Of a DNA stretch of 40,118 nt, positions 1-40,118 are shown one piece after another. Origin of the DNA: Peterkaempfera griseoplana (lineage in GTDB: Bacteria > Actinomycetota > Actinomycetes > Streptomycetales > Streptomycetaceae); NCBI RefSeq assembly GCF_001418575.1, contig NZ_LIQR01000180.1, positions 1 to 40,118 on the forward strand. Reading direction: 5' to 3'. The position numbers were made by a program, and so were the translations under genes. The notes beneath the pieces are model-generated. The model did no database searches. It had not been told where the DNA came from and saw nothing but the letters and a program-made list of their open reading frames with translations. How positions within the stretch are numbered: the stretch's first letter is position 1; the number at the start of each line of letters is the position of its first letter.

Positions 1-378
1 GGCGCTGCGCAGCGCCTGCTCGGTGCGGTCGGCGGCGGCGGTGACCGTCCTGCGCTGGCGTTCGCCCGCGCCCGCGGCGGCACGCCGGGTGGCCGCGGGG
101 GACCGCCGGGCACGGCGCGCGTCCTCCTCCGCGCTGCGCCAGGCCTGCCAGCTGCTGGGGGTGTCCAGTTCCAGCAGTGCGGTGACCGGGACATTGGCCG
201 TCGCGGCGGCCGACCCGGTCCGGAACACCGCCTGGGCGGGGAACGGCAGGGGGCGGTCCAGCAGTCCCGGCAGACCGAGCAGGGCCAGCACGGCACTTGC
301 GGCCACCGCCCGGCGGACGGCTGCCGGCCCGGCGGGGCGGCGGGCCTCGGTGAGGGGATGACGGCGGGGCGTGCGCAC
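1..378 (-). CDS. Partial secreted or membrane-anchored hypothetical protein (N-terminal 126 codons)
   Basis: The minus strand stays open from a GTG at 376-378 to the left edge, so only the N-terminus is visible. The start is supported by a GGGGGAGG Shine-Dalgarno sequence seven bases upstream. The N-terminus is Arg/Pro-rich. A hydrophobic stretch at about residues 23-36 (VAASAVLALLGLPGLL) looks like a signal peptide or membrane anchor. Next come a Pro/Ala-rich segment, a WQAWRSAEE patch and a very Arg/Ala-rich region (about 75-126) that could be helical or coiled coil. I recognise no domain. Given the signal and the charged helical stretch, a cell-wall or secreted protein is possible, but that is inference; the C-terminal domain that would decide it lies outside the window. 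Confidence 0.6.
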   Translation of the reverse strand, partial: MRTPRRHPLTEARRPAGPAAVRRAVAASAVLALLGLPGLLDRPLPFPAQAVFRTGSAAATANVPVTALLELDTPSSWQAWRSAEEDARRARRSPAATRRAAAGAGERQRRTVTAAADRTEQALRSA

Positions 379-480
379 GGATCGGCCTCCCCCGGGAGGG
401 GTTGGCTGACCCGCGGCCTGCCGAGGGGGTACCCGTAAGGGACTCCCGGGGCGGGCCGCGGCCACTCGCACCCCGCGAGC

Positions 481-510
481 GGTGATCACCCTTCCGGAGG
501 GATCAAATTA
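481..510 (-). promoter_or_regulatory. Candidate promoter and operator of the left-edge gene
   Basis: On the minus strand a TAATTT hexamer (510-505) fits the TANNNT -10 consensus about 127 bases upstream of the GTG at 378. A perfect 10-bp palindrome GGTGATCACC (481-490) lies just downstream, where a repressor could bind. This short stretch is clearly AT-richer than its surroundings. I see no convincing -35 box. The rest of the gap (379-646) holds no gene. Confidence 0.35.
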
Positions 511-605
511 CGATCATCACGTCTGCCTGCGAGGAAGGGCGAGCCCGGCATCGGCCGGGGTGCACTCGGACGGGCGATTCCGGCTCACCCGCGCGGCGGA
601 CCCCG

Positions 606-644
606 GTCGAGGAGGGCGGTCGAGGACGGCGGTCGAGGACGGCG
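606..644. repeat. Three tandem copies of a 13-bp unit
   Basis: The unit GTCGAGGACGGCG is repeated head to tail at 606-618, 619-631 and 632-644. The first copy differs by one base (GAGG for GACG). The array ends two bases before the stop codon of the 37-residue small ORF, so it lies in that gene's 3' flank. Confidence 0.85.
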
Positions 645-646
645 GC

Positions 647-760
647 TCAGTGGCCGGTGGCGCCGCCGTTGTCCCGGCGGTCCAGGGCGCGCTGGAGCGC
701 GGCGGCGGCGTTGCGGCGCGCGGTGTCCTCGTGCTTGGCGGTGGTGTCGGTGGTGGGCAT
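647..760 (-). CDS. Small hypothetical protein, 37 residues
   Basis: An ATG at 758-760 is preceded by a GGAG Shine-Dalgarno sequence with seven-base spacing and opens a 37-codon frame ending in TGA at 647-649. The product begins MPTTDTTAKHEDTARRNAAA and continues as an Ala/Arg-rich amphipathic helix ending in an ALDRRDNGGATGH tail. It is hydrophilic, with no signal or membrane segment. Another in-frame ATG at 776-778 would add six residues but has no ribosome site. I have no family name for it. The good ribosome site, Streptomyces-like third positions and typical 'helix plus polar tail' composition argue that it is a real small gene. It has its own transcription context, convergent with nothing nearby. 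Confidence 0.5.
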   Translation of the reverse strand: MPTTDTTAKHEDTARRNAAAALQRALDRRDNGGATGH

Positions 761-1113
761 ACCGGGACTCCGTTCCATGACATGCGGTACTGCATGAGGG
801 TTGGGTGTCTGGCCTCGGTATCGCTGGAGGCGGCGGTACGCCGGCAGGGGTGGCCTGCGAAAGTGCGTACATCACACACGGGCGGCATCCGGCAGGGTTG
901 ACCGGCCACAGATACCGCGGACCGTATGGCGGTTCCACGCTACGCCCGGGCCACCGGCGCTGTCGCGAGATTACTCGGACTTCCTACTATCTGAGACGGA
1001 GCAGGTCTCCGGGCGCAGCCGAGGGAGCGTCAAGGCGGCTGCAGTACGCTCCGTCGGCCCCCGTGCGCCCGCGGCGGGACGGCGCCTGCCGGGCCCGCGG
1101 ACCCGCAGACGCA
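761..1113. other. Intergenic region between serA and the small ORF
   Basis: No gene is visible in these 350 bases. The stretch 971-990 (TTACTCGGACTTCCTACTAT; read on the minus strand it contains AGTAGGAAGTCC) is AT-richer than the rest and looks like a regulatory element, but I cannot assign it. It lies about 215 bases upstream of the small ORF's start, so it could belong to that gene's promoter region. Confidence 0.4.
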
Positions 1114-1149
1114 CCGGAGCCCCGCCGCTGGTCAGCGGCGGGGCTCCGG
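1114..1149 (-). terminator. Strong stem-loop terminator after serA
   Basis: A perfect 17-bp inverted repeat (CCGGAGCCCCGCCGCTG and its complement) has only two bases between the arms, and begins about 18 bases downstream of the serA stop. There is no U-tract, as is usual for Streptomyces terminators. Confidence 0.8.
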
Positions 1150-1167
1150 CACGGGAGAGGGCGGAGG

Positions 1168-2772
1168 TCAGTCGCCCAGGTCCACGGAGCGCGCGAAGCG
1201 GGCGCCGATCTCGGCGGCGATCTCGCCCAGCACCGGCTGCGGGATCTCGCTGTCCACGGTGAGCGAGACCAGCGCCTGGCCGGACTCGTCGTCGCGGGCC
1301 ACCTGCATCCCGGCGATGTTGATGGAGGCGTCACCGAGGATGCGGCCGAGGGTGCCGACCACGCCCGGCCGGTCCTCGTACTCGAAGAACGCCATGTGGT
1401 CGGTGAGGACCACGTCCACGTCGAAGGAGTCCACCCCGACGATCTTCTGGATGCGCTTGGGGCCGGAGAGGGTGCCGGAGACCGACACCTCGCCGCCGTC
1501 CGCCAGGGTGCCGCGCACCGTGATCACATTGCGGTGCTCCGGCGACTCGCTGCTGGTGGTCAGCCGCACCTCCACACCGCGCTCCTGGGCGAAGAGCGGG
1601 GCGTTGACATAGGAGACCGTCTCCGCGACGACGTCCTCGAAGACACCCTTGAGGGCGGACAGCTCCAGCACCTTGACGTCGTGCTGGGTGATCTCGCCGC
1701 GCACCTCGACGTCCAGCCGCACCGCGACCTCACCGGCCAGCGCGGTGAAGATCCGGCCGAGCTTCTCGGCCAGGGGCAGGCCGGGGCGTACGTCCTCGGC
1801 GATCACGCCGCCCTGGACGTTGACCGCGTCCGGCACCAGCTCGCCGGCCAGGGCCAGGCGGACCGAGCGGGCGACGGCGATGCCGGCCTTCTCCTGGGCC
1901 TCGTCGGTGGAGGCGCCCAGGTGGGGGGTGGCGACGACGTTGTCGAACTCGAAGAGCGGGGAGTCGGTGCACGGCTCCTTGGAGAACACATCCAGGCCGG
2001 CTCCGGCGACCCGGCCCTCCTTGAGCGCGCTGACCAGCGCCTCCTCGTCGACGATGCCGCCGCGGGCGGCGTTGACGATGCGCACGGTCGGCTTGACCTT
2101 GTGCAGCGCCTCGTCGCCGATCAGGCCGATGGTCTCCGGGGTCTTGGGCAGGTGCACCGTGATGAAGTCGGCGACCTCCAGCAGCTCGTCCAGGGAGAGC
2201 AGCTTGACGCCCATCTGGGCGGCGCGGGCGGCCTGGATGTAGGGGTCGTAGGCGACCACCTTCATGCCGAAGGCCGACATCCGCTGGGCCACCAGCACAC
2301 CGATACGGCCGAGGCCGACCACGCCGAGGGTCTTCTCGGCCAGCTCGACACCGGTGTACTTGGACCGCTTCCACTCGCCGTTCTTCAGCGCGCTGTTGGC
2401 GGGCGCGATGTTGCGGGCGACGGAGATCAGCAGGCCGCAGGCCAGCTCGGCGGCGGTGACGATGTTGGAGGTCGGGGCGTTGACGACCATCACGCCGGCC
2501 TTGGTGGCGGCGGAGACGTCCACGTTGTCCAGGCCGACGCCGGCCCGGGCGACCACTTTGAGCTTCCCGGCCGCGGCGATGGCCTCGGCGTCCACCTTGG
2601 TGGCGCTGCGGATCAGGATGGCGTCGACGTCGGCGATGGCGGGCAGCAGCTCCGCCCGGTCCGCGCCGTTGCAGTGGCGGATCTCGAAGTCCGGGCCCAG
2701 TGCGTCCACCGTGGCGGGGGAGAGCTCCTCGGCGATGAGGACGACAGGCTTCTGGTGTGTTGCAGCGCTCAC
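1168..2772 (-). CDS. serA: D-3-phosphoglycerate dehydrogenase
   Basis: It oxidises 3-phosphoglycerate to 3-phosphohydroxypyruvate with NAD, the first step of serine biosynthesis in the cytosol. The product has 534 residues, the long form with an extra intervening domain and a C-terminal ACT domain. Visible motifs are the Rossmann GLGRIG at 153-158, Arg237 (NAARGG), Glu266 and His284 (ATPHLG), the usual catalytic set. The ACT domain occupies about 460-530 and normally binds serine for feedback inhibition. The start is GTG (2770-2772) with AAGGA upstream, and that Shine-Dalgarno sequence sits in the loop of a small hairpin. ilvC lies 302 bases upstream on the same strand, separated by a terminator, so serA probably has its own promoter. 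Confidence 0.96.
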   Translation of the reverse strand: MSAATHQKPVVLIAEELSPATVDALGPDFEIRHCNGADRAELLPAIADVDAILIRSATKVDAEAIAAAGKLKVVARAGVGLDNVDVSAATKAGVMVVNAPTSNIVTAAELACGLLISVARNIAPANSALKNGEWKRSKYTGVELAEKTLGVVGLGRIGVLVAQRMSAFGMKVVAYDPYIQAARAAQMGVKLLSLDELLEVADFITVHLPKTPETIGLIGDEALHKVKPTVRIVNAARGGIVDEEALVSALKEGRVAGAGLDVFSKEPCTDSPLFEFDNVVATPHLGASTDEAQEKAGIAVARSVRLALAGELVPDAVNVQGGVIAEDVRPGLPLAEKLGRIFTALAGEVAVRLDVEVRGEITQHDVKVLELSALKGVFEDVVAETVSYVNAPLFAQERGVEVRLTTSSESPEHRNVITVRGTLADGGEVSVSGTLSGPKRIQKIVGVDSFDVDVVLTDHMAFFEYEDRPGVVGTLGRILGDASINIAGMQVARDDESGQALVSLTVDSEIPQPVLGEIAAEIGARFARSVDLGD

Positions 2773-2792
2773 GACAGTTTGTCCTTACTGTC
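2773..2792 (-). promoter_or_regulatory. Hairpin around the serA ribosome-binding site
   Basis: The arms GACAGT (2773-2778) and ACTGTC (2787-2792) are perfect complements and abut the GTG start. The eight-base loop contains the AAGGA Shine-Dalgarno sequence on the minus strand. It could modulate ribosome access or be a protein site; a six-base stem could also arise by chance. Confidence 0.4.
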
Positions 2793-2926
2793 CGGTTCTC
2801 CCCGACCGCAGGGCCGTGGGTGGCGTACCTCGCGGGGCTGTCTCCCTGTCCGGGAACAGCGGCATGGGGAACGGTGGCATGCCGCGTTGAAGACGCACGA
2901 CGCTGTGAGCCTGACGCGCACTCGGA

Positions 2927-2932
2927 AGTGTA
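2927..2932 (-). promoter_or_regulatory. Candidate serA promoter -10 element
   Basis: TACACT on the minus strand fits TANNNT and lies about 155 bases upstream of the serA start, downstream of the ilvC terminator. The -35 region is not convincing. The 2773-3074 gap otherwise contains only this element, the hairpin at the serA start and the ilvC terminator. Confidence 0.35.
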
Positions 2933-3030
2933 TCGACGTACGGGCTGCCGACCCCTTCCCGCACGGCGGAATCACCCGCTTGGGATCTACAGGCCGGACA
3001 AAAACTCGGGCTTGAACGGGACCGGGTGCG

Positions 3031-3062
3031 GCGGTGGCCGCCCCGGTCGGGACGGCCACCGC
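3031..3062 (-). terminator. Terminator downstream of ilvC
   Basis: A stem of about 14 pairs with one G-U type mismatch (arms 3031-3044 and 3049-3062) and a four-base loop lies 13 bases after the ilvC stop. It separates the ilvBNC transcript from serA. A T5 run follows about 35 bases further downstream on the minus strand. Confidence 0.75.
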
Positions 3063-3074
3063 GGGCGGGGAGGC

Positions 3075-4118
<1,044 letters not shown>

Positions 4119-4168
4119 TCACCGTACGCGTACCTGGTTGTCGGGTGCGGTAGGTAGTCGGAGGTTGA

Positions 4169-4200
4169 GACGCCGGGGCGTCCCGGGGGCTGGCGTCCCC
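4169..4200 (-). terminator. Terminator-like repeat between ilvN and ilvC
   Basis: Two direct copies of GGCGTCCC (4177-4184 and 4192-4199) both can pair with a GACGCC at 4169-4174, giving two mutually exclusive short stems just after the ilvN stop. It may be a weak intra-operon terminator or RNA-processing site. The 6-bp stems are weak evidence. Confidence 0.3.
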
Positions 4201-4209
4201 GCTCTGGGC

Positions 4210-4734
4210 TCAGGCGGAGCGGTCGAGGGCGCGCAGCGAACGGTCGGTGATGGAGCGTGCGCCCCGGCCGATGGCGACCATGCCGGACTGCACCAGCTCC
4301 TTGATGCCGTACGGCTCCAGCATCCGCAGCATCGCCTCCAGCTTGTCGGAGCTGCCGGTGGCCTCCACCGTGACGGCGTCCGGCGAGACGTCCACCGTCT
4401 TGGCGCGGAAGAGCTGGACGATCTCGACGATCTGGGACCGGGTCTCGGCGTCGGCGCGCACCTTCACCAGGACCAGCTCGCGCCGGACCGCCGCGACGGG
4501 GTCCAGCTCGACGATCTTTATCACGTTGACCAGCTTGTTGAGCTGCTTGGTGACCTGCTCCAGGGGGAGGTCCTCCACCTGGACCACGATGGTCATCCGG
4601 GAGACGTCGGGGTGCTCGGTCGGCCCGACGGCGAGCGAGTCGATGTTGAAGCCCCGGCGGGAGAAGAGCGCGGCGATGCGGGCGAGCACGCCGGGCTTGT
4701 TCTCGACCAGGACGGAGAGCGTGTGCTTGGACAT
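4210..4734 (-). CDS. ilvN: Acetolactate synthase small (regulatory) subunit
   Basis: It is the ACT-domain regulatory partner of IlvB and confers valine feedback inhibition and full activity. The 174-residue protein opens with the typical N-terminal ACT sequence (SVLVENKPGVLARIAALFSR at about 6-25, then GFNIDSLAVG) and ends with a second ACT-like domain (about 85-160). I chose the ATG at 4732-4734 because GAGGAAG lies about nine bases upstream and the known family N-terminus starts here; the reading frame stays open much further upstream inside ilvB but that is spurious. Thirty-two bases separate it from the ilvB stop, consistent with one transcript. Confidence 0.96.
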   Translation of the reverse strand: MSKHTLSVLVENKPGVLARIAALFSRRGFNIDSLAVGPTEHPDVSRMTIVVQVEDLPLEQVTKQLNKLVNVIKIVELDPVAAVRRELVLVKVRADAETRSQIVEIVQLFRAKTVDVSPDAVTVEATGSSDKLEAMLRMLEPYGIKELVQSGMVAIGRGARSITDRSLRALDRSA

Positions 4735-4766
4735 GTGACTGGCTTCCTCGGTTCCTGGTGGGGGTG

Positions 4767-6617
4767 TCAGTCCAGCTCGTCGCCGAAGTCGGGGCGGACG
4801 TCGCGGGCGGCCATGATCTCGTCGTTGCTGGTGCCGGCGGCGACCATCGGCCACACCATGGCGTCCTGGTGGACGATGAAGTCGATGACGACCGGTGCGT
4901 CGTTGATCGACATCGCCTCCTTGATCACGGCGTCCAGCTGGTCCGGGCTCTCGCAGCGCAGTCCGACACAGCCCATCGCCTCGGCCAGTTTGACGAAGTC
5001 GGGCACCCGGGTGCCCGCGGGCGGCGGGGCGATGCCGTCGTGGCCGGGGCCGCTGTGCAGCACCGTGTTGGAGTAGCGCTGGTTGTAGAAGAGGGTCTGC
5101 CACTGGCGGACCATGCCCAGCGAACCGTTGTTGATCACCGCGACCTTGATCGGGATGTTGTTGAGCGCACAGGTGACCAGCTCCTGGTTGGTCATCTGGA
5201 AGCAGCCGTCGCCGTCGATCGCCCACACCGGGGTGTCGGGGCAGCCGGCCTTGGCGCCCATCGCGGCGGGGACCGCATAGCCCATGGTCCCGGCGCCGCC
5301 GGAGTTCAGCCAGGTCGCGGGCTTCTCGAAGCCGATGAACTGGGAGGCCCACATCTGGTGCTGGCCGACACCCGCCGCGTAGATGGCGTCCGGGCCGACC
5401 AGCCGGCCGATGCGCTCGATCACCTGCTGCGGGGAGAGCTCGCCCTCGGGGGCGGGGGCGTAGCCCAGCGGGTAGGTGGTCTTCCAGGCGTTCAGCCGCT
5501 CCCACCAGGCGCTGTAGTCGCCCTTGTGGCCGGCCTCGTGCTCGGCCTGGACCGCGACGATCAGGTCGGCCAGCACCTCGCGGGCGTCGCCCACGATCGG
5601 CACGTCGGCGGCGCGGTTCTTTCCGATCTCGGCCGGGTCGATGTCGGCGTGCACGATCTTGGCGTTGGGGGCGAAGCTGTCCAGCTTGCCGGTGACCCGG
5701 TCGTCGAAGCGGGCGCCCAGGGCGAAGATCACATCCGCCTTCTGCAGCGCGGTGACGGCGGGCACCGTGCCGTGCATCCCGGGCATGCCCAGGTGCTGCG
5801 GGTGGCTGTCGGGGAACGAGCCCAGCGCCATCAGGGTGGTGGTGACGGGCGCCCCGGTCAGCTCCGCCAGGATGCGCAGCTCGGCGGTGGCACGGGCCTT
5901 GAGCACGCCGCCGCCGACGTAGAGCACGGGACGCTTGGCGTTCACCATCAGCCGGGCGGCCTCACGGATCTGCTTGGCGTGCGGCTTGGTGACGGGCCGG
6001 TAGCCGGGCAGCGCGGTCTCCGGCGGCCAGCGGAAGACCGTCTTGGCCTGCAGGGCGTCCTTGGCGATGTCCACCAGGACCGGGCCGGGCCGGCCGGTCG
6101 AGGCGATGTGGAACGCCTCGGCGATCACCCGGGGGATCTCCTCGGGGTCGGTGACCAGGTAGTTGTGCTTGGTGATCGGCATGGTGATGCCGCAGATGTC
6201 CGCCTCCTGGAAGGCGTCGGTGCCGATCGAGGCACTGGCGACCTGCCCGGTGATGGCGACCATGGGGACGGAGTCCATGTAGGCGTCGGCGATGGGGGTG
6301 ACCAGGTTGGTGGCACCCGGGCCGGAGGTCGCCATGCAGACCCCGACCCTGCCGGTGGCCTGGGCGTAGCCCTCCGCGGCGTGCCCCGCGCCCTGCTCGT
6401 GGCGGACCAGCACATGGCGGACCTTGGTGGAGTCCATCAGCGGGTCGTACGCGGGAAGGATGGCGCCGCCCGGGATGCCGAAGACGGTGTCGGCGCCTAC
6501 GGCCTCGAGCGAGCGGATGAGCGACTGGGCGCCGGTCATCGTCTCTGCGGCATGGGCGCCGGTAGCGGAGTGGGCTGCCGGGTTGTCCCCGCGATGCGGG
6601 GCGGCCTGCTCAGTCAT
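4767..6617 (-). CDS. ilvB: Acetolactate synthase large (catalytic) subunit
   Basis: This thiamine-diphosphate enzyme condenses pyruvate with pyruvate or 2-oxobutyrate, the committed step to branched-chain amino acids. The protein has 616 residues from the ATG at 6615-6617. FGIPGG is at 46-51, the catalytic Glu74 lies in RHEQGAGH, and the ThDP/Mg motif GDG...NN is at about 469-498. The frame remains open upstream through the leader region, but the family begins close to this ATG and a GGAGA lies 12 bases before it. A leader peptide and terminator precede it, so transcription is very probably attenuated by supply of Ile, Leu and Val. It forms the first gene of ilvBNC. Confidence 0.97.
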
Positions 6618-6777
6618 CTGCCTGTCTCTTCTCCGGGTTGTCGCTGCGGGAGGGCCCCCGAGGGGGAACGCCCTGCCGCTGCGGTCGCTGGGCGTCGCGC
6701 GACTGCTTCTTCCATGGTGCGCGGCGGCTGCGGCGGTGGGGCGGGTTCCAGCGGGTTTGCGGCACATTTCGTGCAAC

Positions 6778-6810
6778 AAAAAACCCCTCGTGCCCAGGGC
6801 ATGCGAGGGG
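6778..6810 (-). terminator. ilvBNC attenuator terminator
   Basis: On the minus strand CCCCTCG...CGAGGGG (6810-6784) pairs with an inner TGCCC/GGGCA stem and is followed by six U residues (6783-6778). A U-tract is rare at Streptomyces terminators, which makes this a clear factor-independent terminator. It lies between the leader peptide and ilvB. Confidence 0.9.
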
Positions 6811-6811
6811 T

Positions 6812-6861
6812 AGCGCGTCGGCTTCTGGATCCGGACTGCGGTCCGGGTCAGCCGACGCGCT
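6812..6861 (-). promoter_or_regulatory. ilv leader pause or antiterminator stem
   Basis: A perfect 12-bp inverted repeat, AGCGCGTCGGCT (6812-6823) against 6850-6861, spans the last codons of the leader peptide. An inner CCGGAC/GTCCGG stem lies in its loop. A ribosome at the leader stop would cover the promoter-proximal arm. The distal arm ends one base before the terminator rather than overlapping it, so how the switch works is not obvious. Confidence 0.75.
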
Positions 6862-6889
6862 CGCCAAGTACGAGGATTCGGGTGCGCAT
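6848..6889 (-). CDS. ilvBNC leader peptide
   Basis: A 13-codon frame reads [13 protein letters not shown] and stops with TGA. Four consecutive codons (Ile, Leu, Val, Leu) and a later Val are for the end products of the pathway. A GAGGAGGAAGG ribosome site lies upstream. It is followed directly by a hairpin and a U-tailed terminator, the standard layout of ribosome-mediated attenuation known for actinobacterial ilvB genes. The ATG is 34 bases after the end of the upstream cdgE-like gene. A perfect TTGACA (6926-6921) overlaps that gene's stop codon, but no -10 box is positioned to go with it. Confidence 0.88.
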
Positions 6890-6922
6890 GGCCTTGACCT
6901 TCCTCCTCGGCCAAGGGCGGTG

Positions 6923-9868
6923 TCAAGCGGGTGGGATGGCGGTCTCACCATGCGGACCTCCCGTGGATAGGCGTTCTGGCAGGTCGGAGGCCTGATGGTG
7001 ATGTGGGACACGCGCCCTGCGCAGGTCCCCGCGGCCATCCGAAAGAGTGGCCGCAGGGACTCGAGGCGGCCTGGATCCGGCCGGCTCCGGCACCGGCAGA
7101 CTGCGCCGCAGCAGCACCCGGCGCAGCCGCTGGTCGTCCAGCGGTCCGGCGAAGAGCAGCCCCTGACCGTGCCGGCAGCCCAGCTCGCGCAGCACCTCCG
7201 CCTGCCCCGGCGAGTCCACCCCCTCGGCCGCCGTCAGCAGACCCAGGTCCCGACCCAGCCGCAGCATGTGGCCCACCACCGCCCGGGTCACCGGGGACTC
7301 CGCAACCCCCTGCACCAGGGCCCGGTCGAGCGCCAGGATGTCGGCGGGCAGCCGCCTGAGCCAGGTCAGCGAACCGGTGCCGGTACCGAGGCCGTGCAGC
7401 GCCAGCCGGACACCGAGCCGGCGCAGAGCGGCCATCCGGCGGGCGAGTTCCTCCAGGTTCCCGCAGGCCTCACCCCCGGCCGCGCCCGAGGGGTCGGCCC
7501 CCACCGCGAGGATCAGCCCCGCCGCCGGCAGACCGCTCTCCTCCAGCGCCCGTTCGACGGCCTCCACCATGCCGGGCGCCGCCACTGCGTGCGCGGACAG
7601 CCGCAGCGTCACCGGCACCCCGGGGCCGCCCCGCTCCGTCTCGTGCCGCCGGCGAGCGGCGGCTGCGGCGACGCCCTGCTGGACCAGCCACCGGGTGAGG
7701 CGCAGAAACCGGTCCCCCGTCTCCCCCGCCGGCAGGAACTCCGCCGGAGTCAGCAGCAGGCCCTGCGCGGAGAGCCAGCGGGGCTGCGCCTCCACGGCGG
7801 CGACCTCTCCGCTGGACAGGTCGACGACCGGCTGGTGGAGCAGGGTGAGCCGGCCGTCGCGGACGGCGCCGCGCAGTCGCTGGTCAAGTTCGGTGCGGCG
7901 CCTGCGGTCGGCGCGCAGCTTAGGGGAGTAGACCGCCACCCGGTCCTTGCCCAGCGACTTGGCGCGGTACATCGCCAGATCCGCGTTGCGCATCAGCGAG
8001 GCCGGGTCGGAACCCGGCTCGGCGAAGGCGATCCCGATGCTGGCCGCCACCGTGAGTTCGCGGTCGGCGAGCCGGTAGGGCCTGGACAGCACACGGCGCA
8101 GCCGCTCGGCGATGTCGCGCACCCGGGCCTCGTCCAGCCGCCCGGCGATCAGGGCGGCGAACTCGTCGCCACCCAGCCTGGCGACCACGTCACCGGCCCG
8201 GACGGCCTCCTGCAGCCGGCGGGCCACCCGCACCAGCAGTTCGTCGCCCGCCTGGTGGCCTGCGGTGTCGTTGACCGCCTTGAAGCCGTCGAGGTCGAGG
8301 AAGAGCACGGCGACCGTACGGCCCTCGCCCCGAACGCCGGAGAGGGCGCCGCGGATCCGGTCGGTGAACAGCGCCCGGTTGGGCAGGTCGGTGAGCGCGT
8401 CGTGGAAGGCGTTGTGCTGGAGCTGGGCCTGCAGCCGCACCCGCTCGGTGACGTCCCGGCTGTTGAGGATCAGCCCGTCGCGGTGCCGGTTGACGGTGGA
8501 CTCCACATGGAGCCACTCACCCGCCCCGGAGCGGATCCGGCACTCCACCCGGGTGGTGGGTTCCTTCTCCGGGACGCCGGCGAGGAAGCGGCGGACCGCC
8601 CAGAGCACATGGCCGAAGTCGTCGGGGTGGACCAGGTCCAGCAGCCGCCGGCCCACCAGCCCCGCCGGATCGCGCCCGTAGACGCCGATCGCCGCCGGGC
8701 TGACGTACGCGAGCACTCCGTCGGCGCGGATGATCATGATGACATCGCTGGAGCCCTGCACCAGGGAGCGGAAGTGCGCCTCCTGGGCGGCGAGTTCCTG
8801 TGCCAGCGAGATGTTTTCCAGCAGCATGATGCCCTGGCGGACGATCAGCGCCAGACCCACGGTGCAGCCGGTGACCAGCACCACGCGGTCCATGGAACGG
8901 ACGCCCAGCGCGTTGTAGAGCAGTGCGGCGGTGCAGACCGCCGCGGCGAGATAGGGCGTCAGGGCGCTGAACCAGGAGGCCGCCGGGCGTCCGCGGCCCG
9001 GCGACGGGCCGGGTGGCGGCTCCTGGTCGGCCGGCTGCGGAAGGCGGCGCCCGGAGGCCCAGGGGGCCCGGGCGAACAGCAGGCTGCCGGCGAACCAGCC
9101 GGCGTCCAGGATCTCCCCCGAGTGATAGCTGCCATGGACCGTCGGAAACGTCCACAGGGCGTCGCTGACCACGGTGACGGCCAGTCCCGCCAGCGCCGTG
9201 TTCAGCGCGGAGCGGTCGACCCCGCGGCGGAAGCGGAGCCCCAGCACCACGCTGACCAGCACGATGTCCAGCAGCGGATAGGCGAGGGAGAGGGACAGCT
9301 GCAGCGGGTCCCCGTCGTCCCCGTGGGCGATCCGGGCCAGCGCCAGGCTCCAGCTGAGGATGAACAGCGAACCGGCGATCAGCCAGCCGTCCAGCAGCAG
9401 GCAGAGCCAGCCGGCCACGGTGCGGGGACGCTGCGCCAGCACCAGCAGACCCACGATCGCGGGCGGGGCGAAGAACAGAAAGGCGCAGTCGGCGGGGGAC
9501 GGGGAGGGCAGCGGCCGGTGCAGCACCACCTCGTACCAGCCCCAGGTGCCGTTGCCGAGCGCGGTCATCAGGGAGGACGCCCCGAAGAGCAGCCAGGCCG
9601 GCCGTCCCCGGCCGTGCATCCGCAGTCCGCGCACCGCGCAGGACAGCGCCGCCGCCAGCGCGGCCGCGGCCAGGCCGAAGTCGCCCATGACGGACGCCAG
9701 GGCCGGCGAGCCCCATCCGGTGACGGCGCCCAGCGCATAGCCGCCGCAGACCACCGCCAGCAGCACGGGGACCAGTCGCCGCCGGGCCGCTCCGCTCTCC
9801 TCCGCGCCGGGGGCCGCCGGGGGGCCGCTGCTCGGCGCTCCGGGCAGCACGGTATCGGTGGCACTCAA
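6923..9868 (-). CDS. cdgE: Membrane PAS-GGDEF-EAL protein, cdgE-like, EAL degenerate
   Basis: This is a 981-residue predicted cyclic-di-GMP protein. About eight to ten hydrophobic segments fill residues 30-350. A PAS domain (about 364-475) is followed by GGDEF (485-650) and EAL (660-915) domains. GGDEF is intact at 566-570 and an inhibitory-site RAGD lies at 557-560, so it should be a feedback-controlled diguanylate cyclase. In the EAL domain only Glu693 of the signature remains (EAQPRW). The NVS, EITE and DDFG positions read LRLS, LAVG and HGLG, and the LKIDR Lys is Ala, so phosphodiesterase activity is unlikely. The start is TTG with GGGGGAG upstream. A BldD-like box lies 85 bases before it. 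Symbol given by domain order and position next to ilvB. Confidence 0.85.
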
Positions 9869-9952
9869 CCGGCATCTCCCCCTCCGGGCCCGGGAGGCCG
9901 GCTGTCACCGCACCCCGCCCGTATTCCGGGACGGGACGATACACCAGATCGG

Positions 9953-9965
9953 TCACTCAGTGACA
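9953..9965 (-). promoter_or_regulatory. BldD-like operator upstream of the cdgE-like gene
   Basis: TCACTCAGTGACA matches the published BldD consensus TNACNCWGNGTNA at nine of its ten defined positions (A for T once), and TCACT-C-AGTGA is a perfect dyad. Several further GTGAGT half-sites lie just upstream. It overlaps the expected -35 position of a possible promoter whose -10 is TATCGT (9942-9937). Confidence 0.6.
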
Positions 9966-10078
9966 CACTCACACAACTCACAGTAACGGCAAGCCTGCCG
10001 GGGCGTGAACGGGTTCCGGACAGAACACCGATTCGGGGGAGAGTGCGCGGTTGTCGCCGCCCGGCGCGGGCCGCCGGG

Positions 10079-11005
10079 TCAGACCATCCGGTGCTCCAGC
10101 GGCTCACCGGCGGCGTACCGGCGCAGCTGGGCGGCCAGCAGCCGCAGCGCCCTCGGCAGGAAGGCCGAACTGCTGCCCCCCACATGCGGGCTGATCAGCA
10201 CTCCGGGGGCGTGCCACAGCGGGTGGCCCGGCGGCAGCGGCTCGGGGTCGGTGACATCCAGTGCCGCGGTCAGCCGTCCCGACCCGACCTCCTCCAGCAG
10301 TGCCGTGGTGTCCACCACCGGCCCCCTGGCCACGTTGACCAGCAGGGCGCCGTCCTTCATCCGGGAGAGGAACTCCTTGCCCGCCAGGCCGTGGGTCTCC
10401 TCGGTCAGCGGGACCACCAGCACCACCACATCGGCCTCCGGCAGCAGTTGCGGCAGCTGCGACAGCGGATGCACCGGGCCGCGCGAGGCCTGGCGGGCGC
10501 TGCGGGCCACCCGCTCCACCCGGCACTCGAACGGGGCCAGCCGGTCCTCGATGGCCGCGCCGATGGAGCCGTAGCCGACCAGCAGCACGCGGCGGTCGGC
10601 CAGCGCCGGGTAGAAGCCGGACCGCCACTGCTCGGCGTCCTGGCCGCGGACGAAACCGGGGATGTCGCGCAGTGAGGCGAGGATCAGCGTCAGTGCCAAC
10701 TCGGCGGTGGAGGCGTCGTGCACGCCCCGCGCATTGCAGAGCTGCACTCCCGCGGGGAGATGCGGGCGGACGTCGTCCACGCCCGCGGTGAGGGTCTGCA
10801 CCACCCGCAGCCCGGGCATCCGCGGCAGCAGCGGGACCGCGGCGGCGGTGCGCAGGTAGGGGAGCGCGAAGAAGCCGACGGTGTCCAGCACCTCCTGCGG
10901 GGGCGGCGCGCCGGTGCCGTCCCAGAGATGGACGGGCAGTCCGGGCGGCAGTCCGTCCAGTTCGGCGGGAGCGTACGGAAGCAGGGCGGCAGGGGTTCCA
11001 GACAT
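10079..11005 (-). CDS. D-isomer-specific 2-hydroxyacid dehydrogenase family protein
   Basis: A 308-residue NAD(P)-dependent oxidoreductase of the same fold as SerA but without an ACT domain. The Rossmann motif appears as VLLVGYGSIGAAIEDRL (about 140-156). The catalytic Arg is in NVARGPVVD, a DPEPLPPGHPLW segment contains the conserved Glu, and the His is in SPHVGGSS. The substrate cannot be told from sequence; a glyoxylate, hydroxypyruvate or other 2-oxoacid role is possible. There is no ribosome site before the ATG (11003-11005), but a TAGATT hexamer lies six bases upstream, so the mRNA is probably leaderless. It follows the LAL regulator gene, whose terminator separates them. Confidence 0.88.
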   Translation of the reverse strand: MSGTPAALLPYAPAELDGLPPGLPVHLWDGTGAPPPQEVLDTVGFFALPYLRTAAAVPLLPRMPGLRVVQTLTAGVDDVRPHLPAGVQLCNARGVHDASTAELALTLILASLRDIPGFVRGQDAEQWRSGFYPALADRRVLLVGYGSIGAAIEDRLAPFECRVERVARSARQASRGPVHPLSQLPQLLPEADVVVLVVPLTEETHGLAGKEFLSRMKDGALLVNVARGPVVDTTALLEEVGSGRLTAALDVTDPEPLPPGHPLWHAPGVLISPHVGGSSSAFLPRALRLLAAQLRRYAAGEPLEHRMV

Positions 11006-11011
11006 GGTCCG

Positions 11012-11017
11012 AATCTA
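11012..11017 (-). promoter_or_regulatory. -10 element of a leaderless promoter (hydroxyacid dehydrogenase)
   Basis: TAGATT (minus strand) is followed by six bases and then the ATG. This is the spacing at which transcription starts at the A of the start codon, and no Shine-Dalgarno sequence is present. Confidence 0.55.
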
Positions 11018-11092
11018 TGCCGCCCGGCCGGCCGTGCACACACCAGGCGGCCGCTTCGCGGAGCAGCAGCGGCGAGGACCCCGGGCCCGGCC

Positions 11093-11122
11093 GGTGAGCG
11101 GGAGCGGCCGAAGCCGCTCACC
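11093..11122 (-). terminator. Terminator overlapping the LAL regulator stop codon
   Basis: GGTGAGCGG (11093-11101) pairs with CCGCTCACC (11114-11122), and the loop holds an inner CGGCCG. The TGA stop (11118-11120) lies inside the upstream arm, so the last ribosome and the terminator stem compete for the same bases. Confidence 0.6.
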
Positions 11123-14100
11123 CCGTCGCGACCACATCGGGGAAGAGCCGCATCCGGTGCGCCATCGCCGCCGCCTCACCCCGGCCGGTGACGGCCAGCT
11201 TGGCGAGGATGTTGGAGACATGCACGCTGGCCGTCTTGGGTGAGATGTAGAGCTCGCCCGCGATCTGACGGTTCGTCCGCCCCAGGGCCAGCAGCCGCAG
11301 GACGTCCCGCTCGCGGGCGGTGAGCCCCAGCGCCGCGGCCGGATCCTGGGCCTCGGGGAGCACCGTCACCTCCGCCATCGCGGGCCGGTCGGCCAGGGTG
11401 AGCCGGGCCCGCTCCGCCAGCACCGCGACCTCACGCTGCAGATGGACGTCGCCGTGGCTGCGGGCGGTCCGCTCGGCCTCGCGCAGCAGTGCGCCGGCCT
11501 CCTCCCTCGCCCCGGCCGCCGCCTGCCCCTCGGCGGCCCTCAGCAGGGCCAGGGCCAGCGGATAGGGACGGCCGGTGGGACGGAGCGCCTCCACGGCGGC
11601 CAGCCAGGCCTCGGGGGTGTGCCGTCCCTCGGCGCGGGCGAGTTCGGCGTCCAGCATCAGCGCCCAGCCCTCGTACAGCGGTACGGCGCGGGAGAGCGCC
11701 GCCGCCGCGGACCGGACCCGGGCGAGGGTCTCCGCCCGTGCGGCGTCCGCGGACGGCAGCCCCCGGGAGTCGGCCTCGGCGGTCACCCCGTGGAACAGCA
11801 GGGGCCAGCAGAAGTGGTCGAAGCCGGCCGGGAGTCCCTCCGCGAGCACCTGGAGCAGCTCCCGGCGGGCCTCGGCGAAGCCGCCGGTGCGCAGGGCGAT
11901 GCGCACCGCCAGACCGGCGGCGGGCAGCAGCTTCTGCGGCTGGGCGATGTCACTTCCGGCGCGGGCGGCGACCAGGAAGCGGGCGGCCGCGGCGGGGTCG
12001 TCGGCCAGCAGGGCGAGTTCGCCCCGCAGCCGGTCCAGGAAGTCGTCGTGGATGACGGCGGACGGGCGCTCCTCCCACTCGGCGAGCAGCCCGGCGGCCT
12101 CCTGGTGCCGGCCGAGCGCGATCAGCGACTCGGCGATGTTGCCGGCCAGCAGGGAGCCGTTGTACCGCATCATGCCGGACTGCAGGGAGACCTCCAGTCC
12201 CTCCCTGGCGATCTCCAGCGCCTCGGCCGAGCGGCCGACCTGCTCCAGCAGCGAGGCGAGGTTGATGAAGGCCCGGCAGTGCAGGTCGGGGTCGCCCAGC
12301 TCGGCCGCGGCGGCGCACACCTCGCGCAGGCCCGCCACGCCGCCCTCGATCTCGCCGAAGTCGCAACGCAGGGTGCCCAGGGTGAGCAGGGCGTGCAGCT
12401 CCACGGTGCGGGCGCCGACCTGCCGGGCGATGGCGGCGGCACGCTCGGCGACCTCGATGTCCTCCACCGAGGGGCCGGTGAGCATGCCGTTGGCGGCGAT
12501 CCGGCTGAGTACGTCGGCCTGGATGGCGGACGGGCGGCGCCCCTCCACCAGCAGTCGGGCACGCTCCAGCTCCGGCACCCCGAAGGTACCGTTGTAATAG
12601 CGCACGGCCCGGCTGCGCTGCAGCCAGAACCAGGCGGCCCGGTGCGGATCGGTGACCTCGTCGATCTGCCGCAGTGCCGTCTTGACGAAGCGCAGGCCCC
12701 GGTCGCGGTCCCCCGCGCGGCGGGCCGCGACGGTGGCCTCGGCCAGCACGTCGGCGAACTGCAGCCGCTCGCAGTCCTGGTGGGAGCCGCCGAAGTCGCA
12801 GCTGCAGGGCGGATAGGACTCGTCGGCGTAGTCGTAGGGCCGCAGGCCCAGCAGCACCTGCTCCGGTACGTCGTCCCAGATCTCCAGGGCCCGCTCCAGC
12901 ATCCGCAGCTGCTCGGCGAAGGCGTTGCGACGGCGGGCCTCCCGGCCGGCGTGCAGCGCCGCGGGCAGCGCCCGGGCGGCGTCATGGGCGTGGTACCAGT
13001 AGCTGGCCAGGCGGGCCGCCCGGGCGTCGCAGCGGACCAGTGACTGGTCAGCCTCCAGGGCGGTGGCGAAGCGGCGGTTGATCCGGCTGCGCTCGCCGGG
13101 GAGCAGGTCGTCCACCACGGCCTCGCGCACCAGGGCGTGCCGGAAGCGATAGCCCTCGCCCTCCGGGTCGGGGACCAGGATGTTGGCTCCGACGGCGGCG
13201 CGCAGCGCCTCGATGAGGTCGTCCTCGGGCATCGCCAGCACCGCCGCGAGCAGGCCGTACTCCACGCTGGAACCGCCCTCGGCGGCCAGCCGGACCACGG
13301 TCTGCGCCCGCTCGGGCAGCGCCTCCACCCGGACCAGCAGGATGTCCCGCAGGGAGTCGGTGAGGCCCACCTCGCAGCCCTCGGTGGCGGCGCAGGCCAG
13401 CTCCTCGACGAAGAAGGGGTTGCCCTCGGAGCGGCGGTAGATGCGGGAGACCAGCTCGCGGTCCGGGACCTCGGTCGCCAGGATGCCCGCCAGCTGCTGC
13501 TCGACCTCGCTGCGGGCGAAGGGTGGCAGTTCCAGCCGCTGCACGGTGCGCAGCCGCTCCAGCTCGGCGAGGAACGGCCGCAGCGGGTGACGGCGGTGCA
13601 GATCGTCGGTGCGGTAGGTGGCGACCACCACCACCCGTGCGCGGTGCAGGGTGCGGATCAGATAGGCCAGCAGTTCGCGGGTGGAGCGGTCGGACCAGTG
13701 CAGGTCCTCCACGGCCAGCACCAGGGTGCGGTCGGTGGCGAGCCGTTCGAAGAGCCGGGCGGTGTGCTCGAAGAGCCGGGCCCGGCCGTACTCGTCGTTG
13801 GACTCGGGGGCGGCCTCGCCGAAGTCCGGCAGCAGCCGGGCGAGCCTGCTCTCATGGCCGTCCGCGGCCTGCTCCAGCTCATTGCCGAGCGCCCGGTGCA
13901 GTCGGCGCAGCGCGGTGACCAGTGGTGCGTACGGCAACCCCTCGGCGCCGACCTCAAGACAGCCGCCCAGGGCGGTGACCGCTCCGGCGGCGCGGGCGTC
14001 CGCCAGGAACTCCTCCAGCAGCCGGGTCTTGCCGACCCCCGCCTCCCCGCCGATGAGCAGCGCCTGCGGCTGCCCGGCGCCGGCACGGCCCAGGGCCTCG

Positions 14101-14162
14101 GTGAGAGCGGTCAACTCTCTGCCTCGGCCGACGAACACAGGGCTGACGGATATCTGCTCCAC
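11118..14162 (-). CDS. Large AAA/LuxR (LAL-type) transcriptional regulator
   Basis: The 1014-residue protein has a P-loop ATPase module (Walker A GGEAGVGKT at 38-46, Walker B VLAVED at 148-153), a long middle region of TPR-like helical repeats, and a C-terminal LuxR helix-turn-helix (947-1006, LTARERDVLRLLALGRTNRQ). This is the LAL layout, like MalT. A Cys-containing patch (CSCDFGGSHQDC) in the middle is unusual for the family as I know it. The frame is open another 140 codons upstream, but two GC-rich hairpins and a separate 63-residue gene lie there in better coding frame, so I chose the GTG at 14160-14162. Its ribosome site is poor. The ligand and targets are unknown; it is flanked by terminators and looks monocistronic. 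Confidence 0.88.
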   Translation of the reverse strand: MEQISVSPVFVGRGRELTALTEALGRAGAGQPQALLIGGEAGVGKTRLLEEFLADARAAGAVTALGGCLEVGAEGLPYAPLVTALRRLHRALGNELEQAADGHESRLARLLPDFGEAAPESNDEYGRARLFEHTARLFERLATDRTLVLAVEDLHWSDRSTRELLAYLIRTLHRARVVVVATYRTDDLHRRHPLRPFLAELERLRTVQRLELPPFARSEVEQQLAGILATEVPDRELVSRIYRRSEGNPFFVEELACAATEGCEVGLTDSLRDILLVRVEALPERAQTVVRLAAEGGSSVEYGLLAAVLAMPEDDLIEALRAAVGANILVPDPEGEGYRFRHALVREAVVDDLLPGERSRINRRFATALEADQSLVRCDARAARLASYWYHAHDAARALPAALHAGREARRRNAFAEQLRMLERALEIWDDVPEQVLLGLRPYDYADESYPPCSCDFGGSHQDCERLQFADVLAEATVAARRAGDRDRGLRFVKTALRQIDEVTDPHRAAWFWLQRSRAVRYYNGTFGVPELERARLLVEGRRPSAIQADVLSRIAANGMLTGPSVEDIEVAERAAAIARQVGARTVELHALLTLGTLRCDFGEIEGGVAGLREVCAAAAELGDPDLHCRAFINLASLLEQVGRSAEALEIAREGLEVSLQSGMMRYNGSLLAGNIAESLIALGRHQEAAGLLAEWEERPSAVIHDDFLDRLRGELALLADDPAAAARFLVAARAGSDIAQPQKLLPAAGLAVRIALRTGGFAEARRELLQVLAEGLPAGFDHFCWPLLFHGVTAEADSRGLPSADAARAETLARVRSAAAALSRAVPLYEGWALMLDAELARAEGRHTPEAWLAAVEALRPTGRPYPLALALLRAAEGQAAAGAREEAGALLREAERTARSHGDVHLQREVAVLAERARLTLADRPAMAEVTVLPEAQDPAAALGLTARERDVLRLLALGRTNRQIAGELYISPKTASVHVSNILAKLAVTGRGEAAAMAHRMRLFPDVVATG

Positions 14163-14193
14163 CCTGCTGAGGATGCCATAAGGCTCCGACAGG

Positions 14194-14216
14194 GGCCCCG
14201 GGATTTCGCCGGGGCC
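14194..14216 (-). terminator. Second stem-loop upstream of the LAL regulator
   Basis: GGCCCCGG (14194-14201) pairs perfectly with CCGGGGCC (14209-14216) around a seven-base loop. It follows the main terminator of the 63-residue gene and would lie in the leader of the LAL regulator if transcription starts before it. Confidence 0.4.
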
Positions 14217-14223
14217 GCCATGG

Positions 14224-14261
14224 GCGGAGGGGAGGGCGCCGTCGGCGTCCCTCCCCTCCGC
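14224..14261 (-). terminator. Terminator after the 63-residue small gene
   Basis: A 13-bp perfect stem (14224-14236 with 14249-14261) continues, after a single bulged T, into a CGCCG/CGGCG stem. It lies 35 bases after the small gene's stop. Confidence 0.75.
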
Positions 14262-14296
14262 GACCTCAGCCGCCACCCCCGTGGACGGCTGCGGGC

Positions 14297-14488
14297 TCAG
14301 CACTCGCGCAGCCTTGCCGACGAAGCGCTGCCGGACGGCCGCACCACCGCGCCGAGGCGGCGCAGCAGGCCCGGGCGGTGGCCCGGCTGTTCGCGCCGGG
14401 CGGCCACCGCCTCGCGCACCAGGCGCTCGTGGGCGGCCTGACGCTCCAGGTCCCTGGCCCGGTACTGCGCGAACTCGTAGTCCATCAT
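14297..14488 (-). CDS. Conserved-looking small protein, 63 residues
   Basis: The frame begins ATGATG at 14488 (the second ATG, 14483-14485, would work too) behind an AAGGGGG, and stops at 14297-14299. The product opens MMDYEFAQYRARDLERQAAH, continues as an Arg/Glu/Ala-rich amphipathic helix (ERLVREAVAARRE) and ends in a basic, Arg-rich tail. It has no membrane segment. The 'YEF...R..EL...A..ERLVREA' pattern resembles small hypothetical proteins I have seen in many actinomycetes, with no known function. It is followed by a strong terminator, so it appears to form its own unit between gatB and the LAL regulator. Basic charge could suggest nucleic-acid contact, but that is speculation. Confidence 0.7.
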   Translation of the reverse strand: MMDYEFAQYRARDLERQAAHERLVREAVAARREQPGHRPGLLRRLGAVVRPSGSASSARLREC

Positions 14489-14661
14489 CGCTGTCTGCCC
14501 CCTTGTGGGTTCCGCCTGACCCCCGGCCGGGTGGGCCGGGCGGTCTTCCTGGTGAAGAGACTCCTCGCCCAGGGGGGTGCGCCACATCGGCAGGCTTCCC
14601 GATCTTCCGGGGCCGGGGGGCCTTAGGGATGCGCGCCGGCGACTCAGACGGGGGACGTACG

Positions 14662-14700
14662 ACGGCGCCGCCACCCCCTCAAGGGGGGCGACGGCGCCGT
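14662..14700 (-). terminator. Terminator after gatB
   Basis: The outer arms ACGGCGCCG (14662-14670) and CGGCGCCGT (14692-14700) enclose an inner CCCCC/GGGGG stem. It starts about 48 bases after the gatB stop. Confidence 0.8.
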
Positions 14701-14748
14701 TGCGGGCCGGTCTGCCCGGGGCGGGCCGGCCGGAGTACCTAGGGATGC

Positions 14749-16254
14749 TCAGCCCTGCACGCCGAGGCGCTCCAGGATCAGCTCCTTGACCCGGGCCGCG
14801 TCCGCCTGGCCGCGGGTGGCCTTCATCACCGCGCCGACCAGGGCGCCGGCTGCGGCGACCTTGCCGTCACGGATCTTGTCGGCGACACCCGGGTTGGCGG
14901 CGATGGCCTCGTCGACGGCGGTGCCCAGCGCGGAGTCGTCGGAGACGACGGCCAGACCCCGCTTGGCGACGACCTCGTCGGGCTCGCCCTCGCCGTTCAG
15001 CACGCCCTCGATCACCTGGCGGGCCAGCTTGTCGTTGAGGGAGCCCTCGGCGACCAGCGCGCAGACCCGGGCGACCTGGGCCGGGGTGATGGGCTGGGCG
15101 CTGAGGTCGGTGCCGCTCTCGTTGGCGCGGCGGGCCAGCTCGCCCATCCACCACTTGCGGGCCTGGTCGGCGGGGGCACCGGCGGCGACGGTCTCCAGGA
15201 TGGGGTCGATGGCGCCCGCGTTCAGCACCGCCTGCATGTCCTTGTCGGAAAGCTCCCACTCCTGCTGCAGCCTCCTGCGGCGCAGCCGGGGCAGCTCGGG
15301 CAGGCCTGCCCGCAGCTCCTCCACCCACTCCCGGGACGGAGCGATCGGCACCAGGTCGGGCTCGGGGAAGTAGCGGTAGTCCTCCGCCTCCTCCTTGATC
15401 CGGCCGGAGGTGGTGGAGCCGTCCTCCTCGTGGAAGTGCCGGGTCTCCTGGACGATGGTGCCGCCCTCGGAGAGCACCGCGGCGTGCCGCTGGATCTCGA
15501 AGCGGGCGGCACGCTCCACGGAGCGCAGCGAGTTGACGTTCTTGGTCTCGGAGCGGGTGCCGAACTTCTCCTGGCCCAGGGGCCGCAGCGACAGGTTGAC
15601 GTCGCAGCGCATCTGGCCCATCTCCATCCGGGCCTCGGAGACGCCCAGCGCCTTGATCAGCTCGCGGAGTTCGGCGACGTACGCCTTGGCGACCTCGGGA
15701 GCCTTGGCTCCGGCGCCGGTGATCGGCTTGGTGACGATCTCGATCAGCGGGATGCCGGCCCGGTTGTAGTCGACCAGGGAGTACTCGGCGCCGTGGATGC
15801 GCCCGGTGGCACCGCCGATGTGGGAGGACTTGCCGGTGTCCTCCTCCATGTGGGCGCGCTCGATCTCCACCCGGAAGGTCTCGCCGTCGACCTCGACGTC
15901 CAGGTAGCCGTTGAAGGCGATCGGCTCGTCGTACTGCGAGGTCTGGAAGTTCTTCGGCATGTCCGGGTAGAAGTAGTTCTTCCGGGCGAACCGGCACCAC
16001 TCGGCGATCTCGCAGTTCAGCGCGAGGCCGATCTTGATGGCGGACTCCACACCCACCGCGTTGACCACCGGCAGCGACCCCGGCAGGCCCAGACAGGTCG
16101 GGCAGACCTGGGAGTTGGGCTCGCCGCCGAAGGCGGTGGAGCACCCGCAGAACATCTTGGTGGCGGTGCCCAGCTCGACATGGACCTCCAGGCCCATCAC
16201 CGGGTCGTACGACGCCAGCGCGTCCTCGAACGACACCAGGTTCTCGACGCTCAC
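14749..16254 (-). CDS. gatB: Asp-tRNA(Asn)/Glu-tRNA(Gln) amidotransferase subunit B
   Basis: GatB phosphorylates Glu-tRNA(Gln) or Asp-tRNA(Asn) and transfers ammonia delivered from GatA, making Gln-tRNA or Asn-tRNA. The 501-residue protein has the family N-terminus ([12 protein letters not shown] at about 16-27), the zinc-site cysteines in CGCS...CPTCLG (about 36-54) and a C-terminal YqeY-like tail domain (about 350-500). The start is GTG (16252-16254) behind AAGGGGA. It is the last gene of gatC-gatA-91-residue protein-gatB, but a 15-bp stem-loop stands between it and the gene before, so its level may be set separately. Confidence 0.96.
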
Positions 16255-16291
16255 AGCGTCCCCTTCTTCACATTCACGGAAAGGTTCTGGG

Positions 16292-16326
16292 GGAGCCGGC
16301 CGGTGCGCGGGGCACCGGCCGGCTCC
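16292..16326 (-). terminator. Strong stem-loop inside the gat operon
   Basis: GGAGCCGGCCGGTGC (16292-16306) pairs perfectly with 16312-16326 around a five-base loop. It lies nine bases after the 91-residue gene and 37 bases before the gatB start, with no U-tract. It could be a partial terminator or a stabilising 3' end. Confidence 0.65.
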
Positions 16327-16335
16327 GGCGCGGAC

Positions 16336-16611
16336 TCAGCCCAGCAGGACGTCGTCGTCGCCCAGCTGGCGCAGCTCGCGGATCAGCAGCGCCGTGCTGG
16401 TGACCAGCGCCACTGCGGCCACCACAGCGTTGACCAGCTTCAGGGTGTCGTGCTCGCCCCGGGCCTTCTTCATGTCGCGGACGATGCCGAAGGCACCGAA
16501 CGCGCTGCTGCCGATGCCCACGTACAGACCGGGCTTGCTGTGCTTCCACCCCTTCAGCTGCTGGGTGGTGCTGAGCTTCGCCGCCTTGCTGTCCTTCACG
16601 GAACTGCTCAC
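16336..16611 (-). CDS. Small membrane protein in the gat operon, 91 residues
   Basis: The GTG start (16609-16611) overlaps the gatA TGA in a GTGA, which implies translational coupling. The protein has a polar, Lys/Ser-rich N-terminus (about 1-25) and two hydrophobic segments (about 27-44, [16 protein letters not shown], and 58-78, [18 protein letters not shown]). A positively charged [13 protein letters not shown] linker lies between them, and the acidic end is [11 protein letters not shown]. That suggests a two-helix hairpin with the loop in the cytoplasm. I recognise no family. Its place between gatA and gatB, with coupled translation, is notable since the amidotransferase is soluble; a shared operon may be only historical. 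Confidence 0.8.
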
Positions 16612-18101
16612 AGTGCCGGTGCCTCCTCCAGCAGGGGGTGTCCCCACTTCTCGGTGAATGCGGCCTCGACCGCACCGCCTACCCGGTAGAGGCGGTCGTC
16701 CGCCATCGCGGGAGCGATGATCTGCAGGCCGACCGGGAGATTGTCCTCCGGGGCCAGGCCGCAGGGCACCGACATCGCCGCGTTGCCCGCCAGGTTCGAC
16801 GGGATGGTGCACAGGTCCGCCAGGTACATCGCCATGGGGTCGTCGGCGCGCTCGCCGATGGGGAAGGCGGTGGTCGGCGTGGTCGGCGAGACCAGCACGT
16901 CCACCCCGGCGAAGGCCGCGTCGAAGTCGCGCGAGATCAGGGTGCGGACCTTCTGCGCCGAGCCGTAGTAGGCGTCGTAGTAGCCGGACGACAGGGCGTA
17001 GGTGCCCAGCATGATCCGCCGCTTGACCTCGGGGCCGAAGCCGGCCTCGCGGGTCAGCGCGGTGACCTCCTCGGCCGAGCGGCCGCCGTCGTCGCCGACC
17101 CGCAGGCCGTAGCGCATGGCGTCGAAGCGCGCCAGGTTGGACGACGCCTCGCTGGGCGCGATCAGGTAGTAGGCGGGCAGCGCCAGGGTGAAGGACGGGC
17201 AGGACACCTCGACCACCTCGGCGCCCAGCTCGCGCAGCAGCTCCACGGCCTCCTGGAAGCGCTGCACCACGCCGTCCTGGTAGCCCTCGCCGCCGAACTC
17301 CTTGACCACGCCGATCCGCATACCGCGGATCTCGCGCCGCCTGGCGGCCTCGACCAGCGGCGGCACCGGGGCGTCGACGGAGGTGGAGTCCAGCGGGTCG
17401 TGGCCGGCGATGGCCTCGTGCAGCAGTGCCGCGTCCAGCACGGTACGGGCGCAGGGGCCGCCCTGGTCCAGCGAGGAGGAGAACGCCACCAGGCCGAAGC
17501 GGGACACCGAGCCGTAGGTCGGCTTCACACCGACGGTGCCGGTGACCGCGCCGGGCTGCCGGATGGAACCACCGGTGTCGGTACCGATCGCCAGCGGCGC
17601 CTCGAAGGCGGCCAGCGCGGCCGCGGAGCCGCCGCCGGAGCCGCCGGGGATCCGGGCCAGGTCCCACGGGTTGCCGGTGGGGCCGTAGGCGCTGTTCTCG
17701 GTGGAGGACCCCATGGCGAACTCGTCCATGTTGGTCTTGCCGAGGATCACCACGCCGGCGTCCTTGAGGCGGCGGGTCACCGTCGCGTCGTACGGCGGCA
17801 CCCAGCCCTCCAGGATCCTGGAGCCGCAGGTGGTGGGGACGCCCTTGGTGGTGAAGACGTCCTTGAGCGCCAGCGGCACGCCGGCCAGCGGGCCGAGCTC
17901 CTCGCCGCGGGCCCGGCGGTCGTCCACGGCGCGGGCGGCGGCCAGCGCGCCCTCGGTGTCGACGTGCAGGAAGGCGTTCACCTTCTCGTCGACGGCGGAG
18001 ATGCGGTCCAGGTGCGCCTGGGCGACCTCGACGGCGGAGACGTCGCCGGAGGCGACGGCGGCGGCGGTCTCCGCGGCGGTGAACCTGATCAGGTCGGCCA
18101 T
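16608..18101 (-). CDS. gatA: Asp-tRNA(Asn)/Glu-tRNA(Gln) amidotransferase subunit A
   Basis: GatA is the glutaminase that supplies ammonia to GatB. The 497-residue protein belongs to the amidase-signature family. The Ser-cis-Ser-Lys triad is visible as Lys80 (ALKDVF), Ser155 ([10 protein letters not shown]) and Ser179 ([12 protein letters not shown]), almost the numbering of characterised bacterial GatA. The ATG (18099-18101) follows the gatC stop by three bases, with GGGAGAGGA in the end of gatC as its ribosome site. Its stop overlaps the next gene by four bases. Together with GatB and GatC this implies the indirect route to Gln-tRNA and/or Asn-tRNA. Confidence 0.97.
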
Positions 18102-18104
18102 CGG

Positions 18105-18401
18105 TCAGTCCTCTCCCAGGATCTGGGGCACGCGGAAGCGCTGGTCCTCGGCCGCGGGGGCGCCGGACAGGGCCTCGGCCGGGGTCAGGGACGGCCGCAC
18201 CTCGTCCGCCCGCATGACATTGGTCAGCGGCAGCGGGTGGGAGGTCGGCGGTACGTCCTGTCCGGCGACCTCGGATACGCGGGCGACCGCGCCGATGATC
18301 ACGTCGAGCTGCTCGGCGAAGTGGTCGAGCTCTTCGTCCTTCAGCTCAAGACGCGACAGCCGGGCGAGGTGGGCGACCTCCTCGCGCGTGATGCCAGGCA
18401 T
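18105..18401 (-). CDS. gatC: Asp-tRNA(Asn)/Glu-tRNA(Gln) amidotransferase subunit C
   Basis: GatC is the small subunit that wraps around and stabilises GatA against GatB. The 98-residue length and the N-terminal helix ([20 protein letters not shown] at about 4-23) are characteristic, as is the C-terminal [14 protein letters not shown]. The ATG at 18399-18401 has GAGGA about eight bases upstream. It is the first gene of the operon, with a candidate promoter about 100 bases upstream. Confidence 0.95.
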
Positions 18402-18501
18402 GCAGCGATCCTCAAGGTGAGTTCTGGTGAGGCCGGTCGCGGGAGACCGGCCCGGACGGCGATCCGGCGCGGCCGGCCCGTCCTCTTTGTCTGTGCGCCC
18501 T

Positions 18502-18507
18502 ATCCTA
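18502..18507 (-). promoter_or_regulatory. Candidate gatCA promoter -10 element
   Basis: TAGGAT on the minus strand lies in a short AT-rich patch about 100 bases upstream of gatC. No clear -35 is seen. Confidence 0.35.
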
Positions 18508-18543
18508 TGGCCCCCGGCGGAGCCAGGTGCCCGGGCGCCGCCG

Positions 18544-18599
18544 GGCCGCACCGCGCGGACACCGCGCCGCGCGCCCGGGGCGGGCGGCGCCGTGCGGCC
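18544..18599 (-). terminator. Possible terminator of the rmdB-like gene
   Basis: GGCCGCAC (18544-18551) and GTGCGGCC (18592-18599) are perfect complements, and the 40 bases between can form further CG-rich stems. It lies between the rmdB-like stop (18675) and the gatC promoter. The gap 18402-18674 holds no gene. Confidence 0.4.
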
Positions 18600-18674
18600 A
18601 CGGGACGCGGTCCGGCGGAACGACGCGTGGCCAGGCAGGCAGGGAGGCGGGCCGGAAAGGGAGGGCCGGGCCGG

Positions 18675-20399
18675 TCAGCTCGGCGGGGCCGCCGTCGGCA
18701 GCTGCGGCTCGGGCGGCAGACCGGTCGCCGTGGCGGGCCGCGGCGGCAGCGCCGGGCGCGCCATCCGCTCGACCGGCGGCACCGCGGTACGCCGCACCCG
18801 CAGCCAGGCGGACGCCTGGTCCGCGGGCAGGGCCGCGGAGACCAGCCAGCCCTGGACCGCGTCCACCCCCATGCCGTGCAGCTGCTCCCAGGTCTCGTCG
18901 TCCTCCACGCCCTCGGCGACCACCGTGAGCCCCAGGGAGTGCGCCAGCTGCACGGAGCAGCGGACCACGGCCGCGTCGTGGTCGTCGGCGACCATCCGGG
19001 AGACGAACGAGCGGTCGATCTTCAGCTCCCCCACCGGCAGGCTGCGCAGCCGCACCAGGGAGGAGTGCCCGGTGCCGAAGTCGTCCAGGGACATCCCGAC
19101 GCCGTGGCGGCGCAGCTCGTCCAGGGTGTCGGCGGCACGGCGGGAGTCGTCCAGCAGCAGCCGCTCGGTGATCTCCAGCTGCAGGGCCTGCGGCGGCACG
19201 GCGTAACGGGCCAGCCGGTCGGCGACCCCGGCGGCGAAGCCGGGGGTCAGCACATCGCGGGGCGAGACGTTCACCGCGACCTGCACATCCAGGCCCTGGG
19301 CGCGCCACTCGGCGAGCTGGTGCACGGCCGCGTCCAGGACGTAGTCGGTGAGCCGGGGCATCAGGCCGCTGGACTCGGCGAGCCCCACGAACTCCTCGGG
19401 GCTGATCCTGCCGCGTCCGGGCCGGTCCCAGCGCAGCAGCGCCTCCAGGCCGACGACCCGGCCGTCGAAGGCCACCTTGGGCTGGTAGTGCAGCTCCACC
19501 TCCCCGGCCTCCAGGGCGCGGCGCAGATCACCGAGGAGGCCCACCCGGATCGGGGTGTCGGCGTCGCGCTCCTGGTCGTACACCTCCACCCCGGTGCGGC
19601 CGCGCTGGGCATGGCCCATGGCGACGTCCGCGCGGCGCAGCAGGGTCTCGGCGTCCGCGGCGTGGTCGGGGAAGATGCAGACTCCGGCGCTGGCCTCCAC
19701 GGCGAGCAGCAGTCCGTCCAGCCGGCTGGGGGCGGCGAGTTCGGCGATCAGCGCCCGGGCGAGCCGCTGCAGGGTCACCGGGCAGCCGACGCCGGGCAGC
19801 AGCACCGCGAACTCGTCGCCGCCCATCCGGGCGACCACGGCCCGCCGGCCGCCCTGGACGGGTGGCGGCAGCACCGAGAAGGGGTCGTCGGCGCCGCCCT
19901 GGGAGTTCCTCGACGGGCCGCCGGGCAGCAGGCTGCCGTCCCGCAGGGCGGTGTGCAGCCGCTGGGAGATCTGCACCAGCAGCCGGTCGCCGGCGGCGTG
20001 GCCCAGGGTGTCGTTGAGCGACCGGAAGCGGTCCAGGTCCAGCAGGATCAGTCCGACCCGGCCGAGCGGTTCGGTGACCGGCACGCTGGTGCTCTGGGCG
20101 ATGGCGGCCCGGGCGGCCAGCAGCAGCGCCTGGCGGTTGGGCAGTCCGGTGAGCGGGTCGGTGAGCTGGTCGCGGGCCCGGTCGCGGGCGATCCGCCAGG
20201 CGGCGATCAGTACCGCCAGCGGCACCGTGAAGAGCGGCAGCAGCTCGGCCTCGTGCCGCCCCACCAGCACGGCCAGCGGAATCAGCGGGGCCGCGCCCGC
20301 CAGCACGATGCCGAGCAGCAGCGCCGCTCCGGTCAGTCCCTGCGGTGGCGTCAACCCCTGTGGAGGGTGGGGGAATGCGCCCCTGGAGTGCCGTTCCAT
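18675..20399 (-). CDS. rmdB: Membrane GGDEF-EAL cyclic-di-GMP protein, rmdB-like
   Basis: The 574-residue protein has two hydrophobic segments (about 23-45 and 53-70), a GGDEF domain (about 78-275) and an EAL domain (about 285-535). GGDEF is intact at 193-197, but the usual inhibitory RxxD is missing and a roughly 30-residue Gly/Pro/Ser-rich insert (about 154-185) sits just before the motif. The EAL domain keeps every signature: EALLRW 319-324, NVS 377-379, EITE 409-412, DDFGTG 439-444, Lys460, AEGVE 495-499. Phosphodiesterase activity is therefore expected. I chose the ATG at 20397-20399 for its GGAGG eight bases upstream; the open frame further upstream is not protein-like. Symbol rests on domain order and place beside ligA, as remembered for Streptomyces. 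Confidence 0.85.
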   Translation of the reverse strand: MERHSRGAFPHPPQGLTPPQGLTGAALLLGIVLAGAAPLIPLAVLVGRHEAELLPLFTVPLAVLIAAWRIARDRARDQLTDPLTGLPNRQALLLAARAAIAQSTSVPVTEPLGRVGLILLDLDRFRSLNDTLGHAAGDRLLVQISQRLHTALRDGSLLPGGPSRNSQGGADDPFSVLPPPVQGGRRAVVARMGGDEFAVLLPGVGCPVTLQRLARALIAELAAPSRLDGLLLAVEASAGVCIFPDHAADAETLLRRADVAMGHAQRGRTGVEVYDQERDADTPIRVGLLGDLRRALEAGEVELHYQPKVAFDGRVVGLEALLRWDRPGRGRISPEEFVGLAESSGLMPRLTDYVLDAAVHQLAEWRAQGLDVQVAVNVSPRDVLTPGFAAGVADRLARYAVPPQALQLEITERLLLDDSRRAADTLDELRRHGVGMSLDDFGTGHSSLVRLRSLPVGELKIDRSFVSRMVADDHDAAVVRCSVQLAHSLGLTVVAEGVEDDETWEQLHGMGVDAVQGWLVSAALPADQASAWLRVRRTAVPPVERMARPALPPRPATATGLPPEPQLPTAAPPS

Positions 20400-20745
20400 G
20401 CGCAGATCCTCCGTCGCCGCCCCCGCGGGGCCACCCTGCATGCCTGTGCCCGCCGCCCTGCGCCGCACCGCCGGCCGGAGGTCTGCATGCTCCGGTCCGC
20501 GGTGACACAGGGCGGCACCACCCGCACGGTTGGACGTCTCCCGCGGCGCGGGTGGTGGGTGCCTCGCCTGGTACCCCCGGCGCAACGACGGCAGCGTCGC
20601 TGCGCCCCCGCTCACACGGGCAGGCTGCGTTCAAGGGTAAATCCACGGACGACCTGAGGGCAGACTTTCGGACATTCGAACGTGCGCCGCCACCCAACGT
20701 CACCGAGCCTCAACCCTTGTGGCACAAGGGACGGCTGATACGGGG
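20400..20745. other. Intergenic region between ligA and the rmdB-like gene
   Basis: These 346 bases hold no gene. Near the ligA end there is a palindrome (20714-20730). A TTGAAC at about 20635-20630 (minus strand) could be the -35 of an rmdB promoter, but no matching -10 is clear. Confidence 0.4.
20714..20730 (-). terminator. 8-bp palindrome after ligA, terminator or operator
   Basis: CCCTTGTG and CACAAGGG are separated by one base, 15 bases after the ligA stop. As RNA it would form a short stem with only a few downstream U residues. As DNA it is an almost ideal dyad for a regulator controlling rmdB. Confidence 0.45.
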
Positions 20746-24010
<3,265 letters not shown>

Positions 24011-24086
24011 GCCCCGAAGAGTACGAGAAGCACCGGTGGCGCCGCGCCCGCCTCCCGGCGGCCGCGGCCGGCGGCGTCCCGGTCCG

Positions 24087-24776
24087 CTACCGGCCGGGGC
24101 GCACGGTGATGTCGGTGATCTCGGCGTCCCGGGGCAGGTCGATCGCCGTGACCACGGCGGTGGCCACCGACTCGGGGTCGATCCAGGCGCCGGGGTCGTA
24201 GTCCCGGCCCTCCTGGGCGTGCACCTTCTGCTGCATGGGCGTGGCGGTGCGGCCGGGGTAGACGGTGGTGACCCGTACACCGTTGCCGTGCTCCTCCTCG
24301 CGGAGCGAGTCGGCCAGGGCGCGCAGCCCGAACTTGCTCGCGGCGTAGGCGCTCCAGTCACCGTTGGCGCGCAGCCCGGCACCGGAGTTCACAAAGACCA
24401 CATGGCCCCTGGCGGCACGCAGGGAGGGCAGCAGCAGCCGGGTGAGCTCGGCCGGGGCCACGGTGTTGACGGCGAGGGTGTGCTGCCAGATCTTGACCGG
24501 CAGCTCGCCCACCGGGCCCAGCTCCACCACTCCGGCGATGTGCAGCAGCGAGTCCAGCTCCACCGGGAGCTCCTGGTGCCCGAACGCCCAGGAGAGCCGC
24601 TCCGGTTCGGCCAGGTCGCCGACCAGCGTGCGGCTGCCGGGGAACCGCTGCTGCAGTTCTTTCGCCCGCCCCGCGTCCCTGGCCGTCAGCCACAGCTGCT
24701 CGCCGCGGGAGGCCAGCCGCTCGGCCACCGCCGCGCCGATTCCGGATCCGGCCCCTGTGATCAGATGTGCGCCCAT
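24087..24776 (-). CDS. Short-chain dehydrogenase/reductase (SDR)
   Basis: A 229-residue classical SDR. The cofactor motif TGAGSGIG is at 7-14, the catalytic Ser is in VFVNSGAG, and the Tyr-x-x-x-Lys is in SAYAASKFG. A PGRTATPM segment follows it. The substrate is not predictable. It starts at ATG (24774-24776) with AGGA about nine bases upstream and follows the LOG-family gene by 20 bases, so both are probably expressed together. It leads on to the methionine-synthase-like gene after 76 bases. Confidence 0.9.
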   Translation of the reverse strand: MGAHLITGAGSGIGAAVAERLASRGEQLWLTARDAGRAKELQQRFPGSRTLVGDLAEPERLSWAFGHQELPVELDSLLHIAGVVELGPVGELPVKIWQHTLAVNTVAPAELTRLLLPSLRAARGHVVFVNSGAGLRANGDWSAYAASKFGLRALADSLREEEHGNGVRVTTVYPGRTATPMQQKVHAQEGRDYDPGAWIDPESVATAVVTAIDLPRDAEITDITVRPGR

Positions 24777-24796
24777 GATCCGATTCCTATCACGGG

Positions 24797-25342
24797 TCAG
24801 GCGGCCGAGGCCTCGCCGGCCGCCTCCAGGTAGGCCAGGGCCGAGGCGGCGTCCTGGGCGAAGAAGACCAGCTCGTCCAGCGGGCGGGGCAGGAAGCCCT
24901 CCGCCTCCATCCGGGTCAGCTGGCTGCGCAGCCCGTCGTAGAACCCCTCGCTGTCCAGCACCACGATCGGTTTGGTGTGCAGGCCGTGCTTCTTGAGCTC
25001 CAGCACCTCGGTGAGTTCGTCCAGCGTGCCCAGCCCGCCGACCAGCACCACCACGGCGTCGGCCCGCTGCAGCAGGGCCGCCTTGCGCTCGGCCAGGTCG
25101 CGGGTCATCACCAGCTCGTCGGCGCCGCGGTAGGACTTGTGGGCCAGCAGCTCCACCGAGATGCCCACCAGTCTGCCGCCGGCGGCCTTGACGTTGTCGG
25201 CGAGCACGCCCATCAGACCGGCGTCGGAGCCGCCCCACACCAGGGTGTGGCCCCGCTCCCCCAGCAGGGCGGCGAACTTCTTCGCCGGGACGGTGTAGCG
25301 GTCGTCGAGGGAGTACGCGGAGCAGAAGACGCAGATATCCAT
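24797..25342 (-). CDS. LOG-family (TIGR00730-type) protein
   Basis: The 181-residue protein is of the 'lysine decarboxylase-like' Rossmann fold, many members of which are cytokinin-releasing nucleoside 5'-monophosphate phosphoribohydrolases. Family marks are CVFCSA at the N-terminus, WGGSDAGLMG (about 37-46) and VGGLGTLDELTE (about 100-111). The last normally begins with Pro (PGGxGTxxE); here it is Val. The Thr and Glu are kept. An in-frame TTG (25349-25351) would add three residues; I prefer the ATG at 25340-25342. No clear ribosome site is seen. True substrate unknown in this organism. Confidence 0.82.
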   Translation of the reverse strand: MDICVFCSAYSLDDRYTVPAKKFAALLGERGHTLVWGGSDAGLMGVLADNVKAAGGRLVGISVELLAHKSYRGADELVMTRDLAERKAALLQRADAVVVLVGGLGTLDELTEVLELKKHGLHTKPIVVLDSEGFYDGLRSQLTRMEAEGFLPRPLDELVFFAQDAASALAYLEAAGEASAA

Positions 25343-25385
25343 GATGGGCAACAGGTATCACGCCGCCGCCCGTTCGGACCAGTCA

Positions 25386-25399
25386 CTTCGTGTACGAAG
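25386..25399. promoter_or_regulatory. Palindrome upstream of the LOG-family gene
   Basis: CTTCGT-GT-ACGAAG is a perfect 6+6 dyad in the 111-base gap between mnmA and the LOG-family gene, about 45 bases upstream of the latter's start. It could be an operator. Confidence 0.35.
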
Positions 25400-25453
25400 C
25401 CCGCTGGCCGCGGCGATGGCGGCCGGAGAGCACCCCCGCCCGGCCGCCCGCCC

Positions 25454-26584
25454 TCAGGTCCCCACGGGGGCGGAGGCCGCGGTGGTGGTGGCGATGGTGG
25501 CGGAGCCCACCACCCGGGTGCCCTGGTAGAGCACCACGGCCTGGCCGGGTGCGATGCCCCTGGCGGGCTCGGCCAGCCGGACCCGCAGTTCGCCGCCGAC
25601 GGCCTCGGCGGTCACCGGGACCTCGGCGCCGTGGGCGCGCAGCTGGGCGGTGTACTCCCCCGGGCCGGTCGGCGCGGGCCCGCACCAGCGGGGGCGGATC
25701 GCGGTGAGCGCGACCACGTCCAGCGCCTCGGCGGGGCCCACGGTGACCCGGTTGTCGACCGGGGAGATGTCCAGTACGTAGCGGGGCTTGCCGTCCGGCG
25801 CGGGGCGGCCGAGCCGCAGGCCCTTGCGCTGGCCGACGGTGAATCCGTACGCGCCGTCGTGCTCGCCGACCTTGGTGCCGTCCATGTCCACGATGTCACC
25901 GGCCGCGGTGCCCAGGCGCCGGGCCAGGAAGCCCTGGGTGTCGCCGTCGGCGATGAAGCAGATGTCGTGGCTGTCGGGCTTGCGGGCGACCGCCAGGTCG
26001 CGGCGCTCGGCCTCCTCGCGGATCAGCTCCTTGGAGGTGTCCCCGAGCGGGAAGAAGGCGTGGGCCAGCTGCTCGGCGTCGAGGACGCCCAGCACATAGG
26101 ACTGGTCCTTGGCGGCGTCCACAGCGCGGTGCAGCTCGCGGCCGCCGGGTCCGTCGACGATCCGGGCGTAGTGGCCGGTGCAGACCGCGTCGAAGCCGAG
26201 GGCCAGCGCCCTGTCCAGCAGCGCCGCGAACTTGATCTTCTCATTGCAGCGCAGGCAGGGGTTGGGGGTGCGGCCGGCCGCGTACTCGGCGACGAAGTCG
26301 TCCACCACGTCCTCGCGGAACCGGTCGGCCAGGTCCCACACGTAGAACGGGATGCCGATGACGTCGGCGGCCCGGCGGGCGTCCCGGGAGTCCTCCAGGG
26401 TGCAGCAGCCTCGGGCGCCGGTACGGAAGGACTGCGGGTTGGCGGAGAGCGCCAGATGGACGCCGGTCACCTCGTGCCCCGCCTCGGCGGCACGGGCGGC
26501 GGCGACCGCCGAGTCCACACCTCCGGACATCGCAGCCAGGATGCGCAGCGGACGGCCGCTCGCCGCGGCAGGGAAGTCACTCAT
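25454..26584 (-). CDS. mnmA: tRNA-specific 2-thiouridylase
   Basis: MnmA thiolates U34 of tRNA Lys, Glu and Gln. The 376-residue protein has the pyrophosphatase P-loop SGGVDS at 20-25. It has the catalytic Cys110 in NPCLRCN and the second Cys209 in SHDICFI (usually SQDICF). The TGHYAR motif is at about 136-141. The C-terminal beta-barrel (about 290-376) is present. The ATG (26582-26584) lies 26 bases after the cysteine desulfurase stop; the ribosome site (GGGG) is poor. Being next to a cysteine desulfurase suggests that protein gives the sulfur directly. Confidence 0.96.
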
Positions 26585-26610
26585 GATGTGCCCCAGAGTA
26601 CGCGGCCCGG

Positions 26611-27798
26611 TCAGCGCCGTGCCGAGGCGATACGGGCGCCGCGGGCGCGCTCCACGACCGGCCCGATGGCCTCGGCCAGTGCGGCGACGTCGTCCGGGGT
26701 GCTGGTGTGGCCGAGTGAGAAGCGCAGCGAGGCCCGGGCGGTGTCCGCGTCGGCGCCGGTGGCCAGCAGCACATGGCTGGGCTGCGGCACCCCGGCGGAG
26801 CAGGCGGAACCGGTGGAGCACTCGATGCCGCGGGCGTCCAGCAGCATCAGCAGCGCGTCGCCCTCGCAGCCGGGGAAGGAGAAGTGGGCGTTGGCGGCGA
26901 GCCTGCCGCCCGCATCGGGGTCGCCGTTGAGCACCGCGTCGGGGACGGCCGCCCGTACCGCCGCGACCAGTCGGTCGCGGAGCACGGCCATGGCCTTGGC
27001 GTGCTCGGGCTGGCGCTCCACCGCGATCCGGGCGGCCTCGGCGAACCCGGCCGCGGCGGGGACGTCCAGGGTTCCGGAGCGGACGTCACGCTCCTGGCCG
27101 CCGCCGTGGAGCAGCGGTGCCGGGGTGAAGGTGCGCGCCAGTACCAGCGCTCCCACCCCGTAGGGCCCGCCGATCTTGTGCCCGGTGACGGTCATCGCGT
27201 CCAGGCCGGAGTCGGCGAAGGAGACCGGCACCTGTCCCAGCGCCTGCACCGCGTCGGAGTGGATCGGGATGCCGAACTCATGGGCCACCGCGGCGAGTTC
27301 CGCGACCGGCTGGAGGGTGCCGATCTCGTTGTTGGCCCACATCACGGTGACCAGCGCCACCGTCTGCGGCCCGCTGCCGCCCTCGATGGCCCGGCGCAGC
27401 GCCTCGGGATGCACCCGGCCGACCGCGTCCACGGGCAGGAACTCCACCTCGGCGCCCTCGTGGTCGCCCAGCCAGTGCACGGCGTCCAGGACGGCGTGGT
27501 GCTCGACGGGGCTGCACAGCACCCGGACCCTCGCCGGGTCCCCGTCCCGGCGCGCCCAGTAGAGGCCCTTGACCGCCAGGTTGTCGGACTCGGTGCCGCC
27601 GCCGGTGAGCACGATCTCGCCCGGTCTGGCGCCCAGTGCCCTCGCCAGCGTCTCCCGGGACTCCTCGACGACGCGTCGGGCGCGCCGTCCTGCCGCGTGC
27701 AGGGACGACGCGTTGCCGGTGCTGCCGAGGTGCGCCGTCATGGCGTGGATCGCCTCGGGGAGCATCGGGGTTGTCGCCGCGTGATCAAGATAGGGCAT
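26611..27798 (-). CDS. Cysteine desulfurase
   Basis: This PLP enzyme removes sulfur from cysteine as a persulfide. The 395-residue protein starts [11 protein letters not shown], as class V aminotransferases do. The PLP lysine is Lys208 ([10 protein letters not shown]), Asp182 and Gln185 (SDAVQ) contact the cofactor, and the acceptor Cys333 is in STGSACSAG, the IscS/NifS class I form. The gene runs into mnmA, so a role in tRNA thiolation is the simplest reading, though it may also serve Fe-S assembly. A TAGTAT -10 element (27813-27808) lies nine bases before the ATG, giving a very short or absent leader. Confidence 0.94.
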
Positions 27799-27807
27799 GG
27801 CGCATCA

Positions 27808-27813
27808 ATACTA
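27808..27813 (-). promoter_or_regulatory. -10 element of the cysteine desulfurase-mnmA promoter
   Basis: TAGTAT on the minus strand, nine bases from the ATG. No Shine-Dalgarno sequence is present, which fits a nearly leaderless transcript. Confidence 0.5.
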
Positions 27814-27838
27814 CGGTCCACCCGGGGCTCGGGTGACC

Positions 27839-27868
27839 GTTGCGCCCTGCGCAACGCGCGGCTAGCGT
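27839..27868 (+). promoter_or_regulatory. iclR-type gene promoter with overlapping operator
   Basis: GTTGCGC-CCT-GCGCAAC (27839-27855) is a perfect 7+7 inverted repeat. Its TTGCGC (27840-27845) is 17 bases from a TAGCGT -10 (27863-27868), the ideal spacing. A regulator bound here would block its own promoter. The divergent desulfurase promoter starts 26 bases away and may be affected. Confidence 0.6.
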
Positions 27869-27913
27869 GCTCACTCTCGCCGCCGTCCGCGGTGAGGGGG
27901 CGGAGGGGGCCTG

Positions 27914-28750
27914 ATGTCGCAGTCCGTGGACCGTGCCTTGACCGTGCTGGCCTCGCTCGCCGACGGGCCGGCCTCGCTGGAGCAGGCGGCCGGCCGGCTG
28001 GGGGTGCACAAGTCGACCGCCATGCGGCTGCTGCACACCCTGGAGGAGCACGGCTTCGTCCACCGCCAGGACGACCACCGCTACCGGCTGGGCGGCCGGC
28101 TCTTCTCACTGGGGCAGCTCGCGCTGGAGGGGTTCGACGTACGCCGGGTGGCCTCTCCGTACCTGGTCGCCCTCAACGAGCGCTACGGGCACACCGTCCA
28201 CCTCGCCGTGCTGGAGGACGAGGAGGTGATCCATGTCGACAAGGTGGAGAGCCGTTACCCCGTACCGCCGCACTGCTGGCTGGGCGGTGCCTCCCGGATC
28301 GGCCGCCCCGCCGCGCCGACCGCCTCGGCCGCGGCCAAGGTGCTGCTCGCCGAACTGCCCGAGGAGCAGCGCCGTGAGCGGGTCGCCGCGCTGGACTTCC
28401 CGGCGCACACCGCGCGCTCCATCCGCTCCGCCGAGGAGTACCTGGCCGAGCTGGACCGGGTGCGGGAGCGGGGCTGGGCGCAGGACCTCGGCGAGGTGGA
28501 CGAGACGGTGAACGCCGTGGCGGCGCCGATCCGCGGCGTGGCCGGCCGGACCATCGCGGCCTGCTCCATCTCCGCCCCGGCGGGGCCCGTGCCCGGTCCC
28601 GGGGAGCTGCCGCCGGTGCTGGCGGAGCTGCTGCCGGAGCTGCTCTGCACGGTGGAGGCGATCTCCCTGGCGTACGGCGGGCAGCCTACTCTCCGCTGGT
28701 GCGAGAGCCGATGCGGTGCCAGGCCCGCGGCGCGCGCCAGCCGTATCTGA
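27914..28750 (+). CDS. IclR-family transcriptional regulator
   Basis: The 278-residue protein starts MSQSVDRALTVLASLADG, the typical winged helix-turn-helix N-terminus of the family (about 1-65). The IclR effector domain follows (about 75-255, including DKVESRYPV and GRPAAPTASAAAKVLLAE). GGAGG eight bases upstream supports the ATG at 27914-27916. Beyond about residue 255 the protein continues with an Arg/Cys-rich tail (WCESRCGARPAARASR) encoded in the 65 bases that overlap the convergent TRIC gene; this tail may be non-conserved. The ligand is unknown. Divergent from the cysteine desulfurase and with its own palindromic operator, it may control itself and perhaps the sulfur genes. Confidence 0.92.
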   Translation: MSQSVDRALTVLASLADGPASLEQAAGRLGVHKSTAMRLLHTLEEHGFVHRQDDHRYRLGGRLFSLGQLALEGFDVRRVASPYLVALNERYGHTVHLAVLEDEEVIHVDKVESRYPVPPHCWLGGASRIGRPAAPTASAAAKVLLAELPEEQRRERVAALDFPAHTARSIRSAEEYLAELDRVRERGWAQDLGEVDETVNAVAAPIRGVAGRTIAACSISAPAGPVPGPGELPPVLAELLPELLCTVEAISLAYGGQPTLRWCESRCGARPAARASRI

Positions 28751-29351
28751 GGGCCAGCATCCGCAGCACGAAGGCGACCAGGGCGGCGGCGGTGCCGGTG
28801 GCCGGGCCGAGCGCATGGGCGGCGATCAGTACGGCCACCAGGACCGCGGCCGCCAGCGCGGGCACGGCGTAGATCTCCCGGTCCCAGCGCAGCAGGGAGG
28901 GGACCTCGTTGGCGAGGACGTCACGGATCACGCCGCCGCCGACCGCGGTGGCGACGCCCAGCGCCACCGAGGCGACCGCGCCCAGGCCGTAGTCGTGGGC
29001 CTTGGCGGTGCCGGTGACGGCGAAGAGGCCGAGGCCCAGGGCGTCCAGCGACTGCACGGTCCAGTTGATCCGCTCGACCTCGGGGTGGAGGAAGAAGACC
29101 ACCACGGCGGCGGCCAGCGGGGTGGAGAAGTAGCCGGCGTCGGTGAAGGCGGCCGGCGGCACCGCGCCGATGACGAGGTCGCGCAGCACACCGCCGCCCA
29201 GGGCGGTGACCTCCGCGAGCATGGCGATGCCGAGGATGTCGAGGTTCTTGCGGACCGCCAGCAGTCCGCCGGAGAGGGCGAAGACGAAGATGCCGGCGAT
29301 GTCCAGGGTGTGCTGGACATCGTGGGTGAAGAGCTGCGAGGTCACCCGCAC
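28686..29351 (-). CDS. TRIC-type (UPF0126) membrane channel protein
   Basis: A 221-residue, seven-helix membrane protein of the bacterial TRIC cation-channel family. It shows the internal duplication of three helices each. GGGVLRDLVIG is near residue 60 and GGGVIRDVLAN near residue 145, the Gly-rich kinks of the pore. A GTG at 29349-29351 is the start used here; another at 29343-29345 would remove two residues. No good ribosome site is visible, though a TACAAC lies just upstream. The upstream frame is Pro/Gly-rich and not protein-like. Its 3' end overlaps that of the IclR gene by 65 bases. Confidence 0.85.
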   Translation of the reverse strand: MRVTSQLFTHDVQHTLDIAGIFVFALSGGLLAVRKNLDILGIAMLAEVTALGGGVLRDLVIGAVPPAAFTDAGYFSTPLAAAVVVFFLHPEVERINWTVQSLDALGLGLFAVTGTAKAHDYGLGAVASVALGVATAVGGGVIRDVLANEVPSLLRWDREIYAVPALAAAVLVAVLIAAHALGPATGTAAALVAFVLRMLALRYGWRAPRAWHRIGSRTSGE

Positions 29352-29356
29352 AGTTG

Positions 29357-29392
29357 TACCCGGTGTCCCCGCCGTACCCGGTGTCCCTGCGG
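29357..29392. repeat. 18-bp direct repeat, two copies
   Basis: TACCCGGTGTCCCCGCCG (29357-29374) is followed by a second copy (29375-29392) that differs at two positions. It lies immediately upstream of the TRIC gene start and could influence its promoter. Confidence 0.7.
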
Positions 29393-29432
29393 CGCCGGGC
29401 CGTGCGCCCGGCGCGGCCGGGGCGGAAGCACC

Positions 29433-29506
29433 CAGGGGCGCGGGGAACGGCGCGACCAGCCCATGACGGGGGTGCAGGGCTGGTCGCGCGGTTCCCCGCG
29501 CCCCTG
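29433..29506. repeat. Long inverted repeat, terminator of the peptide ABC operon
   Basis: Arms of 30 bases (29433-29462 and 29477-29506) match at 29 positions around a 14-base loop. The arm core (GCGCGGGGAAC next to GCGCGACCAGCCC) is a sequence I recall scattered through Streptomyces intergenic regions. It starts just after the last ABC gene and before the TRIC gene, so it probably ends transcription from the right. A 14-bp palindrome, GGGGCCGCGGCCCC (29508-29521), lies beside it. Confidence 0.8.
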
Positions 29507-29527
29507 TGGGGCCGCGGCCCCGCGGCG

Positions 29528-30607
29528 TCAGACGGCGGTCTTCTCCGCGCCCTTCGCTCCCGGGGCGTTCTCCGGGAAGTGGCAGGCCACCTGGTGGCCG
29601 GTGGCCAGGGCGACCAGCGGCGGCTCCTGGGTGGCGCACTTCTCCTGCGCCTTCCAGCAGCGGGTGCGGAAGCGGCAGCCGCTGGGCGGGTTGATCGGCG
29701 ACGGGACGTCACCGGTGAGCAGGATCCGCTCCCGCTTGGTCTTGCGCTTGGGGTCGGGCACCGGCACGGCCGACATCAGGGCGTTGGTGTAGGGGTGCAT
29801 CGGCCGGGCGTAGAGGTCGTCCCGGTCCGCCAGCTCCACGATCTTGCCCAGGTACATCACGGCGACCCGGTCGGAGACGTGCCGGACCACCGAGAGGTCA
29901 TGGGCGATGATCATGTAGGTGAGGCCCAGCTCCTGCTGGAGGTCGTCCAGCAGATTGACCACCTGGGCCTGGATGGAGACGTCCAGCGCCGAGACCGGCT
30001 CGTCCGCCACGATCATCTTGGGCCGGAGCGCCAGCGCACGGGCGATGCCGATGCGCTGCCGCTGGCCGCCCGAGAATTCGTGCGGGTAGCGGTTGTAGTG
30101 CTCGGGGCTGAGCCCGCAGAGCTCCAGCAGCTCCTGCACGGCCTTCTTCACGCCGCCCTCGGTCTGCACCTTCTGCAGCCGGAAGGGAGCACCCACGATG
30201 GTGCCGATGGTGTGCCGGGGGTTGAGGGACGAGTAGGGGTCCTGGAAGATCATCTGGATGTCGCGGCGCAGCGGCCGCATCTTACCGGTGGACAGATGGG
30301 TGATGTCCACCCCCTCGAACTCGATCGTCCCCCTGGTCGGCTCCATCAGCCGGGTCACCAGCCGGCCGGTGGTCGACTTGCCGCAGCCGGACTCGCCGAC
30401 CACGCCCAGGGTCTCCCCCGGGGCGACGGAGAAGTCGACTCCGTCCACCGCCTGCACGGCGCCGACCTGGCGGCGGAGCAGGCCCTTCTGGATGGGGAAG
30501 TGCTTGGTCAGCCCCGTCACCTTGAGCAGCGGCTCGCGGTCGGAGGCAGGCGCGGGCGCCGGGACCACTGCCGCAGCCCCCACCGCGGTGTCGCTCTCTT
30601 CAGCCAT
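29528..30607 (-). CDS. Peptide ABC transporter ATP-binding protein (OppF/DppF type)
   Basis: One of the two ATPases driving the importer at the cytoplasmic face. The 359-residue protein has Walker A GESGCGKST (about 92-100), the signature FSGGQRQRIGIARAL (about 175-189), Walker B VADEPVSALD and the C-terminal oligopeptide-transport extension with its Cys cluster (SGCRFRTRC...EKC) that may bind an Fe-S cluster or metal. A 27-residue Ala/Pro-rich N-terminus is unusual. The ATG at 30605-30607 is preceded by AGGAGACG. The gene is last in the operon, 110 bases from the upstream ATPase gene, with a hairpin in that gap. Confidence 0.94.
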   Translation of the reverse strand: MAEESDTAVGAAAVVPAPAPASDREPLLKVTGLTKHFPIQKGLLRRQVGAVQAVDGVDFSVAPGETLGVVGESGCGKSTTGRLVTRLMEPTRGTIEFEGVDITHLSTGKMRPLRRDIQMIFQDPYSSLNPRHTIGTIVGAPFRLQKVQTEGGVKKAVQELLELCGLSPEHYNRYPHEFSGGQRQRIGIARALALRPKMIVADEPVSALDVSIQAQVVNLLDDLQQELGLTYMIIAHDLSVVRHVSDRVAVMYLGKIVELADRDDLYARPMHPYTNALMSAVPVPDPKRKTKRERILLTGDVPSPINPPSGCRFRTRCWKAQEKCATQEPPLVALATGHQVACHFPENAPGAKGAEKTAV

Positions 30608-30679
30608 GGTTGTTCTCGTCTCCTAGGGAGTCGGGCCGGCCGTGCGGTCCGACATGGTGCCGCCTGTGGTGCTGGTCGC

Positions 30680-30704
30680 CCCCGCCGGGTTGCGGCCGGC
30701 GGGG
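30680..30704 (-). terminator. Intercistronic stem-loop between the two ATPase genes
   Basis: CCCCGCCGG (30680-30688) pairs with CCGGCGGGG (30696-30704) around a seven-base loop, shortly after the stop of the first ATPase gene. Confidence 0.5.
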
Positions 30705-30717
30705 CCGGGGCTCTCCG

Positions 30718-31803
30718 CTAGAGCAGGGGCGCGATCTCCTCGGCGAAGATGCGCTGCCGGGTCTCGGCGGGGAGGTGGCAGGCCGCCAGGTGTCCGGGGG
30801 TGACCTCGACCAACTCGGGGACCTCGGCGGTGGAGCGGCCCCCGGTCCGGTCGGCGTACGGGCAGCGCGGGTTGAAGGCGCAGCCGGACGGCAGGTTGAT
30901 CAGGCTGGGCGGGCTGCCCTTGACCGGGATCAGCCGGTCCTGGAGGTCCCGGTCGATGCGCGGCATGGAACCGAGCAGACCCCAGGTGTAAGGGTGCTCG
31001 GGCCGGGTGAAGAGTTCGGCCGAGGAGCCCTTCTCGATGCACTTCCCGCCGTACATCACCAGGATGTCGTCGGCCAGTTCGGCCACCACGCCCAGGTCGT
31101 GGGTGATGATGATCACCGAGGAGCCGAACTCCTGCTGCAGGTCCCGGATCAGGTCGAGGATCTGCGCCTGGACGGTGACGTCCAGTGCGGTGGTGGGCTC
31201 GTCCGCGATCAGCAGCGAGGGGTCGTTGGCCAGCGCCATCGCGATCATCGCGCGCTGGCGCATCCCGCCGGAGAACTCGTGCGGGTAGTTGTCCACCCGC
31301 TTGTCCGGCTGCGGGATGCCGACCCGGTCGAGCAGCTGGATCGCATGGCTGCGCGCCTGCTGCTTCTTCGCCTCCGGGTGGTGCTGCCGGTAGCCCTCGA
31401 TGATCTGCTGACCGACCGTGAAGAACGGGTGCATGGCGGTCAGCGGGTCCTGGAAGATCATGGCCATCTTCTGGCCGCGCAGCCTGCGCACCTCGTCCTT
31501 GGAGGCGCTGACCAGCTCCTGGCCGTCCAGCCAGATCTCGCCGCTGATCCTCGGGCCGAGCTTCTTACCGACGTTGCGGTGCAGGCCCATGATGGAGAGC
31601 GAGGTGACGGACTTGCCCGAGCCGGACTCGCCCACGATGCCCAGGGTCTTGCCGCGCTCCAGGGTGAAGCTCAGCCCGTCCACGGACTTGACCACGCCGT
31701 CGTCGGTGGGGAAGTGCACCTTGAGGTCGCGCACCGCGAGGAACTCGCGGGGCGCGCCCGCACCGACGTCGACGAGGGGCTCGGCGGAAGGATTCTGGGT
31801 CAT
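30718..31803 (-). CDS. Peptide ABC transporter ATP-binding protein (OppD/DppD type)
   Basis: The partner ATPase, 361 residues. It has Walker [10 protein letters not shown] (about 57-65), [15 protein letters not shown] (about 173-187) and [11 protein letters not shown], followed by the oligopeptide-type C-terminal extension with cysteines ([10 protein letters not shown]). Its ATG (31801-31803) overlaps the stop of the upstream permease in an ATGA, indicating coupled translation, so the two should be made in step. Confidence 0.95.
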
Positions 31804-32804
31804 GCGAGCCTCACTCGGGGGTCGACGACCGCGTAGAACAGGTCGACGATCAGGTTGGCCATCACGATGAAGAAGGCCGCAAACAGGGTGACGCCCATGA
31901 TCATGGGCAGGTCGTTCTTGGTGATTCCGTTCAGCGCGTCATAGCCGAGGCCGTGCAGGTTGAACACGTTCTCGGTGAGGATCGCTCCGCCGAGCAGGCC
32001 ACCGAGGTCCATGCCGAAGACGGTGAGGATCGGGGTCATCGTGGCGCGCATGGCGTGCTTGCCGATGACCGTCCCCTCGCCGAGCCCCTTGGCCCTGGCG
32101 GTGCGGATGTAGTCCTCACCCAGGACGTCGAGCATGGTGGCGCGGGTCAGCCGGGCGTAGGTGGCGGCGAAGAGGAAGGCCAGGGTGATCCACGGCAGCA
32201 GCATGTTCTGCAGCCAGGCCCCCGGATCGCTTCCCAGGGAGACGTTGGGATTGGACTCCGGCAGCCAGCCCAGGTTGTAGATGAAGAGCGCCGAGGCCAC
32301 CAGACCGGTGAAGTAGACGGGGAGCGAGACTCCGGCGAGCGCCGTCACCATGGCCGCCCGGTCGATCACCGAGCGCTTGCGCAGGGCGGAGAGCACGCCG
32401 GTGCCGACACCGAAGACCAGCCAGATGGTGGCCGCGCCGGCGGCGAGCCAGGCCGTCACCGGGAAGTCGCCGGTCAGCTGGCCCCAGACCGGGGTCTGGG
32501 TCTGGGTGGAGATGCCCATGCACGGCGCGGGGCACCAGGTGGTGTCGGGCCCGTTGCTGTACGAACGGCCCGCCACCAGACCCTTGAGGTACAGCCAGAA
32601 CTGCTCGTAGATCGGCTTGTCCAGGCCCAGCTTGACCTTGATGCCGGCGATGGCGACCGGGTTCGCGTTCTTGCCGACGTAGCGCAGAACCGGGTCGGTG
32701 TGCTGCAGCCACGGCACCAGGAAGAAGATGCCGAAGGTGATCGTGGCGACCACCAGCAGCATGACGACCACGTTCAGAAGTCGTCGGAAGATGTACAGGA
32801 GCAC
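31800..32804 (-). CDS. Peptide ABC transporter permease (OppB/DppB type)
   Basis: The 334-residue membrane protein has about six helices. The first starts at LLYIFRRLLNVVVMLLVV, and the EAA loop reads DVLGEDYIRTARAKGLGE before VIGKHAMR. I chose the GTG at 32802-32804 because family members start just before the first helix. An upstream in-frame TTG would place the N-terminus inside the stem-loop that follows the binding-protein gene. No good Shine-Dalgarno sequence precedes the GTG. It has a Cys-containing external loop (about 85-100, TTWCPAPCMG), probably a disulfide site, not usual in OppB. Confidence 0.9.
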   Translation of the reverse strand: MLLYIFRRLLNVVVMLLVVATITFGIFFLVPWLQHTDPVLRYVGKNANPVAIAGIKVKLGLDKPIYEQFWLYLKGLVAGRSYSNGPDTTWCPAPCMGISTQTQTPVWGQLTGDFPVTAWLAAGAATIWLVFGVGTGVLSALRKRSVIDRAAMVTALAGVSLPVYFTGLVASALFIYNLGWLPESNPNVSLGSDPGAWLQNMLLPWITLAFLFAATYARLTRATMLDVLGEDYIRTARAKGLGEGTVIGKHAMRATMTPILTVFGMDLGGLLGGAILTENVFNLHGLGYDALNGITKNDLPMIMGVTLFAAFFIVMANLIVDLFYAVVDPRVRLA

Positions 32805-32823
32805 TGCGGTCGGCTTGGCCGAC

Positions 32824-32863
32824 GGTTGGCCGGCCGCCCCCTGTCGGGGATGGCCGGCCAACC
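32824..32863 (-). terminator. Stem-loop between binding protein and permease genes
   Basis: GGTTGGCCGGCC (32824-32835) and its complement (32852-32863) form a perfect 12-bp stem with a 16-base loop. It lies about 55 bases after the binding-protein gene and 20 bases before the permease start. A partial terminator or stabiliser here would give more binding protein than permease. Confidence 0.75.
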
Positions 32864-32917
32864 GCGACCCGCCTTCACCTGCCCTTCGGTCTAGCTGTGC
32901 TTACAGGTGAGGACGGA

Positions 32918-34693
32918 CTACTTGCCGTCGGACAGGCCCAGGGCCGAGAAGTCGATCATCCCGAGCTCCTGGGAGAACATCACGTTGGTCAGGCGGGGGT
33001 TGAAGTAGTTGAGCGACTGCTCGACCACACCCGGGAAGTACAGCGCCTGGTCCATGACCTTGTGGTTGATCTTGGTGTAGGCCGCAGCGGCCTCGGCCGG
33101 GTCGGTCGACTTCGCGGCGTCGTCGATCCAGCCGTTGATCTCCGGGTCGTTGATCTCGGAGTAGTTGTTGTTGCCCGACTTGAGGATCAGACGGCCGTCG
33201 ACCAGCACCCGCAGGAAGCCCGAACCGGTCGGGTAGTCCGAGCCCCAGCCGAAGACGTTCAGGCCGATGTTGTGGCTGTGCATGAAGTCCGGCGCGCCCA
33301 CGGTGGAGGCGGACTGCGAACCGTCGTACTGGAAGACGCTGGCGTTGATGCCGACGGTCTTCAGCGCCGCCTGCGCGGCGACGGCCTGCTTGACGTCCTT
33401 GGGGCTGGTGCTACGGGCGGCGATGGTGGTGGAGAAGCCGTTGGGCTTGCCGCACGCGGCGAGCGCCGCCTTGGCCTTCGCCACGTCGGGCTTGCCCGCG
33501 GCCAGGCTGTACGGGTCGTACTTGTCCGAGCCCGGGATGGACGGCGGCAGCATGTTGGTGGCCAGCTGGCCGGCCCACTGGCCGCCACGCGCGGTCTGCT
33601 GGTCGGTGCCGTTGATCGCGTACACGACCGCCTTGCGGCAGTTGATGTTGTCGAACGGCGCGACCTTGGTCTGGATGGAGATGTACCGGATGGTCGCCGC
33701 CGGGGCGTCCACGGTGTTCGCCTTCAGGTCCGGGTGGGTCAGGATCTTGCCCTGGGCCGCGGTCTGCACACCGCGCTGGCCCGCGTCGATGTCGATGGAG
33801 CCGGCCAGCAGGCGGCTGTCCAGGTCGTCGGCGTTGGAGGTGACGGTGAAGGTGATCTTGTCCGGCAGAGCGCTGCGCAGCTTGTCCGTCGATGCGTCCC
33901 AGTTGGGGTTGCGCACCATGTCGAAGCCCTTGTTGGCGACGTAGTTCTCGACCTTGTAGGGACCGCTGGAGACCGGGTGCTTCGCGTAGCTGGCGCCGTC
34001 GTCCTTGGACTTCTCGACCGGAGCCCCGCCGCCCATGGCGAGGTGGTAGAGGAAGTCGGAGTTGGCCTGGGCCAGCTTGAAGACGATGGTGCTGTCGTCC
34101 GGCGTCTGGACGGACTTCAGACCGAGCTTGTCCTTGTCCTTGTCCTTGTACGGGCCGGGGTACTTCTGCCCCTGGTCCAGGTCGTCGATCAGGTAGATCG
34201 GGCCGTTGGGCAGCACGTCCTGCGCGAAGACGCGCTCGATGCCGTACTTGATGTCCTTGGACGTGATCGGGGTGCCGTCCTCGAACTTGATGCCCGACTT
34301 CAGCTTGAAGGTGTACGTCTTGCCGCCGTCCGTGATGGTCGGCATGGCCTCGGCCAGGTCGGGCTGCAGGTCAAGGCCCGCCTTGCCCGGCTTCGAGGGG
34401 TAGTTGACCAGGGTGCGGGTGTAGAGCCGCTGGAGGTCCCAGACGAAGGCGTAGTAGCCGATCGCGGGGTCCAGCGAGTCGACGTCCTGGGTGCTCCAGA
34501 ACTTGAGCGTGCCGCCCTTCTTGGTGGACGGGTTCACGATGCTGGTGGCAGCTGCGTTGAAGGCGTGGGTACCGCCGCCGCCACCGCTGCCGCCGCTGCT
34601 GCCGCCGGAGCCCTTGGACCCGCTGCAGGCCGCGGTCAGGGCGAGGGCTCCGACCAGGCCGACTGCGGCGAGCGCCTTCTTACGAGTAGTCAC
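32918..34693 (-). CDS. Peptide-binding lipoprotein of the ABC importer (SBP family 5)
   Basis: The 591-residue extracellular binding protein carries a lipoprotein signal peptide (KK then AAVGLVGALALTAAC), with Cys23 in an LTAAC lipobox and a Gly/Ser-rich linker (about 24-41). The body has the family 5 features: SLDPAIGYY near 73-81, LAEAMPTITDGGKTYTFKLK and FEDGTPITSKDIKYGIERV. A run of alternating Lys-Asp (YKDKDKDKLG) lies near 182. It is likely to bind oligopeptides outside the membrane. The GTG (34691-34693) has GGAGG about ten bases upstream. It lies second in the operon, between hairpins on both sides. Confidence 0.95.
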   Translation of the reverse strand: MTTRKKALAAVGLVGALALTAACSGSKGSGGSSGGSGGGGGTHAFNAAATSIVNPSTKKGGTLKFWSTQDVDSLDPAIGYYAFVWDLQRLYTRTLVNYPSKPGKAGLDLQPDLAEAMPTITDGGKTYTFKLKSGIKFEDGTPITSKDIKYGIERVFAQDVLPNGPIYLIDDLDQGQKYPGPYKDKDKDKLGLKSVQTPDDSTIVFKLAQANSDFLYHLAMGGGAPVEKSKDDGASYAKHPVSSGPYKVENYVANKGFDMVRNPNWDASTDKLRSALPDKITFTVTSNADDLDSRLLAGSIDIDAGQRGVQTAAQGKILTHPDLKANTVDAPAATIRYISIQTKVAPFDNINCRKAVVYAINGTDQQTARGGQWAGQLATNMLPPSIPGSDKYDPYSLAAGKPDVAKAKAALAACGKPNGFSTTIAARSTSPKDVKQAVAAQAALKTVGINASVFQYDGSQSASTVGAPDFMHSHNIGLNVFGWGSDYPTGSGFLRVLVDGRLILKSGNNNYSEINDPEINGWIDDAAKSTDPAEAAAAYTKINHKVMDQALYFPGVVEQSLNYFNPRLTNVMFSQELGMIDFSALGLSDGK

Positions 34694-34780
34694 TGGATGT
34701 CAACCTCCGAAAGTGCCCAGCGCCCGAGGGTGGGCCCTGGTCGTCAGATGGACGAGCACTGCTCTCCATCGGATCTGGTG

Positions 34781-34802
34781 CCGCGCTGCCGCCGCAGCGC
34801 GG
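34781..34802 (-). terminator. Intercistronic stem-loop before the binding-protein gene
   Basis: CCGCGCTGC (34781-34789) pairs perfectly with GCAGCGCGG (34794-34802) around four bases. It begins five bases after the first permease's stop. Confidence 0.55.
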
Positions 34803-34807
34803 GCTGT

Positions 34808-35812
34808 TCAGTTCCCCTTGGGATCGAGGGCGTCACGCAGCCCGTCGCCGAAGAGGTTGAAGGACAGCACGGTGATGAAGATCGCCAGGCCGGGGATCGC
34901 CATGTAGGCCGGGTCGACCGTGTAGTACTGCACCGAGTCCGACAGCATCTGCCCCCACGAAGGAGTGGGCGGCTGGACACCGACACCCAGGAAGCTGAGT
35001 GCCGCCTCGTTCAGGATGTTCGTCGGGATCATCAACGTGGTGTAGACCAGAATGGGCGCGACCAGGTTGGGGAGCAGTTCCTTGATCATGATGTGCAGCT
35101 GTCCGGCTCCCAGGCTCCGCGCCGCCTCCACGAACTCGCGCTCCCTCAGGGAGAGGGTCTGGCCGCGGACGATACGTCCGATGTACGGCCATCCGAAGAA
35201 CCCGATCACGAAGATCAGCACGAGGATGCGCGGGCCGCTGCCGGAGAGTCCGAACAGCTTGGTCGGCACGACCGACACCAGCGCGATCGAGAAGAGCAGC
35301 TGCGGGAAGGCCAGCAGCACGTCCATCGTCCGGCTGAGGAAGGAGTCGACCCAGCCGCCGAAGAAGCCCGCCGCCATGCCCAGCAGCACGCCGATCACCA
35401 CCGCGAGGGCGGCCGCGCCGAAGGCGACGATCAGCGAGATCTGCGCACCGTAGACGATCCGACTGAAGATGTCGCGACCGTAGGTGGGGTCGATGCCCAG
35501 CAGGTGAGTGCCGCTCATGCCGCCGAAGGATCCCTTCGGCGTCCCGATGCCGAGCGAGGCGTCGAGCAGGTCGGTGTGGAAGGTGGCCGGGTCCTGGCCC
35601 ACCAGCGCACAGAGCACGGGGGCGAGCACGCCCACCAGCAGCAGGAGGATGACCACCACGCCGCCACCGAGTGCGACCTTGTCTCGTTTCAGCCTCTCCC
35701 AGGCGATGCGGCCCAGGGAGCGGCCTTCGATCTGCTTGCTGGACGCGCCCGCGAGTACGGCCTCGGGGGGCGCCTCAGCCACGGATCCGGTGGTCTCGAT
35801 GGGTGCAGTCAT
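34808..35812 (-). CDS. Peptide ABC transporter permease (OppC/DppC type)
   Basis: The 334-residue protein has an N-terminal cytoplasmic stretch (about 1-45), then a helix (VALGGGVVVILLLLVGVLAP), an OppC-type LGIDPTYGRDIFSRIVYGA region and the EAA loop REFVEAARSLGA. It is the second membrane subunit of the importer and the first gene of this operon; the ordering permease, binding protein, permease, ATPase, ATPase differs from the usual one. The ATG at 35810-35812 has AGGA only about four bases upstream, a tight spacing that may lower its translation. Confidence 0.93.
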   Translation of the reverse strand: MTAPIETTGSVAEAPPEAVLAGASSKQIEGRSLGRIAWERLKRDKVALGGGVVVILLLLVGVLAPVLCALVGQDPATFHTDLLDASLGIGTPKGSFGGMSGTHLLGIDPTYGRDIFSRIVYGAQISLIVAFGAAALAVVIGVLLGMAAGFFGGWVDSFLSRTMDVLLAFPQLLFSIALVSVVPTKLFGLSGSGPRILVLIFVIGFFGWPYIGRIVRGQTLSLREREFVEAARSLGAGQLHIMIKELLPNLVAPILVYTTLMIPTNILNEAALSFLGVGVQPPTPSWGQMLSDSVQYYTVDPAYMAIPGLAIFITVLSFNLFGDGLRDALDPKGN

Positions 35813-36280
35813 TTTCCTGTCAGATCCCCTCGCCGGCGGTGGCCAGCACACGGTGCCCGCCCGGCCGATCCGTTCCCGTGGTCGGACTCGGATCGGAGCA
35901 TCGGTCGTGATGGTGCTCGGTGTTCAGCTGCGGCAGTACAGATGGTGCGTCAGGTGGGGCGGTTCGCTGGGTGGTGCTGTGCGGCAGGGCAGAGTTCGTT
36001 CGGCCCTCGGTTCCACGCACTGAGCCCCGATCAGGCCCCTGTGCGGTACGCCGGCACGTGAGGCGCCCTCGACTCACGGTGTGCGGCGCAACTCTCCTTC
36101 GTCCGGATAGCGGTGCGCCAGACCCCTCGGAGGATGTTTGCGCAACTGTGATCTGCCTGCATGCAGACTCGACATCTGCGAATGGCCCTCTTCATACAGC
36201 TGTAACACCGGCCACACATCGCAGGCGGACGCGAGTAGACCTCAGGCGTCCCGATAAGTGGACATGGCTTCCCGGATTCT

Positions 36281-36310
36281 TTATCCCGCCATGTCATTGC
36301 AGGGTCTCAA
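36281..36310 (-). promoter_or_regulatory. Candidate promoter of the peptide ABC operon
   Basis: On the minus strand TTGAGA (36310-36305) and GGATAA (36286-36281) are 18 bases apart in the AT-rich part of the gap. The -10 fits only loosely. Confidence 0.3.
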
Positions 36311-36423
36311 GTTTTGCTCACAGTTCGGACACTTTCGCAGGTTCACGACAGGCCCACCTTGGGCATTCCCCGGCGACCGCGCCGCCATGCGGCCGATCGG
36401 GTCCGCGAAAGGCCTCCCGGCGG

Positions 36424-36429
36424 TACCTT
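36424..36429 (+). promoter_or_regulatory. -10 element of the DUF885 gene, probably leaderless
   Basis: TACCTT is followed by eight bases and the ATG at 36438. No ribosome site is present. Confidence 0.5.
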
Positions 36430-36437
36430 CTGAGCCC

Positions 36438-37964
36438 ATGGAGCAGCGCCTGCGCGCGGTGTGCGACCTGATGGTCCCGACCGTCCGCGAGACGGCCGGA
36501 CGGCACGAGTACGACGGACGGGTGCAGGACCTCTCCCCCGACGGGGTGCGGGCCGGTCTGGCGGCCGTACGGCGGGCCCGCGCGGCCGGGGACGGCACCG
36601 CCCCCGGCTCACCCGACGACGCCCAGCTGACCGTCTTCGAGGACGCCCTGGAGACCCAGCTCGGCACCCTCCAGCTGCACCGCCGCGACCCCTATCTGCA
36701 CCTCTCCAACCTCGAACTCGCCTGCTACGACAGGGACTACGCCCCCGCCGAGGAGCGCGCCATCGCCCGCCGCCGCCATCTGGCCGCCTGGCCGGACGCC
36801 GTGGACGCCGCCATCGCCTCGCTGGACCGGCTCTCCGCCCCCGTGGCGGCGGCCCTGCTGGGAGCGGTCCGCGGCCTGGCCGTGGGCCTGGACCCGGGGC
36901 AGGGGGCCGAGACCCAGGACGCCCTGGCCGCCCACGCCCGGCTGGTGGGCCATGTGGCCCGGGCGGCGGACCACGGGGAGCCGGAGTTCGCCCTGGGCGG
37001 CGATGCACTGGCCGCCCTGATGGGCAGCCAGGAGGGCCTGCCGGTCGACCTGGGCCGGCTCGCCGAGCGCGCCGACGCCGAGCGGGACCGGCTGCGTGAC
37101 CTGCTCACCGAGGCCTGCGGGGCACTGGACCCCGGGCGCGCCCCCGCCGACCTGGTCCCCGACCTGCTCGCCGACCACCCCGGAGCGGAGGCCGTGGTTC
37201 CCGAGGCGGCCCGGCTGGCGGGGGAGCTGCTCGCCTTCACCCGTGAGCACGAGCTCGTCCCCTACACCGACGGCGACTGCCTGGTGGGCCCCGCACCCGA
37301 GTCGCGGCGCTGGTCGACGGCCATGCTCACCTGGGCGGGGCCGGGCGAACCCGACGCACCCTCCTGGTACCACGTCACCCCACCGGACCCGGACTGGCCG
37401 GCCGGCGCGGCGGAGGAGTGGCTCACCGTCTTCTCCCGTACCACCCTGCCCGCCATCACCGCCCACGAGGTCGCCCCCGGCCACTTCGCCCACGGGCGGG
37501 CGCTGCGCCGCGCCGCCACCCCGGTCCGCCGCACCCTGCACTCCCTGGCCTTCTGCGAGGGCTGGGCGCACTACGCGGAGGAGGTCTGCCTGGAGGAGGG
37601 CTTCCGCGCCGGTGACGCCCGCTTCGCGGCGGGAGTGGCCCTGGAGGCGCTGGTCCGGGTGACCCGGCTGTCCTGCGCCATCGGACTGCACACCGGCGCC
37701 ATGGACGTGGCCGAGGCCACCCGCCGTTTCATGGCCGACGCCCATCTGCCCCGGGCGGGAGCGGCCGCCGAGGCGCGACGGGGGACCTTCGACGCCGGGT
37801 ACGGCCGCTACACCTGGGGCAAGCTGGAGATCCTCGCGCTGCGGGAGCGCACCCGGGCCGCCGCCGGGAGCGGCTTCACCCCGGCGCGCTTCCATGCGGC
37901 GCTGCTGGAGCTGGGCAGCCCGCCGCTGGGGCTGCTGCCCGCGCGCGGGCTGCCCCTGCGCTGA
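36438..37964 (+). CDS. DUF885 family protein, putative zinc metalloprotease
   Basis: The 508-residue soluble protein shows HEVAPGH at 343-349 and EGWAHY at 374-379, the conserved pair of the DUF885 family, which resembles gluzincin HExxH...E sites (here HExxxGH). A metal-dependent peptidase is inferred; the substrate is unknown. No signal peptide is seen, so it acts in the cytoplasm. The frame is open another 60 codons upstream, but that part is in the AT-rich intergenic region, has poor codon use and no family likeness. The ATG at 36438 is preceded by a leaderless-type -10. It is convergent with the next gene at seven bases. The divergent peptide importer suggests a possible link with peptide use, which is speculative. 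Confidence 0.88.
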   Translation: MEQRLRAVCDLMVPTVRETAGRHEYDGRVQDLSPDGVRAGLAAVRRARAAGDGTAPGSPDDAQLTVFEDALETQLGTLQLHRRDPYLHLSNLELACYDRDYAPAEERAIARRRHLAAWPDAVDAAIASLDRLSAPVAAALLGAVRGLAVGLDPGQGAETQDALAAHARLVGHVARAADHGEPEFALGGDALAALMGSQEGLPVDLGRLAERADAERDRLRDLLTEACGALDPGRAPADLVPDLLADHPGAEAVVPEAARLAGELLAFTREHELVPYTDGDCLVGPAPESRRWSTAMLTWAGPGEPDAPSWYHVTPPDPDWPAGAAEEWLTVFSRTTLPAITAHEVAPGHFAHGRALRRAATPVRRTLHSLAFCEGWAHYAEEVCLEEGFRAGDARFAAGVALEALVRVTRLSCAIGLHTGAMDVAEATRRFMADAHLPRAGAAAEARRGTFDAGYGRYTWGKLEILALRERTRAAAGSGFTPARFHAALLELGSPPLGLLPARGLPLR

Positions 37965-37981
37965 CGGAAGGTCAGCGGGGG
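37953..37981. terminator. Bidirectional terminator containing both stop codons
   Basis: CGCTGAC (37959-37965) and GTCAGCG (37971-37977) pair around GGAAG. The flanks CCCC and GGGG add four pairs beyond a TG bulge. The TGA of the DUF885 gene lies in the left arm and that of the SseB-like gene in the right. Confidence 0.65.
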
Positions 37982-38877
37982 GGGTATCCCGGCCACTGCG
38001 GCTGACCGGGCGGCGGGCCCTGCGGATAGCCGGGCGGCGGAGGATAGCCGTACTGGTGGCCCGGCTGCGGATAGCCGTAGCCCGGCGGCGGCCCCGGCGG
38101 CTGCGGGGCGGCCGTGCCCTGCGGGGACCCGGACATCAGCTCCCGGTCGAAGAACGGCCGGGCGTACGCGGCCATCCACATCGCCACCGGATCGTACTCG
38201 TCGGCCATCGCCACCGTGGAGACCGCCAGGCCCTCGGGGGCCACCGCGATCGAGCGCTGCATCATGGCGCGCACCGCCTCCACGGCCTGCGGCCCGGTGT
38301 CGTAGAGGTCCAGGCCGATCGCCAGATACGGCTCCCCCAGCGCGGGGCGGACCCACGCCCGGCGCAGCGCCCGCACCACCGGGGTGGCATAGGCCTGCTG
38401 GGTGAGCAGCGCATAGTAGTGCGGCGCCTGCACCTGCGGCTCGGAGACCGCCAGCGGACCTGCGGGCAGCCGGTCCAGTCCGGCGGCGATCCGCCGCAGA
38501 TCGGCCCAGGGCACCCCCACGCCGCCGCCGGGGGCGTGCGGGTCCAGCCACAGACCCCAGCGGTCCCGGTAGAGGGTCGCGGCCACCTCCCGGCCCGCGA
38601 TCTGCTCGTGGGCACGGCTCCAGCCGCTGGCCGCGAGCTGCTCCGGCGAGGTCGCACAGGGCACGTAGTTGTGCCCGCCGACCTCCATGTTCCCGTACTG
38701 CGCGTCGGGGCTGCCCGGGCTGCCCTGCCAGAGCAGCATCCACACCTGCCCCTCGGCGATGGCCCGCAACAGCACCTCGTACGCGTCATAGCGGCCCGGC
38801 GCCACCTCACGCAGCGCATGCTCCACCGAGCCGTGGGCCCACTGCCCGTGCGCGCCGCCTGCCGCTCCCGCGCTCAA
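37972..38877 (-). CDS. SseB-like protein with Pro/Gly/Tyr-rich tail
   Basis: The 301-residue protein resembles the SseB family (enhanced serine sensitivity; molecular role unclear). A helical N-terminus (about 12-45, SVEHALREVAPGRYDAYEVL) is followed by an SseB N-like region containing VWMLLWQG and a second domain (about 150-240). From about residue 255 it ends in a low-complexity tail of PPGYGYPQPGHQYGYPPPPG type repeats. The tail is typical of disordered, possibly membrane- or self-associating actinobacterial proteins. The start is TTG (38875-38877) with AGG about five bases upstream. It is followed on the same strand by, and paired with, another SseB-like gene upstream (77-base gap), suggesting duplication or a hetero-complex. 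Confidence 0.8.
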   Translation of the reverse strand: MSAGAAGGAHGQWAHGSVEHALREVAPGRYDAYEVLLRAIAEGQVWMLLWQGSPGSPDAQYGNMEVGGHNYVPCATSPEQLAASGWSRAHEQIAGREVAATLYRDRWGLWLDPHAPGGGVGVPWADLRRIAAGLDRLPAGPLAVSEPQVQAPHYYALLTQQAYATPVVRALRRAWVRPALGEPYLAIGLDLYDTGPQAVEAVRAMMQRSIAVAPEGLAVSTVAMADEYDPVAMWMAAYARPFFDRELMSGSPQGTAAPQPPGPPPGYGYPQPGHQYGYPPPPGYPQGPPPGQPQWPGYPPR

Positions 38878-38954
38878 CTCCGCCTCACCTTCTGACTGCG
38901 TCCGGCAGCACCCTAAGGGTCACCGGCCCCGGACGTCATGCCGCCCGGCCGTGG

Positions 38955-39749
38955 TCAGGCCCGGGTGAAGAACGGAGCCACATGCTCCGCCAGCCAGTCC
39001 CCGACCGGGTCCTGGGCGATGTCCAGCAGCACGATGTTCACCGGCCACGGCAGGGGCACGGTGCCCAGGGCACGGCCCAGAGCCTCGGTGGCCGCCGCCT
39101 TGTCCTCCTGCTGCCAGCGGTCCAGCTCCACCCCGACGAAGAGGACCGGCTGCTCCCCCTCCACCGAGGCCAGCGCCCGGCGGGCGGTCAGCACCACCGG
39201 GACGAAGGCCAGCTCCGCGGCGGCCGCCGCCAGGAAGTCCACCGGGTCCTCGTGCAGCCCGGGCTCGCGCAGCGCCACCCTGGCACCCGGCGCGGGAGCC
39301 ACCGCCCAGCGGTCGTCCTGCGGACCCCGGCAGAGCTCGTGCACGCCCTCGGGCGGCACCGGAACCCCCACCGGCGCTTCGGGGTTGACCGCGATGCCGA
39401 CCCCCACCGGCAGCCCCCGGGCGAACTCCCACATCGGCGCCACCGTGAAGGCCATCTGCCCGGCGATCCGCTGGAAGGTCTCCGCCGAGCTGAAGACGGG
39501 CACATAGGGGGCGCCGGCCAGCTCGATCGACGGAAGGTCCAGCGAGCCGTCCGGGCTGCCGCCGCCCGGCAGCGGCACCCACACCTGGCTGCGGGCCAGC
39601 ACCTCGAACACCCTCGGTGTCGCCCCCGGGTCCCCCAGGGCCGCCGACAGCACCTGCTCCAGCTCGTTGGCGGGCCAGCCCCCGCCCTCCATCCACTGCC
39701 CCGCCGCCGAGTGCTCGACCGGTACGCCGCCGCCTGCCGGAAAGCCCAT
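38955..39749 (-). CDS. SseB-like protein
   Basis: The 264-residue soluble protein has an N-terminal SseB domain (about 20-130, with NELEQVLSAALGD, SQVWVPLPGGG and APYVPVFSSAETF) and a C-terminal SseB-type domain (about 155-260, with VDFLAAAAAELAFVPVVLTA and EQPVLFVGVELD). It lacks the repeat tail of its neighbour. I chose the ATG at 39747-39749 because AGGG lies close upstream and the region further upstream is low complexity. Its function is unknown. It lies upstream of the other SseB-like gene, most likely in one transcript. Confidence 0.82.
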   Translation of the reverse strand: MGFPAGGGVPVEHSAAGQWMEGGGWPANELEQVLSAALGDPGATPRVFEVLARSQVWVPLPGGGSPDGSLDLPSIELAGAPYVPVFSSAETFQRIAGQMAFTVAPMWEFARGLPVGVGIAVNPEAPVGVPVPPEGVHELCRGPQDDRWAVAPAPGARVALREPGLHEDPVDFLAAAAAELAFVPVVLTARRALASVEGEQPVLFVGVELDRWQQEDKAAATEALGRALGTVPLPWPVNIVLLDIAQDPVGDWLAEHVAPFFTRA

Positions 39750-39892
39750 CTGCCCTGAACCGCCGTTCTCGCCATGCCCTGCCGGGACCCCACCGCACCT
39801 TAGTGCGCGGCCGGTGCGGGCAGCCAGGCAACACCTCGGGCACGGCCCGGAAGCAGCCCCGAACGGTCGGCCGCCACCAGCCGGACCGGCGG

Positions 39893-40118
39893 TCAGCCGA
39901 ACCGCAGCGGGGGCGAGGAGCGAGCCGCCGGCCGGTCCAGCAGCACCACCGACACCGCCCCGCCCGGCAGCCTCCCTCCGGTCTCGGCGGCCCCCTGGAC
40001 CTGGGCCAGCAGCCGCCGCCACCCCGCCCGGTGCCGGGCGAAGGCGGCGGCCGGGACGCTCCGTCCCCGTGCCAGCTGACCGCAGACCGCGGACTGCGGG
40101 TCCACGTCCAGCAGCAGC
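39893..40118 (-). CDS. Partial protein, possible AAA-33-type P-loop kinase C-terminus
   Basis: The minus strand is open from the right edge to the TGA at 39893-39895, giving 75 codons of a gene that starts beyond the window. The visible end reads LLLDVDPQSAVCGQLARGRS, then VPAAAFARHRAGWRRLLAQV, and finishes VVLLDRPAARSSPPLRFG. The LLLDVDP and GRSVPAAAFARH pieces recall the lid and post-lid parts of small P-loop kinases (AAA-33 or zeta-toxin-like) common in Streptomyces. The N-terminal Walker A needed to prove this is not visible. It is on the strand of the SseB-like genes, 143 bases upstream. Confidence 0.5.
   Translation of the reverse strand, partial: LLLDVDPQSAVCGQLARGRSVPAAAFARHRAGWRRLLAQVQGAAETGGRLPGGAVSVVLLDRPAARSSPPLRFG

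Follow-up and report, generated by a model that had tools for sequence, protein, structure and literature searches.

The ilvBNC operon of Peterkaempfera griseoplana is preceded by a short leader that is very probably a ribosome-mediated attenuator, and in which a 12-bp stem ending a single base before the terminator is likely to be the ON element. The leader lies in a window of 40,118 nucleotides, i.e., the whole stretch of DNA that was analysed (contig NZ_LIQR01000180.1). The best explanation of the whole that we can offer, and to which we give an even chance, is that ilvBNC is governed by a ribosome-mediated attenuator that is switched on by the stem, likeliest because the stem bridges the distance between a stalled ribosome and the terminator; the bridging action, taken by itself, we hold with confidence that falls a little short of even. 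The element itself is already known, and its nearest description is the "fast" attenuator with adjacent hairpins of Corynebacterium glutamicum; the general layout, the spread to cimA, the two conserved spacings and the bridge model were not described together in the literature searched. The ilvB leader of Streptomyces has posed a puzzle ever since 1999, as it is attenuator-like and yet its mode of action was termed unclear and mutations of its codons are reportedly inert. The comparison shows what was missing, i.e., a strongly covarying stem, directly beside the terminator, which is kept across much of the class and before three genes. This conserved arrangement has no explanation in the textbook model, and it suggests a testable mechanism.

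Leader architecture and promoter

The leader occupies positions 6889-6778 of the minus strand and consists of a 13-codon reading frame, the 12-bp stem, one unpaired A, a terminator and six Us. The leader peptide ORF (6848..6889, minus strand; ATG CGC ACC CGA ATC CTC GTA CTT GGC GAG CGC GTC GGC TGA) starts with the ATG at 6889-6887 and stops with the TGA at 6850-6848, the control codons being ATC CTC GTA CTT, i.e., codons 5-8. The 5' arm of the stem (AGCGCGTCGGCT, 6850..6861, minus strand) reaches from the second base of codon 10 to the first base of the stop codon, and its distal 3' arm (AGCCGACGCGCT, 6812..6823, minus strand) shows compensatory changes versus the 5' arm both in the family and in the class; all 12 pairs are standard and a second hairpin is enclosed within the stem. 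A single base, A6811, then separates the stem from the terminator hairpin CCCCTCG...CGAGGGG (6784..6810, minus strand), made up of a 7-bp lower stem, a 2-nt bulge (CA) and a 4-bp upper stem, and followed by a U-tract (T6, 6778..6783, minus strand) that was read from the sequence. An earlier note on this DNA had described a 13-codon leader with four successive branched-chain codons, a perfect 12-bp stem over its last codons and a terminator with six Us, and it was right in coordinates and pairing. The bulge of the terminator's 5' arm, C(A/T) at 6802-6803 (minus strand), is unpaired yet near-invariant in the family, with one exception, and may belong to a site at which RNA polymerase pauses. Near-invariant in the family as well is a GTTG immediately past the U-tract (6774-6777, minus strand). 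Folding of the leader region gave z = -4.0 against 200 shuffles.

Upstream of the leader, a -35 box TTGACA (6921..6926, minus strand) and a -10-like element GAAGGT (6897..6902, minus strand) make up the leader promoter. The TTGAC begins exactly 37 nt before the ATG in 81/87 family members, and GANGGT recurs at the same place (-13 to -8) in 80/87 relatives. This fixed spacing predicts a leaderless transcript that starts at or next to the leader ATG, probably at its A, so that the purine-rich stretch 5' of the ATG would be promoter spacer and not a ribosome-binding site. Leaderless transcription has been reported for ilvL of S. lividans (PMC8079986). The upstream GGDEF/EAL-type ORF (6923-9868, minus strand) ends with its TGA (6925-6923, minus strand) inside the TTGACA box. 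Downstream, the identities of the genes were established via NCBIfam equivalogs: ilvB for the acetolactate synthase large subunit (4767..6617, minus strand; NF005860 and TIGR00118), whose ATG lies 160 nt past the U-tract, ilvN for the small subunit (4210..4740, minus strand, the coordinates being those of the stretch tested and the start approximate; NF008864) and ilvC for ketol-acid reductoisomerase (3075..4073, minus strand; NF004017).

Based on the codon usage of 23 high-GC3 ORFs of the window, several codons of such leaders are rare, e.g., GTA accounts for 1.9% of Val, CTT for 1.0% of Leu, ATT for 0.8% of Ile and CGA for 2.8% of Arg codons. Almost all family members retain GTA and CTT at the control positions, and most of them have ATT. 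Codon 5 of the window is ATC, unlike the rare ATT of most relatives, which counts against an attenuator or bridge explanation. Overall, rare codons at the control positions are consistent with a device that measures the speed of translation. The distance from the control codons to the stem is 4-5 nt in 85/86 family members and in 56/63 other members of the class.

Distribution before ilvB, cimA and leuS

By DNA search the leader region was recovered in all 298 of 298 Streptomycetaceae genomes, some distant genera being matched weakly. A covariance model trained on 51 sequences of the family found the full architecture in 119/119 genomes of the order and in 206/296 genomes (90/115 genera) of the class Actinomycetes. 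The window leader scores 123.5 bits (E 4.6e-29) against this model, being itself among the 51 training sequences. No Rfam family (riboswitch, T-box and ilvB motifs) reached its gathering score, the best being Atu_C8 with 24.8 bits vs 50. The covariance model now describes a widespread RNA element without a counterpart in Rfam. Mycobacterium leaders, identified by a pattern search, share the layout, and four of them match the model at 33-39 bits.

Nearly all of the 80 loci fetched from the covariance-model matches have ilvB downstream. A second set of leaders is found 5' of cimA (citramalate synthase; best family TIGR00977), with isoleucine leaders, given here up to their stop, that include MHSSSIIIRERVDV and MPSQVLIIVRRAG and carry Ile-Ile control codons; one further leader among the fetched loci, MRAVRLLLSEPR, precedes leuS and carries Leu-Leu-Leu. 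The source genome itself harbors both additional types, i.e., an isoleucine-type cimA leader on contig 546 (VSSLVVIIGSRRAGPQ), with a stem that directly adjoins the terminator, and a leuS leader on contig 645 (VRTVRLLLSRPR) with the same abutting layout. Leaders of cimA similar to that of contig 546 occur in several other families, and no description of an isoleucine-type cimA attenuator was found in the literature searched. The leader codons match the amino acids of the pathway, with ILVL before ilvB, Ile-rich leaders before cimA and Leu-rich ones before leuS, and this agreement between leader and downstream gene is strong evidence for codon sensing. The device before cimA and leuS, the rarity of the GTA and CTT control codons and the probable leaderless transcript all go beyond what the earlier note had described.

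Covariation and spacing

One base pair of the stem is represented in the family by 26 AU, 14 GC and 10 GU combinations, i.e., an A-U to G-C exchange, and three further stem pairs each show single double changes. Among 87 distinct class members, double (compensatory) changes are seen in 22 of the 23 pairs of stem and terminator, and the covariation score is 0.465 vs 0.155 for shuffled and at most 0.068 for slid alignments, a score that leans towards the structure to which the alignment was fitted. Stem and terminator thus covary independently, and they are both real helices, without overlap. The earlier note had proposed aligning homologous leaders as a check, and such an alignment indeed reveals a conserved peptide along with compensatory changes in the stem; its reading of the element as an attenuator is supported by this peptide, by the rare control codons and by the covariation of stem and terminator.

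The spacer between stem and terminator measures 0-2 nt in 86/87 family members and in 60/74 other members of the class, class counts that carry a few errors, as the automatic stem finder misplaced stem or terminator in a few members (e.g., L156, L203). The earlier note was correct in remarking that a single base separates the end of the stem from the terminator, with no overlap, and this applies class-wide and is not peculiar to the window. The span enclosed within the stem ranges from 3 to 48 nt while the spacer stays short, and most spacers of 3-4 nt belong to cimA leaders, whose terminator starts earlier, at GAC. The position of the stop codon varies as well (at the stem base, at the stem tip or just 5' of the distal arm), and in each of these arrangements a terminating ribosome would cover one arm of the stem. 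From stop codon to terminator the distance in the family is at least 17 nt, with a median of 40. In L132-L134, from one family of the class, the leader ends at codon 10 with TAG, so that the stop codon itself is the base of the stem.

Search for an overlapping antiterminator

No classical trp-type antiterminator helix overlapping the terminator was found conserved, either in the comparisons of family and class or in masked folding. Ribosome-masked folding, which the earlier note had also suggested as a check, gave P(terminator) = 0.996 in all states, and only the stem responded: its probability is 0.99 when the A site holds codon 5 or 6, then 0.75, 0.50 and, at the stop codon, 0.00. In the folding without a ribosome the stem has P 0.99, and the window offers no competing leader hairpin. 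The stem is, in these folding models, the sole structure predicted to report the position of the ribosome. That the terminator forms at equilibrium in every ribosome state counts against the attenuator explanation, as any ON state would then have to come from kinetic or steric effects.

Codons 9-11 could also pair with CGC(A/T)TGCC in the terminator arm, and the conserved bulge would then have been explained, but this pairing shows no compensatory change and fewer pairs than the stem. The leader's CTCGT can also be drawn paired with the 3' arm of the terminator; both sides are almost invariant, and hence uninformative.

Proposed mechanism and its alternatives

The sense of regulation that we propose is taken by analogy from two relatives. 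A C. glutamicum leader that has lost its start codon gives 80% less expression, and replacing three Val by Ala removes the response (PMC11857589); in M. tuberculosis, expression rises when IlvB1 is inhibited, and a change of LVVI to AAAA abolishes induction (PMC13236596). If starvation permits read-through, and starvation is also what permits the stem, then the stem would be the ON element. We postulate that a leaderless transcript would start at the leader start codon. With ample Ile, Leu and Val the ribosome would reach the stop codon and mask the 5' arm of the stem, leaving the terminator free to halt transcription; with a shortage of charged tRNA it would stall on codons 5-8, and the 12-bp stem would form. 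As there is no conserved overlap, the stem cannot act by taking terminator bases in most lineages. It may act instead as a bridge that folds away the RNA between stalled ribosome and terminator, in which case the terminator base would come within a few nucleotides of the leading edge of the 70S ribosome, the closing of the hairpin would be blocked and transcription would read through. Terminators of E. coli are repressed by a ribosome close by: termination is nearly abolished at short stop-codon distances and restored beyond about 27 nt, and the repression is lost without translation (PMC4824070). In the fed state a ribosome at the stop codon of the family's leaders would stand at least 17 nt (median 40) from the terminator. 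That the repression distances are E. coli values, from which we infer the action of the bridge by analogy, counts against it. We also put forward, tentatively and as the more doubtful generalization, that Actinomycetes share a modular attenuator, placed before ilvB, cimA and leuS, that is built from two conserved spacings, an RNA bridge and a steric block of the terminator. Should this hold, amino-acid attenuation would operate without a mutually exclusive antiterminator helix.

An unlikely alternative, albeit the best of those considered, is that the stem is itself the antiterminator, either by borrowing the first C's of the terminator arm, a boundary competition like that proposed for C. glutamicum, or because its helix, abutting the exit channel of RNA polymerase, hinders the closing of the terminator, with the ribosome unnecessary. 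In C. glutamicum the bases of terminator and antiterminator are reported as adjacent and sharing a GCC trinucleotide, and a comparable extension of the stem into the CCCC of the terminator is invariant in our family: G25, G26 and G28 of the window can pair with terminator-base C's, GG is present in every aligned family member, and the two G's in codon 9 are complementary to a pair of C's in the terminator (mean extension -3.8 kcal/mol), so that simple competition for bases could operate within the family, which counts against the bridge. Across the class, however, the extension is no better than chance (-2.65 vs -3.0 with shuffled upstream sequence, swapped sequence being likewise no weaker), conservation of codon 9 is limited to the family, and equilibrium folding never displaced the terminator. 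Moreover, a stem acting alone should let an untranslated leader read through, the opposite of what the C. glutamicum start-codon mutant shows, a result which argues that the ribosome is needed.

That the stem serves chiefly as a pause hairpin (like trp 1:2), at which RNA polymerase awaits the ribosome while the ON state arises otherwise, we consider improbable. A pyrimidine-G step is located 10-12 nt past the stem in 86/86 family members and in 56/72 others, a count confounded by the sequence conservation of the terminator. This distance is about the spacing of hairpin-stabilised pauses, and a pause would account for the conserved 2-nt bulge of the terminator. However, a pause hairpin gives no antitermination on its own, and a second alternative helix was not found in our comparisons.

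Still less probable, and in our view quite remote, is that the Streptomycetaceae leader no longer senses amino acids, the operon being under promoter control (e.g., by NdgR, which binds upstream of ilvB; PMC4340878) and the terminator serving as a fixed partial stop. Changing the candidate control codons of ilvB in S. coelicolor was reportedly without effect (Craster 1999, as cited in PMC1262725), which would agree with such a vestige and counts against the attenuator explanation, by which it is left unexplained. Nevertheless, the rare control codons, the peptide and the compensatory stem changes are kept family-wide, which is unexpected of a vestige. Finally, the alternative offered by the earlier note, an antiterminator formed by GCGAG (codons 9-10) and CTCGC in the terminator arm, is very improbable: the complementarity does exist in the window, with all five pairs, but as an alternative pairing it is not conserved in the 51 relatives, two of the five pairs each being absent from more than half of them (27-108 is present in 24/51 and 28-107 in 19/51) with zero compensatory change, and the stem, which draws on these bases too, is far stronger.

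Comparison with known attenuators

The preferred reading, i.e., a ribosome-mediated attenuator with an ON stem, can be set against several known systems. The closest is Streptomyces ilvL (S. lividans SLIV_10947 and the S. coelicolor ilvBNC leader; Seliverstov et al. 2005), which is this very element in a different genus: the window peptide has the same 13 residues as that of S. lividans bar one (E for K), it lies directly upstream of ilvBNC, and the gene, the U-tailed terminator and the promoter spacing that predicts a leaderless transcript are shared, with no difference in kind. The mode of regulation of this leader is termed unclear in the literature, and the covarying abutting stem is not described in the literature text searched.

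The Corynebacterium ilvBNC leader (ilvB-II motif, "fast" three-hairpin model) resembles the leader of the window in its adjacent antiterminator and terminator hairpins and in a branched-chain leader of about 15 codons; its transcript starts one nucleotide from the start codon, much as is predicted here. It differs in that its model needs the shared GCC trinucleotide, which is not conserved here (the pairing is possible but invariant in the family, and at chance level in the class), as well as an anti-antiterminator hairpin over the leader start, which is not a conserved feature here and is absent from the window. The uORF of Mycobacterium ilvB1 encodes a Leu-Val-Val-Ile leader with the same stem beside the terminator; its stop codon, however, lies past the 5' arm and just before the distal arm, so that a terminating ribosome would block the other arm. 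From the classical trp, his and ilv attenuators of enterobacteria the ilvBNC leader differs in having no alternative helix that overlaps the terminator. In the model proposed here it would come closer to attenuation of the pyrBI type, where a ribosome close by itself keeps the terminator hairpin from forming, with the difference that here the ribosome would be far away in sequence and brought near by the folded stem, and that the signal would be a shortage of amino acids.
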